In this document: positions 1-64,000 of the stretch, one piece after another
Layout of the letters: every line of letters starts with the position of its first letter
Numbering within the stretch: the first letter of the stretch is position 1
Assembly (NCBI GenBank): GCA_027488755.1
Contig: JAIYAZ010000103.1
Location: forward strand, 1 to 64,000
Length of the DNA: 64,000 nt
From: Verrucomicrobiaceae bacterium
GTDB taxonomy: Bacteria > Verrucomicrobiota > Verrucomicrobiia > Chthoniobacterales > JAATET01
Direction of reading: 5' to 3'
The notes under the pieces: generated by a model
The model's database searches: none
What the model was told of the DNA's origin: nothing
What the model saw: the letters and a program-made list of their open reading frames with translations, nothing else
Translations under genes and position numbers: made by a program

Positions 1-651
1 GGCAACTGGTCGCCGTCGGGTTCGCGGGTGACGCCCTGCACCCATGAGACGATCCGTGACTTCGTCGCGCAGCATCCCCGTGGGATCGTGTTCATCGACG
101 AGGTCGACAAGTTCGAAGGCCAGCAGGACTACTACCGCAGCGTCCAGATCGAGGTGTTCGCGATCCTCGACGGGAACCTGGATGGGTTCGCGGGGTGGAC
201 CGACGAGGAACGCGAGCGGTTCCGTGAGAAGTTCCTCATCGTCGGTGCCGGCACCTGGCAGAATCTCTTCCGTGCCAAGCGGAAGACAGTTGGGTTCGGG
301 GTTCAGGCCGATGGGGGTTCGACGGAGTCCGATGCTCCGCCCATTGACCTGAGCAGCCAGACGGTGATTCCCGAGGAACTGCTCAACCGGTTCAATGCGC
401 GGGTCATCTTCCTTGATCCGCCCAACGCCGCGGACTTCCGCGAGCGGTTCCTGGAGATCCACCGCGGGCTCAAGCTTCTGCCTCCCTCGCCGACGCGCCT
501 CGAGCGCTTGATTAATCGTGCGGTCGAAAGCGGCAAGCACAACCGCGCGGTCGAGGCTTACCTCAACTACGTTCTCGAGAAGTATTTCGGCGGCGGGGGG
601 AAGGACGCTCCGGAGAATCCGGATGCGGGCGAAGCGGGCGCGGTGGCGTAG
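1..651 (+). CDS. AAA+ ATPase, C-terminal part (cut by window edge)
   Basis: The frame is open from base 1, so the N-terminus and Walker A motif lie outside the window. A GTG at 28 is in frame but does not look like a real start. Visible are a Walker B motif (GIVFIDEVDK, near residue 30), a sensor-1-like stretch (IVGAGTWQN), an arginine-finger-like LLNRF after 'IPEE', and a C-terminal helical lid. This ordering is that of ClpX/RuvB/FtsH-like AAA+ motors, which use ATP to remodel proteins or nucleic acids. The tail is low complexity (Gly, Ala, Glu). The specific family cannot be named from this fragment. It ends just before a strong terminator, so it is the last gene of its transcript. Confidence 0.8.
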   Translation, partial: GNWSPSGSRVTPCTHETIRDFVAQHPRGIVFIDEVDKFEGQQDYYRSVQIEVFAILDGNLDGFAGWTDEERERFREKFLIVGAGTWQNLFRAKRKTVGFGVQADGGSTESDAPPIDLSSQTVIPEELLNRFNARVIFLDPPNAADFRERFLEIHRGLKLLPPSPTRLERLINRAVESGKHNRAVEAYLNYVLEKYFGGGGKDAPENPDAGEAGAVA

Positions 652-666
652 GCAGTTCTGAAACGA

Positions 667-701
667 AAAAAGCCGCAGAGAGAAAACTCTCTGCGGCTTT
701 T
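667..701 (+). terminator. Rho-independent terminator, probably bidirectional
   Basis: A perfect 12-bp stem (agccgcagagag at 671-682 with ctctctgcggct at 687-698) closes an AAAA loop. It is flanked by A-run on the left and T-run on the right, so it can stop transcription from either side. It begins 16 bases after the stop codon of the AAA+ gene. Confidence 0.9.
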
Positions 702-742
702 GCATTTCGCGGAAACCTAGTGAAAAGACGTTCGACCTGAGT

Positions 743-1328
743 CTATGGGATGAGCTCGGCTTCTTCAGCTGCGTTCCAAATGTGCAGCACCACGGCTAGT
801 GGCGCGCATAAAAGGTAAAGAATCAGAAATCCAAAGGGCAACGACAGGCCAAGAAGGAACTGGCGAAAACTGCCAGCGTAGAAGATCCGCAGTAGCCCAG
901 GAACGAGAGTAAGGACCTCCATATAAAGGCTGGCAGGCTGAAGTTGGGCGTAGGGCCGCTGTGACGGGAAGTTACCGGGCAGGAAGCTCACCCAGGACGA
1001 ATTTCGCACGGACATCGCGCACAATCCAAGCCGTCAATTTGTTGGTGCGGAGGGGTCGCGGACTATCAAAGAGGAATCGGAGCGCGACTGCGACATTGAC
1101 GCAGATTTCATCCAGAGTGCGATGAGTCGGGCCCCCGGTGTGGCCTGCCGCATCGGAATGCGGCCCGCAATTTGTCGGGTCGCAGTGCCCGCGGGATGGC
1201 TGTGGCCGAAAGCGCCAGCGTTGCCTTGTGCTGGTTCTCAGCCTGGCATGAGGGCTTGAGAACGAATGAAAATCTCCCAGCCCGCGCCGCGGGAGCGATC
1301 GCGGCGGTCGCCTGTGACCAAGCATCAA
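743..1328 (-). pseudogene. Possible frameshifted small membrane protein remnant
   Basis: Two minus-strand frames abut. One, ending at 972, reads plausibly in its last ~50 residues (HRTLDEICVNVAVALRFLF onwards). The other, 743-1024, continues with a hydrophobic segment (about 22 residues, LLGLSLPFGFLILYLLCAPL) and a charged end. Removing one C from the GCCCGG run near 980 would join them into one protein. Composition is less GC-rich than neighbours. This could be a decayed gene, a sequencing error or chance; no family was recognised and no start could be chosen. Confidence 0.3.
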
Positions 1329-1411
1329 CGAGAATTCCCCCCCTCGACCGAGCTAAAACACGCGATCAATTCGCGTGGATCGGGTCGGAAATGGGCGGAA
1401 TTCTTGTTGAT
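1324..1411. repeat. Nested imperfect palindrome
   Basis: Outer arms atcaacgagaattcc (1324-1338) and ggaattcttgttgat (1397-1411) are inverted repeats with one mismatch. Centred inside is a perfect hairpin acgcga-tcaat-tcgcgt (1360-1376). It lies in the non-coding, lower-GC stretch left of tRNA-Ser. It could be a small non-autonomous element, a structured RNA or a protein-binding site. Confidence 0.5.
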
Positions 1412-1594
1412 TCATGAGCGGGGTCGAAACGCGCTCCTCCCGCGAGATGCCGTTGTTTCCTTGGTTGACGGGCGATGAACAAAGATCAACGGAAGAATCG
1501 AGGGGGTGTTTCCACGAATATCCGGAAAGAAACGCCCAACAATCAACGAGCGCCTACACCTACACTTACACGCTGGAACAACCTGAAAAGGCGG

Positions 1595-1682
1595 TGGCGG
1601 AGGGGGTGGGATTCGAACCCACGGGACCTTGCGGCCCAGCGGTTTTCAAGACCGCCGCAATCGACCACTCTGCCACCCCTCC
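1595..1682 (-). tRNA. tRNA-Ser (anticodon TGA)
   Basis: Read on the minus strand, the gene starts GGAGGGG and its acceptor stem closes with CCCCTCC, discriminator G and an encoded CCA (1597-1595). The anticodon loop is CTTGAAA, giving anticodon TGA, which reads UCA and related serine codons. The long variable arm expected of a class II serine tRNA is present (GGGCCGCAAGGTCC region), and the T-arm carries GGTTCGAATCC. Length is 88 bases with CCA. Confidence 0.95.
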
Positions 1683-1755
1683 GTTTTGGAGAACGCCGGG
1701 AATCTAGCGCAAGGGCGGGGGAGGCGTCACGGATTTTGGCCGCGGCGGGCGCGGG

Positions 1756-2157
1756 TCAGCGCCGCCACCAGGGGGCGGGGAGCTTGCCGGCGGCGTGGGC
1801 GAGGGTTTCGGCGAGGCTGGTGGCACTTTCGCTGACGCTGGAGCAGGTGCGCTGAAGGGGGTCGCGGAGTTGATCGGCGACGTTGCCGAGGAGTTCGGCG
1901 AGGCGGTCGCGGGAGCCGTCGAGCGCGTCGGCGAAGGTGGGTTTGCGGGGCTCGGGGCGGAGGAGGACGGCGACGACGGCTCCGACGGCGACGCCCACGG
2001 CGAAGGCGGAGGCGAGGGAAACGGCGGGCTGTTCCCGGACGTAGCGGCTGCCGCGTTCGACGGCCTGGCCGGCCTGGTGGCGGACGGTGGAAAGGGTTTC
2101 GTTAACCTTTTCACGGGCGACGTCGGTGGCGGCGGAAAAATCGTATTCGGTGTTCAT
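1756..2157 (-). CDS. DUF883/YqjD-like membrane-anchored protein
   Basis: A 133-residue protein starting MNTEYDFSAATDV. The first 45 residues are an amphipathic charged helix (AREKVNETL, AVERGSRYVRE), followed by one Ala/Gly/Val-rich membrane segment at about 47-66 and a 65-residue cytoplasmic-looking tail. The 'VREQP' just before the membrane segment is typical of the ElaB/YqjD/DUF883 family, whose E. coli member YqjD tethers ribosomes to the inner membrane in stationary phase. The usual family has the membrane anchor at the very C-terminus, so the tail is extra. The start was chosen because the 39 codons upstream look non-coding. No clear ribosome binding site is seen. Confidence 0.65.
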   Translation of the reverse strand: MNTEYDFSAATDVAREKVNETLSTVRHQAGQAVERGSRYVREQPAVSLASAFAVGVAVGAVVAVLLRPEPRKPTFADALDGSRDRLAELLGNVADQLRDPLQRTCSSVSESATSLAETLAHAAGKLPAPWWRR

Positions 2158-2235
2158 GGTCGGAATGGCTGTTCGCCAAGGTGACACGGATGGGCGCGGG
2201 GCGCCTGCTTTTTCTCGGTGCGGGGCGAGCGGTGC

Positions 2236-2286
2236 AAAAAATGCGGCGGCGGAAGTGGGTCGGGGCGACCGCACATCCGCCGCCGC
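2236..2286 (-). terminator. Rho-independent terminator of pckG
   Basis: On the minus strand a 10-bp stem GCGGCGGCGG/CCGCCGCCGC (2286-2277 with 2252-2243), extended inward by GTGCGGTCG pairing with one bulge, is followed by ATTTTTT. It begins 35 bases after the pckG stop codon, in the right orientation for that gene. Confidence 0.85.
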
Positions 2287-2320
2287 GCGGGGAGGGGAGT
2301 TTTTTGCGCTGCCGCGGGTT

Positions 2321-4174
2321 TTACATGCGGGAGATGAGAAGCTCGCGCTGGAAGACGAGTTCCTTCGGCAGGTGGCTGTAGAGTTTCATGAAGAGCTCAT
2401 CCTGGAGGACGAGTTCGCGGTGCCAGTCGCCCTGGTCGATCTTCATGATCTCGGCGAACTTCTCTTCGGTGATCTGGGCTTCCAGGCCGCGCATGTCGAG
2501 GTCCTTGTAGTCCGGGATCCAGCCGATGGAGGTTTCGAGGGCGTGGGCACCGAACTGGCAACGCTGCACGATCCATTTGAGGACGCGCATGTTGTCGCCG
2601 AAACCGGGCCAGAGGAACTTGCCTTCGGCGCTCTTGCGGAACCAGTTCACGTGGAAGATGCGGGGGATGTGTTTGACCTTGCCGCGCATTTCGAGCCAGT
2701 GGGCGAAGTAGTCGCCCATGTTGTAACCGGTGAACGGGAGCATGGCCATCGGGTCGCGGCGGACGACGCCGGCCTTGCCTTCGGCGGCGGCGGTGACCTC
2801 CGAGCCGACGGTGGCTCCGATGTAGACGCCGTGCACCCAGTTGAAGGACTGGAAGACGAGCGGCATGGTGGTCGCACGGCGGCCGCCGAAGATGATGGCG
2901 CTGAGCGGCACGCCGGCGGGATCCTCCCAGGCGGGGTCGATGATCGGGCAGTTCGCCGCCGGGGCGGTGAAGCGGCTGTTCGGGTGGCTGGAGAGGACGG
3001 GGTTGCCGTCGGCGTCCTTCGTCTCGGGGGTCCAGTCCTTGCCCTTCCAGTCGATGAGGTGGGCGGGTTTTTCCTTGGTCATGCCCTCCCACCAGACGTC
3101 GCCGTCGTCGGTGAGGCCGACGTTGGTGAAGATGGTGTCGGTTTTGATCGAATCCATGGCCATGGGGTTCGAGTCGTAGGAGGTGCCGGGCGCGACGCCG
3201 AAGAAGCCGGCTTCGGGGTTGATGGCGCGGAAGGCGCCGTCGGGACCGGGTTTGATCCAGGCGATGTCGTCGCCGATGCAGGAGACTTCCCAGCCCTCGT
3301 CCTTGAGGTGCTTGGGCGGGATGATCATGGCGAAGTTCGTTTTTCCGCAGGCGCTGGGGAAGGCGGCGGCGGCGTAGGTTTTGCGACCGGAGGGATCCTT
3401 CACGCCGAGGATGAGCATGTGCTCGGCCATCCAGCCTTCATCGCGGCCCATGACGGAGGCGATGCGGAGGGCGAAGCACTTTTTGCCGAGGAGGGCGTTG
3501 CCGCCGTAGCCGGAGCCGAAGCTCATGATGAGGCGTTCTTCGGGGAAGTGGGTGATGTAGGTTTGCTCGGGGTTGCAGGGCCACGGGACATCGGCGGCGC
3601 CGGCGGCGAGCGGGCGGCCGACGGAGTGGATGCACTTCACGAAGAAGCCGTCGGCGCCAATGTGGGAGAGGACGGCGGCGCCCATGCGGGTCATGATGCG
3701 CATGTTGGCCACGACGTAGGGGCTGTCGCTGAGTTCCACGCCATATTGGGCGATGGGGGAGCCGAGCGGGCCCATGCAGAAGGGGACGACGTAGAGGGTG
3801 CGGCCGTGCATGCAGCCCTGGAAGAGGCCGTTCAGGCGGGCCTTCATGGTGTCGGGGGCTTCCCAGTTATTGGTCGGGCCGGCGTCTTTTTTTGCCCGGG
3901 AGCAAATGAAGGTGCGGCTTTCCACGCGGGCGACGTCGCGGGGGTCGCTGCGGACGAGGAGGCTGTTCGGGCGCTTGGCGGGATTCAGCCAAACGGCGGC
4001 GCCGGCCTCCACGAGGAGCTGGCGCATGGTCTTGTCCTCCGCCTCGGAGCCGTCGCAGAGATACACGTCGGCCGGCTCGGTGAGGTTGGCGATCTCCTCG
4101 ACCCAAGTCTGGATGTGCGGATTGCCGGGGCAAAGGGTGCGGATTTTTTCGAGAACGGCGGGAGTGGCGGGCAT
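2321..4174 (-). CDS. pckG: Phosphoenolpyruvate carboxykinase (GTP)
   Basis: GTP-dependent PEPCK interconverts oxaloacetate and phosphoenolpyruvate plus CO2, the gateway step of gluconeogenesis in the cytoplasm. The 617-residue length matches the GTP-class family (about 600-620). The diagnostic P-loop FPSACGKTN lies at 272-280; the [19 protein letters not shown] metal and substrate segment is at about 222-240, and the guanine-pocket region with [12 protein letters not shown] follows. The start [10 protein letters not shown] was chosen over a longer frame because the upstream 37 residues are low complexity and not family-like. The gene is monocistronic, divergent from the rhomboid operon across a 260-base gap that must hold both promoters, and has its own terminator. 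Confidence 0.97.
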
Positions 4175-4434
4175 GTTGGGTGGGTCGGTTGGGGTTGAAG
4201 TTTGGTGGGCTTGGGGATCGGGTTCGGCGCTTTGGCGGAGGAACTTTCCCACGCACAGGGTCGCAGGAACGCCTCGGCGTGACAAGGTGGTCGGACGGGT
4301 GCATGCCGCGGGAATTGATGGCGGTCAAATCCCGCCGGGCGGGCGGCGGCGGGCATCGCCCGAACTGGCCCGATGGCGCGGGACATAAGCGCTTGTCCCG
4401 CGCGGGGGGCGCGTCTAGTTTGCGGGCAGGCCGC

Positions 4435-5307
4435 ATGAGTTTCACGCGCGAAAAGGAAGACGACTACGCCCCGATCACGTGGATCGGGCAGGTGCCGATC
4501 TACGTCACCACCATGCTCGTGATCCTGCACGGGCTGGCGATGATCGCGACCGCGGTGGCGATGGCCGTGTCCGGCGCGCCCGCGGCCGTGCAGTCCGCCT
4601 TGCTCCAGCCGTTTATCTTTTCGAATGCGGCGGTGCTGCAGGACTTTCAGGTGTGGCAGGTTGTCACCTACGCCTTTGTCAACGAGCCGAGCCTGTGGTT
4701 CGCGGTCGAGATGTGGATGCTCTACATGTTCGGCCGGGAGGTGGAAAAGTTTCTCGGGCGGAGGGCCTTTCTCTGGCTTTACCTGGCGTTGGTGCTCGCC
4801 GCGCCGATCGCGCTGACGGCGCTGGGCGTCGCGAAGGTGCCGGCTTTTCTCGTCGGGAGCAGCGCGGTGCACTTCGCGATCTTCATCGCGTTTGTGATCC
4901 TTTACCCGGGCGCGGAGTTCTTTTTCGGCCTCCAGGCAAAATGGGTGGGCATCATTTTCCTCGCGGTTTACTCGCTGCAATATCTCGCGCACCAGGCGTG
5001 GATTCCGCTGGGCGTGCTCTGGCTCGACTGCGCCTGCGCGGCGATGATGTTGAGGTTCTCGGGCGTGACCAACGCGGCGTTTGAAACGTGGCTGCCGGCG
5101 CGGCCCGAGCCCAGGCCGCGGCCGACGGCGAAGCCCGCGGCGCGCGCGGTGGAATCCGCGCCCGAACCGGCCGACGTGCATGAATCCATCGATCCGCTGC
5201 TTGAAAAAATCTCCCGCAGCGGCATTGGCAGCCTCACGAAACAGGAGCGCCAGCAGCTTGAGAAGGCGCGGGCCGCGTTGCTCGAACGGGAACGGCATCC
5301 GCACTAG
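4435..5307 (+). CDS. Rhomboid-family intramembrane protein with C-terminal helical tail
   Basis: A 290-residue protein with about six membrane segments between residues 20 and 207, then a Pro/Ala-rich linker and a C-terminal helical tail (IDPLLEKISRSGIGSLTKQE, 252-271) like the DUF6576 tail of rhomboid proteins in Bacteroidota, Planctomycetes and Verrucomicrobiota. The GxSx serine motif is represented by GSSA (Ser143), and His186 in YLAHQAW may be the dyad histidine, but the glycines that normally follow it (AHxxG) are missing. Activity as a protease is therefore uncertain; an inactive relative is possible. It opens a rightward run in which the next gene begins 3 bases after its stop. Confidence 0.75.
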   Translation: MSFTREKEDDYAPITWIGQVPIYVTTMLVILHGLAMIATAVAMAVSGAPAAVQSALLQPFIFSNAAVLQDFQVWQVVTYAFVNEPSLWFAVEMWMLYMFGREVEKFLGRRAFLWLYLALVLAAPIALTALGVAKVPAFLVGSSAVHFAIFIAFVILYPGAEFFFGLQAKWVGIIFLAVYSLQYLAHQAWIPLGVLWLDCACAAMMLRFSGVTNAAFETWLPARPEPRPRPTAKPAARAVESAPEPADVHESIDPLLEKISRSGIGSLTKQERQQLEKARAALLERERHPH

Positions 5308-5310
5308 GGA

Positions 5311-6078
5311 ATGGACCGTCCGCCGCCTCCCTCACCCGCGCCCGAAGCGTCCGCCCACTCCGCCTTTGAAACCGCGCGCGAGTTCGCGTCGGCGGCGAGC
5401 CGGATGCCCGCCGCCAGCCTCAAGGATCCCTGCTACGTCAACGCGATGGTGCATTTTTATCGAGGGGAGCTCGGCCGCATCATGGTCTGGCGGCAACGCC
5501 TCGATGTGACGACCACGTGGGCGATTACGAGTTCGACCACGATCATCACGGTGGCGTTTTCGTTTCGCGAGATCCCGCACATCATCTTCTTTTTCAACCT
5601 GGCGATCGTCTGGATCATGCTCTGGATCGAGGCGCGTCGGTATCGGTTTTACGACGCGTTTCGGGGCCGGGTGCGCATGCTGGAGTCGCATTTTCTCGTG
5701 CCGATGATTTCGCAGAGCGACCGGCTGCTGGACGGCGAGTGGCGGCGGCTGGTGTGCGAGGATTTGATCCTGCCGTCGTTCAAGATCACCGCGATCGAGG
5801 CGGTCGGGCGCAGGCTCAAGCGGAATTACGTGTTCATCTTTGCGATCATTATTGTCGCGTGGGCGCTTAAGGTTTTCATGCACGCGGGCACTGCGATTAC
5901 CTCGCTTCCGACGTTCTACAAGGCGCTCGAAACCGGGCATCTGCCGGGGTGGTTCAGCGCGGGCGTGTTTGGCGGGACGATTCTTCTCGTCGTCGGTCTC
6001 ATTATTTTTGTCTCCCGCCGCACCTCGGAGGAGGTCTCGGAATTCGGCGGATCGAACGTTTCCCTATGGCGCATTTGA
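5311..6078 (+). CDS. DUF2270 integral membrane protein
   Basis: A 255-residue protein. The conserved core reads FYRGELGRIMVWRQRLD, then two close membrane segments, then WIEARRYRFYDAFRGRVRML, the arrangement of the DUF2270 family of unknown function. Two more membrane segments lie at about 175-192 and 218-240. The first ~40 residues are a disordered Pro/Ala-rich lead. It starts 3 bases after the rhomboid stop and overlaps mazG by 13 bases, so it is translationally tied to both. Confidence 0.8.
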   Translation: MDRPPPPSPAPEASAHSAFETAREFASAASRMPAASLKDPCYVNAMVHFYRGELGRIMVWRQRLDVTTTWAITSSTTIITVAFSFREIPHIIFFFNLAIVWIMLWIEARRYRFYDAFRGRVRMLESHFLVPMISQSDRLLDGEWRRLVCEDLILPSFKITAIEAVGRRLKRNYVFIFAIIIVAWALKVFMHAGTAITSLPTFYKALETGHLPGWFSAGVFGGTILLVVGLIIFVSRRTSEEVSEFGGSNVSLWRI

Positions 6079-6881
6079 GCGACCCTGATGCGGTCTCCCC
6101 CGTGGAGCGACTCCGTGAAATCGTAGCCCGGCTGCGCGCGCCCGACGGGTGTCCGTGGGACCGCGAGCAAACCCACGAGAGCCTGCGCGGAGCGCTGCTC
6201 GAAGAGACCTACGAACTCGTCGACGCGATCGACAGCGCGGACGATGCGAACCTGCGCGAGGAACTCGGCGACGTGCTGCTGCATGTCGTCATGCACGCGC
6301 AGATGGCGGATGAGCGTGGGGCGTTTTCCTTTGACGCGGTGGTCGGCGAAATCTGCGAAAAGCTCATCCGCCGCCATCCGCATGTGTTTGGCGACCAGAC
6401 GGCGGCGGATTCCACAGAGGTGCTGCGCCAGTGGGAGCAGATCAAGCGGGCGGAGAAGGGGGAGCGAAAGTCCGTGCTCGACGGAATGCCGCGGGCCCTG
6501 CCGGCGCTGATGCGCGCGCAGAACACGCAGAAGAAGGCGGCGCGCGTGGGCTTTGACTGGGCGCAGGCGCAGGACGTGATCGCGAAGATCGAGGAGGAAC
6601 TCGGGGAGTTGCGCGCGGCGATGGCCGCGAACGCCCCGGCGGAGATCGCCGAGGAGGCGGGCGACCTGTTGTTTTCGGTGGTGAATCTCACGCGCAAGCT
6701 CGGGTTGGACGGGGAGATGACGCTGAACGCCGCGACGGACAAGTTTGCGCGGCGCTTCCGGGCCATCGAGCAGGCGGCTGCGGCGCAGGGGCGGCGCGTC
6801 GAGGAGTGCAGCGCGGAGGAGTTGAACGAACTTTGGGAGCGCCACAAGGCCGCGTCGACCGGAGGGACGCAGGCGTCGTGA
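6066..6881 (+). CDS. mazG: Nucleoside triphosphate pyrophosphohydrolase MazG
   Basis: MazG cleaves NTPs and dNTPs to the monophosphate and pyrophosphate, clearing aberrant nucleotides and influencing (p)ppGpp levels. The 271-residue protein has the usual tandem layout. The N-terminal domain has CPWDREQTHESLR and the metal-binding EE..E...E..D pattern (LLEETYELVDAID, then EELGDVLLHVVMHA). The C-terminal domain repeats it (IEEELGELRAAM, then EEAGDLLFSVVNL). The ATG at 6066 lies inside the end of the DUF2270 gene; longer starts give unrelated sequence. It overlaps the next gene by GTGA. Confidence 0.95.
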   Translation: MAHLSDPDAVSPVERLREIVARLRAPDGCPWDREQTHESLRGALLEETYELVDAIDSADDANLREELGDVLLHVVMHAQMADERGAFSFDAVVGEICEKLIRRHPHVFGDQTAADSTEVLRQWEQIKRAEKGERKSVLDGMPRALPALMRAQNTQKKAARVGFDWAQAQDVIAKIEEELGELRAAMAANAPAEIAEEAGDLLFSVVNLTRKLGLDGEMTLNAATDKFARRFRAIEQAAAAQGRRVEECSAEELNELWERHKAASTGGTQAS

Positions 6882-7885
6882 GCGGGGGATTCGTGGTGAT
6901 CAATCCCGGGGGACGGGACGCCGAGCAGAGCTTTGCCGCCGGGGCGGGCAGCCCGAAGGATGGCGGCCACCCGCCGGTGAACTACCACGGTTACGCGGCG
7001 TGTTTGCAGGGGACGTTTCTTCGCGACGCGGCCCGGGTTCCGGCCGGCACGCACACCGCGCTCGTGCTTCTGCGCAAACGGAATCTCCGCGCGGCCCTCG
7101 CGGCGCTTGTCCGGCTGCGGGCCGCGGGGGTGCGAACGTGGATCAGCCTCAAGGAATCCGGGAGCCATCAGGCCGCCGATTTTCTGAACGACTACACCCG
7201 TTCGTTGCTGTTCCGGCGCATCTGCGCGGAGGCGGACGGTTACCTTTCCAGCACGCCGGAGCTGGAATCGCTTTACCGCGCCGCGGGTTGCCGAACGGGA
7301 TTTTTTGCGCCGACGCCCTATCCGGTCGAGGAGCTGACGTGGGATCGCGGGATTCCGCTCAACGAGCGGATCGGGATTTTTGTGGGCACGCGGGAGTTTG
7401 ACGTGCCGTCCCGCAACCACTGGCGGGCGGTCGCGCTGGCGGGGGAACTCGCGCGCGAGCTGGAGGTGCCCGCCGCGGTGATCGTCACGGGCGGGAGGCA
7501 CGGGCTGCGGTTGCTCAAGACGATTCGCGGAGACAATCCGTTTCTCCATTTCCTAGTCGGACCGTTTCCCTACTGGGACTACCTGCGCATCATGGCCGCG
7601 CATCGCGTGGTGCTCCAACTAGACGCCAGCGAGGTGCCGGGTCAGGTGGCCGGCGACGCTTTGCTCGGGCGCCTACCCTGCGTGGGCGGAAACGGCGCGG
7701 TGGACCGGATTGCCTTCGGCCACCTGGCCGACGGGGACATAGCCGGCACGGTGCGGCGTCTGCTGACGGACGACACTGCGTGGACGGCGGCGAACGAAGA
7801 GGCGCAGAGCCGGGCGCGCGCCGGGCTGGGATTTACGGCGATCGCGAAGGTCCTGCGGGACCGCATGGCGGAGACCGGGGCATGA
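6878..7885 (+). CDS. Glycosyltransferase-like protein, specificity unknown
   Basis: A 335-residue protein starting at GTG (6878), which overlaps the mazG stop as GTGA. The sequence has a two-lobed look: an N-terminal half with Rossmann-like strands (GTHTALVLLRK) and a C-terminal half with IGIFVGTREFD, HFLVGPFPYWDYLRIMA and VLQLDASEVPGQVAGDALL followed by G-rich GGNGAVDRIAF, resembling the donor-binding half of GT-B glycosyltransferases. No signal peptide or membrane segment is seen. Substrate cannot be inferred. It is translationally coupled to mazG before it and the cation exporter after it (ATGA overlap). Confidence 0.5.
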   Translation: MSGGFVVINPGGRDAEQSFAAGAGSPKDGGHPPVNYHGYAACLQGTFLRDAARVPAGTHTALVLLRKRNLRAALAALVRLRAAGVRTWISLKESGSHQAADFLNDYTRSLLFRRICAEADGYLSSTPELESLYRAAGCRTGFFAPTPYPVEELTWDRGIPLNERIGIFVGTREFDVPSRNHWRAVALAGELARELEVPAAVIVTGGRHGLRLLKTIRGDNPFLHFLVGPFPYWDYLRIMAAHRVVLQLDASEVPGQVAGDALLGRLPCVGGNGAVDRIAFGHLADGDIAGTVRRLLTDDTAWTAANEEAQSRARAGLGFTAIAKVLRDRMAETGA

Positions 7886-8799
7886 GTCACGATCACGGGC
7901 ACCATCACGGCGGCGGGCATTCCCACGCGCATGCGCCGGCGGATTTCGGACGCGCGTTTCTGATCGGGATTCTTCTCAACAGCGGCTTTGTCGCGCTCGA
8001 GTTCGCGATGGGCTGGGTGTCCGGCTCGCTCGCGCTCATCTCCGACGCGGGCCACAACCTCGGCGATGTGCTCGGGCTGGTGCTGGCGTGGGCGGCGACG
8101 ATTCTGGCCCGGCGCCCGGCGGGAGGCCGCTACACCTATGGGCTCAAGCGCAGCACGATTCTGGCGGCGCTGGCCAACGCCATCATTCTGCTCGTCGGGG
8201 TCGGGGCCATCGGGTTGGAGGCGATTTCGCGCCTGCGGGATCCGCGTCCGGTTGAGGCCGGCGTTGTTGCGTGGGTTTCGGGCCTTGGGATTCTTATCAA
8301 CGGCGCGACGGCCCTGCTTTTCATGGCGGGGCGCAAGACGGACCTCAACATCCGCGGGGCTTTCCTCCACATGGCGGCGGATGCGGCGGTGTCGCTCGGC
8401 GTGATGGTGGCCGGGCTCGTGATCCTTTTCACCGGCGCGGTCTGGATTGATCCCGTGGTGAGTTTGATCGTGCTGGCGGTGATTCTGTGGGGCACGTGGG
8501 GGCTGTTCACCGAATCGCTCGGCCTCGCGATGGATGCCGCTCCGGAAAACGCCCCGCCGGATAAGGTCCGGACTTTTCTGGGCTCACTCCCGGGGGTGGT
8601 CAACGTCCACGACGTGCATGTCTGGGCGCTCAGCACGACCGAAACGGCGCTTACGGCGCATGTGGTGAGGGGCGACGAAATGAATTTTGACGATGCGTTT
8701 CTTGCGTTGGTCAAAAAAGAGGTGCGGGCCCAGTTTGGCGTAACGCACGTGACCGTCCAAATAGAGACCAGTTCTGGTGATTGCAGGGAACGGCCCTGA
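7882..8799 (+). CDS. Cation diffusion facilitator, zinc-type (CzcD-like)
   Basis: A CDF-family secondary exporter that expels Zn2+, Co2+ or Cd2+ in exchange for protons across the inner membrane. The 305-residue protein begins with a His-rich stretch (13 His in the first 22 residues or so). It has six membrane segments, with metal-site motifs HNLGD in helix 2 (after SDAG) and HMAAD in helix 5, and a cytoplasmic C-terminal domain with VNVHDVHVWALS. The HxxxD pair in both helices is the zinc-type signature of the CzcD/ZitB group. It overlaps the upstream gene by four bases and ends the five-gene rightward run. Confidence 0.93.
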   Translation: MSHDHGHHHGGGHSHAHAPADFGRAFLIGILLNSGFVALEFAMGWVSGSLALISDAGHNLGDVLGLVLAWAATILARRPAGGRYTYGLKRSTILAALANAIILLVGVGAIGLEAISRLRDPRPVEAGVVAWVSGLGILINGATALLFMAGRKTDLNIRGAFLHMAADAAVSLGVMVAGLVILFTGAVWIDPVVSLIVLAVILWGTWGLFTESLGLAMDAAPENAPPDKVRTFLGSLPGVVNVHDVHVWALSTTETALTAHVVRGDEMNFDDAFLALVKKEVRAQFGVTHVTVQIETSSGDCRERP

Positions 8800-8841
8800 T
8801 TCGGCCCTTATTCCTTTTCGACGGCCGCCCTGCCCAAAACT

Positions 8842-9579
8842 CTAGCGGATAATGATGCCAGGCCGGGCACTCCGGAGTTTTTCTTTGGCCTCATCGGAGA
8901 CGAGTGTTTCCAAAAGATCGAGATTCTCAAGGGCGGGAAAAAAGTCGCGTCGCTGGCACAGCAGCGCGACAAAGTCATCACCGACTTGGGTTTCCCAGAG
9001 GTTCAACTCCTTGAGGTGTCGGAGCCGCGCAAGCGGTCGCAAGCCGGAACCACTGACCTTCGTTCGGGAGAGATCCAGCACTTCAAGATTGCGGCAGGCG
9101 GAGATGAATCCGGTGCCCCGATCAGAAATGGGAGTTTCATTGAGAGTGAGGACTCGAAGCTCGGGCAAGTCGCGGAGGAATTTTAGTGAGCGGTCCGTTA
9201 GGTGAGGATTGCGTTCAATACTCAAAAAATAAATGCCGGGAACGTCGAGTAGGTGCGAGTATCTGGGCGAAACATCCCAGGAATGAAATGGAAGCGGCGG
9301 TGGCGCAATACCAGTCAGATTCTGCAGCTCGCCAAGAAGCGGTCGTGGGTCGACAAGATCAATGAAACCTACCGCCAAGCCGTGATTGATATTCACCGAG
9401 ACGCCTCCGAACTGGTAGCCGTCGGAGCTGAAAGATTCGATTTTCTGAACGGCGTGGATGTAACGCTGACGAACGAGGATTGGTTGAATCAACAGGCTCC
9501 AGGTCATCCACAAAGTCCCGAGCAGCAAAACGATGCCAATCGTCGTTTTGCAATCGCGAGAGCTGACGGAAATAGTCAC
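8842..9579 (-). CDS. Membrane-anchored leucine-rich-repeat protein
   Basis: A 245-residue protein with one N-terminal membrane anchor (about 14-32) and the remainder probably outside the cytoplasm. From residue ~120 it has four or five leucine-rich repeats (LTDRSLKFLRDLPELRVLTL, TPISDRGTGF, LEVLDLSRTKVSGSGL, LKELNLWETQV) of the type with T-x-I/V-S/T-D-x-G turns found in Planctomycetes and Verrucomicrobiota. The repeats suggest protein binding; no enzymatic motif is seen. Codon and base use is clearly less GC-rich than neighbours, suggesting a different history. Confidence 0.7.
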   Translation of the reverse strand: MTISVSSRDCKTTIGIVLLLGTLWMTWSLLIQPILVRQRYIHAVQKIESFSSDGYQFGGVSVNINHGLAVGFIDLVDPRPLLGELQNLTGIAPPPLPFHSWDVSPRYSHLLDVPGIYFLSIERNPHLTDRSLKFLRDLPELRVLTLNETPISDRGTGFISACRNLEVLDLSRTKVSGSGLRPLARLRHLKELNLWETQVGDDFVALLCQRRDFFPALENLDLLETLVSDEAKEKLRSARPGIIIR

Positions 9580-9653
9580 TTCCAGATGCTTTGATTGCCC
9601 CGATGCTGCGTCCCAACTTTGCGCTTTAGTGAGTCGGCGGTGTAGTGGTCTTG

Positions 9654-10964
9654 TTACGTGGGAGAGGGGGATTCCTCGCCCCGCAGCGACAGCACGCGCG
9701 AAACGACCTCTTCGATGAGGTTGTTCGGGCAGGACGCCCCCGCGGTGATGCCCACGGTGACCGGGCGGTCAACCGGCAGCCAGTCAAACGCGAGCACCTC
9801 GCGCTTCTGGTGCAGGTCGTAGCGGGCGATTTTCTGGGCGGAGTGGAGGCAGGCGACGTTGCGCACGAAGTAGGTGGGGGTCGTTTTTTCGCCGATCTCC
9901 GCGAGGTGCGTGGTGTTCGAGCTGTTGTAGCCGCCCACGACGATGAGCAGGTCCAGCGGACCGTGAAGCAGCTCGAACAGGGCGTCCTGCCGCTCCTGCG
10001 TGGCGCCGCAGATCGTGTCGAAGAAGCGGAAGTTTCCCGCGTCGCCGCCGTCCCGCGCCGTGATGGCGGCTCGGAGGCGTCGTTGCACCTCCTCCGTCTC
10101 GCTGCGGAGCATGGTGGTTTGGTTCGCTACGCCCACGCGGGTCAGGTGCAGGTCGGGGTCGAAGCCGGGGGAGTGGGCGCCGGCAAAGCGGGCGAGGAAG
10201 GCCGCGCGGTCCCCGCCGTGGCGGATGTAGTTGCCGACAAGATCGGTTTCCTCAAGGTCCAGCACGACGAGGTAGTGGCCGGAGCCGTCGCCGAGGGCGC
10301 GGGAGGCCGTGGCGCGGGTCTCCTCGTGGCGGGCCTTGCCGTGGATGATGGAGGTGACCTGTTCGCGGGCGTTTTGGCGGACGCGTTTCCAGACGCTCAT
10401 GACGTCTCCGCAGGTGGTGTCCACGATCTGGCAGCCGCGCGCCTTGACGGCCTCGACGACGGAGACCTCCGCCCCGAAGGCCGGCACGATGACAACGTCC
10501 TCGGCGTTCAGCGCGGCGATGTCGACCTCGGCCGGGTGGGCGGCGAGGTGCTCGATGCCCATGGCGGCGATCTGGGCGTTGACGTCGGGGTTGTGGATGA
10601 TTTCTCCGAGCAGGAAAATCCGCTGCTTTGGGAAGACCTTGCGCGAGGCGTAGGCGAGGTCGATGGCGCGCTCGACGCCGTAACAAAACCCGAACTGCTT
10701 CGCGAGTCGCACGGTCGTCGTGCCGACGGTCAGCGTGCCGCCGCGGGCGCGAATCTCCTCCACGAGCGTGCTGCGGTAGTGGCTTTCAACCTCGGCCTGC
10801 ACGCGGGCCATGACCTCGGGCGTGCGCAGATTGACGCGGGGGGCGGGGCTCGGGCGGGTGGTGGGGTCGGCGGCCAAGGGAGGCGGGGAGCGGCGGGTTT
10901 CGGGAAGAGGGCGATGTCGCGCGGCCGCAGCGGACGCGACCGTACGCCCGCCTTCAAAACCCAA
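9654..10964 (-). CDS. ispH: 4-hydroxy-3-methylbut-2-enyl diphosphate reductase
   Basis: IspH carries out the last step of the MEP isoprenoid pathway, reducing HMBPP to IPP and DMAPP with a [4Fe-4S] cluster in the cytoplasm. The three cluster cysteines are seen in FGFCYGVERA (Cys94), IVDTTCGDV (Cys185) and FFDTICGATQERQ (Cys319). The protein is of the long type (over 400 residues) found in cyanobacteria, plants and Verrucomicrobiota, not the ~315-residue E. coli type. The start is uncertain: the ATG at 10964 gives 436 residues with a low-complexity lead; a TTG at 10877 or ATG at 10811 would trim it. The divergent neighbour starts 79 bases away. Confidence 0.95.
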   Translation of the reverse strand: MGFEGGRTVASAAAARHRPLPETRRSPPPLAADPTTRPSPAPRVNLRTPEVMARVQAEVESHYRSTLVEEIRARGGTLTVGTTTVRLAKQFGFCYGVERAIDLAYASRKVFPKQRIFLLGEIIHNPDVNAQIAAMGIEHLAAHPAEVDIAALNAEDVVIVPAFGAEVSVVEAVKARGCQIVDTTCGDVMSVWKRVRQNAREQVTSIIHGKARHEETRATASRALGDGSGHYLVVLDLEETDLVGNYIRHGGDRAAFLARFAGAHSPGFDPDLHLTRVGVANQTTMLRSETEEVQRRLRAAITARDGGDAGNFRFFDTICGATQERQDALFELLHGPLDLLIVVGGYNSSNTTHLAEIGEKTTPTYFVRNVACLHSAQKIARYDLHQKREVLAFDWLPVDRPVTVGITAGASCPNNLIEEVVSRVLSLRGEESPSPT

Positions 10965-11043
10965 ACCGGGCCGTTTGTCAAATGCCGCCCCGCGGCGAAA
11001 GGGTTGCGCTCCCGGGCCGGTGCCCTATCTTCTCCCCTCTTCC

Positions 11044-11568
11044 ATGTTGCGTGAGGACGACTTCCAGTATGCGCTCGAGAACACGCGGGTGATCCGCGCC
11101 CCCGAGCAGGCGATCCAAACCTTCGGCACGACGAGTTTCCGCTTTCTGCTCGTGACGGAGCTGATGGATGAGGCCAATCAGGTCCGGGTGCGCGACGGAC
11201 GCATCCACGCGGAGCGGCCGGCGATCATGACGCCGCAGCACTACTCGAAGTTGATGCTCGACGGGTTTGGCGACGAGGCCCGGAAGTTTGCGCGGTGGCT
11301 TGAGACGCGCGCGGCGGATTTGAAGTTCCTGCGTTACGGCTTTGAGTTCCGCAAGACGGACATCAGCGAGGAAGTCGTCCACGAGCCGAAGGAACAGGTC
11401 ATCGGGCGGCTCGGCGAGATTCTCGACGCGCGGCGCGAGCCGATGAGCACGATCATTGAGGGCGTGGACGACGCCTGGGAGGTTTGCCTGATGAAGTTTA
11501 CGGTCGAAATGGTGCAGCGTTCCGCGGGGGAAAACCTGGCCGAATGGAAACGCCGGGGCCTGCTGTGA
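11044..11568 (+). CDS. Conserved-looking protein of unknown function
   Basis: A 174-residue soluble protein starting MLREDDFQYALENTRVI. I do not recognise the family. It is well ordered in appearance: a strand-rich first half (TFGTTSFRFLLVTELMDEAN, VRVRDGRIHAERP) and a helical second half with a charged EEVVHEPKEQVIGRLGEI segment, and no membrane segment or signal peptide. The start was chosen because upstream codons are part of the ispH promoter region. It is divergent from ispH and 49 bases upstream of the LysM protein gene, so it may share its transcript. Confidence 0.6.
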   Translation: MLREDDFQYALENTRVIRAPEQAIQTFGTTSFRFLLVTELMDEANQVRVRDGRIHAERPAIMTPQHYSKLMLDGFGDEARKFARWLETRAADLKFLRYGFEFRKTDISEEVVHEPKEQVIGRLGEILDARREPMSTIIEGVDDAWEVCLMKFTVEMVQRSAGENLAEWKRRGLL

Positions 11569-11617
11569 GCGGCATTCGCGCTTCCCATCGCGGGTTTGGT
11601 TCGGCAGTCTTTTCCGA

Positions 11618-12472
11618 ATGAAGTTGTTCAAGTTCCTCATCGTGTTCGCGCTGGCGGTCGCGATCTTTGGAACGGCGGGCTTCTTCGCCTACCAGCTTTA
11701 CCTGAAGCCCGCCGCGGAGGAGAAGCGGGAGGAAAAGACGCTCGCCGAGGCCCCGCCGCCCACGCCGACGCCGGATTACAGCCTGCCCGCGTTTGAGAAG
11801 GCGGAGGCGATCCGCAAAGCCGGCAATCTCCTCGAAGCGCGGGAGGCGTTTCTCCAGTTCCTCGCGCAATACCCGCAATCCACCAAGCTCGGCGAGGCCC
11901 GGGACGCGGTGGGCGAAATCAACACCCGCTTCGTCTTCACCGCGATGCCCGCGCCGGACAAAATCGACTACACCGTCGTGGCCGGTGATTCGCTGCTGCG
12001 CGTCGCCGGAAAAACGAAGTCCAACGCCGAGCTCATCCTGCGCTCGAACAACCTCGCGACCATCGACCTGCAAATCGGCCAGGCGCTGCGCATCCCGCAG
12101 CTCGACACCGCGCTGGTGCTGAACCGCGAAGCCCGCACGCTCACGCTTCTCAATCACGGCCAGTTCTTCAAGGAATACGCGCTGCTCGCCGTCGACCTGC
12201 CGGCAGCGGCCAGCCAGGGCGAGGTCGCGACCGACGTCCGCGACAAGGTCGCCCTCAAGGGCGGCGAGCGGGTCGCGTTCGGCGGCCGGGATTACCTCGG
12301 CAGCGAACGCTGGATCATGCTTGGCGTGGCGAATGCCGTCATTCGCGGCCGGCCCGAGCCCGGGGCGGACGGCCAGCCGGCGCCCATGCCGCCCGGCATT
12401 GTTCTTAGCCAGGAAGACATCGAAGAAATTTTTCCGCTCGTGTCCCGGGGCACGAAGGTCACCATCCAATAA
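11618..12472 (+). CDS. Membrane-anchored LysM protein with degenerate YkuD-like domain
   Basis: A 284-residue protein with an N-terminal membrane anchor (5-27), a charged Pro-rich linker, a TPR-like helical pair (55-100), a LysM domain (about 117-160: YTVVAGDSLLRVAGK ... GQALRIP) and a C-terminal domain (163-284). LysM domains bind peptidoglycan. The last domain ends IVLSQEDIEEIFPLVSRGTK, closely like the end of YkuD L,D-transpeptidases (CIRMSNEDIEELF..VPVGTPV), but the catalytic HGC motif is replaced by PPGIV at 258-262, so the nucleophilic cysteine is absent. It is probably a non-catalytic envelope protein. accA starts 6 bases downstream. Confidence 0.7.
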   Translation: MKLFKFLIVFALAVAIFGTAGFFAYQLYLKPAAEEKREEKTLAEAPPPTPTPDYSLPAFEKAEAIRKAGNLLEAREAFLQFLAQYPQSTKLGEARDAVGEINTRFVFTAMPAPDKIDYTVVAGDSLLRVAGKTKSNAELILRSNNLATIDLQIGQALRIPQLDTALVLNREARTLTLLNHGQFFKEYALLAVDLPAAASQGEVATDVRDKVALKGGERVAFGGRDYLGSERWIMLGVANAVIRGRPEPGADGQPAPMPPGIVLSQEDIEEIFPLVSRGTKVTIQ

Positions 12473-12478
12473 CGCATC

Positions 12479-13441
12479 ATGAGGGTTACACCGCTGGATT
12501 TCGAAAAGCCGATCGTCGAGCTCGAACACAAGCTTGAGGACATCAAGAAGCACCTGCAGGGGCAGGACATGGGTCTCGATCCCGAGGTGCAGCGCATCGC
12601 CTCGCGCATCGAGCAGACGCGGCGGGAGATTTACGAAAACCTCTCCGCATGGCAGCGTGTGCAGATCGCCCGGCACATCCAGCGCCCGTTTTTCCTCGAT
12701 TACGTCAACCTCGCGTTCACCGATTTCGTGGAACTGCACGGAGACCGTCTCTTCGGGGATGATGCGTCCATGCCCGGCGGCCTCGCCAAAATCGGCGACA
12801 TTCCCTGCGTGGTCATCGGCCAGCAAAAGGGCCGCGACGTGAAGGAAAACATCCTCCGCAACTTCGGCTGCCCGAACCCCGAAGGCTACCGCAAAGCCCT
12901 CCGCCTCATGCGCCTGGCCGAGAAGTTCCATCTTCCCGTCGTGACCCTCATCGACACCCCCGGCGCCTTCCCCGGCATCGGGGCCGAGGAGCGGCACATC
13001 GCGGAGGCCATCGCCGTGAACCTGCGCGAAATGATGGTGCTCCGCACGCCGATCGTGAGCGTGGTCATCGGCGAGGGCGGCTCCGGCGGGGCCCTCGGCA
13101 TCGGCGTCTCCGACCGCGTGCTCATGCTTGAGAATGCCTATTACTCCGTGATCAGCCCGGAGGGATGCGCCGCCATTCTCTGGAAGCACCGCAAACACGC
13201 CCCCGAGGCCGCCGAGGCGCTCAAGATCAACGCCAAGGCTCTGCTCGAACTCGGGGTGATCGACGGCATCATCCGCGAGCCGCTCGGCGGCGCCCACCAC
13301 GATCACACGGCCGCGGCCGACCTGCTCCGCGAGGGCATCCTCGCCGCGCTGGCGGAAACGATGAAGCTCCCGACGGACAAACTCGTCGAGCAGCGTTACG
13401 ACAAGTTCCGCCGCATGGGCGTGGTCGCCGAGGAGGCCTAG
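12479..13441 (+). CDS. accA: Acetyl-CoA carboxylase carboxyltransferase subunit alpha
   Basis: AccA, with AccD, moves the carboxyl group from carboxybiotin to acetyl-CoA, making malonyl-CoA for fatty acid synthesis. The 320-residue length is standard. The N-terminal helical region (LDFEKPIVELEHKLEDIKK) and the crotonase-like core with GGLAKIGDIPCVVIGQQKG, TLIDTPGAFPGIGAEERHIA and GEGGSGGALGIGVSDRVLML are typical. accD is not in the window. It lies 6 bases after the LysM gene and ends convergent with a CDF transporter gene 12 bases away. Confidence 0.97.
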   Translation: MRVTPLDFEKPIVELEHKLEDIKKHLQGQDMGLDPEVQRIASRIEQTRREIYENLSAWQRVQIARHIQRPFFLDYVNLAFTDFVELHGDRLFGDDASMPGGLAKIGDIPCVVIGQQKGRDVKENILRNFGCPNPEGYRKALRLMRLAEKFHLPVVTLIDTPGAFPGIGAEERHIAEAIAVNLREMMVLRTPIVSVVIGEGGSGGALGIGVSDRVLMLENAYYSVISPEGCAAILWKHRKHAPEAAEALKINAKALLELGVIDGIIREPLGGAHHDHTAAADLLREGILAALAETMKLPTDKLVEQRYDKFRRMGVVAEEA

Positions 13442-13453
13442 CCCTTCGCCGCG

Positions 13454-14365
13454 TTACGGGCGGCCCGCGGGTTCGATGTGGACCGTCACATCGCCGAGGC
13501 GCAGGCCGGCCTGCAGGAGGTGATCCTTCACCTCGTGGGAGACCTCGTGCCCGCGGTAGACGGTCATCCCGCCGGGCACGCGAATGTGGAGGTCCGCGAT
13601 GAACATAAGCCCGCTTTTGCGCACCCGGCATTTCTCGGCGTTGACGACATCGGGGACCTCGCAGGCGATGCGCATGATGTCCCCGGCCAGTTGGGGCGAA
13701 ACCTGTTCGTCGATGACTTCGCCGACGCCCTTGCGCAGCATCACGAAGCCGTTGCGCAGAATGATCACGCAGGAAAACAGGGCGGCCCAGTCGTCGCCGG
13801 AGCGCCAGGCGGGTCCGCCGATCAAGGCCACCGAGATGCCCGCAAACGCCGCAATCGACGTGATGGCATCGGACCGGTGGTGCCAGGCGTCGGCCTGCAT
13901 CGCGGAGCTGCCCACGCGTTTCCCCGCATTCATCAGCGTGCGGTAAAAGCCCTCCTTGATGGCGATGACCAGCGCCAGCACGATCAGGGTCCACCCGCTC
14001 GGCATCGGCGCGGGCTGCCCGGTGCCGGTGTGGAACTGAAACAGCTCCACCGCGCTATGGACCGCGACGGAAGCGCCCGCGGCCAAGAGAAAAATCGCGC
14101 CCACCACGGCCGCGAGGGACTCCAATTTGCCGTGTCCGTAGGGGTGCTCCTCATCCGGCGGCTTTCCGGCGTAGAGCAGGGCACCCCAGATCAGGATCGA
14201 GCTGATCACGTCGAGGGAGGACTCCAGGCCGTCGGCGATGAGGGCGTTCGAATGGCCCCACCACCCGGCGAGAATTTTCACCACCGCCAGGGTGGCGTTG
14301 GCGATGACCCCATAGAGCACCAGGCGACTGCCGGCGTGGCTGCGTTCCTGGAGGGTGGCTTCCAT
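13454..14365 (-). CDS. Cation diffusion facilitator (FieF/MamB-like)
   Basis: A 303-residue CDF exporter for divalent cations (Fe, Mn or Zn class) with six membrane segments and a cytoplasmic C-terminal domain. Metal-site motifs are ADGLESSLDV in helix 2 and DAWHHRSDAITS in helix 5. PYGHGKLESLAAV in the loop before helix 3 is the family hallmark. There is no His-rich N-terminus, unlike the exporter at 7.9 kb, and the helix-2 motif differs, so metal preference probably differs. It is separated by 22 bases from the upstream secreted-protein gene, so it may be the tail of the dap-folK transcript. Confidence 0.92.
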   Translation of the reverse strand: MEATLQERSHAGSRLVLYGVIANATLAVVKILAGWWGHSNALIADGLESSLDVISSILIWGALLYAGKPPDEEHPYGHGKLESLAAVVGAIFLLAAGASVAVHSAVELFQFHTGTGQPAPMPSGWTLIVLALVIAIKEGFYRTLMNAGKRVGSSAMQADAWHHRSDAITSIAAFAGISVALIGGPAWRSGDDWAALFSCVIILRNGFVMLRKGVGEVIDEQVSPQLAGDIMRIACEVPDVVNAEKCRVRKSGLMFIADLHIRVPGGMTVYRGHEVSHEVKDHLLQAGLRLGDVTVHIEPAGRP

Positions 14366-14387
14366 GGGTGGGGGAGGGGGCCCCGGG

Positions 14388-14840
14388 TTATTCGATGAAG
14401 CGGCTGAAACTCATCACGCCCGCGGCCGGGGCGTAGTCCGTGGAATCCTCCAGCCGCTTTAGGTAGGCGAGGGGCTCGGCGTCTTCCTGGAGAAGCGGCA
14501 CCTGACCGGGGCCGACCCATTCCTTCGGATGCTGAACAATCCGATACTTCAGCGTAATCAGATCATCAGGCTTCAAATCGGTGCGCGTGCGGCCCACCTT
14601 GAGCACCTGAGCGACGACGGCAACCTCCTGAGCCGTGGCGTCATCGGGAGCCGGGGTCGATTCCACGCGAAGCACCTTGATGCGGAGGACCTCCGGGGCT
14701 TCGGCCTGCATTTTTTCGTAGGCAGAGGGGGGCAGTTCGGCGCGGACTTCGGCGAAGGGGCCCGTTCCGAGGGCGACGCAAAGCGCCCAAAGCGCCGCGG
14801 AAAAAAACTTATGCGTTTTACAGATCAAAGCGTGTAACAT
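14388..14840 (-). CDS. Secreted protein of unknown function
   Basis: A 150-residue protein with an N-terminal signal peptide (basic CKTHK, hydrophobic core FFSAALWALCVALG, likely cleavage after VRA near residue 34). The mature part (YEKMQAEAPEVLRIKVLRVE, VVAQVLKVGRTRTDLKPDDL, ITLKYRI) looks like a small beta-barrel, resembling an OB-type or NosD-like secretion domain, but no family is named with confidence. The start at 14840 overlaps the last 16 bases of folK. It sits between folK and a CDF gene in a leftward run. Confidence 0.6.
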   Translation of the reverse strand: MLHALICKTHKFFSAALWALCVALGTGPFAEVRAELPPSAYEKMQAEAPEVLRIKVLRVESTPAPDDATAQEVAVVAQVLKVGRTRTDLKPDDLITLKYRIVQHPKEWVGPGQVPLLQEDAEPLAYLKRLEDSTDYAPAAGVMSFSRFIE

Positions 14841-15325
14841 GTTGGAAGTAATGGGGATGGAGATTCTTGTGTCAGCCGGTTTATCTGCTCGCACAGACTG
14901 CGGGTTTCGCCCGGCAGGACCCGGTCGGGACAGATTTCGGCGAAGGGCACCAGCACGAAGAGACGCTCCATGGCGCGGGGGTGCGGCAGGGAGAGTTCCG
15001 GCGTGTGGCATTGGTGATCATCCGCGTAGATGAGGTCCAGGTCGACGGTGCGGGGAGCATTTTTTGGGCGCACGGCGGGACGGGCGGCGTCGCGTTCGAT
15101 GGTTTGGAGCCATTCCAGAAGCTCGGGGATGGAGCCCGGGAAGCCGAATTCCACGGCGGCGTTGAGGAAGCGGGGGGAGCCGGGCGGGCAGTCCACGGGC
15201 TCGGTTTCGTAAACGCGGGAGGCGTGGAAGGGCGGTTGGGCCTTTTCGCGGAGGCGGGCGACGGCTTGCTGGAGGCGCTCGGCGCGGTCGCCGAGGTTCG
15301 AGCCGAGGGCGATGCCGACGCGCAT
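14825..15325 (-). CDS. folK: 2-amino-4-hydroxy-6-hydroxymethyldihydropteridine diphosphokinase
   Basis: FolK transfers pyrophosphate from ATP to 6-hydroxymethyl-7,8-dihydropterin in folate synthesis. The 166-residue protein has the family landmarks: the N-terminal GIALGSNLGDRAERL, the VYETEPVDCPPGSPRFLNAAVEF strand-loop (split here by eye), and the signature PRTVDLDLIY near residue 95, then PHPRAMERLFVLVPFAEI. The length is normal. It is 36 bases downstream of dapB and overlaps the next gene by 16 bases. Confidence 0.95.
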   Translation of the reverse strand: MRVGIALGSNLGDRAERLQQAVARLREKAQPPFHASRVYETEPVDCPPGSPRFLNAAVEFGFPGSIPELLEWLQTIERDAARPAVRPKNAPRTVDLDLIYADDHQCHTPELSLPHPRAMERLFVLVPFAEICPDRVLPGETRSLCEQINRLTQESPSPLLPTCYTL

Positions 15326-15361
15326 GGGAATCGGGGACCGGGCGGGAGGGGCGACCGGGCC

Positions 15362-16102
15362 TCAGTGAAGCCCGAGCACATCCTGCATGTCGTAGAGGCC
15401 GGCGGGCTGGGTGACGGCCCATTTGGCGGCGCGGAGGGCACCGAGGGCGAAGGTGTCGCGGGAGGAGGCCTTGTGGGTGAGTTCCACGCGTTCGCCGACG
15501 TTTGCGAAGATCACGGTGTGGTCGCCGACGACGTCGCCGCCGCGCACGGCGTGCATGCCGATCTCCGTGCGGGTGCGTTCGCCGACCATGCCTTCGCGGC
15601 CGTGGCGGGTATCGGTGGCGTATTGGAGGTCGCGCACTTCGGCGAGGATTTCCCCGAGGCGGCGGGCGGTGCCGCTGGGGGAGTCCTTTTTGAGGCGGTG
15701 GTGCATTTCCACGACCTCGAGGTCGAATTCCGGGCCGAGGATTTCCGCCGCGCGCCGGGTGAGCCAGAAGAGGGTGTTCACGCCCACGCTGAAATTCGGC
15801 GCGAACACGACCGGGATCCGCGCGGCGGCGGCGTGGATGGCGGCGCGCTGGGCGTCGGTGTGTCCCGTGGTGCCGATGACGAGCGCCTTGCCGGCTTCGG
15901 CGCAGGCCGCGGCGACGTCGGGGGTCACCGGGGCATGGGTGAAATCAATCACGGCATCGGCCCCGGGAAGGGCGGCGACGAGGTCGTCCCCGGCATCGAT
16001 GGCGGCGGCGACGGTGAGCTCGGCGTCCTGCGCGGCGCCGCTCAGCAGGGCCTGGCCCATGCGGCCGCGGGAGCCGTTGATGATCACTCGAAGGGGAGGC
16101 AT
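15362..16102 (-). CDS. dapB: 4-hydroxy-tetrahydrodipicolinate reductase
   Basis: DapB reduces hydroxytetrahydrodipicolinate with NAD(P)H in the diaminopimelate/lysine pathway. The 246-residue protein has the nucleotide-binding start VIINGSRGRMG, VIDFTHAP, the VIGTTGH loop, NFSVGVNTLFWL and the catalytic segment MHHRLKKDSPSGTA with the conserved His and Lys. The start at 16102 leaves 11 bases after dapA; the longer frame runs into dapA antisense-looking sequence. It is the third gene of the dapF-dapA-dapB run. Confidence 0.97.
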   Translation of the reverse strand: MPPLRVIINGSRGRMGQALLSGAAQDAELTVAAAIDAGDDLVAALPGADAVIDFTHAPVTPDVAAACAEAGKALVIGTTGHTDAQRAAIHAAAARIPVVFAPNFSVGVNTLFWLTRRAAEILGPEFDLEVVEMHHRLKKDSPSGTARRLGEILAEVRDLQYATDTRHGREGMVGERTRTEIGMHAVRGGDVVGDHTVIFANVGERVELTHKASSRDTFALGALRAAKWAVTQPAGLYDMQDVLGLH

Positions 16103-16113
16103 AGCGGGCGGGA

Positions 16114-16998
16114 TCAGGCGGCGGGCAGAATGCCGTGGGCGCGCAACGAGGCGAGCACGCGTTCCTGGCTGGCCGGGCCCATTTCGCAGAGCGGGAGGCG
16201 GACTTCGGGGCTCATGCGGCCGAGCTGGGCGAGCGCGAACTTGGTCGGCACGGGGTTGGGTTCGAGGAAAATGTCCTGGAAGAAGCGGTAATACTTGAAG
16301 TGGAGCTTCTGGGCACCGGCGGGCTTGCCGGCCAGCCAGGAGCCGACGAGGTGCACGACCTCGCGGGGAATGATGTTCGAGGCCACGCTCACGACGCCGA
16401 CGGCGCCGGCGGCAAGAAACTGCAGGGTCGCGTAGTCGTCCCCGGAGAGGATTTCGAACTCCGCCGGCGTGCGCAGGCGAATTTGGTTCACCCGATCCAT
16501 GCTGCCGCCGGATTCCTTGATGGCGCGGATGTTCGGACAATCCACCGCGAGGCGGGCCACGGTCTCGACGCTGATCTCGATCCCGCACCGGCCGGGGATG
16601 CTGTAGAGGACGATGGGCGTGCGCACGGCCTCGGCGATGGCGCGAAAGTGGCGGTAGACCCCCTCGGGCGAGGGTTTGTTGTAGTAGGGCGCGACGGAAA
16701 GCAGGGCGTCGACCCCGAGCTTTTCGGCCTCGACGGAAAGTTCGATGGCTTCGCGGGTTGAGTTGGAGCCGGCCCCGGCGATGACCTTGCAGCGGCCGTT
16801 GGCGGCTTCCACGGCGACGCGAATGACGTCGAGATGCTCCTCGTGGCTGAGGGTGGGGGATTCGCCGGTGGTGCCCACGGGGACGATGCCCGTGATGCCC
16901 TCCGCGATCTGAACCTCAATCAAATCGCGGAATGCGGCTTCGTCGAAGCGCCCGTCGCGAAACGGCGTGACGAGCGCGGTATGCGTGCCTTCAAACAT
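16114..16998 (-). CDS. dapA: 4-hydroxy-tetrahydrodipicolinate synthase
   Basis: DapA condenses pyruvate with aspartate semialdehyde, the committed step to diaminopimelate and lysine. The 294-residue TIM barrel shows GTTGESPTLSHEEH, the tyrosine site in APYYNKPSPEG, and the Schiff-base lysine in IRAIKESGGSMDR. The length is standard. It begins 15 bases after dapF and ends 11 bases before dapB, forming a compact diaminopimelate operon. Confidence 0.97.
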   Translation of the reverse strand: MFEGTHTALVTPFRDGRFDEAAFRDLIEVQIAEGITGIVPVGTTGESPTLSHEEHLDVIRVAVEAANGRCKVIAGAGSNSTREAIELSVEAEKLGVDALLSVAPYYNKPSPEGVYRHFRAIAEAVRTPIVLYSIPGRCGIEISVETVARLAVDCPNIRAIKESGGSMDRVNQIRLRTPAEFEILSGDDYATLQFLAAGAVGVVSVASNIIPREVVHLVGSWLAGKPAGAQKLHFKYYRFFQDIFLEPNPVPTKFALAQLGRMSPEVRLPLCEMGPASQERVLASLRAHGILPAA

Positions 16999-17013
16999 GG
17001 TCGGCGAGCATAC

Positions 17014-17829
17014 TCAGAGCGTGACGGTGCCGTCGAAGACGAAATCCGCCGGCCCGCGCAGGGTCACGGCGCGGAAGGTGCCGGGCGTTTCGCCGGGTTC
17101 GAATCCCACCTGCAGCGTGTCGCCGCCCCGCACCCGCACGCGGATCGGCCCGGTCTCGCCGGTGCGCAGGTGGTGCAGCAGCGCGGTGGCCACCACGCCC
17201 GTGCCGCAGGCCAGCGTCTCATCCTCGACGCCGCGTTCGTAGGTGCGGACCGCCAGGCTGCCGGGGGCTTCGACCTGGGCGAAGTTGGCGTTGGTGCCGC
17301 GCGGGGCGAAGTGCGCGTGATGACGCAGGGCCGCGCCGAGGCCGCGCACGTTCACGGTTTCGAGGTCCTCGACGTAAACCACGGCATGCGGCACGCCAGT
17401 GTTCAGGAAATGCACCGCGACCGGACCGAAGTCCGTCGCGAGCGGGCATTCCGGGGCGTAGCCGTGCGGCGCGCTCATTCCGATCTCCACCTCCTCGCCG
17501 TGGTAGGTGGCGCTGATCACCCCGGCCGGCGTTTCGAACGTAATGGGCGCGGCGTCGAGTCCGCTCACGCGGTGGGCGTAGCGGGCAAAACAGCGGGCGC
17601 CATTGCCGCACATCTCGGCCTCGCCGCCGTCAGCGTTGTGGTAGCGCATGCGGAAGGTCGCGCCGGCCTCGGCGGGCTCCACGAGCAGGAGGCCGTCGGC
17701 GCCGATGCCGCGGTGGCGGTCGCAAAGGCGGGCGATCTGTTCGCGCGTCAGGGAGATCGAGCGGTCGCGATTGTCCAGCATGACGAAGTCGTTGCCGGCG
17801 CCGTTCATCTTGGTGAAGGAAAGCGTCAT
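17014..17829 (-). CDS. dapF: Diaminopimelate epimerase
   Basis: DapF interconverts LL- and meso-diaminopimelate, supplying the cell-wall crosslinker and lysine precursor. The 271-residue protein has MNGAGNDFVMLDN at the start, the first catalytic cysteine in EMCGNGARCFARY and the second in LACGTGVVATALL. The start MTLSFTKMNGAGND was chosen by family alignment; the longer frame adds 45 unrelated residues. It is the first gene of the leftward dap run; its upstream 130 bases also contain the divergent promoter region of the outer-membrane protein gene. Confidence 0.97.
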   Translation of the reverse strand: MTLSFTKMNGAGNDFVMLDNRDRSISLTREQIARLCDRHRGIGADGLLLVEPAEAGATFRMRYHNADGGEAEMCGNGARCFARYAHRVSGLDAAPITFETPAGVISATYHGEEVEIGMSAPHGYAPECPLATDFGPVAVHFLNTGVPHAVVYVEDLETVNVRGLGAALRHHAHFAPRGTNANFAQVEAPGSLAVRTYERGVEDETLACGTGVVATALLHHLRTGETGPIRVRVRGGDTLQVGFEPGETPGTFRAVTLRGPADFVFDGTVTL

Positions 17830-17902
17830 GGAAGCGGAATCCAATGACGGGCAGGCGGACCCCGGAATCAAGGAAAACCACGCGCGGGACACCGCGGGGG
17901 CG

Positions 17903-17931
17903 TTTGAAAAAAGAGAAAAAGTGAGTTGTAA
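17903..17931 (+). promoter_or_regulatory. Possible sigma-70-type promoter
   Basis: TTGAAA (17903-17908) and TTGTAA (17926-17931) are separated by 17 bases in an A-rich stretch 32 bases before the outer-membrane protein gene. The -10 match is weak. Offered as the best candidate only. Confidence 0.3.
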
Positions 17932-17962
17932 ACAAAAGTGACTCCTACTAAAACCCCCGCCC

Positions 17963-18985
17963 ATGAAAACTCCTCAATGGCTTCGAGAGATGGTCGGCGG
18001 GCGTGGATTTGTGGGTGTCGCCGCGCTGTTTTTGGTGCTGGCTCCGACGGTCCCGGTGGCTTCCGCGCATGGCGTGGGTGGCCATTTGATCCGCGAAGAG
18101 GCGGAGGAGGATGCGCACGCCGGCCACGATCATGCGGAGGTGCCGGCCGGGCCGGGCGGCAAGACATTCAGGGAGGCGCTGCACGAGACGCAGGACCGCC
18201 GCTGGTGGGCGGCTTCGTTGGAGGCCGGCTGGACGAGCCGCGAGGTGCACTACGGCGTCGACGAGACCGGGAACTACGGGGCCTCCATCACGGAACTGGC
18301 GGTGCAAATCGACCGCTTCACCTTCAGCGCCTGGGCGGGCTTTGGCACCGGCAATAATTACCAGGAGTGGAATTTTGCCGCGAGCTACAACCTGGATCTG
18401 GGGCCCGTGTTTCTCAGCCCGGGATACAACTTCCGGTATGTGCCCGCGGAGGATGAGGAGACCTCATCGACGGAGTCCGAGGATTCCCACTCCGAGGAGG
18501 AGCACGGCGAGGAGCACGCGGAACACGACGAGGAGGGGCACGAGGAAGGGCATGACGATCACGCCGGGCACGCGGGTCATTCCCACGCCGGCCACGCGCA
18601 TTCCCACCAGGTCTACAACAACGAGCTCTTCCTCGTGTTCGGCTCGACGGCGATTCCCTACATCACGCCGACCACGACCTTCGTGGCCAACCTCAACGAT
18701 ACTCCCGGCATGTATCTGGAGTTTCGCGTGGATGGGGAGGTGCCCGTCTACCGCGACATCGTCACGCTGAACCCCTACGCGCTGCTTGGCCTGAACTTCG
18801 GCTACAACACCGCCGACACCTACGGCTGGAACAACTTCCAGTTCGGTCTCGAGGCCGACTGGAAGCTCACCCGCAACATCTCGCTCTACGGGGGCGTGAA
18901 CTACAGCGTGGCGATGACCGCGCTGCGCGACATTGGGCAGGGCAATGTCGTGTGGGCAAACGCCGGCGTCCGCTTCGTGTATTAG
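17963..18985 (+). CDS. Outer-membrane beta-barrel with histidine/acid-rich loop
   Basis: A 340-residue exported protein with a signal peptide (hydrophobic core VAALFLVLAPTVPVASA, cleavage near residue 35). The mature protein alternates amphipathic strands (WWAASLEAGWTSREVHYGVD, FTFSAWAGFGT, WNFAASYNLDLGPVFLSPGY) and ends in a strand finishing ANAGVRFVY, the aromatic C-terminus of outer-membrane barrels. Between strands, residues 162-215 form an acidic stretch with 13 histidines (HSEEEHGEEHAEHDEEGH and so on), a probable divalent-metal-binding loop; another HAGHDHAE lies near residue 52. Length and strand pattern fit a small porin-like barrel. Its stop codon overlaps the trpA stop from the other strand. 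Confidence 0.75.
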   Translation: MKTPQWLREMVGGRGFVGVAALFLVLAPTVPVASAHGVGGHLIREEAEEDAHAGHDHAEVPAGPGGKTFREALHETQDRRWWAASLEAGWTSREVHYGVDETGNYGASITELAVQIDRFTFSAWAGFGTGNNYQEWNFAASYNLDLGPVFLSPGYNFRYVPAEDEETSSTESEDSHSEEEHGEEHAEHDEEGHEEGHDDHAGHAGHSHAGHAHSHQVYNNELFLVFGSTAIPYITPTTTFVANLNDTPGMYLEFRVDGEVPVYRDIVTLNPYALLGLNFGYNTADTYGWNNFQFGLEADWKLTRNISLYGGVNYSVAMTALRDIGQGNVVWANAGVRFVY

Positions 18986-19791
18986 ACCCGGGCGACGGCC
19001 TCGGCGAGCGGGCGCACGAACGCTTCGATGCGCGCCGCCAGATCGGGGGCCGCGCCGTGTTCGCCGATGCGGCGCACGATCGCGCTACCCACGACGACGG
19101 CGTCGGCATGGCGGGCGACCTCGGCGGCCTGCTCCGGATTGGAGATGCCAAAACCCACGGCGATGGGGAGCGCGGTGTGGCGGCGGATCTCCGCAACCTG
19201 GCTGCCGATGGAATCCGCCAGGGCCGTCTGCTCCCCGGTGACGCCCTCGCGGGAGACGTAATAAATGAATCCCTCGGCCGCGGCGGCGATGCGCGCCATG
19301 CGCTCGGGCGGCGTGGTGGGGGCGATGAGTCGAATCGAACGCAGCCCTGCGGTGGCGCCCCATTCGCCGCTGGTGGCGGCCTCGTCGGGGGGGAGATCGA
19401 GGATGAGCACACCGTCAGCCCCCGCCGCGGCGGCATCCGCGTGGAAGCGCGCGAATCCGTAGGTGTAGACGGGATTGAGGTAGGTGAAGAGCACGAGGGG
19501 AATCTCCGAATGCGCGCGGATGGCCCGCACGGCATCCAGCACGCCGGGAAGCGTGGCGCCAGCGGCCAGGGCGCGGCCGGCGGCGGCCTGGATGGTCGCG
19601 CCGTCGGCGAGGGGATCGGAGAACGGGACGCCCAGCTCAATCACGCTCACGCCGGCGCATTCCAGGGCGAGCACAAGATCGACGGTGGTGGCGAGATTCG
19701 GATCGCCGGCGGTGAGGAAGGCGACGAGGCCACGCCGTCCCTCGGTCTTGAGGCGGGCGAAGCAGGTGTCGATGCGGTTGGGAGCGGTCAT
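18982..19791 (-). CDS. trpA: Tryptophan synthase alpha chain
   Basis: TrpA cleaves indole-3-glycerol phosphate to indole and glyceraldehyde-3-phosphate, passing indole to TrpB. The 269-residue barrel shows VAFLTAGDPN, the catalytic Glu and Asp in VIELGVPFSDPLADG, IPLVLFTYLNPVYTYG, and the phosphate loop VGFGISNPEQ. trpB is not in the window, so the usual trpBA pairing is broken here. The end overlaps the convergent outer-membrane protein gene by four bases (shared TTAG). Confidence 0.96.
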   Translation of the reverse strand: MTAPNRIDTCFARLKTEGRRGLVAFLTAGDPNLATTVDLVLALECAGVSVIELGVPFSDPLADGATIQAAAGRALAAGATLPGVLDAVRAIRAHSEIPLVLFTYLNPVYTYGFARFHADAAAAGADGVLILDLPPDEAATSGEWGATAGLRSIRLIAPTTPPERMARIAAAAEGFIYYVSREGVTGEQTALADSIGSQVAEIRRHTALPIAVGFGISNPEQAAEVARHADAVVVGSAIVRRIGEHGAAPDLAARIEAFVRPLAEAVARV

Positions 19792-19855
19792 GGGCGAGCG
19801 GAACAGACTGCCGCAAATGCCCCGCCGGCGAAAAGCGCGAATGGCGCGGCGGGGT

Positions 19856-20188
19856 TTATTCCCCCGGCAGGCGCACGAAAAACGGCCCGAACATCATCGC
19901 CAGCCCGCAGAGCACGCAAAGGGCCGTGGCCAGCTTGAGGCCGATGCAGGCCGCCACGAGCCAGGGGTCGCCCACCGTGTCGCGGTGGCCGTTGCGGAGC
20001 ACGAAGGCGATCACGCCGAAAAAGCGGTCCATGCCGTTGCGGCGGCGGGTGGACGTTCCGAAGATGCCTCCGTGCAGCCCGTGATGGCCCGCGCGCAGTC
20101 GGCGCACGATCAGTTTGTAAATGGCGATCCAGGCCGCGATCGAACCCAGCATGCCGAGAAAAAAGAAAGCCAGGACCGCGTCGCTCAT
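19856..20188 (-). CDS. Small membrane protein of unknown function
   Basis: A 110-residue protein with two hydrophobic segments (AVLAFFFLGMLGSIAAWIAI at about 4-23 and ACIGLKLATALCVLCGLAMM at about 80-99). A basic, Gly/His-rich loop lies between them (RRLRAGHHGLHGG), followed by RRRNGMDRFFGVIAFV. No family recognised. It is divergent from the peroxidase gene (135 bases apart) and 64 bases upstream of trpA on the same strand, so the two may be cotranscribed. Confidence 0.5.
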   Translation of the reverse strand: MSDAVLAFFFLGMLGSIAAWIAIYKLIVRRLRAGHHGLHGGIFGTSTRRRNGMDRFFGVIAFVLRNGHRDTVGDPWLVAACIGLKLATALCVLCGLAMMFGPFFVRLPGE

Positions 20189-20323
20189 GGGAACCCCAGC
20201 GAAGCGGAAGCGGCGGAAAACGTCACGCCCGCGAATTTACATTTGCTTAACAATTTTCCCGGCACTTTCACACATCCTCTTTACGTCGCGGGAGTGAACT
20301 CGGAGGCGAAGTCACCCACTCCC

Positions 20324-22093
20324 ATGAAACACCCCACTCCCACCACCACGCTCTTCCTTGCGATGTCCCTCGCTGCCGTCGTCTCCCCGACGGCGACCGG
20401 CGAACCGCTGTTCAATACCCCGAATTCTCCGAACCTGCCGGCGATGCGAAAAGAGGCCGCCGGCCGGCGTCCGCCCGCCCCGGCCGCGGGCAACGCCACC
20501 AACGCCCCGGCGCGCTATCCGCGGGAGTTTCGCCCGGCAAACGGAGCCGGCACGAACGCCGTCCACCCCGAATGGGGCAACGCCAACGTCGCCTTCCTGC
20601 GCCTGACCGGTGCGGCCTACGCGGATGGCGTGAGCGCCCCGGCCGGTCCCACGCGGCCCACCGCTCGCGCGATCAGCAACGCCGTCGTGGCGCAGACGGG
20701 CTCCATCCCGAACGCCCGCGGCGCCTCCGCCATGGTCTGGCAATGGGGGCAGTTCCTTGACCACGATCTGGACCTCTCGCCGGTCGCCACGCCGGCCGAG
20801 GAGTTTGACATCGCCGTGCCCGCCGGCGATCCGAGCTTTGATCCCGACGGCAGCGGGGATGCGGTGATCGCCCTCGACCGCACGCTCTCGCTCACGGATG
20901 CCTACGGCGTTCGCCAGCAGGTGAACGCCCTCACGGCCTTCATCGACGGCTCCCAGGTCTACGGCTCGGATGACGAGCGCGCCCGCGCCCTGCGGACGCT
21001 GGAGGGAGGACGTCTGCGCACGGGCGACGGCAACCTTCTGCCGTTCAACACCACCGGCCTCGACAATGCCCCCGCGCCGACGGCGAACTTTTTTGTCGCA
21101 GGTGATTTTCGCGTGAACGAGCAGGTGGGCCTGATGGCGATTCAGACGTTGTTCGTCCGCGAGCACAATTACTGGGCGGCGGAGATCCAGCGGAAGGAGG
21201 CGGGTCTCACGGACGAGCAAATCTACCAACGCGCTCGCGCCATTGTCGGAGCGGAGATTCAGGCCATCACCTACCGGGAGTTTCTGCCGGTGCTCATCGG
21301 TCCCGGCGCTCTGCGGCCGTATCGCGGTTACCGCCCGGAGGTGAATCCCGGCATCAGCAACGAGTTCGCCACCGCCGCCTACCGCGTGGGCCACACCATG
21401 CTCTCGCCGACCCTGCTGCGCGTGAACGCCGATGGCAGCCCGCATGCCGACGGGGAGCTGTCGCTCGCGGCGTCGTTCTTCAACGTGGGGGAAATCACGA
21501 AAAACGGCATCGAGCCGATCCTGGGCGGGCTCACGCGGCAGGTCGGCCAGGAGATCGATTCCTACCTCGTGGATGAGGTGCGGAACTTTCTCTTCGGCGC
21601 GCCGGGCAGTCCGGGCTTTGACCTAGCCTCGCTGAACATCCAGCGCGGCCGGGATCACGGGCTGTCGGGTTACGCCCAGGTGCGGCGCAGCCTGGGGCTT
21701 CGCGACGTGGTGAAGTTCGCCGACATCACCCCCGACGCGACCGTGCAGGCCAACCTCGCGCGGGTGTATCCCTCGGTCGAGGACATTGACCTGTGGGTGG
21801 GGGGACTGGCCGAGCCGCACGCCCCGGGCGCGCTGGTGGGCGCGACGTTCCAGGCGATCCTGCGCGACCAATTCGAGCGGCTTCGCGACGGCGATCGTTT
21901 CTGGTATCAGAGCTATCTGCCGACGGAGCTTGTCCGGTTGGTCGAGCAGCAGACGCTGGCGGGCATTCTGCGCCGCAACGCGGTGGTGAGCTGGAGCTAT
22001 CCGGCGTCGGCCTTCCTCACCGTGTCGGCGACGAAACCCACGCCGAAGCCGGCCGGGCGGCCGCATCATCGCCGGGGCGGGGCGCGCCGCTAG
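20324..22093 (+). CDS. Exported animal-type haem peroxidase
   Basis: A 589-residue secreted member of the animal haem peroxidase superfamily (peroxidasin/peroxicin-like), which oxidises halides or organic substrates with H2O2. The signal peptide covers about residues 1-26. The distal haem motif WGQFLDHDLD (His147, with Asp146 and Asp148), the REHN motif (279-282), and the proximal histidine in YRVGHTMLSP (His357) are all present, as is NIQRGRDHGLSGY near the end, so the protein should bind haem and be active. The start gives a good signal peptide; a longer open frame upstream is the antisense of trpA. It has no obvious partner genes and is convergent with the 22135 gene. Confidence 0.92.
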   Translation: MKHPTPTTTLFLAMSLAAVVSPTATGEPLFNTPNSPNLPAMRKEAAGRRPPAPAAGNATNAPARYPREFRPANGAGTNAVHPEWGNANVAFLRLTGAAYADGVSAPAGPTRPTARAISNAVVAQTGSIPNARGASAMVWQWGQFLDHDLDLSPVATPAEEFDIAVPAGDPSFDPDGSGDAVIALDRTLSLTDAYGVRQQVNALTAFIDGSQVYGSDDERARALRTLEGGRLRTGDGNLLPFNTTGLDNAPAPTANFFVAGDFRVNEQVGLMAIQTLFVREHNYWAAEIQRKEAGLTDEQIYQRARAIVGAEIQAITYREFLPVLIGPGALRPYRGYRPEVNPGISNEFATAAYRVGHTMLSPTLLRVNADGSPHADGELSLAASFFNVGEITKNGIEPILGGLTRQVGQEIDSYLVDEVRNFLFGAPGSPGFDLASLNIQRGRDHGLSGYAQVRRSLGLRDVVKFADITPDATVQANLARVYPSVEDIDLWVGGLAEPHAPGALVGATFQAILRDQFERLRDGDRFWYQSYLPTELVRLVEQQTLAGILRRNAVVSWSYPASAFLTVSATKPTPKPAGRPHHRRGGARR

Positions 22094-22134
22094 GGCGCAT
22101 CAGACGGATTCATCGAGCGGATGCCGGGGCGCGG

Positions 22135-22977
22135 TCAGCGCTCCTGCATCCGTTCCAGCGGGAGGTAGCGCTGGGCGGCGTCCTTGAAGGAATACTTCAC
22201 CCATTCCTGCTCGCCGTCGGTGGAGCGGGTGATCAGCGCGAGGTTGCGGGCGCAGGCGGCCTGCCACGCGGCTTCAGTCGGCTGTCGCGCCGCCTCGAGG
22301 CGGGCGGGATTCCAAATGGTGACGCGCCACTCGGGGGATGCCCCCTGCTTGACGCGGCAGGTTTCGATGACGAGGCCGTCGGCCGCGCGCTGGCCCCCGG
22401 TGCGGTCGAGCCGGTAGAGGGCTTCGAACTGCTCGCGGGAGGCGAGGTAGGAGGCGAGGAACTGCCGGCAGCGTTTCTGGGCGTCGCCGCTGTGGAACCA
22501 GAATTTCCCGTCGTAGCCGATCTGGACCGCGGCGGGGTTTTCCGGGTCGCCGAAGATGTCGAGCTGGTAGATGCGGTTGGCGCGGAAGGAGAGCCGCGGC
22601 ACGTTGCGAAACGGGCCGTCGGTGATGGGCCGGGCGGGCAGGACGCGCAGGGAATTCACCCAGTCGGAGTGGTAGAGGTCGGAGAGCGGAATCCACCACG
22701 GCGGCAGTTCGTCGGGCTCCATCACGCGGGTGAGGGGTTCCTTGTCGGTGATGTCCTCGTAGATGCGGCGGATGGCCTTCTTGGAGAAAACGACCTTGCC
22801 GGAGCCGACCTCCATGAACACGCGATCCTTGGACTGCGCGAGAATCCGCCCGCTCACGCGCGCGCCGCTCTTAAGGGTCACGCTGTCCATCGCCGGCGCA
22901 ACCCCGGTTCCGAGGAGCAGCAGGGTCACCGCGCCGGTTGCCGCCAGGGCGGAGAGGGGCGGGCGGCGGAGCGGCAT
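22135..22977 (-). CDS. Exported protein of unknown function
   Basis: A 280-residue protein with a signal peptide (RRPPLSALAATGAVTLLLLG, cleavage near residue 29). After it comes a short strand-rich module (VTLKSGARVSGRILAQSKDR, VFMEVGSGKVVFSKKAIRRI) resembling Sm-like barrel repeats found at the N-termini of secreted Verrucomicrobiota proteins. The rest (WWIPLSDLYHSDWVNSLRVL and so on) is unrecognised. The ATG at 22977 was chosen because it yields the signal peptide. It is divergent from the GH1 gene, which starts 105 bases away. Confidence 0.65.
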   Translation of the reverse strand: MPLRRPPLSALAATGAVTLLLLGTGVAPAMDSVTLKSGARVSGRILAQSKDRVFMEVGSGKVVFSKKAIRRIYEDITDKEPLTRVMEPDELPPWWIPLSDLYHSDWVNSLRVLPARPITDGPFRNVPRLSFRANRIYQLDIFGDPENPAAVQIGYDGKFWFHSGDAQKRCRQFLASYLASREQFEALYRLDRTGGQRAADGLVIETCRVKQGASPEWRVTIWNPARLEAARQPTEAAWQAACARNLALITRSTDGEQEWVKYSFKDAAQRYLPLERMQER

Positions 22978-23082
22978 GCCCGATGCGTAAAGTGCGGGCG
23001 GCGTTTTGTCAAAAGCGGGCTGGCGGGGGTTTGAAGCAATGGGAATTGCCAATGCGCGGGCGAGTTCGTATGCGTCTCGACC

Positions 23083-24456
23083 ATGCCGACTCGTCCCGGG
23101 AAGTTGCCGCCGCCTGCGAGAATTTTCCGCGGGGCGTTGCTGCCGGCGGCTTTGCTCTTCGCCCTCGCGGGCTGCGTGACGGAGCCGTGGGGACCCCGCG
23201 TGTCGAAAGCTCAGGCCGCCCGCAATGCCGCGGTGCCGACCGGGCCGTTCTGGTGGGGCGTTTCGACGAGCGGCTACCAGACCGAGGACAAGGGCTACCT
23301 GCCCGGCGATCCGCGCTACTTCCTGACGGACTGGGACCTTTTCATTCAGGACGGGCGGGCGCCGGAGCGGGGCGACGCGACCTTTTCCTACTCGCAGTTC
23401 GACCGCGACCTCGCGCTGCTGCGCGAGATCGGCGTGAATCATTACCGGTTCGGCGTGGAATGGGCCCGCGTCGAGCCGCGCAAAGGCGAATTCAACGAAG
23501 ACGCCATTCGGCATTACGTGGAAATCGCCCGCAAGACGCGCGCGGCGGGCATCGAGCCGATCGTCTGCCTCTGGCACTTCACGTTCCCCGACTGGCTCAC
23601 CGACTTCAAACGCAAGGACCGCTCGCACTGGCTCCACCCCGATGCCGACGCCCGCTGGCGCGCCTACGTCACGCGGATGGTCGTCGCGTTGAAGCCCTAC
23701 GTGCGGATTTACGTTCCGCAGAACGAGCCCAACGGCATGCTGCCGCTCGCGTATCTCGGCGACCATTGGCCGCCCTCGATGCTGCTGAATACGTTTGCCT
23801 ACAAACGCGCGATGAAGGCCTGCGTGGCCCAGTTCCGCGAGGCGGCGGCCATCATCAAGGCGGAGCGGCCCGACGCCCTCGTGATGAACGTGCAGGCGAT
23901 CCCGTGGTGGAAGCGCAACTTCCTCGGGGATCCCACGAGCCTCGTTTACAACACGGTGCGGCGGGTTTGCTTCGACCACCTCGACGCCGTGCAGGACGTC
24001 TGCGACCTCATTGGCGTCAATTATTACTACAGCCAGAACGCGACGCTGCTGGACTTCCTTTACGCCGGGCGAGGGGAGAAGGCCGCGAACTATACCCAGA
24101 TGGGCTGGGTGATCGATCCCGAGTCCTTCTACAACGTGCTCATGGACGTCCGGCGCCGCTATTGGAAGCCGATCGTGGTCACGGAGAACGGCATCGGCAC
24201 GCTCAACGAACAAAAGAAAATCAAGTATCTCCGCGACCACATCATCCAGCTCCGGCGCGCCATGGCTGATGGGGCGGACGTGCGCGGTTACTTCGCCTGG
24301 ACGCTTACCGACAACTACGAGTGGCACGAAGGTTACAAGGCCAATTTCGGCCTCTCGAGCCTGAATCCAAGGACCGGCGAGCGCACCCTCGAGCCCTCCG
24401 GACAATTCTACCGCAACCTCATCGCCCACTACGGCGACCTCAGCGCCCGCCCATGA
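23083..24456 (+). CDS. GH1 glycoside hydrolase, predicted lipoprotein
   Basis: A retaining beta-glycosidase of family GH1 (beta-glucosidase type). The 457-residue protein has a lipobox FALAGC (Cys31), so it is predicted to be tethered to a membrane face outside the cytoplasm. The barrel follows with WWGVSTSGYQTED at its start, the acid/base glutamate in VPQNEPNG (Glu215) and the nucleophile in IVVTENGIG (Glu368), then YFAWTLTDNYEWHEGY and NFGLSSL, all conserved. GH1 enzymes are usually cytoplasmic, so export is notable. The next gene starts inside its stop (ATGA). Confidence 0.93.
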   Translation: MPTRPGKLPPPARIFRGALLPAALLFALAGCVTEPWGPRVSKAQAARNAAVPTGPFWWGVSTSGYQTEDKGYLPGDPRYFLTDWDLFIQDGRAPERGDATFSYSQFDRDLALLREIGVNHYRFGVEWARVEPRKGEFNEDAIRHYVEIARKTRAAGIEPIVCLWHFTFPDWLTDFKRKDRSHWLHPDADARWRAYVTRMVVALKPYVRIYVPQNEPNGMLPLAYLGDHWPPSMLLNTFAYKRAMKACVAQFREAAAIIKAERPDALVMNVQAIPWWKRNFLGDPTSLVYNTVRRVCFDHLDAVQDVCDLIGVNYYYSQNATLLDFLYAGRGEKAANYTQMGWVIDPESFYNVLMDVRRRYWKPIVVTENGIGTLNEQKKIKYLRDHIIQLRRAMADGADVRGYFAWTLTDNYEWHEGYKANFGLSSLNPRTGERTLEPSGQFYRNLIAHYGDLSARP

Positions 24457-25145
24457 CGAACAAAGGAACCTTCGACGTTTTTGAACTTCTCTCCGCCATT
24501 CTGCTCGGGCTCGGGGCCACGCTTTGCAGCGTGGCCAGCTACCAGAACGGACTTTGGAACGGAAAGTCGAACGAGAGCTTCGCGCAGGCCACCCAGGTGA
24601 TGACCAAGTCGGCGGATAGCGGCACGTATGCCGACGCGAAAATCGGCAGCGACAGCGCCGTGAAGATGAAGACGATCGAGGCGCTCACGAAGGCCCACAT
24701 GCTACCGCCCGGCGACGAGCGCGACTACCTCCTGCGCCTCGCCAGCGAGCTTTATCTGCGGGAATTCAGCGACGAAGCCTACGACGACTTCGACCTGCCG
24801 CTTGAGCCGCGCAAGCATTACGACAAAACCGGGGAGCTCACCGGCTTTTCGGCGGAAGTGCTTTTCGAAGCCTCGGAGCGTGATTTTTCCAAGACCTACT
24901 ACCGGTGGATGTATGAGGAAAAGGTCCGCAACGCCGAGGAGGCCTCCCGCCACTTTGAGGACGGCCAGCGCTTCAGCACGATCGGCGATAAGTTTGCCCT
25001 CAACGGCGTGCAATACGCGATGGCGCTGTTTTTTGCCGGTCTTGGGCTCGTGTTCAAAAGCCGCGTGCGCTGGGCGTTTCTGGTGCTGGGCGGCCTCGTG
25101 CTCGGCGTCGCGATCACCTACATGTTTCAGCTGCCCTGGGCGTAA
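24453..25145 (+). CDS. Membrane protein of unknown function
   Basis: A 230-residue protein with one membrane segment near the N-terminus (FELLSAILLGLGATLCSVAS) and two near the C-terminus (YAMALFFAGLGLVF and WAFLVLGGLVLGVAITYMF). Between them is a hydrophilic helical region of about 130 residues (NGKSNESFAQATQVMTKSAD, RDYLLRLASELYLREF, YRWMYEEKVRNAEEASRHFE). No family is named; the topology resembles DUF4337-like proteins. It overlaps the GH1 stop by four bases, so the two are made together. Confidence 0.6.
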   Translation: MTNKGTFDVFELLSAILLGLGATLCSVASYQNGLWNGKSNESFAQATQVMTKSADSGTYADAKIGSDSAVKMKTIEALTKAHMLPPGDERDYLLRLASELYLREFSDEAYDDFDLPLEPRKHYDKTGELTGFSAEVLFEASERDFSKTYYRWMYEEKVRNAEEASRHFEDGQRFSTIGDKFALNGVQYAMALFFAGLGLVFKSRVRWAFLVLGGLVLGVAITYMFQLPWA

Positions 25146-25205
25146 TCCCGCCCATCACCGGCAGCAAACGGACGGGTGAGGGGAGGCGCGGTGCCGAAAA
25201 CTCCC

Positions 25206-26006
25206 TCACGCGGCGGCTTCCAGGGCCCGACCCAGCGCGTTGAGGTCGTGCTCCCGCGCGGCGTCGTAGATCGCGTCGTCCAGCGGGGAGAAGGCCGCGA
25301 GCGGAGCGCGGGGGACGCCCGCGTGGTGGCGGAGGTGGGGGTCGAGGAATTCGTGGATGGCCGCCCGGGCGGCCGAATCCGGCGGGGGAACGTCGAGAAA
25401 CCCGGCGAGCCGGGCGGAGGTTTCCGCTGATTCATTCAGGAGCTGCTCGTAGGTGAGCACCATGCGGGGCGCATCCCGGGTGGTGCGTTCCGCGGCCTGG
25501 ACGTGTTCCCGCCACAAGTCCAGCGCCGCCTCGCGGGGAAGGTCATCCCGGTGGGCCAGCGAGGCGGCGACTTCCTGGGGACGCCGCACCATGAGAACGA
25601 AGCGCGGCGTCCGGGGCGTTTCGCGTTGCAGGAGCTCCCGCCAGACCGGCATCAGGCGGCACAAACGCGGGTCCTTGAGGCCGAAGAGCGGATGGGCGGG
25701 GAAGCGGAGGCCGTATTCGGCCGTCAACGCGGGGAGATCGACGCGGGTCCGCCAGTCCTCGGGCAGGGCAAAGGGGGTTTTCCAGCGCGCGCCAAAAACC
25801 CGGCGGAGCAGGTGGTCGTTCAGCCGGACGGCCGCGGTCATCTCGAAGTGGCCTTTCGGGTTGCTCGGCGAGGCTCCGATGAGATCGCTCCCAAACTCCA
25901 CGCCGAGTTTCTGGAGCACGCCGGCCAGGGCGGACGTTCCGCTGCGATGCATGCCGAGAATGACCACGGGCTGGCGGGCGTTGTCCCTCGGGGTTATTGA
26001 ATCCAT
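25206..26006 (-). CDS. Sulfotransferase-family protein
   Basis: A 266-residue cytoplasmic protein with the PAPS-binding P-loop of sulfotransferases at its start (VVILGMHRSGTSALAGVLQK, residues 14-33), then NPKGHFEM, FGLKDPRLCRLMPVW (a typical KDPR motif) and RFVLMVRRPQEVAASL, where the RxP-containing strand contacts the 3'-phosphate. It most likely transfers sulfate to a carbohydrate or other surface polymer, but some members have unknown roles. The ATG at 26006 was preferred because the upstream 50 codons look non-coding. It is convergent with the 24453 gene. Confidence 0.8.
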   Translation of the reverse strand: MDSITPRDNARQPVVILGMHRSGTSALAGVLQKLGVEFGSDLIGASPSNPKGHFEMTAAVRLNDHLLRRVFGARWKTPFALPEDWRTRVDLPALTAEYGLRFPAHPLFGLKDPRLCRLMPVWRELLQRETPRTPRFVLMVRRPQEVAASLAHRDDLPREAALDLWREHVQAAERTTRDAPRMVLTYEQLLNESAETSARLAGFLDVPPPDSAARAAIHEFLDPHLRHHAGVPRAPLAAFSPLDDAIYDAAREHDLNALGRALEAAA

Positions 26007-26142
26007 GAAGTGGCTGACCGTGATTTCTACGGTCCCGCGTTCTCCATCAGCAACCAGATAAAAGGCCCCAAAACAGAAACCGCGCTCCAGCCGGCTCGCG
26101 TTGGCCCGGTTCGCGTCGCGGTTCAGCCGCCTCCACCCTTGG

Positions 26143-26159
26143 ATCATACATGACATTTA
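26143..26159. repeat. Left copy of short repeat pair
   Basis: Contains atcataca (26143-26150), whose inverse tgtatgat occurs at 26986-26993, and acatgacattta (26148-26159), repeated directly at 26973-26984. Confidence 0.45.
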
Positions 26160-26349
26160 CGGAACTTTAGGGGGTGAAGGACCGGCCCGCGCCGGCCTTG
26201 GAGGCGCATCATCCGCCCCCGGCAAGCGGTCTGGGAGCGGTCGATCCGCCGGGCGGGGGGAAAGAGGCCCGCCGACCCTCCAAAACAGCCGCCGCCACCC
26301 TCAACCCCCCTGCGAATTTGACCCCACCACGGAGCCGAACGGACAAGCT

Positions 26350-27162
26350 TTGCCCGGCGATCCGCCCGCCGCGATCGACTGGCAACCGTGGAAGGGCAGC
26401 ATCGTGCCTGCCTTGCGGGCTCGTCTGGCCGCGTATGGGGCCGGACGAGGCCTGTGGGCCATTTTGAGCCTCACGACGCGGGGGAGGGCATCTCTGGTGC
26501 TGCGGATCGAGGAATCTGGCCAGCTCTTGACCGTCATGGCGGAGTTCAACCGGGATCGGGTGCCGGATCTCGGCAAAGCGAAGGGTTGGGCGCAAGGTCT
26601 GGCGGCGTCCTGGCTGGCGGAAAACGGCCACGAAGCGCAGGCGGCGGCGCTGCTCAGCCCGGACGAACTCCATTTTTGGGTCACGAACCTACGGAAAATG
26701 CGTAGGGCGGCCGAACCTGAACCGGCCCGGAAAGAGACCCGGAAAATGCGGAGGGTTGCCATGCGTGCGAAACTTTGGGCCATGCACCGCCAAACCGACC
26801 CCGACGCGGACCGGGCGGCGGACCCCCGGAGGGGGGACGTGGCCCCGGCGGCGGCGGGAGTCCGCGCAGCGGACGAAGGGCCGCAAGGCCGTCGGCTTGT
26901 CTATCCCACTATATCTCACCACGGATCACTGTGCGGAGTGCACGGCACGCCTGCCATTTCCATGCCGATTAGACATGACATTTATTGTATGATATTATCG
27001 GTTATTGGTTGGCAGCGAGGAACTTTCGGGGTTGTGAATAAGATTGGGAAAAGCTCGAGGGGTTCACGAACTTTCTGCTGCCATACGGAACTTATCCCCA
27101 AAGCCATCGGGAAACTTCCGCGGCAGGGCCCGCATTTCGCGGAACGATCCGTGGGAGCTTAA
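26350..27162 (+). pseudogene. Orphan open frame, probably a gene fragment
   Basis: A frame open from 26101 to 27162. Residues encoded from about 26370 to 26790 have coding-like composition and look like a folded domain: IDWQPWKGSIVPALRARLAA, GLWAILSLTTRGRASLVLRI, LTVMAEFNRDRVPDLGKAKG, ASWLAENGHEAQAAALLSPD. The last 120 codons look like non-coding sequence read through. There is no good start codon; TTG at 26350 and GTG at 26404 are in frame. No family recognised. The short duplicated patch ccggaaaatgcg(t/g)agg near 26693 and 26740 lies inside. It may be a truncated gene carried by the repeat-flanked segment. Confidence 0.3.
26973..26993. repeat. Right copy of short repeat pair
   Basis: Direct repeat acatgacattta (26973-26984) and inverted tgtatgat (26986-26993), matching the left copy at 26143-26159; an AT-rich tract follows. 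Confidence 0.45.
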
Positions 27163-27193
27163 CCGGCTGGCGGACGATTTTGGGCGGCGCGGC

Positions 27194-27811
27194 TTACCGC
27201 GGAACGCGGTCGTCGGACGGCTCCGCCGCGAGTTCGCGGGTCAGCGCGTCGGCGAGCGCCCGTTGAGCCTGCTTGCAATCCTTCACGAGGCGGAGGAAGG
27301 CCCGCCGGCGCGCCTTGTCCCGCGCCAGCATGGCAAGCAGGCGTGGTCCGGCCAAAAGCGGTTGGCGGGCCAGATCCTCAAGTAAATCGGGCGGCACCCC
27401 GAGGTCGTCGTCGGCCCGGTCGCTGATGACGCGCAGCGCCATAGCGGGCACTCCGGCGGCGGCGCAGACTTCCAGGATGGCGGCGGTTTCCATGTCGACG
27501 ACGTCGGCGCGGGTTTCGGCCCGCCACGCGGCCTTGGCGGCAGCGGTGGCGAGGACCTCGGGGGCTTGGGAAAAGCGGTGCGTGTGGTCCCGCACGATGG
27601 CGCCTATTTCGAGGTCGGGATCGAGCGCGCCGGCAAAACCGGACACGATTACCTGGCTGGGCGGCTCCGCTTCGGCGCAGAGCGCGAGTTCCGCGGCCAC
27701 CCGCGCGCGGTCGGCGCCCACCCCCGTGTGAACGATGCGGACGCTTCGGCTCGCCGGGGTTTTGCGAAAAGCCGCGCTTTCGAACGGGACGGCGAAAGTG
27801 ACGAGAATCAC
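27194..27811 (-). CDS. Nucleoside phosphorylase/nucleosidase-like protein
   Basis: A 205-residue member of the PNP/UDP phosphorylase superfamily (MTA/SAH nucleosidase and hopanoid-associated phosphorylase group). Visible are VHTGVGADRA and VIVSGFAGALDPDLEIGAIV for phosphate/ribose binding, and the key VDMETAAILEVC segment with the ribose-contacting Met-Glu, then LRVISDRADDD, where the Asp is the usual proton donor. It is somewhat shorter than MtnN (about 230). The start is GTG, overlapping the upstream stop as GTGA. Substrate cannot be fixed from sequence; the family cleaves N-glycosidic bonds of nucleosides. Confidence 0.8.
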   Translation of the reverse strand: MILVTFAVPFESAAFRKTPASRSVRIVHTGVGADRARVAAELALCAEAEPPSQVIVSGFAGALDPDLEIGAIVRDHTHRFSQAPEVLATAAAKAAWRAETRADVVDMETAAILEVCAAAGVPAMALRVISDRADDDLGVPPDLLEDLARQPLLAGPRLLAMLARDKARRRAFLRLVKDCKQAQRALADALTRELAAEPSDDRVPR

Positions 27812-28338
27812 GGCGGGCTGAGGATGACTTGAAGGATTTCGCCGTCCGCCGAGGCGGGAATCGCCGAAAAATCCACCGGGTCGCCCGCGATGGCGCGGCG
27901 CAGCAGATCCATGCGGGACTTGGGCACGTGCAGGATGAGTCGCGTGACGGATTCACCCTCGGCGGGCGGAATCTCCAGCCCGCTGCCGCCGGCCGACCGC
28001 CCGAGTTCGGAAATCCGGGCGGCCCGGGCGGCAATCTGATCCGGCGGAAGGACGAGTTTGATTTCGAGGCCAAGGAGCGCGGTGGCGTTCGCGCCCAGGG
28101 TTTGGTCGGCGGTGCGTTCGAGGGCGTTGGTCAACGCCGCCGTGGCGGGAGGACTGGCGACGACCGATGCGCTTCCCGGGCTGGAGGATGCCGCGGACCG
28201 GGCGTCGAAATATCCCCGGGCAAGCAACGCCACGCCGAGCAAGGGCACGGCCATGGCGATCATGGTGAGCGCGAGAATGGCCGCGACCTGCCACGACATT
28301 TGAAATTCCCCGCGCTCGGGTTTGGGCTCCGCGCTCAT
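27808..28338 (-). CDS. Single-pass membrane protein of unknown function
   Basis: A 176-residue protein: short charged N-terminus, one membrane segment (WQVAAILALTMIAMAVPLLG, about 16-40), an Ala/Ser/Pro-rich linker, and a C-terminal domain in which helices alternate with a strand (TRLILHVPKSRMDLLRRAI). No family recognised. It is coupled to the nucleosidase gene by a four-base overlap and divergent from lepA, whose start is 94 bases away. Confidence 0.55.
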   Translation of the reverse strand: MSAEPKPERGEFQMSWQVAAILALTMIAMAVPLLGVALLARGYFDARSAASSSPGSASVVASPPATAALTNALERTADQTLGANATALLGLEIKLVLPPDQIAARAARISELGRSAGGSGLEIPPAEGESVTRLILHVPKSRMDLLRRAIAGDPVDFSAIPASADGEILQVILSPP

Positions 28339-28432
28339 GCGGCCCACTCCGGGGAATCCGGAAATTCCTGTCAATCCCGTTTCGTTCGATTGACTTGATT
28401 CTTTTGTTCGCGGAACCTCCTCGGCTCGCCCG

Positions 28433-30229
28433 ATGTCCATCGAACGCACCCGCAACTTCTGCATTATCGCCCACATTGACCACGGCAAGACGACGCTGTC
28501 GGATCGTCTGCTTGAGTCAACCGGCACCATTTCCGAGCGCGAGAAGGAGGACCAGCTGCTCGACTCGATGGACCTTGAGCGCGAGCGCGGCATCACGATC
28601 AAGAGCCACCCGGTCGCCATGCGCTACCGGGCCGATGATGGCCTTGATTACCGGCTCAACCTGATGGACACCCCCGGGCACGTGGACTTTACCTATGAGG
28701 TTTCCCGCAGCCTGGCCGCCTGCGAAGGCGCGCTGCTCATCATTGATGCCGCCCAGGGCGTGGAGGCGCAGACCGTGGCCAACGTCCACCTCGCCGCGAA
28801 GCAGAATCTCACGATCATTCCGGTCATCAACAAGATCGACCTGCCGAACGCGGACCTTCCCGCCGTGCGGCAGCAGCTTGAGGACATTCTGGCCATTCCC
28901 GCCGACGAGGCGATTGCGGCCAGCGCGAAGGCCGGCATTGGCATTCACGACATCCTTGAGGCCATCGTGAAGCGCATCCCCTGCCCGCCCAAAAACGTGG
29001 ACGACGTGCTGCGCGCGCTGGTGTTCGACTCCGTGTTCGACGGCTACCGCGGCGTCGTGGGTCACGCCCGCGTTTTTTCCGGCCGCATCGCTCCCGGCCA
29101 GCTGGTGAAGCTGATGTCGACGAACAAAAACTATGAGATCAAGGAGGTCGGCGTCTTCACCCCGAAGATGCTCGCCCAGCCCGAGCTGAACTCCGGCGAC
29201 GTCGGCTACTTCATCGCGAACATCAAAAGCACGGCCGAGCTCAAGGTTGGCGACACCCTCACCGACGCGCGCAAGCCCGCCGCCGAGCAGCTCCCGGGCT
29301 TTCAGGAAGTCCACCCGATGGTCTTCAGCGGCATCTACCCGATCAATACGGCCGACTTCGAGCGCCTGAAGGCGGCCATGGGTAAGCTCCAGCTCAACGA
29401 CGCGGCGTTTGTGTTTTCGTCAGAATCCTCCGTTGCCCTCGGCTTCGGCTTCCGCTGCGGGTTCCTCGGGCTGCTCCACATGGAGATCATCATCGAGCGC
29501 CTCCGCCGCGAATACGACATGGACATCATTTCCACGTATCCGAGCGTCATTTACGAGGTCGTGAAGACCAATGGCGACATGCTCGAAGTGGACAACCCCG
29601 CGAACCTCCCCGACCCCAGCGTGATCGAGGAAATCCGCGAGCCGGTCGTGAAATGCTTTGTGATGGTGCCGAACGAAAATATCGGCGACATGATGCAACT
29701 CATCATGGACAAGCGCGGCGTCGTCGAACACACCGAGAGCATCGACACGAAGCGCGTGATGCTCACCGCCGTCGTCCCCCTCAACGAAATTCTCGTCGAC
29801 TTCCACGACAAGATTAAGAGCCTCACCAAAGGCTATGGCAGCATGGACTACGAGCCGGCGGGTTATCGCGCGTCGAATCTCGTGAAGCTCGACATGCTCG
29901 TGAATGCGGAGCCCGTGGACGCGTTTAGCTCCATCGTTCACCGCGACAAGGCCGAATTCCGCGGCCGGGCCATCGCGGCGAAGCTGAAGGACGTGATTCC
30001 CAAGCAGCTTTACCAGGTGGCGATTCAGGCGGCGATCGGCGGCAAAATTGTCGCCCGCGAGAGCGTGAGTGCCATGCGTAAAGACGTGACCGCCAAGTGT
30101 TACGGTGGGGATATTACGCGAAAACGGAAATTATTGGAGAAGCAGAAGGAAGGCAAAAAGCGGATGAAGGCCATCGGGTCGGTGAACATCCCGCAGGAAG
30201 CCTTCATCGAGGTGCTGAAGACCAACTAG
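28433..30229 (+). CDS. lepA: Elongation factor 4 (back-translocase LepA)
   Basis: LepA is a translational GTPase acting on the ribosome under ionic or cold stress and in initiation. The 598-residue protein has the G-domain motifs AHIDHGKTTLSDRL, DTPGHVDFTYEVSR and NKIDLPNAD, then domains II, III (FGFRCGFLGLLHMEII) and V, and the LepA-specific C-terminal domain (VGGKIVARESVSAMRKD region, with CYGGDITRKRKLLEKQKEGK). Length and order are standard. Its downstream neighbour is convergent. Confidence 0.98.
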   Translation: MSIERTRNFCIIAHIDHGKTTLSDRLLESTGTISEREKEDQLLDSMDLERERGITIKSHPVAMRYRADDGLDYRLNLMDTPGHVDFTYEVSRSLAACEGALLIIDAAQGVEAQTVANVHLAAKQNLTIIPVINKIDLPNADLPAVRQQLEDILAIPADEAIAASAKAGIGIHDILEAIVKRIPCPPKNVDDVLRALVFDSVFDGYRGVVGHARVFSGRIAPGQLVKLMSTNKNYEIKEVGVFTPKMLAQPELNSGDVGYFIANIKSTAELKVGDTLTDARKPAAEQLPGFQEVHPMVFSGIYPINTADFERLKAAMGKLQLNDAAFVFSSESSVALGFGFRCGFLGLLHMEIIIERLRREYDMDIISTYPSVIYEVVKTNGDMLEVDNPANLPDPSVIEEIREPVVKCFVMVPNENIGDMMQLIMDKRGVVEHTESIDTKRVMLTAVVPLNEILVDFHDKIKSLTKGYGSMDYEPAGYRASNLVKLDMLVNAEPVDAFSSIVHRDKAEFRGRAIAAKLKDVIPKQLYQVAIQAAIGGKIVARESVSAMRKDVTAKCYGGDITRKRKLLEKQKEGKKRMKAIGSVNIPQEAFIEVLKTN

Positions 30230-30262
30230 GCTTCTCCCCCACCCTGCTACCCATCCCGGGGT

Positions 30263-33200
30263 TTACGGGGAGGTCACCCGCAAGCGCAGGAAGCGGCGGT
30301 AGGGGTTGATCACGGTCGCGAGGTCCACGGTGTCGGTGACGGTGACCGCGCCGGCGACATTGGCGGTGCCGGTGGATTGCCAGAGCGTCGTCCAGTCCGT
30401 TCCGTTGAGGGTGTTGCTCGCCTCGACGCGGTAGGTGAGGCCCGGGTCGGCGATGCGGGTGAAGCCGATTTTGAGGAAGCGGGCGGGGGCGGTTTCGGCT
30501 CCGGTGACGACGAGAGGCAGGGCCGGGACGGACGCGGCCGAGGTGGGCACGGTGTTTTGGGCGTATTCCACGAGGTTGGCGACGCCGTCGCCGTCGGGAT
30601 CGGTGGTGTCGGTGGCGTTGCCGGTGTTGAGCGGGTTGCTGAAGTGGGTTTGCCGCCAGGCCTGCTGCGGGGTGAAGAACGAAATGTTGTCAAATACGGC
30701 GGTGGCGGTGCTGTTGCCGGTGCGGGGGGCGACGACGAAGCCGACGCTGAGGGTGGAACCGGTCATCACGTTGGTCTGGTTGGAGCTTTGCGTCCAGGTC
30801 GTCCCGTTGGCGGAGAAGAAGGTGGTGAAGGTGTCCCCCTGGCGGACGAGGCGGATCCATTCGGGGATGCCGCGGCTGCCGGTTGAACCGCTGAAGAAGT
30901 TGGTTCCCGTGGTCGCGCCGGATGGGGCAGTTTTGTGCTGGTAGCCGGCGGTGCCGCCGCCGCCGTTCATGAGGTAGACGACGCTGTTGCGCGAGCCGGT
31001 GGCGGTGGTTTCCCGGAAGATGATGCCGGCTTTGGCCGAGGTGTCGCTCGCGGTGAAGGAGGCGAGTCGGGCGGTGAAGATGCCATCGCCGGACCAGGGC
31101 ATGGAGAGGTAGGTGTTCGAATCCCCGCTGCCGCTCCCGGTCCACAGGTCGGCGGTGACTCCACCGGAGGCGGTGCCGCCGGCTCCGACGATGCGCATGG
31201 AGCTGGCGGAGAGGATTTCGGCGGTGCCGGGGGTGACGCCGGCGGATGGGTTGATTTGCTGGAGGTTGGCGGGGCCGGGGAAGACGGTGACGGTGAAGGA
31301 TTTGGTCCAGACTTTGCCGTTGGCGTCGGTGGCGGTGGCGTTGACGGTGGTGGTGCCGACGGGGAAGACCGAACCGGAGGGCGGGTTGGCGGTGGCGGGC
31401 GTGGTGGCGGTGAGGCCATCGCCGGCGCTGACGTCGAAGTTCACGATGGCTCCGGCGGGGGTTCCGTTGATCGTGAGGTTGCCCGGGGTGGTGACCACGA
31501 GGCCGGAGATGGTCATGTTTCCCGCGACCGGGGTGGCGACGTAGTTCGGGTCGTCGATCCAGGCGGTGATGGGATAGGTTCCCGGGATGACCCCCTGCCC
31601 CAGAACCGAGACGCGGGTGGTGAGGCCGGCGGGGTTGGTGGTGACCGGCGGAGCCCCCTGGGTGCCGGTGTAGGAGAGGCTGGTGTTTCCCAGCGAGAGC
31701 GTGGCGGTGGGGCGTTGCACGCTGATCAAGGCGATGCGCGAACCGAAGTAGGTCGGGTCGGCGACGACGGCTTTGGCGGTGTATTGGCCGGGGGTCGTGG
31801 GGAAGGTCGGCGAGCCGTCGTAGGTGATGACGGGGGGGATCGAGGGCTGGGTCGAGGTGGCGGTGACGGGCGAGGCGGCGGAGGGGGTGGAGGTGTTGGC
31901 GAGGGTGACGGTGACGGCGGTGGCCGTGGTGATGAGGAGGCGGCCGGTGGCGGAAGCCTCGTAATTCGGGTCATTCAGCGTGGCGACGACGTCGTAGGTG
32001 CCGGGGGCGGTGGGCAGGGTGGTGGAGCCGTTGTAGGTAATGGTGACGGGCGAGGTGAGGCCCTCGAGCGAGAGGACGCCGCGGACGGGCACGGGGACGT
32101 CGGCCGCGGTGTAGGCGGCGCCATTCATGTCGGCCGTGTAGGATTTCCGCACGATCATGGGCGCAAGCAGGCGGGATGCGGGAACCATGGGCACGGCGTT
32201 GATGGTGCTGTTGCCCGTGATGATTGCGAGGGGGGTGGTGCGGTTCATGTCCACCTCGAGGCTCATGGTGAGCGGGATCTTGGGCGAGCCGGCGGGGCGG
32301 ACGGTGAGGGTCATCGGCTTCGACGTGGTGCCGTCGACGTTTCGGGCGGAGAGGTTGAGCGTGTAGTTCGTCGAGGTCGTGACGGTCGGCGCGGTGCCGG
32401 AGATGAGCCCGCTGGTGGCGTTGATCGTGAGGCCGGTGGGCAGGCCGGTGGCGGCGTAGTTCGGCGTGCTGGTGGCGCGGACGATGCCCGAGACGGGCAG
32501 TTGGTAGGACCACGTGGTGCCGGATGGGGCGACGAGCTGGGCCGGGGTGCGGAGGACGGGCGGGTAGAGAATGCGCGTGGGCGGGTTGGCCTGGTAGCGG
32601 TAGGGATTGCGGGCCGCTTTGAGGCGGGTTTCGACCTGCTCCTCGTAGAGGGAGCGGATGGGCATGCGGGTGCCGTTGGACCACTGCTCGGCCTTGCCGA
32701 GGTAGGGCTGGGCGTAACCGGAGACGGAGTTGATCCAGGCGACGGGATCGCCGTTGGCCTTCTCGCAGCCGAAGGACCAGTTGGGCGAGAGCGGCATGTT
32801 CTCGAAGGTGAGGTTGTTGAGCGTGCAGTTCCACGCGACGCAATTGCCGGCGGGGCGCTCGAGCTTCACCTGGAGGGTGTTGTCGGTGATGTTGTCCCAG
32901 AGGCCGCCGTTGTTCCAGGTCTGGGCGTGGGAGCCGGATTCCACGTAGGCGCCGGTCGCCACGCCATCGACGAAGACGTTCGGGCCGGGCGCGGCGGGCC
33001 AGTTGATGACGAAGGTGTGGCGGCCGTAGCGGCCGATGCAATTTGAGACGAGCCCCATTTCCCCGGTGAGCACAAAGCTGTAGCGGCGGCCGCCGATGAT
33101 CTGGGAGATGCTGTCCTGGACCTGGCAGCGGTTGATGGTGATCTTGCGGGTGGTGGTGTTGACGTAGGCGATCGAGTAGGCGACGTAGCGGGCCGTGCAG

Positions 33201-34174
33201 CTGTGCATGAATCCGTCCTCCACCTCGCGGAAATGGATGACGTTCCAGAGGTGGTTTTCGTCGGTGTCGTTCGCGTAGACGCTCTCGAAGTAGCAGTTCG
33301 AAATGCCGACGTTGGTGATGTGGTTGAACGCGGTGACCGGCACGACGTAACCGCGGGCGTAGAACGGATCGAGGGGCGTGGTGATGGGCGCGTCGAGGGT
33401 GATGCTGTTGGCGGTGACCGCGGTGATGACGCGGTTCATGGTGACGGCGGGGTCGGAATCGGTCGTCGCGTCCCACTCGAAGAGACTGGCCTTTTTCCAG
33501 GCCACGGTGCCGGGCCAACGGATCTGGATGCGCTGATTCACGGTGAAGGGGTGGCCGGTGATCGGGATGACGTTTGTGCCGGAGGGCACGTAGACATTGT
33601 CGACGAGAGTTTTGGCCGTGGCGTTCACGGTATTGCCGCTGCCCTGAAAGGTGATGAGGCGGGAGTTCAGCGTGTTGGGGGTGTTGGTTTCGTTCGTCGT
33701 GCCCAGCGCGTAAATGCGCGTGCCGGTGAACGGGTTGTCCCCCTCGCCCCGAATGACGATGCCGGAGGACCGCACGAAGATTTTGTTCACGGAGTGAATC
33801 TCCCAGCGGCCGGCCTTGAGGAGAATGGCACCGCGAAAGCCGTTCACGAGTGGACGGCCGGAGAGGAAATCAATCGCGGCCTGGATGCGGTCGGTCTGGT
33901 CGCCTGTCTGGGGCGACAGTGTGACGAGGACGGGCACCTGATACCCACCCGGCTCGTCGGGCAGCGGGGTGTTGCCGAAATTGTAACCGACGGTGGAAAA
34001 ATCGGGGATCATGTCCCCCTTCGGCGTCGGGCTGTAGGTGATCGTTTGATCGGGATTGATCGCGATGGGATTCGGGAACTGCGGCGTATTGGCCTCCAGG
34101 CGCGGCTGGAGCGCGCCGAAAAGCGCGAGCCAGGCGGTAAACAGGACGAGGGGGACGTTCTTGCCGGGGTGCAT
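30263..34174 (-). CDS. Giant secreted beta-helix protein with Ig-like repeats
   Basis: A 1303-residue exported protein. After a signal peptide (NVPLVLFTAWLALFGAL) comes a right-handed beta-helix of pectate-lyase type (about 90-560, with GAILLKAGRWEI, SSGIVIRGEGDNPFTGTRIY and ITINRCQVQDSISQIIGGRR). Next are a putative-Ig domain (GLPTGLTINATSGLISGTAP), two or three MBG-type modules (ITYNGSTTLPTAPGTYDVVA, ITYDGSPTFPTTPGQYTAKA), a HYR-like module, a lectin/laminin-G-like domain (GDGIFTARLASFTASDTSAK, AGIIFRETTATGSRNSVVYL) and a C-terminal segment with DPDGDGVANLVEYA. The beta-helix suggests polysaccharide binding or cleavage, but no catalytic residues were assigned. The start at 34174 gives the signal peptide. 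Confidence 0.8.
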   Translation of the reverse strand: MHPGKNVPLVLFTAWLALFGALQPRLEANTPQFPNPIAINPDQTITYSPTPKGDMIPDFSTVGYNFGNTPLPDEPGGYQVPVLVTLSPQTGDQTDRIQAAIDFLSGRPLVNGFRGAILLKAGRWEIHSVNKIFVRSSGIVIRGEGDNPFTGTRIYALGTTNETNTPNTLNSRLITFQGSGNTVNATAKTLVDNVYVPSGTNVIPITGHPFTVNQRIQIRWPGTVAWKKASLFEWDATTDSDPAVTMNRVITAVTANSITLDAPITTPLDPFYARGYVVPVTAFNHITNVGISNCYFESVYANDTDENHLWNVIHFREVEDGFMHSCTARYVAYSIAYVNTTTRKITINRCQVQDSISQIIGGRRYSFVLTGEMGLVSNCIGRYGRHTFVINWPAAPGPNVFVDGVATGAYVESGSHAQTWNNGGLWDNITDNTLQVKLERPAGNCVAWNCTLNNLTFENMPLSPNWSFGCEKANGDPVAWINSVSGYAQPYLGKAEQWSNGTRMPIRSLYEEQVETRLKAARNPYRYQANPPTRILYPPVLRTPAQLVAPSGTTWSYQLPVSGIVRATSTPNYAATGLPTGLTINATSGLISGTAPTVTTSTNYTLNLSARNVDGTTSKPMTLTVRPAGSPKIPLTMSLEVDMNRTTPLAIITGNSTINAVPMVPASRLLAPMIVRKSYTADMNGAAYTAADVPVPVRGVLSLEGLTSPVTITYNGSTTLPTAPGTYDVVATLNDPNYEASATGRLLITTATAVTVTLANTSTPSAASPVTATSTQPSIPPVITYDGSPTFPTTPGQYTAKAVVADPTYFGSRIALISVQRPTATLSLGNTSLSYTGTQGAPPVTTNPAGLTTRVSVLGQGVIPGTYPITAWIDDPNYVATPVAGNMTISGLVVTTPGNLTINGTPAGAIVNFDVSAGDGLTATTPATANPPSGSVFPVGTTTVNATATDANGKVWTKSFTVTVFPGPANLQQINPSAGVTPGTAEILSASSMRIVGAGGTASGGVTADLWTGSGSGDSNTYLSMPWSGDGIFTARLASFTASDTSAKAGIIFRETTATGSRNSVVYLMNGGGGTAGYQHKTAPSGATTGTNFFSGSTGSRGIPEWIRLVRQGDTFTTFFSANGTTWTQSSNQTNVMTGSTLSVGFVVAPRTGNSTATAVFDNISFFTPQQAWRQTHFSNPLNTGNATDTTDPDGDGVANLVEYAQNTVPTSAASVPALPLVVTGAETAPARFLKIGFTRIADPGLTYRVEASNTLNGTDWTTLWQSTGTANVAGAVTVTDTVDLATVINPYRRFLRLRVTSP

Positions 34175-34329
34175 GGGGGACGCGGGGGGAAGGCGCAAAC
34201 AGACGACTCTCGGCGCAAAAGGAAACCTTGCCGAGAATATTTCCTCAAACAACCGCGAACAAACGGGCTTGTCAACGTCGGGGCGGATCTCCCCTCACCC
34301 GCCGGTGAGGGCTCCGCGAACCTTCACGA

Positions 34330-37300
34330 CTAGCGCCGCGCGCCGGCGTTGAACTTGATCGCCATCTGTGCCTGGGTGAGGCGGATGACGGCGGGGTCGT
34401 TGGCGCTGGTCACGACGAGCAGGGACGATACGAGGGAGGCCCGGGTGGCGGGCGTGAGGCCGTCGAGTTGCATGCGAAGCTGGATGCTTTGGCCGGGGGG
34501 CAGCAACCCGGTCGTGGCCTTGAGGCTCGCCTTGGTGACGCGGGCGTCGCGGAAGGTGTAGGTGACCGCCGGCAGTCGGGCGCTCCGGCCGCGTTCGAGT
34601 GGCGTGAGGTGGGTGACGATGTTGAGCCGGAAATTGTCGACCTTGCCTCCCGCGTTCGTGAGCGTGAACAGCATGATTCCCTTCGCGGGGTCGGTCTCGG
34701 CGCGAACGCGGATTGCCGGTCGAGCAGGGGTGGGCGTGGCGCTCGGTTTAGGCGAGGCCGAAGGGCTCGGGGTCGCCGTCGGACTTGGGCTCGGGGTCGC
34801 GGTTGGGGTGGGCGTCGGGGTCGCGGTTGGGGTGGGCGTCGGGGACGGACCGGAGGTCACGACCTGCAAGTCGGCATCCAGCACCGTGAAGGCGGGCACA
34901 CCCTCGGGCAGGGTGACGACCACCGCCGCTTCGGAATCCACGCTCCAGAGGCGAAGTGGCGCGCCTGGCAGGTTGGTGCTGGCGGGCAACGGGGCGAAGG
35001 TGTTGGCCCCCCAAGTCTGCACCGTGGTGCCCGGGGCGTCCCCCGGCTGGGGGCTGATGGTGAGCACCTTCGCGCCGAGCCAGGCGGCGTCGGTGAGCTT
35101 CGTTTCGAGCGTGTCGTAAAGGGTCAGGCTGGTGGTCTCAAAAATCCGCCCGGATCCCAGCAGGACGCGCGAGCCATCCGGGGAAACCCGAATCGGGCTC
35201 TCGAAGCCGAAGCTGTCGTGGTAGGGCGTTTCCGTCTTGTTCCCGAGGCTGCCGGAGACCTCGATGGATTCCCCCAGGAGATCCCTGGGGCTGCCCGATC
35301 GGAAGAAGTAGATCGTTCGGTTTTCCTCGCTCCAAACGAACTCCGGGGAGGTTTCGTTCCAGTCCTTCCGGCCCAGGAGTGTGCCCTTGGCGTCGAAGAC
35401 ATAATGCGTGGCCCAGGGTCCGCTGGGGTCGCACGCAAAGAGCATCGGTCCCACGGCGGTCAGGCCCTTGACGGCCTGAGGGAGGTTCACCACCGGGGAT
35501 TCCGCCCCAAAATACGGCGCATACACCGAGGTGATCCGCCCTGTCTCGTAACCGAGGTAAACGCTTTGATTCGCGGCCGAGTAGGCGAGGTGCGTGGGCG
35601 GCGTCTCAAACCCGAGCGAGGACAGATAACGCCGCTCCGCGACCGACCAGCGGAACAGCGTGCGTTCGGATTTGCTAAGAAGGTAGACGATGCCTCCCCC
35701 GTAGGCGAGGGCATCCGGCGTGTAGGCGAGGCCGTCGGGATTGACCCCCGGGGGGGTGACGGCGGGGCTCAGGTAAGTCAACGGAACGCGGAGGGCCCAG
35801 ACCCCGCGGGTGTCGGCGGGGAAGAAAACCACGGCGGCGTCCTCCGTCAAAAACAGGCGGCGGGCGGGTCCGGGAACGGTCACCCGTCCCTTTTCCAGAT
35901 ACCGGTCGTTAAAGGAGGCAAGATAACCGGGACGCAGCAGCAGGCCTCCCCCGTCGCTCGTGAAGACAAGATCCGTGAGATTGCCGCCGAGACTGCCGGA
36001 ATAGGTGAGATTGCCCGCCTGGTAAACGAGGCCGGTGTTTTCCGCGACAAGGTCGGAGAAGATGGAAACGAAGGTCTGGTTCGCCGAGGCAAAACTCCCA
36101 TGGTAGGGACTGTCCGTCTGCGCGGTGAGGTTGCCGCCGGCATCCATCGCGATCTTCAGGATATCGCTGGGCGAGATGCCCGTGCTACGGCCGAAAAACG
36201 CATTTCGCTGCGCGGCAAACGAGAAGCCTGTGAGCGCGTAGTCGAAGTTTTTTGCGCCGAGGCTCTGCCCGGTCTCTTTATTGACCCAAGCGGATTTACT
36301 GCCGTTGGGATCGAAGAGGTAAAGGATGCCGTTGCGGGTGCGCAGCGTGCCGACCGAGAATCCACTGACGAGCAGGTCCGTGCGGGCGCTGCCGTCAAGG
36401 GCGTAGCGTGCAATGGCCGCGCCCGACGCGATATAGAGCCCGTTGGCGTCCACGGTAAACGCCGATGGGGTGGCGCCCGTGAGGGAGAGGGGCGCGAGCC
36501 ATTCGCCGGTGCTCAGGCGGTAGCGTTCGAGCCGCGCGGGCGAGGCAAAAAGAAAATACGCGAGGTCGCCGTGGGCTTGCGCGTCCAACCAGGCTGACGT
36601 GCTGGCGGGAGGGGGCGTGGGGAGCGGCGTCGGACTGGGCGTGGGGCTTGGCGAGGTCGTGGGGCTTGGGACGGGAGTGGCCGTCGGGCTCGGGGTGGGG
36701 CTCGGCGACGGCGTCGGGGTTGGCGTGGGGGACGGAGTGGGCGTCGGGGTTGGCGTCCCCTCCCCCTCGGGTTGGTTCAGCGCGATCGTGAAGGTGGCGA
36801 GCCTGCCTGCTTGGGCCACATTAAACTCGCTGGCGACAAAAAGCCGTCCGGCTGCGTAGCTCAGCGAGCCGCCCGCGGGCAGCGTCTGCATAAGGGCCTG
36901 ACTGGTGCGGTCAAACACGTAGGTGGCGTTCGAAGTCGCGACAAGGAGTCGGTCATTCGTTACAATGGGTTGACCGATGGGAGTCGCGGGCAGTGGATAA
37001 ACGCCCACCAGTGCTCCGGTAGCGAGCGAGTAGGCGGTGACCGTATTGCCAAGCAACGCGTAAACGTTGGTGCCGTCTACGGCCGGCGTGCCACTGAAGA
37101 AATCAGCCGTCACCGTCCAAGACTGTCGACGACTGGCGAGGCTGAGAGCACGGAGCGCGTATTGCGTGGCGACAATTACCTTGCCCCCGCTTACGACGAC
37201 GATGTGGCCCTGATTGTCGCTGTCGTAGGTGCGCGACCAGAGCGAGGTCCCCGTGGCGGCGTCGGCTGCTTCAAGGGAACCGTTGACCCAGCTGTAGATC

Positions 37301-37941
37301 ACCCCGTCGGCGTGGGTCGGGGTCCATTGGTCCTTCTGGGGACGGCTGACAAAAAACTTCTGCGCCCCCGTTGTGGCGTCAAAGCCGGTGATTCCACTGT
37401 ATGCCCCGCTCGCAACCCAGACCATATTTCCCGCCACGGTGGGCGCCCCGTAGCGTTCCCACTGCGCACTATGGGGCGCGTTCCAGAGGAGATTGCCGGT
37501 GGTCGCGTTCAGGCACCAGAGGTGAGTGTCGTTGTAGCTGTTCCCACGCTGGAAATAGACGCGGCCATTCGCATGCGTGGGGGGATTGATCGAATAGGCG
37601 TTCGCGAGAGCGTAGGTCCAGAGCGTTTCGCCCGTGTTTTCGTCCAAGGCGCCGGCCTGCATCCCGCTCGTGAAATACCCGTTGGTCGTGTAAAAGACGC
37701 GGCCACCGGACACGGCGACCGGGTTGATCGGCACGGTGAAGTTTCGGCTCCAACTGTCCGTGAAGGAATTCGGCCCCAGCGTCGCGGGATAAAAACCCGT
37801 GTGCTCCGGCCCGTTGCCAAAGGTCTCCCAACGACCCGTCGTCGGCTGCGCGGTCAGGTTTCCCGCGAAAAGCATCGCGCCGAGGGTGAACGCGCCACCC
37901 GCGCGACGCAGGAACGATGGGGAAAAAAGCGACCGGGCCAT
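34330..37941 (-). CDS. Giant secreted PQQ-propeller protein with Pro-Thr linkers
   Basis: A 1203-residue exported protein. A signal peptide ([15 protein letters not shown]) precedes a PQQ-like beta-propeller (about 40-390) with repeats such as [40 protein letters not shown] and [16 protein letters not shown] Pro/Thr/Ser linker (about 393-447) leads to a second, weaker propeller-like region (about 450-1025), then another such linker (about 1030-1075), and a C-terminal all-beta domain. The W-x-x-x-G-containing repeats are like PQQ/BamB blades, but no PQQ-enzyme active site was seen, so a scaffolding or ligand-binding role is more likely than dehydrogenase activity. The start at 37941 was chosen for the signal peptide. 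It lies 155 bases upstream of the beta-helix gene on the same strand. Confidence 0.75.
34724..34850. repeat. Tandem Pro-Thr codon repeat (linker 2)
   Basis: Short imperfect repeats of ggcgtcggggtc-like units encode alternating Pro, Thr, Ser and Ala in the PQQ-propeller protein. Such tracts are prone to length change by slippage. Confidence 0.8.
36604..36765. repeat. Tandem Pro-Thr codon repeat (linker 1)
   Basis: Longer tract of the same kind, with repeated ggcgtggggctt/gacggagtgggc-like units, joining the two halves of the PQQ-propeller protein. Confidence 0.85.
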
Positions 37942-38197
37942 GGGATGAAAAGCGGAGTCAGCCGCCTCCGCCTTGCTAGCAAAGCTATTGCGGGAGAAAA
38001 GGTCTTTTTCGAAAAATATTCGCATTTTCTGAAGCTGCTGGGCACGGGCCGGGATCTTTCGGACCGGAACTCTGCTCGCGCATCCGCGGGCTGTCTTCAG
38101 GCATTTGCAGGCTCAGCGCCAACTCCTTCACGGGGCGGAAAGAAAAAACTTCCGATGAGCGTGGATTTGCAGGGCCGACCCGCTATTCAAGAACGCC

Positions 38198-39112
38198 GTG
38201 TTTGCGGTGTTTCTTTCGCTGGTGCCCGTCGCCTTGATCGGCGCGCTTCTGCGGGCCTTCCTGCCCGGGGCCGAAGAGGCGCGGGTGGGGCTCAACCGCC
38301 TCGTCCTTTACGCCTTTCTGCCCGCGCTCGTGTTCCGCACGGTGATGACCTGCCCGATGGATCGCACGTTCGTGCTGGTTCCCCTCACCGCGGCCCTCAC
38401 CGCGCTGGTGATGGTCGCGCTTGGCGTCGCGGCGTTTCACTTTCTCCCGCTGCCGGGGGCGACGCGCGGGGCGTTAATTCTCGCCGCGGCCTTCGGCAAC
38501 GTGACCTACCTCGGCCTGCCGCTGCTCCAGGGCCTCTATCCGACCGAGGGTCTGGCCACCGCGACCGTGGCCGTGCTTTTTGAAGTCACGACCTCCACGC
38601 TGAACCTCACGCTCGGGGCGATGATCGCCATCGGCTACGGCACCGGGCAAAAGATCACCTTTGCCCTCACCGCCCGCGAAGCCCTGCGCCTGCCGCCGCT
38701 CTGGGCCCTTGCGGTCGCGTTGGTCTGGCGGGCGACCGGGCTGCCATGCCCGGATTTCCTCCTCGCCGGGGCCGGCGTGATGGCGGCGGCCGTGAGTGGC
38801 ATGATGATTCTCTCGCTCGGCATGGCGCTTCGTTTCCGGGCCACGCCCCTGCTTGCGCTCATCCTGCCGGTGGCCGCGCTGAAACTCCTCGTCTCGCCCT
38901 GGGTGGCCTCTGTGATCACCGGCCCAATCGGCCTCACTGGGCTCGAACGCGACCTTGCCGTGCTCGAGGCGGCGATGCCCAGCCAGTTGCTCTCGTTCGT
39001 GCTCGCCACCCGCTTCAAGCTCGACGAGGCCACGCTCTCCGCCGTCATCTTCGGCAATACCCTGCTCGCCCTCGTGACCCTTCCGTTGGTGCGAACGTGG
39101 TTGCTCGGTTAA
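38198..39112 (+). CDS. AEC-family transporter
   Basis: A 304-residue inner-membrane protein with about ten membrane segments in the two-bundle pattern of the auxin efflux carrier (AEC) family. GNVTYLGLPLLQGL near residue 110 is the family's conserved N-x-x-[FY]-x-G-[LI]-P loop. AEC members carry small organic acids; MdcF of malonate decarboxylase clusters belongs here. The start is GTG at 38198, which follows a low-complexity upstream sequence. It is divergent from the PQQ-propeller gene and 23 bases upstream of the GDSL esterase gene. Confidence 0.85.
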   Translation: MFAVFLSLVPVALIGALLRAFLPGAEEARVGLNRLVLYAFLPALVFRTVMTCPMDRTFVLVPLTAALTALVMVALGVAAFHFLPLPGATRGALILAAAFGNVTYLGLPLLQGLYPTEGLATATVAVLFEVTTSTLNLTLGAMIAIGYGTGQKITFALTAREALRLPPLWALAVALVWRATGLPCPDFLLAGAGVMAAAVSGMMILSLGMALRFRATPLLALILPVAALKLLVSPWVASVITGPIGLTGLERDLAVLEAAMPSQLLSFVLATRFKLDEATLSAVIFGNTLLALVTLPLVRTWLLG

Positions 39113-39135
39113 CCCTCTTTTCCCCTCCCCCATCC

Positions 39136-39747
39136 ATGTCCATCGATTCCCCTCTCGCCCCCGGCCGGGTCGCCTGCGTCGGCGACAGCATCACCGAAGG
39201 CGCCGGCGCCGAGCCCGGCCGCTCCTACCCGACCCAGCTTCAGGAAATGCTCGGGCCCGCCTGGGAGGTCGGAAACTTCGGCGTCAGCGGCCGCACGCTG
39301 CTGCGCAAAGGCGACTTTCCCTACTGGAACGAGCCGGCCCTGTCCGCCGCCCTGGCCTTCGCCCCGCAGGTCGTCATCGTCATGCTGGGAACCAACGACA
39401 CCAAGCCGCAAAACTGGGCCCATCGCGCGGAATTCCCCGGCGACTACCGCGACCTCCTTCAGCGGTTTCAGGCCCTGCCCGGGCGTCCGCGATTGTTTGC
39501 CTGCCTGCCCTGCCCCGTCGTCGCGCCTGGAAACTTCGACATCACGCAGGCCGGGGTGGAGGCCGAGATTCCGTGGATTCGCGCCGTGGCCGCCGAGCTC
39601 GGCGCGGGTCTTATTGACATGCAGGCCGCGCTCGCGGGCCGGCCGGAGCTTCTGCCCGACTGCGTGCATCCGAACACCGCGGGCGCGCGGGAAATGGCCC
39701 GCGCCGCCTGCCGGGCCCTGACGGGTCGGGCGCCCGGGGACGCCTAA
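39136..39747 (+). CDS. GDSL/SGNH hydrolase
   Basis: A 203-residue SGNH-fold esterase or lipase. Conserved blocks: VACVGDSITEGAG (catalytic Ser), FGVSGRTLL (block II Gly), VVIVMLGTNDTK (block III Asn) and LPDCVHPNTAGA (Asp-x-x-His). All four catalytic residues are present, so the enzyme should be active on an ester of unknown nature. There is no signal peptide, so it is probably cytoplasmic. The gene is close behind the AEC transporter and ends 8 bases before the convergent hybrid kinase gene. Confidence 0.9.
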   Translation: MSIDSPLAPGRVACVGDSITEGAGAEPGRSYPTQLQEMLGPAWEVGNFGVSGRTLLRKGDFPYWNEPALSAALAFAPQVVIVMLGTNDTKPQNWAHRAEFPGDYRDLLQRFQALPGRPRLFACLPCPVVAPGNFDITQAGVEAEIPWIRAVAAELGAGLIDMQAALAGRPELLPDCVHPNTAGAREMARAACRALTGRAPGDA

Positions 39748-39755
39748 CCACCGGC

Positions 39756-42092
39756 CTACGCCCGGCTTTGCGCCGCGCGCACGAGGGCCTGCACCAGCAG
39801 CTCGGGGCGCAGCGGCTTGGTGAGATAGTCGTCCATGCCGCTTTCCCGGCAAAGGGCGTGATCCTCCTTCGAGGCGTGAGCGGTGAGCGCGATCACCGTG
39901 GGACGATGCTCGGCGGGGAGAATCTCACGCAGCAGCCGGGTGGCTTCGAGGCCGTCCATGTCGGGCATCTGCACGTCCATGAGCACGACATCAAACGGAC
40001 GCGCCTGGAGGGCCGCAATCGCCTCGTGTCCGTTGGCCACAACCTCCGCGCGGTAACCGAGGCGCGAGAGCACGAGCATGCCGAGTTTCTGGTTCGCGGG
40101 ATTGTCCTCGGCGAGCAGGATGCGCAGCGGATACTTCGCGGCGAGCTGGCTGGCGGCGGGGTCCACGGGCCGGTCCAGCGGCTCGCTTCCCGCGAGGAGC
40201 GCGAGGGTTTTTTTGAGCAGCCGGGGATTCACCGGCTTCGTGAAAACGCGGGCGAACAAACCCGACGGCACGTCCTGCCCCGAGATGCCCGACGAGAGCA
40301 GCAGGATCGGCTGCGCACGCCCCGCCGGCCTTGCCCGGGCGGCCTTGGCGGCCTCAAGCCCGTCCATGACCGGCATGTGGTAATCCATGAGGAGCACGTC
40401 GTAAACGCCCCCGTCCTCAAGAAACGCCAGAATCGCCGCCCCGCTTTCAAACGCGAGCGCCTCCGCGCCCCATGCCTCCATCTGCAACGAGAGGTAGCGG
40501 CGGTTCGTGTCGTTGTCGTCCACCACCGCGACGCGCAGACCGGCCAGCGGCCGCGATTGATTCGTCGCCGCCACCGCGGCGGCGGCATGTGGATCGATCT
40601 CCATCCGCACGTTGAAGCGGAAGCTGCTGCCCTGGCCCGCCTGGCTTTCGACCACGATATGTCCGCCCATGAGCTCGACGAGGCGGCGCGAGATCGCCAG
40701 CCCCAGCCCGGTGCCGCCGAACCGCCGGGTCGTGCTCGCATCGGCCTGGATAAAGGGCTCAAGGATGCGCGCCCGCTGCGACGCGGACATCCCGATGCCC
40801 GTGTCGCGCACCTGGAAGCGGAGATGAACCGCGTTCGCGTCGTCGCCGGCCGGCTCGCGTTTGACGGTGACGTCGATCTCCCCGGTCTCGGTGAATTTCA
40901 CCGCGTTGGTGAGCAGATTGGTGAGGACCTGACGCAGGCGTGTCACGTCGCCGAGGAGCAATTCCGGACACTCGTCGTCCACGAGCGCGCAGACCTCGAG
41001 ACCCTTGCGGTTCGCGTCGGGCATGATGAGCGCGAGGCAGTCATCCACCGCCTCGCGGAGGTTGAAGGGCACCTGCTCGAGTTCGATGCGGCCGGCCTCG
41101 ATCTTGGAAAAATCGAGAATGTCGTTCACCACGGACAGCAGCGTCTCCGCGCTGCGGTGCAGCGTGTCAGTGAACTCGAACTGCTCGGCGTTCAGGTGCG
41201 TTTCGAGCAGGAGGTTCGAGAAGCCGATCACGCTGTTGAGCGGGGTGCGGATCTCGTGGCTCATCGCCGAGAGGAACGACGACTTCGCCCGGTTCGCGCG
41301 CTCGGCCTCCTCCTTCGCGGCGCGGAGGGATTCCTCCACCTCCTTTTGCGCGGTCACGTCCCGCGCCACGGCCAGCACATCCTCCGCCCCGCACGGGGTG
41401 ATGCGCACCTCGTAAAATCGCGGCAGCCCCGCGTCGAGCAGGTCAAACTCGAAGGCCACGCACTTGCCGCCGGCCGGCAACGCCGCGATCTCCGCGCGGA
41501 AACGCGCCGCCACCTCCGCCGGGAACAAATCCTCCAACCGGCACTTCGGGGTCTCGCCGTTCGGACCGCCGGCCTCCTGCGCCGGCGCCGGTCCGCGGTA
41601 GTCCTGCAGGACAAGGCCGTCACGGCGCAGAAAAAGCACGCGGTCGGGCGTGGCGTCCAGCAGCGCGCGGCTGCGGTCGTCGCGCTCCTTGTCCAGGAAG
41701 TATTCGCGCACCGCCTGCCGGACGATCTGCACGAGCTGGTTGCTGTTCCAGGGCTTGGCGATGAAGCGGTAGAGATCCGCCTCGTTCACCGCGTTGGTCA
41801 CGCCCTCGATGTTGGCCTGACCGGTTAGCATGATCTTCAGCGTCTTTTGCGAGACGATCTGAATGTGCCGCAGCAGCTCGTCGCCGCGCATGAGCGGCAT
41901 CACGTAGTCGGAGATCACAAGCGGCACCTCCCGCCCCTCGGCGAGCAGCTCCTTCACCACTTCGAGCGCGTCGGTTCCATCCTCCGCGATCTCGATCACG
42001 TAGTCATCGCCCACCGCCTGCGAAAGCGTCGTGCGCAGGCTGTCGAGGACGAACTTTTCGTCGTCCACGCAGACGATGACCGGTTTGCTCAT
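39756..42092 (-). CDS. Hybrid sensor histidine kinase (REC-PAS-HK-REC-REC)
   Basis: A 778-residue soluble phosphorelay protein. In order: an N-terminal receiver (1-125; phosphoacceptor Asp62 in VISDYVMPLMRG), a PAS-like domain (about 140-265), HisKA with FLSAMSHEIRTPLNSVIGF (about 285-350), HATPase with GTGLGLAISRRLVELMGG (about 400-515), a second receiver (LLMDYHMPVMDG) and a third receiver (VVLMDVQMPDMDG, LTAHASKEDH). No membrane segments are present, so it senses an internal or relayed signal. The start at 42092 overlaps the preceding response-regulator gene by four bases. Confidence 0.95.
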   Translation of the reverse strand: MSKPVIVCVDDEKFVLDSLRTTLSQAVGDDYVIEIAEDGTDALEVVKELLAEGREVPLVISDYVMPLMRGDELLRHIQIVSQKTLKIMLTGQANIEGVTNAVNEADLYRFIAKPWNSNQLVQIVRQAVREYFLDKERDDRSRALLDATPDRVLFLRRDGLVLQDYRGPAPAQEAGGPNGETPKCRLEDLFPAEVAARFRAEIAALPAGGKCVAFEFDLLDAGLPRFYEVRITPCGAEDVLAVARDVTAQKEVEESLRAAKEEAERANRAKSSFLSAMSHEIRTPLNSVIGFSNLLLETHLNAEQFEFTDTLHRSAETLLSVVNDILDFSKIEAGRIELEQVPFNLREAVDDCLALIMPDANRKGLEVCALVDDECPELLLGDVTRLRQVLTNLLTNAVKFTETGEIDVTVKREPAGDDANAVHLRFQVRDTGIGMSASQRARILEPFIQADASTTRRFGGTGLGLAISRRLVELMGGHIVVESQAGQGSSFRFNVRMEIDPHAAAAVAATNQSRPLAGLRVAVVDDNDTNRRYLSLQMEAWGAEALAFESGAAILAFLEDGGVYDVLLMDYHMPVMDGLEAAKAARARPAGRAQPILLLSSGISGQDVPSGLFARVFTKPVNPRLLKKTLALLAGSEPLDRPVDPAASQLAAKYPLRILLAEDNPANQKLGMLVLSRLGYRAEVVANGHEAIAALQARPFDVVLMDVQMPDMDGLEATRLLREILPAEHRPTVIALTAHASKEDHALCRESGMDDYLTKPLRPELLVQALVRAAQSRA

Positions 42093-42484
42093 AGCTTCGC
42101 CAGGCCGCTGTCGATGGTCTCGATGAGGTCGGACTCCTTCCACGGCTTGTGCAGGCAGCGGTGGAGCGAGGCCTCCTTCGTGGTGCGCTCGATCGCCTCC
42201 GGCGTCGCCTGGCCGGTGAGCATCACCTTCACGATGCCCGGGAAGCGCTGGTGCACCTTCACCAGAAATTCATCGCCGCGGATGCCGGGCATGAGCCAGT
42301 CCGACACGATAATGATGACGTCCAGCTCGTCCTGCTGGAACTCCGCGAGCAGCTCGAGCGCGTCCTCCGCGCTCTCCGCGATCTCGCATTGGTAGCTTTT
42401 GCCGTAGTGGTTCGTGAGCTGGGTGCGCAGCGTATCGAGCACCATCTTCTCGTCGTCCACGCAAAGGATGATATTTTTTTTCAT
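42089..42484 (-). CDS. Stand-alone receiver-domain response regulator
   Basis: A 131-residue receiver without an output domain. The acidic pair is in ILCVDDEK, phosphoacceptor Asp62 in IIIVSDWLMPGIRGDE, the Thr in VMLTGQAT, and the Lys in CLHKPW. It is clearly paralogous with the N-terminal receiver of the hybrid kinase (both start VDDEK, then VLDTLR or VLDSLR, with Asp62 and LTGQA). It lies between the two kinase genes (11 bases after one, four-base overlap with the other), so it is probably a shuttle in one phosphorelay. Confidence 0.93.
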   Translation of the reverse strand: MKKNIILCVDDEKMVLDTLRTQLTNHYGKSYQCEIAESAEDALELLAEFQQDELDVIIIVSDWLMPGIRGDEFLVKVHQRFPGIVKVMLTGQATPEAIERTTKEASLHRCLHKPWKESDLIETIDSGLAKL

Positions 42485-42495
42485 GTTCGGAAATT

Positions 42496-43950
42496 TCAGT
42501 TCTGGGCTCCCCCCGCGACCGGCAGGATCACCTCAAAGGTGGCTCCCTTCCCCGGCTCGCTGCGGACGGAAATCGTGCCGTTGTGCTTCTCCACAATCTG
42601 CCGGACGATGTGCAGGCCGAGCCCGCTCCCCTCGCCCGCCGGCTTCGTGGTGAAGAACGGGTCAAAAATGCGCTCGGCGATTTCGTGCGGAATGCCGTGG
42701 CCGGAGTCCGCGAAGGTCGCGCGGATTTTCTCCCCGCCATCGATGGGCTCGACCTTGATCGACAGCGTGCCCTGGAGGTTCACCGCGTGGATCGCGTTGT
42801 GGATGAGATTCGTCCACACCTGGTTGAGCTCGTCCGGCCGGCAACGAATTTCCGGCGTCGGCGAGTAGTTGCGCTCCACGATCACGCCGCGCTTGAGCTG
42901 GTTGTGGTAAAGGGTGAGCACCGTGTCGATGCCCTCGCTCACCTGTGCGTAGGCCCATTCGCCGACGCGGTCAAAGTGCGCGTAACTCTTGAGCGCGAAC
43001 ACGACCTTGCCCGCCCGGTCCCCCGCCGTCGCAATGATGCTCGCGCTGCGGCCCAGCCCGGAAAGCTTGTAGGCCATGTCCAGATACTGCGCGCCCTGTG
43101 GATGGCGCAGCATCGGCAGCAGGCCGTCGATGTCCTCGGAGATGCCCATCATCACAAAGATCTCCGCGGCATGGTCGGCGTTCTCAATGCCCTCCTCCTG
43201 GAAACGGCGGCGCAACGCATTGCGGTGCTGCCGTTCCTCGCGGGCGGACAGCGGCGACGCCGGATTCACCGATCTCCGCACGAGTTCCAAAAACGTGCCC
43301 TCAAACTCCGCCGGCAGCGTGCGGAAAAACGCCGGCAGGATTTGCAGAATCTGATCCAGCGTGCCGGAGATGTTGCCCACCGCCGCGCCAATCGCTCCGA
43401 GCGGCGTGTTCACCTCGTGGGCAACGCCGGCGATCAACTGCCCGAGCAGCGCCATCTTCTCCGACTCCACGAGCTGGAGTTCGGCCTTGCGCAGCGCCGA
43501 CTCAGCCTGCTTGCGCTCGGTGATGTCCCGCCCGATGCCGATGATGCCTACGATCGTCCCATCCTCGGCGTGGAGCGGAATCTTGCTCGTGAACACCCAG
43601 TATTCGTCCCCCGTGTGCTTGCGGATGATGCGCTCCTCCACCGCGAGCATCGGCTCGCCCGTGGCCATGATGTGCTGCTCGTTCTCGTAGAACCCGCGGG
43701 CATCCTCCGCGTCATGGAAGTCGAAGTCGGTCTTGCCGATCATCTCCTCCGGCGAGGCAAAACCCGAGGATTTCGCGTGGGAAAGGCTGCTCCGGATCAA
43801 CCGACACTGGCGGTCCTTGAAGTAAAGGTGGTCCGGGTGGGACTCAAGCAGGGCTTTCAGCAGCAGCCCATCGGAAAAACTCTCGACAATTTTTTCGGCA
43901 CTCTTTGTGGAGTCCGAACCGACCTCCGGCGTGGCAGGGGAATGGTCCAT
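42496..43950 (-). CDS. PAS-domain sensor histidine kinase
   Basis: A 484-residue soluble kinase. A PAS domain covers about 28-150 (SHPDHLYFKDRQCRLIRSS, GIIGIGRDITERKQAE). The phosphoacceptor His is in GQLIAGVAHEVNTPLGAIGA (about 175), followed by an unusually long helical insertion of ~140 residues (LSAREERQHRNALRRRF) before the ATPase domain (DELNQVWTNLIHNAIHAV, GHGIPHEIAERIFDPFFTT, GSGLGLHIVRQIV). The insertion is known in a class of bacterial kinases of uncertain subgroup. The start at 43950 was chosen because the 36 residues upstream look non-coding. First gene of the leftward signalling cluster. Confidence 0.92.
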   Translation of the reverse strand: MDHSPATPEVGSDSTKSAEKIVESFSDGLLLKALLESHPDHLYFKDRQCRLIRSSLSHAKSSGFASPEEMIGKTDFDFHDAEDARGFYENEQHIMATGEPMLAVEERIIRKHTGDEYWVFTSKIPLHAEDGTIVGIIGIGRDITERKQAESALRKAELQLVESEKMALLGQLIAGVAHEVNTPLGAIGAAVGNISGTLDQILQILPAFFRTLPAEFEGTFLELVRRSVNPASPLSAREERQHRNALRRRFQEEGIENADHAAEIFVMMGISEDIDGLLPMLRHPQGAQYLDMAYKLSGLGRSASIIATAGDRAGKVVFALKSYAHFDRVGEWAYAQVSEGIDTVLTLYHNQLKRGVIVERNYSPTPEIRCRPDELNQVWTNLIHNAIHAVNLQGTLSIKVEPIDGGEKIRATFADSGHGIPHEIAERIFDPFFTTKPAGEGSGLGLHIVRQIVEKHNGTISVRSEPGKGATFEVILPVAGGAQN

Positions 43951-44048
43951 CGGTTCTAAAGGGGTGAGACGAGGGTTATTCACAACGCGGCCCTGCGTCG
44001 ATGAAAAACCACGGTGCGCGCCGCAGCCGACTCTGCTCCAATGCCGGC

Positions 44049-44471
44049 ATGAAGCCATGGATTCTCTGGGCGGTGATGGCCATGCTCTTTGCCGGATTCA
44101 CCTCCACCATCGCCAAGCTGGGGCTCACCGGAATCTCGGGCGAACTCGGGCTGGCCATCCGCACGATTTTTGTGTTCGTCCTCGTGCTGACCTTTGCGGC
44201 GTTTGCGGTGCCCGCGTCCGAACTGAGCCAGCTCACCGGTCGCAACTGGGCCTGGCTCGGCCTCTCCGGCGCGACCACGGCGCTTTCGTGGATTTTCTAC
44301 TACAAGGCCCTCAAACAGGGCGAGGTCGCCACCATCGCGCTGATCGACAAGGGCAGCATCCTCGTCGCGATCGTTCTGGCCGTGCTCATCCTCAAGGAAC
44401 AGCTCACCCTGCGCCTCATCGGCGGCGGCGCGCTCATGCTGGCCGGGTTGCTGGTCATCGCCCGAAAGTAA
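44049..44471 (+). CDS. Single-domain EamA-family membrane protein
   Basis: A 140-residue protein with about five membrane segments forming one EamA domain (half of the ten-helix drug/metabolite transporter fold), including ALSWIFYYKALKQGEVATIA and VLAVLILKEQLTLRLIGGGA, the conserved glutamate-containing part. Half-size members work as dimers. The substrate is unknown. Its start overlaps nothing and lies 98 bases from the divergent kinase gene; the next gene starts 3 bases after its stop. Confidence 0.8.
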   Translation: MKPWILWAVMAMLFAGFTSTIAKLGLTGISGELGLAIRTIFVFVLVLTFAAFAVPASELSQLTGRNWAWLGLSGATTALSWIFYYKALKQGEVATIALIDKGSILVAIVLAVLILKEQLTLRLIGGGALMLAGLLVIARK

Positions 44472-44474
44472 AGC

Positions 44475-45128
44475 ATGTCCCCCCTCGCCCTCCGCCTTCT
44501 GCTTCTGAGCCTCGCGGCCGGCTGCGTGGATGCCGTTGCCTTCGTGCACGGCGGGGCCTTCCCCGCGAACATGACAGGCAATTCCGTTCTCCTCGCCCTC
44601 GCCATGGCCCGGGGAGACCTCGCCGCCATGCTCCCCTGCGGCGTCGCGCTGCTCGGCTACCTCGTCGGCGCGGCCACCGGCGCGCGGCTCGTTCAAGCTC
44701 CCGGCCACGAGTGGACCCGCCGCGTCGACCTCTCCCTCCTCCTCGCCGGCGCTCTGCTCGTCACCGTCACCGCGCTCATCGCCGCCACCGGGCGCAGTTA
44801 TCTGCCCGGCCTGCTCGTGCTCACCGCCGTGGCCATGGGTCTCCAAAGCGCCGCCGTGCAGCATCTCGCCATCGCCGGCGTTTCCACGGTTTTCGTCACG
44901 GGCACGCTCACGACCGCGATCACCCGACTCGTCAGCGCGCCGCGCGGGCCTTCGCCGGACGCTCCCGCCTGGCTGCCCGCCGCCAGCTGGGGCAGCTACT
45001 TCCTCGGCGCCCTGCTCGGCGGGCTCCAACCCCTCGCCCTCCTGCCGCTTCGCCTGGCCCTGCCCGGCGCCCTCCTTGTGCTCGTGGCCGCGCTCGGCTG
45101 GCGCCGCTCCCCGTCCTCCTCCGCATGA
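44475..45128 (+). CDS. DUF1275 (YoaK-like) membrane protein
   Basis: A 217-residue protein with six or so membrane segments. The N-terminal signature LLSLAAGCVDAVAFVHGGAFPANMTGNSV (split by the membrane segment) is typical of DUF1275/YoaK, with GCVDA and MTGN conserved, then AMGLQSAAVQHL and TGTLTTAITRL. Function is unknown. It is 3 bases after the EamA gene and overlaps the chorismate mutase gene by four bases. Confidence 0.85.
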   Translation: MSPLALRLLLLSLAAGCVDAVAFVHGGAFPANMTGNSVLLALAMARGDLAAMLPCGVALLGYLVGAATGARLVQAPGHEWTRRVDLSLLLAGALLVTVTALIAATGRSYLPGLLVLTAVAMGLQSAAVQHLAIAGVSTVFVTGTLTTAITRLVSAPRGPSPDAPAWLPAASWGSYFLGALLGGLQPLALLPLRLALPGALLVLVAALGWRRSPSSSA

Positions 45129-45667
45129 AAATCGCCACCGTCCCTTCGCTCCTCCTGGTCGCCCTGTTCCCGCTCATCGGCTGCGCCCACCGCCCGCCCG
45201 CCCCGCCGTCGCCGGAAGCGGCGGCCCTCACCGCGGCCATCGGCCACCGGCTGGCTTATGCGCCGGAGGTCGCGTGGATCAAATACCTCGACGGTCTTCC
45301 CGTGCGCGACCCCGCACGGGAGCAGGCCGTGCTCGCCGCCGTGAGTCAACAGGCCCCCGCGCACGGCCTCGCGCCGGAACGCGTGCAAGTCGTCTTCGCC
45401 GCCCAGATCGCCGCCTCCTGCGCCGAGCAATCCCTCCGGCAGCACCTCTGGCGCCGCGGCGCCCCGCTGCCCACCTACGCGCCGCGCTCCCTCGCCGGCG
45501 GCGTGCGAGCCGACATCGACCAAGCCAACTCCCGCCTCCTCACGGCCCTCGCCCGCTTCGACCCCGCGCCGCCCGCGCGAACCTTCACCGCCCCCGCCCG
45601 CCGCACGCTTCACGCGCAGGGATTCAGCCCGGCCGCCGTCGACGCCGCCCTCGCGCCCTGGCGTTAA
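45125..45667 (+). CDS. Exported chorismate mutase (AroQ gamma class), predicted lipoprotein
   Basis: Chorismate mutase rearranges chorismate to prephenate in phenylalanine and tyrosine synthesis; the gamma class is secreted. The 180-residue protein has a lipobox FPLIGC (Cys20), then a Pro-rich spacer, and an all-helical core: IGHRLAYAPEVAWIKYLDGL with the catalytic Lys, VRDPAREQAVLAAV, and the QIAASCAEQ helix, all hallmarks of the gamma class. Gamma-class mutases are usually soluble periplasmic proteins; membrane tethering is a variation. The start overlaps the DUF1275 stop as ATGA. Confidence 0.85.
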   Translation: MKIATVPSLLLVALFPLIGCAHRPPAPPSPEAAALTAAIGHRLAYAPEVAWIKYLDGLPVRDPAREQAVLAAVSQQAPAHGLAPERVQVVFAAQIAASCAEQSLRQHLWRRGAPLPTYAPRSLAGGVRADIDQANSRLLTALARFDPAPPARTFTAPARRTLHAQGFSPAAVDAALAPWR

Positions 45668-45729
45668 TTTGGCGCGTCCCCGCTCCGTCGTTGCGTCCGC
45701 CCGTCCCGTGGGCGACAACTCTCAGTCGC

Positions 45730-46116
45730 ATGAAACGCCTCTCCGCCCTCCTCGCGCTGCTGGCGCTCGCCTGCTCCGGTTGCAGCTCGCTCGAAATGCC
45801 CGGCACCGCCCGCACCTTTTCGAATCAACCTGGCGGCCCACCCTTCTTCCGCGTTGCCTCCGGCCTCGGCGGACCGGTGATGGCCGTGCGCAAACCCGAT
45901 GGCGGCTGGACCCCCGCCCGCCGGCTCAAGCCTCTCGGGCCGAATGACCCGCCGCTCAGCACCACCCCGGGGCTCATCGCCATGGTGGAAAACGCCCACC
46001 GCCTCGACGACTACGTTTTCCTTGAGTTCAAGCCCGACGCCAAAGTCAACGGCCAGCCCCTGCCCTCCCGCTACTTCCTCCAGCCCGGCGGCTTCGCCTA
46101 CCTCGTCAAACCCTAG
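45730..46116 (+). CDS. Small lipoprotein of unknown function
   Basis: A 128-residue protein with a lipobox LACSGC (Cys18), so it is predicted to be membrane-tethered outside the cytoplasm. The mature part is Pro/Gly-rich with several beta-like stretches (GPVMAVRKPDGGWTPARRLK, DDYVFLEFKPDAKVNG). No family recognised. It lies 62 bases downstream of the chorismate mutase gene and overlaps the convergent gene by 11 bases. Confidence 0.55.
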   Translation: MKRLSALLALLALACSGCSSLEMPGTARTFSNQPGGPPFFRVASGLGGPVMAVRKPDGGWTPARRLKPLGPNDPPLSTTPGLIAMVENAHRLDDYVFLEFKPDAKVNGQPLPSRYFLQPGGFAYLVKP

Positions 46117-46528
46117 GCGGGGCCGACTCCGCCAGCAGCCACGCCACCGCCCGCTCGCGCTCGGCAAAAATCTGGTGAGCCACATGCCGCAGCGTGGATT
46201 CTCCCACGACGTGCGAAAGCGTCTGCCCCGTCGGCATCGGCGCGAAATACGCGATCCGGGTCACCATCACGCCAAGATCTTCGCTCAGATCGTGCACCAT
46301 GTAATCCCGCGGAGGTCCATATTGGTGCGCCCGAGTTACCAGCACCCGCACCTCCGTCCACCCCTGCTCCCGCAGCCACGCGGCGATGGCCCGGCATTCC
46401 TCCCAGCTCAGCGAACGATGCTCCGCCACGACCACCTCAAGATACCCCTCCGGCTGCAGGGTCGCCTCCACGTTCTCGGTCGCGTAACGCATCGCCCCCA
46501 CGCTTTTCTCCGCCCCCGCCTCCGTCAA
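46106..46528 (-). CDS. Unknown protein, possibly SpoIIAA-like
   Basis: A 140-residue soluble protein with alternating strands and helices: ATLQPEGYLEVVVAEHRSLS, EVRVLVTRAHQYG, GVMVTRIAYFAPM, and a final helical HQIFAERERAVAWLLAES. The pattern resembles the STAS/SpoIIAA-like fold, but the assignment is weak. It overlaps the upstream VOC gene stop/start by four bases (ATGA) and so is coexpressed with it. Confidence 0.5.
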   Translation of the reverse strand: MTEAGAEKSVGAMRYATENVEATLQPEGYLEVVVAEHRSLSWEECRAIAAWLREQGWTEVRVLVTRAHQYGPPRDYMVHDLSEDLGVMVTRIAYFAPMPTGQTLSHVVGESTLRHVAHQIFAERERAVAWLLAESAPPRV

Positions 46529-46938
46529 GCTTCGTTCGCGCCCGCGTCCGCCGGCTCCTCGTAGAGCTCGATCGGCAGGCCATCCGGATCGGCGAAAAAC
46601 GTAAACCGCCGCCCCGTTACCGGATCGATCCGCACCGGCTCAACCGCCACCCCGTCGCGCTCCAGATCCGCGACGTCCGCGTCGAGATTCGCCACCCGCA
46701 GCGCCAGATGCCGCAAACCGCACGCCTCCGGCCGCGTGGGCCGCGGCGGCGGGCCCGGAAACGAAAACAATTCCACCTGCGCCCCACCCGGCAGCGCCAG
46801 ATCCAGCTTCCAGGAATCCCGCTCCGCGCGAAACGTCTCCGCCACCACCGGCAAGCCCAGTACCTCCGTGTAGAAACGCCGCGCCCGCGGATAATCCGCC
46901 GTGATGATCGCCACGTGATGCAGCCCTGTGATGGTCAT
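46525..46938 (-). CDS. VOC-superfamily (glyoxalase/YaeR-like) protein
   Basis: A 137-residue single-domain VOC protein with two beta-alpha-beta-beta-beta modules. The start TGLHHVAIITADYPRARRFY carries the first metal-ligand His, AQVELFSFP the Glu, ACGLRHLALRVANLD the second His, and FFADPDGLPIELYE the final Glu, so the metal site is intact. YaeR and GloA2-type proteins look like this, but the substrate is unknown. The ATG at 46938 was chosen because the longer frame reads into non-family sequence. Confidence 0.88.
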   Translation of the reverse strand: MTITGLHHVAIITADYPRARRFYTEVLGLPVVAETFRAERDSWKLDLALPGGAQVELFSFPGPPPRPTRPEACGLRHLALRVANLDADVADLERDGVAVEPVRIDPVTGRRFTFFADPDGLPIELYEEPADAGANEA

Positions 46939-47074
46939 GTTTCTTGGGGAGGACCGGCCGGTTATCTCCGCCGGAAAGCCACCCCATAACGCGTTCCCGC
47001 GACCTTGGCGAGCGCCGGGCCTCCCTCGCGGAGAAAATCGCCGCGGCCCGCCATTCTGTGCTAACGTTCCGAAC

Positions 47075-47365
47075 ATGGACGCCCCCGAAGTCCGCCACGC
47101 CCCCGAGGCCCGCCGTTTTGAAATCGGCCTGCCCGGCGGCGAGCCCGCCGTGCTCGAATACGAACTCCGCGACGGCGCCATTGTCTTCACCCACACTTTC
47201 GTCCCCGCGACCCAACGCGGCCACGGATACGCCGCCCGCCTCGTTGCCGCCGGCGTCAGCCACGCCCGCGCCCACGGCCTCCGCATCGTCCCCGCCTGCC
47301 ACTACGTCGCCGCCTGGCTCGGCCGGGAAGTGGAACCTCCGCGTGCGCCGACGCCTCCGGGCTGA
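47075..47365 (+). CDS. Small GNAT-type acetyltransferase-like protein
   Basis: A 96-residue protein of the YidJ/YjdJ/NATD1-like GNAT subfamily. It has EYELRDGAIVFTHTFVP, the acetyl-CoA-binding QRGHGYAARLVAAGVSHAR (in place of Q/RxxGxG/A) and LRIVPACHYVAAWL. Such proteins are short stand-alone acetyltransferases; the target is unknown. It is divergent from the VOC gene and convergent with the 47378 lipoprotein gene. Confidence 0.85.
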   Translation: MDAPEVRHAPEARRFEIGLPGGEPAVLEYELRDGAIVFTHTFVPATQRGHGYAARLVAAGVSHARAHGLRIVPACHYVAAWLGREVEPPRAPTPPG

Positions 47366-47377
47366 CCTCGCGGCGCC

Positions 47378-47806
47378 TCACCCGCCGGGCCGATGCACCT
47401 GCGGGGCCACCACGGCCTCGATCGCCGCGCGCGCGTTGGCAGTCTCCATGCGCCGCGCCGCGATAAAGCCATTCCCCCCCGTCACGATGTAATCCATCGC
47501 ATCCGCATCCCGCTCACGGATGATCGCATACTGCGGGTCGTAGAACGAATCGTGCAGCAGGCTCTGGAAGCCGATGCGCGAGGGCGAAAGCGTCACCCAA
47601 TTCCCCCAAATCTCGCGCTTGCGAAAGTCCACGCCATGGAACGTCCCGTCGGACCGGAAATCAAAAATCGTCCCATCCTCCGCCAGCCACGCCCCCACCA
47701 GCGGATGCGTCCGGGCGTTCGTCGCGGAAGGGCCGCACCCGGCCAGCAACCCGATCATCACCGCCAGCAGGCTGAACACCCCCAGCCGAATCCGCGTCGG
47801 GTTCAT
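47378..47806 (-). CDS. Small lipoprotein of unknown function
   Basis: A 142-residue protein with a lipobox GLLAGC (Cys24). The mature part (LVGAWLAEDGTIFDFRSDGT, WGNWVTLSPSRIGFQSLLHD) reads like a lipocalin-type 'GxW..DG...F..DGTF' barrel, as in many small lipoproteins. It overlaps the TMEM175 gene by four bases at its start and is convergent with the GNAT gene. Confidence 0.6.
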   Translation of the reverse strand: MNPTRIRLGVFSLLAVMIGLLAGCGPSATNARTHPLVGAWLAEDGTIFDFRSDGTFHGVDFRKREIWGNWVTLSPSRIGFQSLLHDSFYDPQYAIIRERDADAMDYIVTGGNGFIAARRMETANARAAIEAVVAPQVHRPGG

Positions 47807-48399
47807 CGGGCCGCCTCATCCTCCCGCGCAGCCATCGCCTGCTCGATCCGACGGTCGGGGAGCAGCCACATCAGCGCGGGCAGAATGTAAAACACCGCCG
47901 CGAGCCAGCCGGCGAAAAATGCGGCGGCGATCCCGGCTGCGTAAAGCAACGGCGAGAGGCGGCCCTTCAAATCCCGCCCCACCGCGCCGCGCAGCGGGGA
48001 CGAATCCCCCTGGTCTGCAATGATCGTGCGCTGAAGAATCCAGTAGGCCATCGCCGCCATCAGCAACACGCCGCCGTAGAGGGCCATCGGCCACGCTTGA
48101 AAATGGTTCTCCCCCATCCAACCGGTGACAAAGGGCAGCAGCGAAAGCCAGAACAGCAGGTGGAGATTGGCCCACAGGATCGCTCCGCTGATCCGTCCGG
48201 TGATCTGGAACAGGTGGTGGTGATTGTTCCAGTAAATCCCCACGTAAACGAAGCTCAGGATGTAACTCAGAAGCACCGGGAGCAACGGCCGCAGGCTGGC
48301 CGGATCGGCGCCGTGCGGCACCTTCATTTCCAGCACCATGATCGTGATGATGATCGCAATCACCCCGTCGCTGAAGGCCTCGAGTCGGTTGGTTTTCAT
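47803..48399 (-). CDS. TMEM175-family potassium channel-like protein
   Basis: A 198-residue protein with six membrane segments. The start NRLEAFSDGVIAIIITIMVLE carries the RxxxFSDG signature of the TMEM175 (DUF1211) family, whose members are potassium channels. Also visible is WNNHHHLFQITGRISGAILW in the second half of the first repeat. It is divergent from mdcA, 156 bases away, and coupled to the downstream lipoprotein gene by four bases. Confidence 0.85.
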   Translation of the reverse strand: MKTNRLEAFSDGVIAIIITIMVLEMKVPHGADPASLRPLLPVLLSYILSFVYVGIYWNNHHHLFQITGRISGAILWANLHLLFWLSLLPFVTGWMGENHFQAWPMALYGGVLLMAAMAYWILQRTIIADQGDSSPLRGAVGRDLKGRLSPLLYAAGIAAAFFAGWLAAVFYILPALMWLLPDRRIEQAMAAREDEAAR

Positions 48400-48466
48400 T
48401 CGCCGACGGAAATATCTACGGATCCTCCGAAATCGTGTCGAGCGGGCATGGCGTGCGAATCATAAT

Positions 48467-48480
48467 GGTTTCCGGAAACC
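48467..48480. promoter_or_regulatory. Perfect 14-bp palindrome, candidate operator
   Basis: ggtttccggaaacc is a perfect inverted repeat, immediately downstream of a CATAAT (48461-48466) that could serve as a -10 box for mdcA, and 76 bases before the mdcA start. A similar half-site, gggaaaccc, follows. Good candidate for a LysR- or GntR-type regulator site, though no regulator gene is adjacent. Confidence 0.45.
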
Positions 48481-48555
48481 TCCGGGAAACCCGGGCGACC
48501 GTCCGCGCCGAGTTAGGTCTTTACCCGACTTCGGGAAATCCTTATCAAGCGCCGC

Positions 48556-50199
48556 ATGACGAGTTCTCCCCGGGACACCCGCCGCCGCAACAAGGCCGCC
48601 CGGTTGTCGCGCGCCGCCGCCCTCGTTGCCGGCAAACTGGTTCCGCACGAAAAAACCGCCGACCTCCTGCGCGCGGTGATCGAACCCGGCGACATCCTCT
48701 GCCTCGAGGGCGACAACCAGAAACAGGCCGACTTCCTCGCCGAGCAACTCGCCTCGCTCGATTCCCTGCGCGACCTGCACCTCGTGATGTCCTGCATCAC
48801 GCTGCCATCGCACCTCGAGCTGTTCAAAAAAGGCGTCGTGCGCCAGGTCGACTTTTGCTACGCGGGGCCGCAGGGCAATGCGGTCGCCGACCTGCTCGCC
48901 GCGGGCCAGTTCCCCATCGGCGCGATTCACACCTACAACGAACTCTACGCCCGTTACTACATCGACCTCACCCCGCGCGTCGCCCTCATCGCCGCCGCGA
49001 AGGCCGACCGGGCCGGCAACCTCTTCCTCGCTGCGAATACCGAGGAAACCCCCGCCATCGTGGAGCCCACCGCGTTTTACGACGGCGTCGTCATCGCGCA
49101 GGTGAACGAAATCGTCGACGAACTCCCCCGCATCGACATCCCGACCGACCAGGTGGACTTCGTCATCGAAGCCCCCTACCCGATGCACCTCACCGCGCTC
49201 TTCACGCGCGACCCGGCCGCCATCACCGACGTGCAGATTCTCATGGCCATGATGGCCATCCGCGGCATTTACGAGGAATACGAGGTCGAGTCCCTCAACC
49301 ACGGCGTCGGCTTCAACACCTCCGCCATCGAACTCCTCCTGCCGACCTACGGCGAAGAACTCGGCCTCAAAGGCAAGATCTGCAAATACTGGATGGTCAA
49401 TCCCCTGCCGACGATGATTCCCGCCATCGAGGCCGGCTGGGTGGAGACGGTCTTTTCCGTCGGCGGCGAGGTCGGCATGGAACGCTACACTGCGGCCCGG
49501 CCCGACATTTATTTCACCGGCCGCGACGGCAGCTTCCACTCGAACCGCCCCATGGGCCAGCTCGCCGGCCACTACGCGATCGACATGTTCATCGGCGCGA
49601 GCCTGCAGGTCGACATCCACGGCAATTCCTCCACGGTCTCCAAGGGCCGCATCACCGGCTTCGGTGGCGCGCCCAACATGGGCTGCCAGCCCACCGGCCG
49701 CCGCCACCCCTCGAAGGCCTGGCTCAAGGCCGGCCGCGAGGCGAACCCCGGCCCCGGCTCCCTGCCCGGCCGCAAGCTCGTCGTGCAGATGGTCGAGACG
49801 TTCCAAAGCGGACGCGTCCCGACCTTCGTGGAATCCCTCGACGCGCAGGACCCCGCCATCAAGGCCGCCATGCAGGGCGTCGCCCCCGTCATGATCTACG
49901 GCGACGACGTCACCCACCTCGTCACCGAGGAAGGCATCGCCAATCTCGGCGCCTGCCGCTCCCCCGAGGAACGCACCGCCGCCATCCGCGCCGTTGCCGG
50001 CTACACGCCCGTGGGCCTTAAGCGCTCGCTCGCCGACACCGCCGCCCTGCGCGCCCGCGGCATCGTGCGCCTGCCCGAGGATCTCGGCGTTTCCCCCGCC
50101 CGGGCAAACCGCAGCCTGCTTGCCGCCCAGGAGATCAAGGACCTCGTTCGCATCTCCGGCGGCCTCTACGACCCGCCGGCGAAATTCGTCGACTGGTAG
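48556..50199 (+). CDS. mdcA: Malonate decarboxylase subunit alpha
   Basis: MdcA exchanges acetyl for malonyl on the acyl carrier protein of malonate decarboxylase (acetyl-ACP:malonate ACP transferase), releasing acetate. The 547-residue length matches the family. The CoA-transferase-like fold is seen in VIEPGDILCLEGDNQKQADF, FCYAGPQGNAVADLL, EAPYPMHLTALFTRDPAAIT and GRITGFGGAPNMGCQPTGRR, the last typical of MdcA. It is the first gene of a compact operon; mdcC follows after 21 bases. Confidence 0.97.
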   Translation: MTSSPRDTRRRNKAARLSRAAALVAGKLVPHEKTADLLRAVIEPGDILCLEGDNQKQADFLAEQLASLDSLRDLHLVMSCITLPSHLELFKKGVVRQVDFCYAGPQGNAVADLLAAGQFPIGAIHTYNELYARYYIDLTPRVALIAAAKADRAGNLFLAANTEETPAIVEPTAFYDGVVIAQVNEIVDELPRIDIPTDQVDFVIEAPYPMHLTALFTRDPAAITDVQILMAMMAIRGIYEEYEVESLNHGVGFNTSAIELLLPTYGEELGLKGKICKYWMVNPLPTMIPAIEAGWVETVFSVGGEVGMERYTAARPDIYFTGRDGSFHSNRPMGQLAGHYAIDMFIGASLQVDIHGNSSTVSKGRITGFGGAPNMGCQPTGRRHPSKAWLKAGREANPGPGSLPGRKLVVQMVETFQSGRVPTFVESLDAQDPAIKAAMQGVAPVMIYGDDVTHLVTEEGIANLGACRSPEERTAAIRAVAGYTPVGLKRSLADTAALRARGIVRLPEDLGVSPARANRSLLAAQEIKDLVRISGGLYDPPAKFVDW

Positions 50200-50220
50200 C
50201 CGCTGACACCACTCCCGCAC

Positions 50221-50544
50221 ATGGAGACCTTCCAACATTCCTTCCCTTCCCGGCCCCTCGCCTGGCCCGCCGACCGCTCCTGGGCGCTCGCCGGCGTCGT
50301 CGGCTCGGGCAACCTCGAAGTCCTCATCGAGCCGAACCCGGCCGCGCCCGACGCGGTCGCCTACGACCTCCAGACCTCCATCCCCGGCTACGCCGATTCG
50401 TGGAAGGCCGCGCTCGCCGACTTCGCCGCCCACTACGCCGTCGGCGGCACCCGCATCACCCTCCACGACCAGGGCGCTGCCCCCGTCGTCATCACCATGC
50501 GCCTCCGCCAGGCGCTCGACCTCCTCACCCCCGCCCAGCCATGA
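50221..50544 (+). CDS. mdcC: Malonate decarboxylase acyl carrier protein (subunit delta)
   Basis: MdcC carries the 2'-(5''-phosphoribosyl)-3'-dephospho-CoA prosthetic group on which malonate is decarboxylated. The 107-residue protein has the family's attachment segment GVVGSGNLEVLIE, with Ser29 as the modified residue, and the C-terminal ALDLL helix. The start overlaps nothing; it ends four bases into mdcD. Confidence 0.95.
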   Translation: METFQHSFPSRPLAWPADRSWALAGVVGSGNLEVLIEPNPAAPDAVAYDLQTSIPGYADSWKAALADFAAHYAVGGTRITLHDQGAAPVVITMRLRQALDLLTPAQP

Positions 50545-51419
50545 GCCGCGTTCCCTACCACGAACTCAAGGCCCGAGAACGCCTCGCCGCCATCGTCGAT
50601 CCCGGTTCCTTCGCGGAAATCCTGCCGCCGCCCGCCCGGGTGATGAGCCCTTACCTCCCCAAGCTCGGCATTCCCGTTGCCTTTGACGACGGCCTCGCCA
50701 TCGGCCGCGCGACCATCGACGGCAAACCCATTTACCTCGCCGCGCAGACCGGCCAATTCGTCGGCGGTTCCGTCGGTGAAGTCCATTCCGCCAAACTCGT
50801 AGGCCTGCTCAAAGCCGCCGCCCGCGACCGCCTGCCCTGCGTGCTCCTCATCGAAAGCGGCGGCGTGCGCCTGCACGAAGGCTCCTCCGGTGAGATCGGC
50901 ATCGCCGAGGCCATCCGCGCCGTCTTCGCCTGCCGCGCCGCCGGTGCTCCCGTAATCGCCGTCATCGGCTCCGACATCGGCGCCTACGGCGGCATGGGCA
51001 TCCTTTCTGCCTGCTGCGACTTCCGCGTGATGACCGAGCACGGGCGCCTCGGCATTTCCGGCCCCATCGTCATCGAAAAATGGATGGGCAAGGCCGCCTA
51101 TGATTCCGCCGACCGCGCCCTCGTCTGGAAAACCAGCGGCGGCAAAACCCGCTACCTTCTCGGCGACGCCAACGCCCTCGTGAACGACGACACCGCCGCC
51201 GTCCGCGCCGGCATCGCCCGCCTCCTCGGCCCGGCTTCCCCCGTGACCCTCGCTGCCATCGAGGCCCGCCAGGCGGAACTCGCCGCGCGACTCGAGCAAT
51301 TCGCCGCCGTGACCTCCCCCGAAGCCATCTGGCAGGCCCGCGGCGTCACCGATCCCGCCGCCGCCACGCTCGACGACGCCGAAACCTTCGTTGCCAGCCT
51401 CGCCCCCGCCGCGCCATGA
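50541..51419 (+). CDS. mdcD: Malonate decarboxylase subunit beta
   Basis: MdcD is one half of the carboxy-lyase that decarboxylates malonyl-ACP to acetyl-ACP. The 292-residue crotonase-like protein has IPVAFDDGLAIGRATIDGKP, VLLIESGGVRLHEGSSGEIG, AYGGMGILSACCDFRVM and the long SFAEILPPPARVM start. It overlaps mdcC by four bases and mdcE by four bases, so the complex is made in step. Confidence 0.95.
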   Translation: MSRVPYHELKARERLAAIVDPGSFAEILPPPARVMSPYLPKLGIPVAFDDGLAIGRATIDGKPIYLAAQTGQFVGGSVGEVHSAKLVGLLKAAARDRLPCVLLIESGGVRLHEGSSGEIGIAEAIRAVFACRAAGAPVIAVIGSDIGAYGGMGILSACCDFRVMTEHGRLGISGPIVIEKWMGKAAYDSADRALVWKTSGGKTRYLLGDANALVNDDTAAVRAGIARLLGPASPVTLAAIEARQAELAARLEQFAAVTSPEAIWQARGVTDPAAATLDDAETFVASLAPAAP

Positions 51420-52132
51420 CCACCGCCGAACTCCTCCCCCTCCTCTTCGGCGAATCCGCCGCCGGCATCACCGTCACGGATCAAATCCTCACCGGTTACG
51501 CGACCGTCGCTGGCCAGGACGTCGCCGTCCTCGGCACCGCGGACGGCACCTACATCAACAACGCCGCCGCGCTCCGCCTCTCCGCCCACGTCATCGAGGT
51601 CGTCAAGACCCGCCCCGGCCTGCCCATCGTGATGCTCGTCGACAGCGCCGGCCAGGAGCCGAACCGCACCGCCGAAATGCTCGGCCTCGCCGGCTACTTC
51701 GGTCACCTCCTCGCCAGCCTCGAACTCGCCCGCAACCAGAGCCACCGCCTCCTCACCCTCGCCACCGGAAAAGCCATCGGCGGCGCCTTCATCTGCTACG
51801 GCATGTTTGCCGACGCGATCTACGCGCTCGACTCCGCCTCCGTCGGCCTCATGCCCGTCGAGGCCATGGCCGCCGTCACGAAAATCCCCGTCGCCACCCT
51901 CGAGGAGCTTTCCAAGACCCTGCCCGCCCTCGAGTTCGGTGCCGAGCCCTTCGCCCTGCTTGGCGGCGTGAAGGAAGTCTGGCCAACCGACGCCAGCCTT
52001 CCCGCAAAACTCGCCGCCGCCCTCGCCAGCGCCACCACGGAGGACGACCGCGCCCGCCTCGGCAAGGAACGCGGCGGCCGCACGCTCGCCTTCGACGTCC
52101 AGCAACGCGTGCTGGCGGACTCGGCCCGGTGA
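51416..52132 (+). CDS. mdcE: Malonate decarboxylase subunit gamma
   Basis: MdcE is the second carboxy-lyase subunit, paired with MdcD. The 238-residue crotonase-like protein has QDVAVLGTADGTYINNAAAL, LPIVMLVDSAGQEPNRTAEM and LATGKAIGGAFICYGMFAD. It is shorter than some MdcE proteins (about 270), mainly at the C-terminus. It overlaps mdcD and mdcG by four bases each. Confidence 0.93.
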   Translation: MTTAELLPLLFGESAAGITVTDQILTGYATVAGQDVAVLGTADGTYINNAAALRLSAHVIEVVKTRPGLPIVMLVDSAGQEPNRTAEMLGLAGYFGHLLASLELARNQSHRLLTLATGKAIGGAFICYGMFADAIYALDSASVGLMPVEAMAAVTKIPVATLEELSKTLPALEFGAEPFALLGGVKEVWPTDASLPAKLAAALASATTEDDRARLGKERGGRTLAFDVQQRVLADSAR

Positions 52133-52704
52133 TCCGGCGGCATTCCCTCGTCTGGCTCAAGCGAACGCCCGCTGCCGACGCGGCCGCCGCCTGGTTTGCC
52201 GCCGGCCATCCCTTCATCGTCGCCCGCACCCGCCCCGGGGAGGAACTCTCCCTCGGTTACTGTCGGCCGCCCTCCGGCCCCGGGCATCCCCCCAGCCGCC
52301 ACGCCCTTGCGGCCGCGCTCGGTGATCTCCGCACCACGGAACGCCCTCCTCTCCTCGGCGATGTCACCTCCGCCCTCGGGCTGCCCGCCCTCCCGCCGGT
52401 TTCCGCGGAGATCCGCCTCATCGGCAGCCGGCTCTGGCAGGTGCTTACCGGCGAACCCTACGGTCGCCCGGGCTCCGATCTCGACCTCGTCGTGGATCTT
52501 CCGAACGGCTCCGCCTCCGACTCCGCCGTCGCTGAGCTCACCCGACTGCAAACGCTCCTCGTCCCGCGCCTCGACGCCGAACTCTCCTTCCCCGGACACG
52601 GCGAAGTCCACTGGCAGGAATGGCGCTCCGGCGTGCCCCGCGTGCTCGTGAAATCCCTCCAGGGCGTCGCCCTGCGGGACCGCGCCGAACTTCTCGCGCC
52701 ATGA
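52129..52704 (+). CDS. mdcG: Malonate decarboxylase holo-ACP synthase
   Basis: MdcG attaches the triphosphoribosyl-dephospho-CoA group to Ser29 of MdcC by a nucleotidyltransferase-type reaction. The 191-residue protein has the nucleotidyltransferase signature: GSRLWQ (Gly99-Ser100) followed by SDLDLVVDL with the metal aspartates at about 117 and 119. The start is GTG at 52129, overlapping the mdcE stop (GTGA). It overlaps mdcB by four bases. Confidence 0.92.
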   Translation: MIRRHSLVWLKRTPAADAAAAWFAAGHPFIVARTRPGEELSLGYCRPPSGPGHPPSRHALAAALGDLRTTERPPLLGDVTSALGLPALPPVSAEIRLIGSRLWQVLTGEPYGRPGSDLDLVVDLPNGSASDSAVAELTRLQTLLVPRLDAELSFPGHGEVHWQEWRSGVPRVLVKSLQGVALRDRAELLAP

Positions 52705-53513
52705 GCCGCGCCGCCGCCCTCGCCGACCACGCCGTGGCCGCGCTCTGCGCCGAACTCGCGCTCTATCCGAAGCCCGGACTCGTCAGCCCCGTGGACTCCG
52801 GCTCCCACCGCGACATGGATGCTCCCCTGCTTCGCGCCTCGGCGGAATCCCTGCGCGACGCCTTCCGCGAGCTGGCCCAGGCCGGCGCCGCCGGCGCGGA
52901 ATTCACCCGCGACCTTGTGCCCATTGGACTGCGGGCCGAAGCGCACATGCTCGCCGTCACCGGCGGCGTGAACACCCACCGGGGCGCGATCTTCGCCCTC
53001 GGTCTGCTTGTCGCCGCGGTCGCCGCCCAACCGGAGGAACCCCCCGCCCCTGCCGCCGTCCGCGCCCATCTCCGTGCCCGCTGGGGCGAGGAACTCACCA
53101 CCCACGCCACCCGCGGACCCCGCGCCGGAGCCGGCGCGCGCCGCGAGGCCGCCGCGGCCTTCCCCGCCATCTTCGAACGCGCGCTGCCTCACCTGCGCTC
53201 CACCCGCGCGGCGGGGGTCGCACCCGAGCCCGCCGCCATCGACACGCTATTCCTGCTCATCACCACCCTGCCCGAGGATACAAATCTCCTCCATCGCGGC
53301 GGCAGCGAAGGCGGTGCGTTCGCGCGTCGGGAGGCCGGCCGTTTCCTCGCCGCCGGCGGCGTGCGCGCCGCGAACTGGCACCCGCGTGCCGAAGAAATTC
53401 ACCGCGCCTTCGTCGCCCGCAACCTCTCTCCCGGCGGCGCGGCCGACCTCCTCGCCGGCACCTTGTTTCTCGACGCGGTCACGTCCCTCGGCGCATCGTT
53501 TTCCCGTGACTGA
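52701..53513 (+). CDS. mdcB: Triphosphoribosyl-dephospho-CoA synthase
   Basis: MdcB makes the prosthetic-group precursor 2'-(5''-triphosphoribosyl)-3'-dephospho-CoA from ATP and dephospho-CoA. The 270-residue protein of the CitG/MdcB family has LALYPKPGLVSPVDSGSHRD near the start, MLAVTGGVNTHRGAIFALGL, and LLITTLPEDTNLLHRGGSEG, all conserved. It overlaps the previous gene by four bases and the next gene by eight. Confidence 0.95.
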   Translation: MSRAAALADHAVAALCAELALYPKPGLVSPVDSGSHRDMDAPLLRASAESLRDAFRELAQAGAAGAEFTRDLVPIGLRAEAHMLAVTGGVNTHRGAIFALGLLVAAVAAQPEEPPAPAAVRAHLRARWGEELTTHATRGPRAGAGARREAAAAFPAIFERALPHLRSTRAAGVAPEPAAIDTLFLLITTLPEDTNLLHRGGSEGGAFARREAGRFLAAGGVRAANWHPRAEEIHRAFVARNLSPGGAADLLAGTLFLDAVTSLGASFSRD

Positions 53514-53844
53514 TTCCCCGAGCCTTCCGCCGAAACGTCCCCGCTGGGCGTGGATCACCCTCGTCACACTCCAACTCCTCCAGTTGCTTTCCCTGCTCGC
53601 CTGGCTACCCATCGCCGGGCTGTCCTTCATGGCGTTTGACGCGACCGGTTCGGAGAATATGTGGCAGCCGTGGGCATTCGTGATCGCGATCGGCTCCTAC
53701 CCGCTGTGGCTACTGGCCGCGGGCACCGCGACCTGGCTGCTCTTCGCCTTTCGCCGACCACGGACGGCCGTCGGCATCGCCGTCGCCTTCACCCTGCCGA
53801 TGTTCGGCATGCTCGCGGTGCTTCTGCTGGGCAACCTGGGCTGA
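53506..53844 (+). CDS. Small membrane protein at the end of the mdc operon
   Basis: A 112-residue protein with three membrane segments (WAWITLVTLQLLQLLSLLAW, IAIGSYPLWLLAAGTATWLL, AVGIAVAFTLPMFGMLAVLL). The GTG start at 53506 overlaps mdcB by eight bases. It is not recognisably MadL or MadM, nor MdcF. Its coupling to the operon is the only clue to function; it might help malonate entry or be unrelated. Confidence 0.55.
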   Translation: MTDSPSLPPKRPRWAWITLVTLQLLQLLSLLAWLPIAGLSFMAFDATGSENMWQPWAFVIAIGSYPLWLLAAGTATWLLFAFRRPRTAVGIAVAFTLPMFGMLAVLLLGNLG

Positions 53845-53857
53845 ACCCCAAAACGAA

Positions 53858-53888
53858 CGGGCGGCCTCACCCAAAGGTGTGCCGCCCG
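53858..53888. terminator. Hairpin terminator between convergent mdc and gltB
   Basis: cgggcggc (53858-53865) pairs with gccgcccg (53881-53888), extended inward by CACC/GGTG around an AAA loop. There is no clear U-run, but the stem is strong and lies in the 68-base gap between the two convergent operons. Confidence 0.6.
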
Positions 53889-53912
53889 TCCCGTAAGCTG
53901 CAATGGCGCCGG

Positions 53913-56900
53913 TCAGCGCGACGCGGTGACGTTTTCGCTGATCACCGTCTTGTCGGTCTTCTCCTTCGGCGGCGCCGGGGCGGCGGGAACCTTCGGGGAA
54001 ACCTTCCAGAACTTCGCGCGGAAGCCGTCCCAGTCGCCCAGGATCTGCTTCGCGATGGGGCTCTCGGTGACTTCGAGGTGCTTGTAAATGAGCGCCTGCA
54101 GGGCGGTCACATCCTCCTCGTTCACCAGGCGGCCCGCCTCAACGAGCTGCGGGTTGAGCTTGTCCGGGAAGTCACCTTCCAGATCGAGCACATAGGCGGC
54201 TCCGCCCGTCATGCCCGCGCCGAAGTTTTTGCCGGTGCGCCCGAGAATCACCACGGTGCCGCCGGTCATGTATTCGCAACCGTGGTCCCCGATGCCCTCA
54301 ACAACGGCCGTGCCGCCCGAGTTGCGGACGCAGAAACGCTCGCCCGCCCGCCCGCTCGCGAAGAGCCGGCCACCGGTCGCGCCATACATCACGGTATTGC
54401 CGATAATGCTGTTCTCGTGCGGCGCAAACGGAGCGTCCGGTCGGGGCTTGATGATGATCTCGCCGCCGCTCATGACCTTGCCGACGTAGTCATTCGACTC
54501 GCCGGTGAGAATGAGCCGCACGCCGGGCGCTAGCAGGCCGCCAAAGCTCTGGCCGGCGCTGCCGTTGAACTTGAGTTCGACCGTGCCGTCAGGCAGGCCC
54601 GCCTCGCCGTATTGGTAGCCGATTTCGCCGGAAACCTGGGTGCCGGCGGAGCGGTTCATGTTCGTGATGCGGTATTCCAGGCTGATCGGCTTCGCGTCGT
54701 TGATGGCGTCGGAAGCATCCTGGAGGATGATCTCGTCGAGGGTCTGATCCTCCGGGCCGTCGTTGCGCTCGCGGGTGGCGCAGCGCGGGGCGGTCGGGTC
54801 GTCCTTCGCGACGTCCACGATCAGGCGGGAGAGATCCACGGTGTTGGCCTTCGGGTGGTCGGCGATCTGCCGCTGGCGCAGGCATTCCACGTGACCGACC
54901 ATTTCGTCGATGGTGCGAAAGCCGAGCCGGGCCATGATTTCGCGAACCTCCTGGGCGACGCCGTTGAAGAAGTTCACGACGTTCTCGGGCTTGCCCTTGA
55001 ACTTCGCGCGGAACTTGTCGTCGAGCGTGGCCACACCCACCGGGCAGTTGTTGAGGTGGCACTGGCGCACGTAAACGCAGCCGAGGGCGATCATCGCCGC
55101 GGTGCCGAAGTTGTATTCCTCGGCGCCGAGCAGGGTCGCGTAAACGATGTCCTCGCCGGTCTTCATGCCACCGTCCGTGCGCAGCGTCACGCGGTTGCGC
55201 AGGCCGTTGAGCATGAGCACCTGGTGGGTCTCGGCCACGCCAAGCTCCCAGGGGCCGCCGGCATTCTTGATCGAGCTGAGCGGAGAGGCGCCCGTGCCGC
55301 CGTCGTGCCCGGAGACGAGGATGATGTCGGCGTGCGCCTTGGCGACGCCCGCCGCGATTGTGCCGACGCCGGCTTCGGAAACCAGCTTCACGCAAACGCG
55401 CGCGCGGGGGTTCACCTGCTTGAGGTCGTAAATGAGCTGGGCGAGATCCTCGATCGAATAAATGTCGTGGTGCGGCGGGGGCGAGATGAGCGTCACGCCG
55501 GGCACGGAATGCCGCAGCCGGGCGATGTAGGCGTTCACCTTCTGGCCGGGCAGCTGTCCGCCCTCGCCGGGCTTCGCGCCCTGCGCCATCTTGATCTCGA
55601 TCTCCTTCGCGCTGGCGAGGTAGGCCGCGGACACGCCGAAGCGGCCGGAGGCCACCTGCTTGATCGCGCTGTTGGCCCAGTCGCCGTTCTCGCGGCGCTT
55701 GAAGCGGGCGGGATCCTCGCCGCCTTCGCCGCTGTTCGACTTGCCGCCAATGCGGTTCATGGCAATGGCGAGGGCCTCGTGGGCTTCGGGGCTGAGCGCG
55801 CCGAGCGACATGCCGGCGGTGGTGAAGCGGCGGCGAATCTCCTCGATGGGCTCGACTTCCTCAATCGGCACGGGGCCGCTCGGGAGCGCAACGAGATCAA
55901 GAAGATGGCGCAGGCCGGTCGGGCGCGTGGCCTTCACGGCTTCCACGTATTTGGCGTAGTCCTCGGGCTTGTTCGCCTTTTCGGCGCCCTTGATGCCCAC
56001 AAAGGTGTGGAAATTCTGGATCACCGGCGGGGTGACGGCGTGGGCCTCTCCGCCGCGGCGGTAGCGGTAATAACCGGGATCCTCCAGCTTGCCGGCCTCG
56101 ACGGGCACTGCCTCGCTGTAGGCGTGGGCGTGGCGCGCGAGGGTTTCCTCGGCGATTTCCTTGTAGCCGACGCCCTCGATCTGCGAGCTGGTGCCGGCAA
56201 AGCAATCCCCGACGACCTTCGACGAGACGCCGAGCGCCTCGAAAATCTGCGCGCCGCGGTAGCTGCTCACGACGGAGATGCCCATCTTGGACATGATCTT
56301 GAGGATGCCGTTCTCGAGCGCGACGCGGTAGTTGGCGACGGCGACCGGGAAGGTGGTGGCCTTCGCCGCTTCGAGCTCAGCCTTGACCTTTGCCAGCTTC
56401 TCCTGCGCGGCGGGTGCCTTGTCCTCGGCCGCGGCGGCGAGCGCCTTCTCGGCTTCGCCGTAGGCGGCGTAGGCGGCGGCGAGGTCGGTTTCCAGGGTCT
56501 CCTGGATCGTCTCGAAGGCGAGGTAGGGATTGATGCCGCTCGCCCCGTAGCCGATGAGGCAGGCGATCTGGTGCACGTCGCGGGCCTCGGCCGTTTCGAC
56601 GAGGACGCTGGCACGCATGCGCTTGCCAACCTTGGTGAGGTGATGGTGCACGCCGCCCATCGCGAGCAGGGCGGGCACGGACGCATGGGCGTGATCGACG
56701 CCGCGGTCGGAGAGAATGAGGATGCGCGCGCCGCCGTCTACGGCGGCTTCCGCCTCGGCCTTAATGCGGGTCAGCGCGGGCTCCAGCCCGGCGGGGCCTT
56801 CGCTCACCGGCCAGAGCAGCGACACGGTCGCGGCCTGATGCGGGGCGGGCAGGCTCTTCAGCCGCTCGAGCTCACTGTCGAGCACGATGGGCGAGTCGAT

Positions 56901-58604
56901 GCGCACCTGCTCGGCGTGTTCGGGCGTCTCGCTCAGGAGGTTACGCCGCCAGCCGAGGTTCGTGCTGAGCGACATGACGAGTTTCTCGCGGATCGGGTCG
57001 ATCGGCGGATTCGTGACCTGGGCGAAAAGCTGCTTGAAGTAGGTGTAGAGCAGGCGGGGCTTGAGGGAGAGAACGGCCAGCGGCGTGTCGTCGCCCATGG
57101 AGCCCACGGCCTCGGCGCCGGTCTTGAGCATCGGCTTGAGGATCATGTCCACCTCTTCGCTGGAGTAACCGAAGGCGATCTGGCGCTGGGTGAGCGTGAG
57201 GACGTCGAGCTCGGCGGCCGGCGGGGTGATTTCCTCCGGCTTCGCGGGCGCGAACTTGAGGAGGTGCTTGCTGATCCACTCGCCGTAGGGCTTGCGGGCC
57301 GCGAGGTGCTGCTTGATCTCGGCGTCGCGCATGAGTTTGCCGGCGGCGGTGTCGATCGCGATCATTTCGCCCGGGGCGAGGCGACCTTTTTCGATGACGC
57401 ACTCCGGCGGCAGTCCCGCCACGCCGACCTCGGAGCCGAGCGTGAGGATGCCGTCGTTCGTGAGCTTGTAGCGGGCGGGGCGCAGACCGTTGCGGTCGAG
57501 GCAGGCGCCGATGGTGATGCCGTCGGTGAAGACCAGCGCGGCCGGGCCGTCCCACGGCTCGCAGATGCAGCTGTGGTATTCGTAAAAGGCCTTGAGGTCG
57601 TCCGGCAGCTTCTTCTCGGAGCGCCAGGCGGGCGGCACGAGCATGGTCATCGCGTGAATCGGGCTGCGGCCCGACATGGCGATGACTTCCAGAACGTTGT
57701 CGAGGCTGGCGGAATCCGACCCGCCGGGTTGGACGATGGGCTTGAGGAGGTCGATGTCCTTGCCCCAGAAGTCGGCCTGGAGCTCGGCCTCGCGGGCCTT
57801 GGTCCAGTTGCGGTTGCCGCGCACGGTATTGATCTCGCCGTTGTGGGCCAGCATGCGCGAGGGCTGCGCGAGCGGCCAGGTCGGGAAGGTGTTCGTGCTG
57901 TAGCGCTGGTGGTAGACGCAGATGGCGGTCTCGTAATCGGGATTCGTGAGGTCGGGGTAGAACTTCTCGAGCGACGCCGAGAGAAGCAGGCCCTTGTAGA
58001 CGATGGTCCGGTGCGAGAAGGACGGGATGTAGAAATTCTTGATGCCGTCCGCGGCGGCGGCGTCCTCGATTTCGTTGCGGGCGAGGAAAAGCCGGCGCTC
58101 GTAGTCGTCGTCGGCCATGCCCCACGGCTTGCCGATGAGCACCTGCTCAATGCGCGGGAGCGTGCTCTGGGCCTTGTCGCCGAGCACGCGGAGGTTGATC
58201 GGCACCTCGCGCCAGCCAAAGAGGAAGAGCCCCCGCTTCTCCAGCACGTCCGCGGTGATCGCCTTGGCGCGGGCCTGGGCGTAGGCGTGGTCGAACGGCA
58301 GGAACATCACGCCCACGGCCAGATCGCTTTCCTGGTAGAGCTGATGCCCGAGGCGGGCCACTTCCGGCGCGAAAATCTTGTAGGGAATCTGCGTCATCAC
58401 GCCGGCGCCGTCGCCGGTCTTCATGTCCGCGTCGACGGCCCCGCGGTGCATAAGCGAGCAGATCGAGCGCAGGCCGATTTTCAGGATGCGGTTGGAGCGT
58501 TTTCCACTGACCTGGGCCACGAAACCGACACCGCAGGCGTCGTGTTCATGCTCCGGCGAATAAAGGGAGCGGGTTCCGGTCGGGAAGGCTTGGTTCAATG
58601 ACAT
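53913..58604 (-). CDS. gltB: Glutamate synthase large subunit
   Basis: GltB, with GltD, makes two glutamates from glutamine and 2-oxoglutarate. The 1563-residue protein has the full architecture: an N-terminal Ntn-type glutaminase whose catalytic Cys24 follows a 23-residue propeptide (EHEHDACGVGFVAQ), a central domain, an FMN-binding synthase domain (GGVAKAHADIILVSGHDGGT-like, here AAGVAKAHADIILVSGHDGG), the 3Fe-4S cysteines in LGCVYVRQCHLNNCPVGVAT, and the GXGXG-rich C-terminal barrel. A charged, Ala-rich helical insert (about AEKALAAAAEDKAPAAQEKL to ELEAAKAT) sits in the central domain. gltD is not in the window. The start at 58604 was chosen by family alignment. Confidence 0.97.
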   Translation of the reverse strand: MSLNQAFPTGTRSLYSPEHEHDACGVGFVAQVSGKRSNRILKIGLRSICSLMHRGAVDADMKTGDGAGVMTQIPYKIFAPEVARLGHQLYQESDLAVGVMFLPFDHAYAQARAKAITADVLEKRGLFLFGWREVPINLRVLGDKAQSTLPRIEQVLIGKPWGMADDDYERRLFLARNEIEDAAAADGIKNFYIPSFSHRTIVYKGLLLSASLEKFYPDLTNPDYETAICVYHQRYSTNTFPTWPLAQPSRMLAHNGEINTVRGNRNWTKAREAELQADFWGKDIDLLKPIVQPGGSDSASLDNVLEVIAMSGRSPIHAMTMLVPPAWRSEKKLPDDLKAFYEYHSCICEPWDGPAALVFTDGITIGACLDRNGLRPARYKLTNDGILTLGSEVGVAGLPPECVIEKGRLAPGEMIAIDTAAGKLMRDAEIKQHLAARKPYGEWISKHLLKFAPAKPEEITPPAAELDVLTLTQRQIAFGYSSEEVDMILKPMLKTGAEAVGSMGDDTPLAVLSLKPRLLYTYFKQLFAQVTNPPIDPIREKLVMSLSTNLGWRRNLLSETPEHAEQVRIDSPIVLDSELERLKSLPAPHQAATVSLLWPVSEGPAGLEPALTRIKAEAEAAVDGGARILILSDRGVDHAHASVPALLAMGGVHHHLTKVGKRMRASVLVETAEARDVHQIACLIGYGASGINPYLAFETIQETLETDLAAAYAAYGEAEKALAAAAEDKAPAAQEKLAKVKAELEAAKATTFPVAVANYRVALENGILKIMSKMGISVVSSYRGAQIFEALGVSSKVVGDCFAGTSSQIEGVGYKEIAEETLARHAHAYSEAVPVEAGKLEDPGYYRYRRGGEAHAVTPPVIQNFHTFVGIKGAEKANKPEDYAKYVEAVKATRPTGLRHLLDLVALPSGPVPIEEVEPIEEIRRRFTTAGMSLGALSPEAHEALAIAMNRIGGKSNSGEGGEDPARFKRRENGDWANSAIKQVASGRFGVSAAYLASAKEIEIKMAQGAKPGEGGQLPGQKVNAYIARLRHSVPGVTLISPPPHHDIYSIEDLAQLIYDLKQVNPRARVCVKLVSEAGVGTIAAGVAKAHADIILVSGHDGGTGASPLSSIKNAGGPWELGVAETHQVLMLNGLRNRVTLRTDGGMKTGEDIVYATLLGAEEYNFGTAAMIALGCVYVRQCHLNNCPVGVATLDDKFRAKFKGKPENVVNFFNGVAQEVREIMARLGFRTIDEMVGHVECLRQRQIADHPKANTVDLSRLIVDVAKDDPTAPRCATRERNDGPEDQTLDEIILQDASDAINDAKPISLEYRITNMNRSAGTQVSGEIGYQYGEAGLPDGTVELKFNGSAGQSFGGLLAPGVRLILTGESNDYVGKVMSGGEIIIKPRPDAPFAPHENSIIGNTVMYGATGGRLFASGRAGERFCVRNSGGTAVVEGIGDHGCEYMTGGTVVILGRTGKNFGAGMTGGAAYVLDLEGDFPDKLNPQLVEAGRLVNEEDVTALQALIYKHLEVTESPIAKQILGDWDGFRAKFWKVSPKVPAAPAPPKEKTDKTVISENVTASR

Positions 58605-58770
58605 CCTGGATGAACTGGTTGGCGTTGGGATTAAGACAGTGAAAAAGGGCGTTTGCTGCTGGGAGCAGATTCCATTCCACCGGAGGCGGAAGCTATCACC
58701 CGGCTGGAGGCGCCGCAACCTTTGAGGGCCGGGGATTTTGACCCGATTTTCGGGCCCGGCGCGTGTGGCG

Positions 58771-59664
58771 TCAGGCCCGGGGCTTCACTGGATTGTAATC
58801 CGCCGCGTGGTAGGAGCTGCGCACCAGCGGACCGCTGGCGACGTATTCGAAACCCTTGTTGCGGGCGATTTCCCCGTAGAGGTCAAACGTCTCCGGGCGG
58901 ATGTATTCCACGACCGGCAGGTGCTGCGGCGTCGGGCGCAGATACTGCCCGAGGGTGAGAATCTGCACGTCGGCCTCGCGGAGGTCGTCCATGGCCTGGA
59001 AGAGCTCGTTCTCCGTCTCCCCCAGCCCGAGCATGATGCCGCTCTTGGTGACCACCTCGGGATCGAGCTGCTTGGCGCGCTTGAGGAAATCGAGCGAGAG
59101 GCGGTATTTCGCGCGGGAACGGACGAGCGGGGTGAGGCGCTCGACGGTTTCGAGATTGTGGTTGAAGACGTGCGGCCGGGCGTTGATGACCGTCTGGAGC
59201 GGGCCTTCCTTGCCGTTGAAATCGGGCACCAGCACCTCGATGATCATCGCCGGATCCACGGCGCGGACCGCCTCAATCGTGCGGGCAAAATGCTCGGCGC
59301 CCCCGTCGGCAAGGTCATCGCGCGCCACGGCGGTGATGACGACGTGCTTGAGGTTCAGCCGGCGAATGGCCTCCGCCACGCGCTGGGGTTCATCCTCCTC
59401 AAGGGCGAGCGGCTTGGCGGTGTCGACCGCGCAAAATCCGCAGGCGCGAGTGCAGCGCTCCCCGGCGATCATGAACGTGGCCGTGCCCTGGCTCCAGCAT
59501 TCCCAGCGGTTCGGGCATTGGGCGCTTTCGCAGACGGTGTGGAGCTTGAGGTCGGAAATCAGGCCCTTCGTGGAAAAGAAGACGGGATTCGAGGGCAGGC
59601 GGACCTTGATCCACTCTGGCTTCTTGGCCTGATGGAGGGCGGGATCGATTTTCGAGCAAGACAT
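58771..59664 (-). CDS. lipA: Lipoyl synthase
   Basis: LipA inserts two sulfurs into octanoyl groups on lipoyl domains using radical SAM chemistry. The 297-residue protein has both cluster motifs: the auxiliary CESAQCPNRWEC and the radical SAM CTRACGFC. Also seen are GTATFMIAGERCTRACGFC, NHNLETVERL and SGIMLGLGETENEL. The C-terminal RSSYHAA carries the conserved RSSY. The ATG at 59664 gives a typical N-terminus; the longer frame adds 10 residues. It lies 66 bases downstream of recR. Confidence 0.97.
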   Translation of the reverse strand: MSCSKIDPALHQAKKPEWIKVRLPSNPVFFSTKGLISDLKLHTVCESAQCPNRWECWSQGTATFMIAGERCTRACGFCAVDTAKPLALEEDEPQRVAEAIRRLNLKHVVITAVARDDLADGGAEHFARTIEAVRAVDPAMIIEVLVPDFNGKEGPLQTVINARPHVFNHNLETVERLTPLVRSRAKYRLSLDFLKRAKQLDPEVVTKSGIMLGLGETENELFQAMDDLREADVQILTLGQYLRPTPQHLPVVEYIRPETFDLYGEIARNKGFEYVASGPLVRSSYHAADYNPVKPRA

Positions 59665-59730
59665 CGCGGCATTACTTTTAAGTGCAAAAGCCAAAACGCG
59701 AAAGCAGAGATTCGCCCGGCTTGCGCCGCG

Positions 59731-60342
59731 TCAACCGCCCAGGGCCACGCGCCCGGCCAGCGCGCGCTGGAGAGTGAGCTGGTCAGCGTGCTCCAACCCG
59801 CCGCCGGCCGGCAGGCCCTGCGCGAGCCGCGTCACCCGCAGTGCGAGACCGGCGAGCACGCCGGCGAGATAGTTCGCCGTGGCCTCGCCCTCGACGTCGT
59901 TGCTGAGCGCAAGAATGATTTCCGTCGGCTTCTCCGCCTCGATGCGCCGCGCCAATGCGTCGATGCGCAGGTCCTCCGGGCCGACGTTTTCCAGCGGAGC
60001 CAGCCGCCCGCCGAGGGCGTGGTAACGGCCGTGAAAAAAGCCGGTGCGTTCAATCGGAAGAACGTCGGTTGCGGTCTCCACCACGCAGATTTCGCGGCCC
60101 GCCCGCTCGGGCGTCGCGCAGATCGCGCACTCCGGCCCGGTCGCAAAAAACCCGCAGCACCCGCAGGGATGCACGTCCCGAGCCACCGCCGCCAGGGCCT
60201 CGCCGAGGGCGGCGGAATTCGCGTCCGGCGAGGAGGCGAGCCACAGCGCGATGCGTTCCGCGCTGCGCGGACCAATGGAGGGCAGGCGGCGGAGTTGACG
60301 GGCGAGCTGTTGAAAGGGCTCCGGGTAATCGACCGGCTTCAC
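59731..60342 (-). CDS. recR: Recombination protein RecR
   Basis: RecR, with RecF/RecO, loads RecA at gaps during recombinational repair. The 203-residue protein has a helix-hairpin-helix start (RLPSIGPRSAERIALWL), a zinc finger (HPCGCCGFFATGPECAICAT) and a Toprim domain (ICVVETATDVLPIERTGFFH, IILALSNDVEGEATANYLAG). Length and order are standard. It is 7 bases after the cyclase-like gene stop, so the three genes are likely cotranscribed. Confidence 0.97.
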   Translation of the reverse strand: MKPVDYPEPFQQLARQLRRLPSIGPRSAERIALWLASSPDANSAALGEALAAVARDVHPCGCCGFFATGPECAICATPERAGREICVVETATDVLPIERTGFFHGRYHALGGRLAPLENVGPEDLRIDALARRIEAEKPTEIILALSNDVEGEATANYLAGVLAGLALRVTRLAQGLPAGGGLEHADQLTLQRALAGRVALGG

Positions 60343-60349
60343 GCGGGCG

Positions 60350-61624
60350 TCAGTGGATCTCGGCCAGCGCCGCCACGGGCACCGGCTCCTGGGGATGCTC
60401 GCCGCGCCGCGCGCGCTCGGTGCGCAGCACGATGGTGTCCAGCCCGGGGTCCGGCAATCCGGGCACGCGCGCCTTGGTGAATTCCTCGATCGCGAGGTCC
60501 CATCGCCGTTCGCGGAAGTAAATCACCCCCCGCCAGAAATGATCGCGGCTGCGGGCCCGCTCCGGCGAAAGCCCGTGCTTCGGCGCCATCACCTCGTGGA
60601 GCTCGACCTTCGTGCCGTCCGCGCGCCGCAGCAGGTCGATCGGGCGGGATTCCACCGTCTCCTGCGCCGTGCGGTAGGTCTCCGGGCCAATGAGAATCCG
60701 CACGCCGTAATTCGCCCCGGCCGCGCACAGGCGCCGGGCAAACTCGACCGCCGGCCCCGCCACGCTGAAGGACCCCAGACGCGTGCCGCCGTAGGCCGCC
60801 GCGATCATCGGGCCGGAGTTGATGCCTACGCGAAAATCCAGGCGCTGATTCCACCGCGCGTCGCACTCCTTGTTCAGCGCCTCCACCCGGCTCGCCAGCT
60901 CCAGCGCGGCCCGGCAGGCCGCGATGGCGTGATCCTCGCGCGCCAGCGGCGCACCGAACACCACGCGCAGACTCTCCCCGCCGCATTCGTCGAGGTAACC
61001 GCCGGCCTCGACCAGGTAGTCAGAGGCGGTTTTGAGGTAAAGGTTCGTCATCGCCACGTAATCCGCCGGCTCCAGCGCAGCCAGGAGTTCCACGTGATTG
61101 TGCACTTCGCAGACCACGACCGTGGCCTGGGTCTCCTGCCCCGGAAAGCTGAGCGGCACCTGCGCGTCCACGAGTTGGCCAAACTGCCGCCGCGACAACC
61201 GCTGCCCGAACAACCGTTGCAGCACCTGCTTGCGCGCGCCGGATTTGCTCCGTCCGTAAAAACTTCCCAGCACCAGGCTGATCCCCGTCGCCAGCACCGC
61301 GGGCACCGGCGAAACAAACACCCCGTAAAGCGCCAGCACCAGCGCGCCCGTGAACCAAAGAGCCACGCCCGCCAGCGCCAGACCGAACTTCCCCGCGGCC
61401 CGCGGCAGATCCACCGTCGTCCACGCAAAGCCAAACGCCGCGATCAACGCCGCCAGTCCCGCGGTGAACGGCGCCACCGCATGCACGGCCCCGCCGGGGG
61501 CCACCCGCGCCAGTCCCGCCGCCAGCATCGCATCCGCCGTGCGCAACCACCCGGTCACGCCCAGCACAAGCACCGCCAGCGCGGACACCGCGCCAATGAT
61601 CAAAGTCGCCTTGAGGTATCTCAT
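60350..61624 (-). CDS. Membrane-bound class III cyclase-like protein, catalytically degenerate
   Basis: A 424-residue protein with three or four N-terminal membrane segments (7-25, 50-70, 82-100, 106-120), then a class III nucleotide cyclase domain (about 165-345) and a C-terminal TPR-like tail (FRERRWDLAIEEFTKARVPG). Relative to active adenylate cyclases, the first metal Asp is Glu173 (VVVCEVHN), the second metal Asp is Glu217 (DECGGESLRVVFGAP), the substrate Asp in DYT is replaced (SFS), and the transition-state Asn is Glu294. Therefore it probably does not make cAMP by the usual mechanism and may be a nucleotide-binding sensor. It overlaps the upstream ClpX-like gene by four bases. Confidence 0.8.
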   Translation of the reverse strand: MRYLKATLIIGAVSALAVLVLGVTGWLRTADAMLAAGLARVAPGGAVHAVAPFTAGLAALIAAFGFAWTTVDLPRAAGKFGLALAGVALWFTGALVLALYGVFVSPVPAVLATGISLVLGSFYGRSKSGARKQVLQRLFGQRLSRRQFGQLVDAQVPLSFPGQETQATVVVCEVHNHVELLAALEPADYVAMTNLYLKTASDYLVEAGGYLDECGGESLRVVFGAPLAREDHAIAACRAALELASRVEALNKECDARWNQRLDFRVGINSGPMIAAAYGGTRLGSFSVAGPAVEFARRLCAAGANYGVRILIGPETYRTAQETVESRPIDLLRRADGTKVELHEVMAPKHGLSPERARSRDHFWRGVIYFRERRWDLAIEEFTKARVPGLPDPGLDTIVLRTERARRGEHPQEPVPVAALAEIH

Positions 61625-63216
61625 GGGGAGGCGGGAGAGCCTGCCTCATTCGCGCGGACGTGGCGATAGGATTCCACCACCCATTCACTCAGCAGCCCGT
61701 CCGGATCCTCCACCGCCCGCAGCGGCAGCACAAACTCCGTCCGCCCGCTGTTCTTGCGGATAAGCTGAAGGCCAAACTGGTAATCCTTGAACCGCGCCTC
61801 GCACAACTCCCGCACGCCCGTTCCGCCCGCCACGGCCAGCGCCACCAGCGCCTCCGCCGCATCCGGTTCAAAGCGAATCGCCAGGTCATGCTGGTCGCGG
61901 AAACGCCCGGCAAACTCCGCCACGATCCCCAGCAGCGCCCGCTCCTTCTCCGCGTGCCCGCTCTCCAGCAGCGCCCGCAGCGCCGCCGCGGGACCGCCCA
62001 CCAGCGCCTCGTCCACCGTGAACGACGACACGCCGGAATCCGGCAGCTCGTATTTGAAATCCCGCAGCAACCGCTCGCAGACCGTCAGCAAACCCCGCGC
62101 CCCCGTCCGCTCGCCCTCCGCCCGCTCCGCGATACGCCGCAGCGCCCCGTCCTCAAAAAACACCTCCACCCCATAGGCGCGAAACGCCCGCTCGTATTGC
62201 CGGATAATGCTGCCCTCCGACCGCTTCAGAATCTCAAACAGGTCGCCCGCGCTCAGCGGATCGCACACCACCCGCACCGGCAGCCGCCCGATGAACTCCG
62301 GCTCCATGCCGTAGTTCACAAAGTCCGCCGTCGTCGTCTCCCGCAGCAGATTTTCCTCCGCCTCAAACGCCGCCGGCTCCGCGCCAAAACCCAGTCGCGA
62401 CTGCTTCATCCGCCGCCGCACCTGCTCGTCCAGCTTGTCGAACGCCCCGCTCACGATGAACAGGATGTGCCGCGTGTTGATCGTTTCCCGCGCACTCTCG
62501 CCCCCGTTGCGCTGCATTTCGAAGGCCGCCTTGATCTGCCCCTGGAGATCCATGGGATTCCGCGCCGTCACCTCCGTCTCCTCCATCAGCTTCAGCAGCG
62601 TGGTCTGCACGCCCCGCCCGCTCACGTCCCGGCCCGAGCCGTTCGCGGAACTCGCAATCTTGTCGATCTCATCGATGTAAATGATCCCGTGCTCCGCCAG
62701 CGCGATGTCCCCGTCCGCCTTCTGCAGCAGCTCGCGCACGAGGTCCTCCACGTCGCCGCCCACGTAACCCGTTTCGCTGAACTTCGTCGCGTCCGCCTTC
62801 ACGAACGGCACGCCGATGAGGTCCGCCACGTGCTTCACGAGATACGTCTTGCCCACGCCCGTCGGCCCCACCAGCAGCACGTTCTGCTTCGCGTATTCGA
62901 TCACCGCGTCCGGATTTTCCTCCCGCAGACGGCGGGCCTCCCGCGCGTGGTTGTAATGATCGCACACCGCGATGCTCAACACCTTCTTCGCCTCATCCTG
63001 CCGGATCACAAAGCGGTCCAGATGCTGCGTGATGTCCTTCGGCTTGAACGCAAAGGCAAACGGCTCCTCCGCCACCTCGAGCGTCTCCTCCACCTCCTCC
63101 GTCCCCTCGCCCGTCGGCGCCTCCGCCGCGGGCCGCGCCCCCATGCCCTGCCGGAGCAACTCCGCGAGTTTCTCGTGAATCTGCTCCGGCGTAAGTTTCA
63201 GCGGATCGATACTCAT
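61621..63216 (-). CDS. ClpX-like AAA+ unfoldase without zinc-binding domain
   Basis: A 531-residue AAA+ protein whose core matches ClpX: FKPKDITQHLDRFVIRQDEA at its start, Walker A GPTGVGKT (117-124), the pore loop GYVG (150-153), Walker B IIYIDEIDKI (178-187), and the ClpP-docking tripeptide LGF in SRLGFGAE (275-277), followed by EFIGRLPV and the small domain. It lacks the N-terminal zinc-finger domain; residues 1-56 are a low-complexity lead. A C-terminal extension (about 396-531) contains a second small-domain-like helical segment (EPDAAEALVALAVAGGTGVR). It probably feeds a ClpP protease but with different substrate recognition from true ClpX. The start is ATG at 63216; a longer frame adds 12 unrelated residues. 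Confidence 0.88.
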   Translation of the reverse strand: MSIDPLKLTPEQIHEKLAELLRQGMGARPAAEAPTGEGTEEVEETLEVAEEPFAFAFKPKDITQHLDRFVIRQDEAKKVLSIAVCDHYNHAREARRLREENPDAVIEYAKQNVLLVGPTGVGKTYLVKHVADLIGVPFVKADATKFSETGYVGGDVEDLVRELLQKADGDIALAEHGIIYIDEIDKIASSANGSGRDVSGRGVQTTLLKLMEETEVTARNPMDLQGQIKAAFEMQRNGGESARETINTRHILFIVSGAFDKLDEQVRRRMKQSRLGFGAEPAAFEAEENLLRETTTADFVNYGMEPEFIGRLPVRVVCDPLSAGDLFEILKRSEGSIIRQYERAFRAYGVEVFFEDGALRRIAERAEGERTGARGLLTVCERLLRDFKYELPDSGVSSFTVDEALVGGPAAALRALLESGHAEKERALLGIVAEFAGRFRDQHDLAIRFEPDAAEALVALAVAGGTGVRELCEARFKDYQFGLQLIRKNSGRTEFVLPLRAVEDPDGLLSEWVVESYRHVRANEAGSPASP

Positions 63217-63271
63217 AGTCGAAAAGGTAACCCCTCCCGCGCCCCTGTCCACCGCCTCCCGCGCTCCTGTA

Positions 63272-63337
63272 GCGGCGGTCTATGACCGTCGCAAACTTCA
63301 AACGTCCGCAAAAGTCCGACGGTCACAGACCGCCGCG
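63272..63337. repeat. REP-like imperfect palindrome
   Basis: gcggcggtctatgaccgtcg (63272-63291) and cgacggtcacagaccgccgc (63318-63337) are inverted repeats with one mismatch over 20 bases, separated by 26 bases. It lies between the ClpX-like gene start and the next gene's stop. Such intergenic palindromes resemble REP/REPIN elements; only one copy is in the window. Confidence 0.65.
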
Positions 63338-63379
63338 ATATCCCCTCAACCCCTCAACCTTTCAACCTCTCATCCTCCC

Positions 63380-64000
63380 TTAAAGCTTCAACTCCCCCGC
63401 CAGCGCATCCAGCCGCCGCCGCATCACGTCCCCCGTGCGCACGGATTCCTTCGCCCGCTCGATCCGCACCAGCACCGCCGCCGCCCCGGCCGGCGTCGCC
63501 CGCGCCACCTCCGCCCGCAGCGCGGCCAGCGCGCGAAAATCCTCCAAATACGGCGCCGCCAGTGCCCGCAGGCCGGCCACCCAGCCATCCGGCGGCACCG
63601 GCGCCGCCCGGTCAAACCGCTCCAGCCACGCCCCGCCCGCATCCACGTCCCCGCCCCGCCAGTCCCGCAGCCCGTAAACCAGACACGCAAACGCCATCGG
63701 CGAATCGTCCGCCGCCTCCGCCCCGTCCGGCCGCGCAAAGTTCCGCCCCAGCGCCGCGAACTCCCGCCCCAGCGGCTGCGCCGTCAGCCCCGCGTCGAAC
63801 ACCCCGCCGCGCGCCAGCTCCGCAAACGCCGCCTCCGCTCCCGCGCCATCCCCCGCCAGCAACGCCGCCAGCCCCGCCTGCGCCCGGGCCCAATTCTCCG
63901 CCGGCTGCCGCCCCGCCGCTCCGGCCCGAGCCGCATCGAAGCGCGCCCGCGCCGCCGCGAAATCCCCCGCCAGCAACGCCGCCCGGCCCGCCGCCGCCTC
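63380..64000 (-). CDS. TPR-like protein, cut by window edge
   Basis: The frame is open to base 64000, so the N-terminus is missing. The visible 206 residues are very Ala-rich helices in TPR-like pairs (ALLAGDFAAARARFDAARAG, GLAALLAGDGAGAEAAFAEL). The C-terminal third has RALAALRAEVARATPAGAAA and a final basic RRRLDALAGELKL. No signal sequence can be judged. TPR proteins mediate protein interactions. It is upstream of the REP-like palindrome in the same orientation as the ClpX-like operon. Confidence 0.55.
   Translation of the reverse strand, partial: EAAAGRAALLAGDFAAARARFDAARAGAAGRQPAENWARAQAGLAALLAGDGAGAEAAFAELARGGVFDAGLTAQPLGREFAALGRNFARPDGAEAADDSPMAFACLVYGLRDWRGGDVDAGGAWLERFDRAAPVPPDGWVAGLRALAAPYLEDFRALAALRAEVARATPAGAAAVLVRIERAKESVRTGDVMRRRLDALAGELKL

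Follow-up and report, generated by a model that had tools for sequence, protein, structure and literature searches.

The window (the whole 64,000 nt stretch of DNA analysed, from a Verrucomicrobiaceae bacterium of the order Chthoniobacterales) carries a short segment between a sulfotransferase gene and a PNP/UDP phosphorylase gene (Table 1). The first-pass annotation, which was made from the window alone, described two sets of repeats at the edges of this segment and both are present: a 12 bp direct repeat, ACATGACATTTA, with copies at 26148-26159 and 26973-26984, and an 8 bp inverted repeat, ATCATACA at 26143-26150 and TGTATGAT at 26986-26993. Elsewhere in the window a tRNA-Ser (TGA) at 1595-1682 is the sole Rfam match at the gathering threshold.

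Table 1. Features at and around the inserted segment (positions are those of the window)
Feature	Position	Strand	Remarks
Sulfotransferase gene	25206..26006	-	XerC-side neighbour; its longest ORF would begin within the left junction, at 26156
Left junction (attL-like)	26145..26161	+	XerC arm CATACATGACA (26145-26155), centre bases TTTA as in dif, then CG
Inserted cassette	26156..26980	+	825 bp repeat to repeat; homologous 1134 bp insert in G020
Cargo frame related to G020 cassette protein	26311..26715	+	41% identity over 80 aa; TTG 26350, near the conserved part, is the candidate start
Predicted dif site (right junction)	26970..26998	+	XerC arm TAGACATGACA, centre TTTATT, XerD arm GTATGATATTA, plus T
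PNP/UDP phosphorylase gene	27194..27811	-	XerD-side neighbour; adjoins dif in G002 too

By its sequence, the right edge of the segment is the chromosomal dif site. A 20 nt pattern, allowing one mismatch, has one match each in 33 of the 213 genomes of the order, and a 27 nt pattern, allowing up to three mismatches, matches 90 of the 213 (86 once and four twice; the reversed control gave 0) and leaves 123 unmatched, including one genome of the same genus. In the window's own genome the 27 nt pattern has a single match, which is this right edge. The consensus of the XerC side from 95 dif loci is ATTTTATATGACATATA; the 11-6-11 division of the site into arms and centre, and its C/D orientation, are by analogy with known dif. 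Consistent with a terminus, the GC skew on the 109 kb contig that holds the window changes sign at the site, from +0.079 on the left to -0.097 on the right. In G041, where dif lies within a 3.76 Mb contig, the skew is positive in all ten samples on the left and negative in six of ten on the right; the other four (at about +20, +40, +300 and +400 kb) are positive, so the shift there is rough. Seven tyrosine-recombinase hits were obtained in the window's genome. Two of the ORFs concerned are of Xer size (300 and 297 aa) and are candidates for XerC and XerD, named by family and length. The genome also encodes one FtsK gamma domain (E 6e-25). The host gene set for using dif thus appears to be present. 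Additionally, an excerpt of the study of Kono et al. gives predicted dif sites for three other Verrucomicrobia (PMC3025954).

At the left edge dif is matched over its XerC arm and for four bases into the centre, after which the sequence diverges. The left and right arm copies are equal in 15 of 17 bases, with the differences in the outer bases, and a counterpart of the XerD arm is unrecognizable in the left junction (p 0.59 for the window in a test for a mimic of the second arm). When the outer flanks are joined across the insert they read as a dif-like site. The 8 bp inverted repeat is the dyad of the two arms of dif, split apart by the insert, and the edge repeats are parts of a site conserved across the order, not chance. 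No third copy of ACATGACATTTA is present on either strand of the 3.48 Mb assembly (a control read backwards also gave 0) and the assembly holds no second copy of the whole segment. The annotation had looked to further copies of the edge repeats elsewhere in the genome; there are none, but a homologous insert with the same type of edges was found in G020. It had also described AT-rich edges and a GC-rich interior. The first part holds, because dif is AT-rich and the edges therefore differ in composition; the second does not, as the GC content of the interior (0.659) is that of the 6 kb flanks (0.663 and 0.657). The annotation read the segment as a small cassette inserted here or what remains of a mobile element lacking its transposase, and in broad terms this is correct; the edges are dif and a half-dif.

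The comparison with sister genomes that the annotation proposed yields an empty site in two of three genomes of the same genus, G002 and G003, which have dif without the insert; no dif was found in G001, also not around the phosphorylase gene, which in that genome has a different neighbour. In G002 the genes for LepA, a membrane protein and the phosphorylase precede dif in the order seen in the window; the window's glycosidase gene is also present, further out on the other side of dif beyond other genes. The 20 kb examined around this dif contain no half-site. G003 has the glycosidase gene and dif in inverted relation to the window, and no half-site in 14 kb around dif. No counterpart of the sulfotransferase gene was seen near dif in G003 or G002, where 14-20 kb were compared. 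The homologous insert of G020, which belongs to a different family of the same order, lies at that genome's own dif with other genes around it: the neighbours seen in the window do not adjoin this dif, and LepA is about 7 kb away. The frame in G020 is bounded by TATACATGACATACACG and TATACATGACATACATTGTATGAAGTTAT, edges of the same kind as in the window. The motif CATGCC directly precedes the right-hand arm in both cassettes and is absent from both left flanks.

The orphan frame reported in the annotation is real. It is open from TTG 26101 to a stop at 27162, running through dif, has no good start codon and has no match in Pfam or PHROGs up to E 10. A protein search of 57 genomes (the window's own and relatives) gave one clear outside match, in G020 (E 8e-15, 41% identity); six further genomes at E 0.001-0.03 are not believed to hold relatives. 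Among 384 genomes of the class, convincing relatives were found only in G000 and G020, two more matches at E 0.001-0.003 having in-frame stops. An alignment of the cargo found one locus in genome_contigs, that of G020, and no relatives among viral contigs. The G020 cassette protein had no match among plasmids and nothing better than E 0.8 among phages (one phage under two accessions). Matches of G020 proteins to UreE_N (E 0.009) and a tail terminator (E 0.034) are weak and we do not believe them. The second gene of the G020 cassette has no convincing counterpart in the window, and an AlphaFold2 model from the two-row alignment was too poor for a fold search (mean pLDDT 57). In the 80 aligned codons the substitutions between the window and G020 number 39 at first, 31 at second and 48 at third positions; of the 68 codons that changed, 21 are synonymous, and the cargo frame is the best of the six (BLOSUM sum 159; next 87). 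This suggests past coding rather than present expression. The insert contains no replication or phage gene and its GC content is like that of the host; we take the cargo to be passenger DNA that may be unused or decayed.

Half-sites like the left junction recur in the order and lie almost exclusively on one side of dif. We scanned 95 dif loci from 92 genomes (without a second, weak dif match in G017), taking up to 10 kb on each side and often less as contigs end. The 12-mer of each genome's own dif, with one mismatch allowed, was found 17 times on the XerC side in the orientation of dif and six times in the opposite orientation, and 0 and 0 times on the XerD side (0.57 and 0.70 Mb of DNA scanned). 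Five of the six opposite matches overlap same-strand ones because part of the arm is palindromic. With a 17 nt profile, which was built from the 95 dif sites themselves and so favours half-sites that resemble them, 29 half-sites scored above 10 on the XerC side in dif orientation, as compared with three in the opposite orientation and 0 and 1 on the XerD side. Above a score of 16 the corresponding numbers are 21, 1, 0 and 0. These lie in 15 of the 95 loci, L059 among them; the other 80, many of them shortened by contig ends, have no half-site above this score. Some of the 29 are possibly chance matches, namely those at L165 (score 10.6), L112 (11.2), L146 -7846 (12.8), L161 -4292 (13.2) and L107 (13.9), and also that at L059, which is 7 bp from a contig end.

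The bases that follow the arm tend to be those of the host. Among 25 half-sites compared (omitting L059, L107, L112 and L165), the first four centre bases match the genome's own dif in 23: TTTA in the window, TACA in G020 and twice in G005, and TATA in 19. All four half-sites in hosts whose dif does not have TATA match the centre of that dif, and the two mismatches are L146 -7846 and L161 -4292. A mimic of the second arm was sought in 23 of the 29 junctions (omitting the six possible chance matches) and four reached p < 0.05. Taken together the junctions give p 3e-5, to which two of them contribute most, so that the signal is weak overall. The asymmetry is also seen in seven genomes of one genus, where the XerD side aligns in long blocks at 70-86% identity. 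On the XerC side of the same genomes the only DNA in common is transposase-like, apart from one flank shared by G137, G140 and G141 that begins about 9.0, 2.1 and 5.4 kb from dif, G140 and G141 sharing more of it. Between dif and this flank there are half-sites in G137 and G140, and none was found there in G141.

What lies between the half-sites varies. In G137 (L145) there is a row of five, at -7531, -6731, -5874, -4949 and -3921 relative to dif, and the units between them are 0.8-1.0 kb long, several with one main reading frame. Six of ten frames tested from seven genomes passed the Pfam cut-off: N_methyl, RibD_C and MST/DinB in G137, GNAT in a 676 bp unit of G185, Trypsin_2 in G168 and DUF4145 in G029. 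The 8.1 kb insert on the XerC side in G105 (L140) carries genes for a Zot+Secretin protein and a G2P-type Rep, which identify it as an inovirus prophage. G2P-type Rep genes are also found in G168 (E 3e-8) and G138 (E 1e-4, below the Pfam cut-off); a frame in G152 considered as a Rep had no match. In L110 (G005) two related units, 70% identical over 510 bp, stand in tandem, and the two half-sites and dif around them share 25 bp. Five larger inserts contain IS1-family transposase DNA (Pfam E 7e-9 for the one tested), which indicates that transposition also acts near dif. This DNA lies about 0.1-0.8 kb from dif on the same strand in L146, L169, L156, L145 and L149, and related DNA is present on the XerC side in G037 (reversed there) and G029. 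The element may be a dif-seeking IS.

We consider that the segment in the window is probably (at about 0.8) a minimal element integrated by the host XerC and XerD, in the manner of CTX phage, VGJ phage and other integrative mobile elements exploiting Xer (IMEX). Because its edges are dif and a half-dif, these recombinases are the likely enzymes, and this is also the likely reason why there is no transposase. The junctions have the layout of CTX and VGJ, the left one agreeing with the genome's own dif over the XerC arm and for four bases of the centre. The weakest point of this reading is the unrecognizable second arm of the left junction.

The insertion of a dif-targeting transposon or a non-autonomous derivative, with the repeat as its target-site duplication, would fit the transposase DNA seen in five inserts of the order (with a Pfam match for the one tested). 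Elements of the ISAjo2 group of the IS1202 family lie next to the XerC arm of dif and have a single orientation, according to excerpts of PMC10132070. These excerpts, however, give ISAjo2 elements a length of 1.5 kb, terminal inverted repeats, a transposase and 5 bp duplications, none of which is seen in this insert: it has no terminal inverted repeats beyond the 8 bp dif dyad and no transposase match, and its repeat spans the XerC arm and ends inside the centre of dif. Other members of the IS1202 group are described in the same part of that source as making duplications longer than 15 bp or none. Moreover, the outer bases of the two repeat copies differ. We therefore regard transposition as unlikely to have placed this segment. 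Faulty repair, or a duplication, in the terminus region could also leave a half-dif behind, in which case the segment would be ordinary host DNA between remnants of dif. The equal GC content of insert and flanks would agree with this, as would the inversion of dif relative to the glycosidase gene in G003, which shows that the region rearranges. Such an origin is likewise unlikely in view of the strict polarity of the half-sites over 95 loci, the related cargo at dif in another family and the prophage and Rep genes in the same position at other dif loci. Finally, a two-copy 12 bp repeat can in principle arise by chance around an old resident gene, and the cargo frame does look once-coding, but this is barely credible when the right copy is part of a conserved site, the genome has no further copy of the repeat and two genomes of the same genus have dif without the segment.

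For integration by the host XerC/XerD, the behaviour of the known phages suggests a course of events. In CTX and VGJ the first exchange is made by XerC; homology beside its site is what determines integration, and no match is required in the part of the centre near XerD, according to the relevant part of PMC4246890; an excerpt of PMC3025954 adds that the XerD arm of phage dif-like sites is often degenerate. By analogy, a small circle or single strand with an XerC arm, a few centre bases matching the host dif and a degenerate second arm would pair with dif, and XerC would swap strands beside its arm. Replication or repair would complete the second strand of the joint. The outcome would be a complete dif on the right, with which dimer resolution could continue, and a damaged site on the left. 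Later integrations would each land beside dif, and a row would build up on the XerC side. The enzyme, the circular form and the order of strand exchange are what we infer. The degenerate left arm would lead us to guess that excision is poor; the same part of PMC4246890 describes integration as irreversible for CTX and reversible for VGJ, and since VGJ has a similar junction layout poor excision can only be surmised here.

The known IMEX, which include CTX phage, VGJ phage, the TLC satellite, LME-1 and GGI, sit at dif, as the window insert does. They are flanked by a complete dif on one side and an altered site on the other, and their centre bases beside the XerC site match the host, to go by excerpts of PMC4246890 and PMC9765430. 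Unlike them, the window insert is 0.8 kb long, carries no phage or replication gene, belongs to another phylum and is known from sequence alone. Integron gene cassettes are likewise short units with one main reading frame that stand in rows at one site, as in G137, but the insertion site here is dif. The dif modules of Acinetobacter have flanking whole Xer sites in alternating or opposite orientation. In contrast, the insert of the window lies between a half-site and a whole site that share one orientation, and the half-sites of the order run in the same direction, show no clear second arm and are found next to the main dif. Like the inserts described here, the Acinetobacter dif/pdif modules and chromosomal dif module islands are short units of one to a few genes bounded by Xer sites that form linear multi-module arrays (excerpts of PMC12907356 and PMC10132070); in this material the modules lie between whole C/D and D/C sites, and a figure legend mentions both orientations.

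The rows suggest a wider reading, which we put forward tentatively and at somewhat less than even odds. The Chthoniobacterales may have an integron-like form of gene capture in which XerC/XerD insert short cassettes serially on the XerC side of dif, giving ordered, hard-to-excise rows at the terminus such as the five half-sites of G137, with GNAT, RibD, DinB-type and pseudopilin-type cargo. Inovirus or rolling-circle helpers with the same target site would perhaps spread these, and the window would hold the simplest, one-cassette form. Searches with two exact patterns, for the commoner form of dif and the commonest junction (not the variant of the window), matched no viral contigs. If the array reading is true, genes are captured in ordered rows without an integron integrase and the terminus of the genome is a readable record of past integrations. 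The dif sequence is now available for many genomes of the order, and the data point to the main dif as a hot spot at which small inserts accumulate on a single side. A literature search, mostly at the level of titles, returned no report of such dif inserts in this phylum.

Two further features of the dif loci were seen. G155, G162 and G178 have two dif-like sites each, at least one per genome near a contig end, which are possibly unresolved states of an insert. In L102, L113, L146, L149, L156 and L169 the motif CAACAC[CT] recurs about 5 bp before the 17 nt arm stretch, at half-sites and dif, and is perhaps an accessory site or the end of a cassette.

Follow-up and report, generated by a model that had tools for sequence, protein, structure and literature searches.

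A second ClpX-type unfoldase of Verrucomicrobiota, encoded beside a cyclase-fold protein in a conserved recR-lipA neighbourhood

The Verrucomicrobiaceae bacterium analysed here encodes, besides a canonical ClpX, a second ClpX-type unfoldase, which has been conserved long and vertically across Verrucomicrobiota. In this study, a stretch of 64,000 nucleotides (the window; contig JAIYAZ010000103.1, positions 1 to 64,000) was analysed, in which the gene of this variant, designated clpXL, overlaps the gene of a cyclase-like membrane protein. The reading that best accounts for the data, to which we assign a probability of roughly 0.6, is a joint one: ClpXL would be a second unfoldase for the peptidase ClpP, the pseudo-cyclase would be a separable scaffold or sensor at the membrane, both genes would belong to an ancestral cluster, and an obligate switch would be unlikely.

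The gene cluster and its conservation

All genes of the cluster lie on the reverse strand of the window. The clpXL gene (61621-63216; ATG start, 531 aa) encodes a ClpX-type AAA+ unfoldase paralogue and shares 4 bases (61621-61624) with the membrane cyclase-like gene (60350-61624; ATG start, 424 aa), which carries a class III cyclase-fold domain. The recR gene (59731-60342; GTG start, 203 aa) follows after a gap of 7 bases (60343-60349). This spacing, already described in an earlier sequence-only reading of the DNA, was confirmed from the listed ORFs and their translations. The recR product exceeded the curated equivalog cut-off (TIGR00615, 206 bits against 162.55), and its HhH, Toprim and C-terminal domains were all matched. 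The run extends on both sides beyond the three genes of that reading. Upstream of clpXL lies a gene for a Ser/Thr protein kinase, the 3' part of which occupies 63380-64000 and the start of which falls beyond the window; the complete gene (L187:1381-3225) encodes a zinc-ribbon-like N-terminus, a kinase domain (PF00069, 166 bits) and a C-terminal repeat-like region. Downstream of recR lies lipA, the gene for lipoyl synthase (58771-59694; start codon provisional), which is directly followed by gltB in the window. In many relatives, a kinase homologue is found upstream on the same strand, and lipA adjoins recR. Judged from gene spacing alone, the run from the kinase gene through clpXL, the cyclase-like gene and recR to lipA may be read as one transcript. 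Moreover, the differences between the window and the same-genus copies were concentrated at third codon positions in clpXL and in the cyclase-like gene, which indicated that both genes are maintained as proteins.

Within the host order, the cyclase-like gene directly follows clpXL on the same strand in 19 of the 21 testable genomes that carry both; G022 was left out of this number because its locus is broken at contig ends. The two exceptions are G006, where the genes lie apart, and G026, where clpXL is inverted. In addition, a scan of named genomes provided 68 loci with at least 2.2 kb of downstream sequence, drawn from the best 80 of at least 528 matches. Among these 68 loci, the cyclase-like gene came next in 35 and recR stood close behind in 33, with both present in 30 and neither in 30. 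The clpXL and cyclase-like genes overlap or nearly abut in many relatives, and the cluster was present in loci labelled Chthoniobacterales and Verrucomicrobiales. The sequence-only reading had held that the coupling would be incidental if the pair were not conserved in related genomes; by the counts in the order and among the named loci, the pair is conserved. Near-constant adjacency where both genes occur is also what a weak functional link would be expected to leave.

A plainer account is that the cluster reflects no more than an ancestral arrangement of genes about recR and lipA, its members being functionally unlinked, and we regard this as a real possibility, though one held with less than even confidence. 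The membership of the housekeeping genes recR and lipA speaks for it, as does the finding that either signalling gene can drop out. Furthermore, clpXL elsewhere in the phylum mostly has other neighbours, such as HU, ubiE or his genes. However, the cluster has been kept over large divergence, while gltB, in contrast to the clpXL-cyclase adjacency, stays near it only in two same-genus genomes; the kinase, the unfoldase and the pseudo-cyclase, moreover, all look regulatory. Inherited order overlaps the joint reading, which commits only to co-expression. According to the joint reading, the kinase gene, clpXL, the cyclase-like gene, recR and lipA would constitute an old cluster whose members are probably co-expressed, and clpXL and the cyclase-like gene would be neighbours because both belong to it, either being losable without the other.

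ClpXL compared with canonical ClpX

The unfoldase had been called ClpX-like from sequence alone, and this assignment was borne out by a Pfam AAA_2 match, by a best PDB match to ClpX (252 bits) and by conserved motifs. The AlphaFold2 model of ClpXL (mean pLDDT 83.9) retrieved ClpX structures first with Foldseek (TM 0.79-0.90 by target). Motifs were counted in an alignment of 68 full-length family proteins, across which Walker A, Walker B, the arginine-finger box and sensor 2 were conserved; the pore-1 loop was GYVG in 64, GYMG in 2 and GYIG in 2. ClpXL and ClpX have these elements in common, together with the large and small AAA+ domains and an IGF-type loop, and ClpXL appears from its sequence to be ATPase-competent.

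The differences from ClpX are found in the parts surrounding this core. Residues 1-57 (63046-63216) consist of a short helix and a disordered linker, modelled as a helix at 10-24 and a low-confidence linker thereafter, which replace the zinc-binding domain of ClpX. The C4 zinc-binding domain (PF06689) was not found in ClpXL, and its CxxC pair was seen in the N-terminal region of 0 of the 68 full-length proteins. The RKH substrate-recognition loop is replaced in the alignment by a longer loop at residues 218-246 (62479-62565), and the RKH motif was likewise present in 0/68. The LGF tripeptide at residues 275-277 (62386-62394) is the equivalent of the ClpP-docking IGF loop of ClpX, and a hydrophobic residue followed by Gly and Phe occupies this position in 68/68. 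The first small AAA+ domain (residues 347-412, 61981-62178; PF10431 match, sensor-2 box TGARGL) is conserved in the 68 family sequences. ClpX lacks the C-terminal extension of approximately 100 residues, which duplicates the small AAA+ domain (residues 441-508, 61693-61896). In profile-profile comparison, the two small domains matched each other with a probability of 98.1% (E 6.5e-14, 27% identity), four other ClpXL regions used as controls gave no match, and the same beta-helices-beta order was seen in both domains of the model.

ClpXL scored under both curated ClpX equivalog cut-offs (349.8 against 359 and 318.7 against 370.75), and in the tree, 100/100 support separated it from the canonical ClpX proteins encoded by the same genomes. 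The canonical clpX of this genome is located at C20:22133-23188 beside clpP (C20:21349-21888), the only full-length clpP of the genome, other PF00574 matches being weak and partial. Canonical clpX thus holds the position by clpP/tig, and clpXL sits away from it. Since ClpXL departs from ClpX in the zinc domain, the RKH loop, the curated cut-offs and the clpP/tig location, it is a ClpX-type variant and not ClpX itself. HslU resembles ClpXL in its absent zinc domain and gave a partial match; however, that match was far weaker than the match to ClpX, and HslU pairs with HslV rather than ClpP. An identity as HslU was ruled out by the scores, no HslU-type match lying above ClpX. Among described proteins, ClpX3 of Myxococcus xanthus (MXAN_2743) comes closest: this additional ClpX has neither the N-terminal domain nor the RKH motif, and it is nonessential, linked to heat tolerance and isolated in its genome (PMC11423568). 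The likeness to ClpXL lies in the missing N-terminal domain and RKH motif and was drawn from the description only. Within the literature searched, no description was found of a ClpXL-type paralogue in Verrucomicrobiota.

A ClpXL match (E up to 1e-80) was obtained in 76 of 289 genomes of the phylum, a permissive count that includes a few contig-end fragments (e.g. G250 and G218) and divergent or short forms (G113 and G200). The best 80 of at least 528 matching loci in the named-genome scan were nearly all labelled Verrucomicrobiota, with Chthoniobacterales, Terrimicrobiaceae, Roseibacillus and Methylacidiphilum among the labels. Most genomes of the host order have one full-length ClpP; a few have a second ClpP-family match that is weaker or divergent, and G023 has a second strong one. 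The single-contig genomes G010 and G019, of 0.9 Mb, have kept ClpP and ClpXL. The ClpX zinc domain was found nowhere in either genome, and neither clpX nor tig was found beside clpP. Both genomes also keep two larger Clp ATPases of the ClpC/ClpB type, so that ClpXL need not be the only partner of ClpP there.

In the mechanism that we favour, ClpXL most likely assembles as a hexamer and would use ATP to thread substrates through its GYVG pore loops, and its IGF-type loop would probably dock on the one ClpP that also serves canonical ClpX. With the zinc domain and the RKH loop gone, and with another loop and a duplicated small domain present, its substrate set is expected to be different; ClpXL would not read ssrA tags as ClpX does. 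The case for docking is built on gene retention and a motif of three residues, and the ClpC/ClpB-type ATPases of the endosymbiont-like genomes could serve ClpP. That ClpXL is instead a ClpP-independent unfoldase or a remodelling chaperone seems rather unlikely. The IGF motif has disappeared from a subgroup of short forms (L095-L097), and the duplicated small domain could alter the geometry of the ring, as such a function would allow; however, the hydrophobic-Gly-Phe motif, present in every full-length protein, would be needless without ClpP. The IGF-less short forms were nested in or beside the ClpXL clade in one tree with weak deep support, and in view of them ClpP use is probably not universal in the wider clade.

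The cyclase-fold protein and its relation to ClpXL

The cyclase-like protein matched PF00211 (Guanylate_cyc) with 35 bits, and its AlphaFold2 model (mean pLDDT 91.7) was matched by Foldseek to Cya2 and CyaB (TM by target 0.85-0.88). The hydrophobic helices of the N-terminus (residues 1-125, 61250-61624; modelled at 2-23, 26-39, 52-72, 76-99 and 107-125) are the predicted membrane part, which agrees with the membrane location proposed from sequence alone. They are followed by the pseudo-cyclase domain, delimited by alignments (residues 160-350, 60575-61147), and by a helical TPR-like tail (residues 354-406, 60407-60565) with a weak TPR_2 match and helices modelled at 354-371, 375-385 and 393-406. 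In the window protein, the positions of the two metal-binding Asp residues are taken by E173 and E217 and that of the transition-state Asn by E294, and the Arg is kept as R298. Among 49 aligned members, Asp was found at metal position 1 in 14 and at metal position 2 in 5, the latter being mostly Glu (39/49); the transition-state Asn occurred in 1 and the Arg in 41. Both metal Asp residues and the Asn together were retained in 0/49, and not even two of the three were combined in any member, in keeping with the earlier description of the domain as catalytically altered.

Residues for the class III mechanism are thus missing, which makes cyclic-nucleotide catalysis by the known mechanism very unlikely, and the variability of the metal- and nucleotide-binding positions argues against conserved nucleotide sensing; a role in binding nucleotides is conceivable, though these positions do not stay conserved together. 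By the residues aligned here, the domain is a retained class III fold that is catalytically degenerate. It shares the cyclase fold with the class III cyclases Cya2 and CyaB, and the protein shares N-terminal membrane helices with Rv1625c; unlike these three, its family never retains the catalytic set together, and it carries the TPR-like tail. A matching pseudo-cyclase was not found in the literature searched. The protein would most likely act as a membrane-anchored scaffold or sensor through protein contacts.

Among 38 genomes of the host order, both genes were present in 22 and both absent from 3; 6 carried ClpXL without the cyclase and 7 the cyclase without ClpXL. No co-occurrence of the two genes was detected in these genomes (Fisher p=0.67), in a rough test that treats related and in part incomplete genomes as independent. 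Moreover, the cyclase-like gene still precedes recR in 6 of the 7 genomes in which ClpXL is absent, and all 6 genomes that lack the cyclase retain clpXL ahead of recR. The cyclase-like gene of G036 and G032 is preceded, clpXL being absent, by a gene homologous to the C-terminal part of the kinase. This separate retention beside recR suggests that what stays fixed is the position upstream of recR/lipA, which the signalling genes fill separately. Identity to the window protein was about 28-58% for the cyclase versus 51-64% for ClpXL over similar sets. An obligate clpXL-cyclase pair was rejected as the default on the independent presence and absence of the genes and on their separate retention beside recR, and an obligate two-protein switch is unlikely.

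The sequence-only reading had proposed that the two proteins form a nucleotide-gated proteolysis switch. In such a system, the pseudo-cyclase would bind a nucleotide or another ligand at the membrane and would gate or recruit ClpXL, perhaps with the upstream kinase. The overlapping or near-abutting genes of many relatives, the adjacency in 19/21 genomes of the order, the kinase gene upstream and a fold that is kept while catalysis is lost, as expected of a pseudoenzyme regulator, are consistent with this. However, presence of one gene does not predict presence of the other, 6 genomes without ClpXL still have the cyclase next to recR, ClpXL has a different gene neighbourhood in most of its occurrences across the phylum, the nucleotide and metal positions vary freely, and sequence divergence is far faster in the cyclase than in ClpXL. 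The proposed switch is unsupported by these data, and we consider it quite unlikely. It is highly improbable that the protein is a functional nucleotide cyclase whose active site departs from the standard one: the intact fold, the prevalent Glu at metal position 2 and the commonly kept Arg298 suggest that some constraint remains, but in no sequence do even two of the three residues (both metal Asp and the Asn) occur together, and an active cyclase was rejected on these residue counts (n=49). An anti-phage defence system was also rejected, since the PADLOC matches were generic throughout (weak ones to ClpXL and to Pycsar cyclases, and unspecific kinase models matching the upstream gene) and the genes adjoin housekeeping genes.

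Implications for proteolysis in Verrucomicrobiota

A wider proposal would join the kinase, the pseudo-cyclase and ClpXL into a membrane-tethered regulated-proteolysis pathway of Verrucomicrobiota, in which ClpXL rivals ClpX for ClpP and supplants ClpX in some endosymbionts. We regard this proposal as improbable, and it goes beyond the joint reading of a second ClpP unfoldase and a separable membrane scaffold or sensor. The pseudo-cyclase family represents a further case of a signalling fold that has outlived its catalysis. The retention of ClpXL without ClpX in reduced genomes suggests that the variant is able to fulfil the essential role. Should ClpXL cooperate with ClpP, the whole phylum would run two ClpX-type unfoldases on one peptidase. 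If true, a substrate-recognition surface rebuilt by evolution would provide a natural experiment that separates the parts of ClpX that set specificity from those that ClpP requires.

Genes around clpXL

The kinase encoded upstream of clpXL (window 63380-64000; whole gene at locus L187:1381-3225) possesses a zinc-ribbon-like N-terminus, CPTCG...CPACGG, and a repeat-like C-terminal part that is preceded by a hydrophobic stretch. In the related genome G026 (locus L080), clpXL is inverted and convergent with the cyclase-recR pair, which is a local rearrangement inside the cluster. Two 216-aa ORFs, at window 58-399 (+ strand) and at G000:C19:14280-14621, show weak similarity to the AAA_2 profile over its C-terminal half.

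Retention and probable loss of ClpXL

In the phylum search, none of the listed species of genus g27 (family f15) had a ClpXL match at E 1e-80. This genus is well sampled, with genomes of 2.3-3.2 Mb, and lineage-wide loss of ClpXL in it seems likely. In G010 and G019, both of 0.9 Mb, clpP (loci L292, L293) is adjoined by neither clpX nor the trigger factor gene, and ClpXL is retained at another place.

Short-form relatives

Three proteins close to ClpXL, L095 (G009:C42), L096 (G025:C48) and L097 (G014:C41), have neither an IGF-type motif nor the duplicated C-terminal domain of ClpXL. Canonical ClpX, ClpXL and the short form occur together in G009. This short-form subgroup is possibly a ClpP-independent unfoldase.
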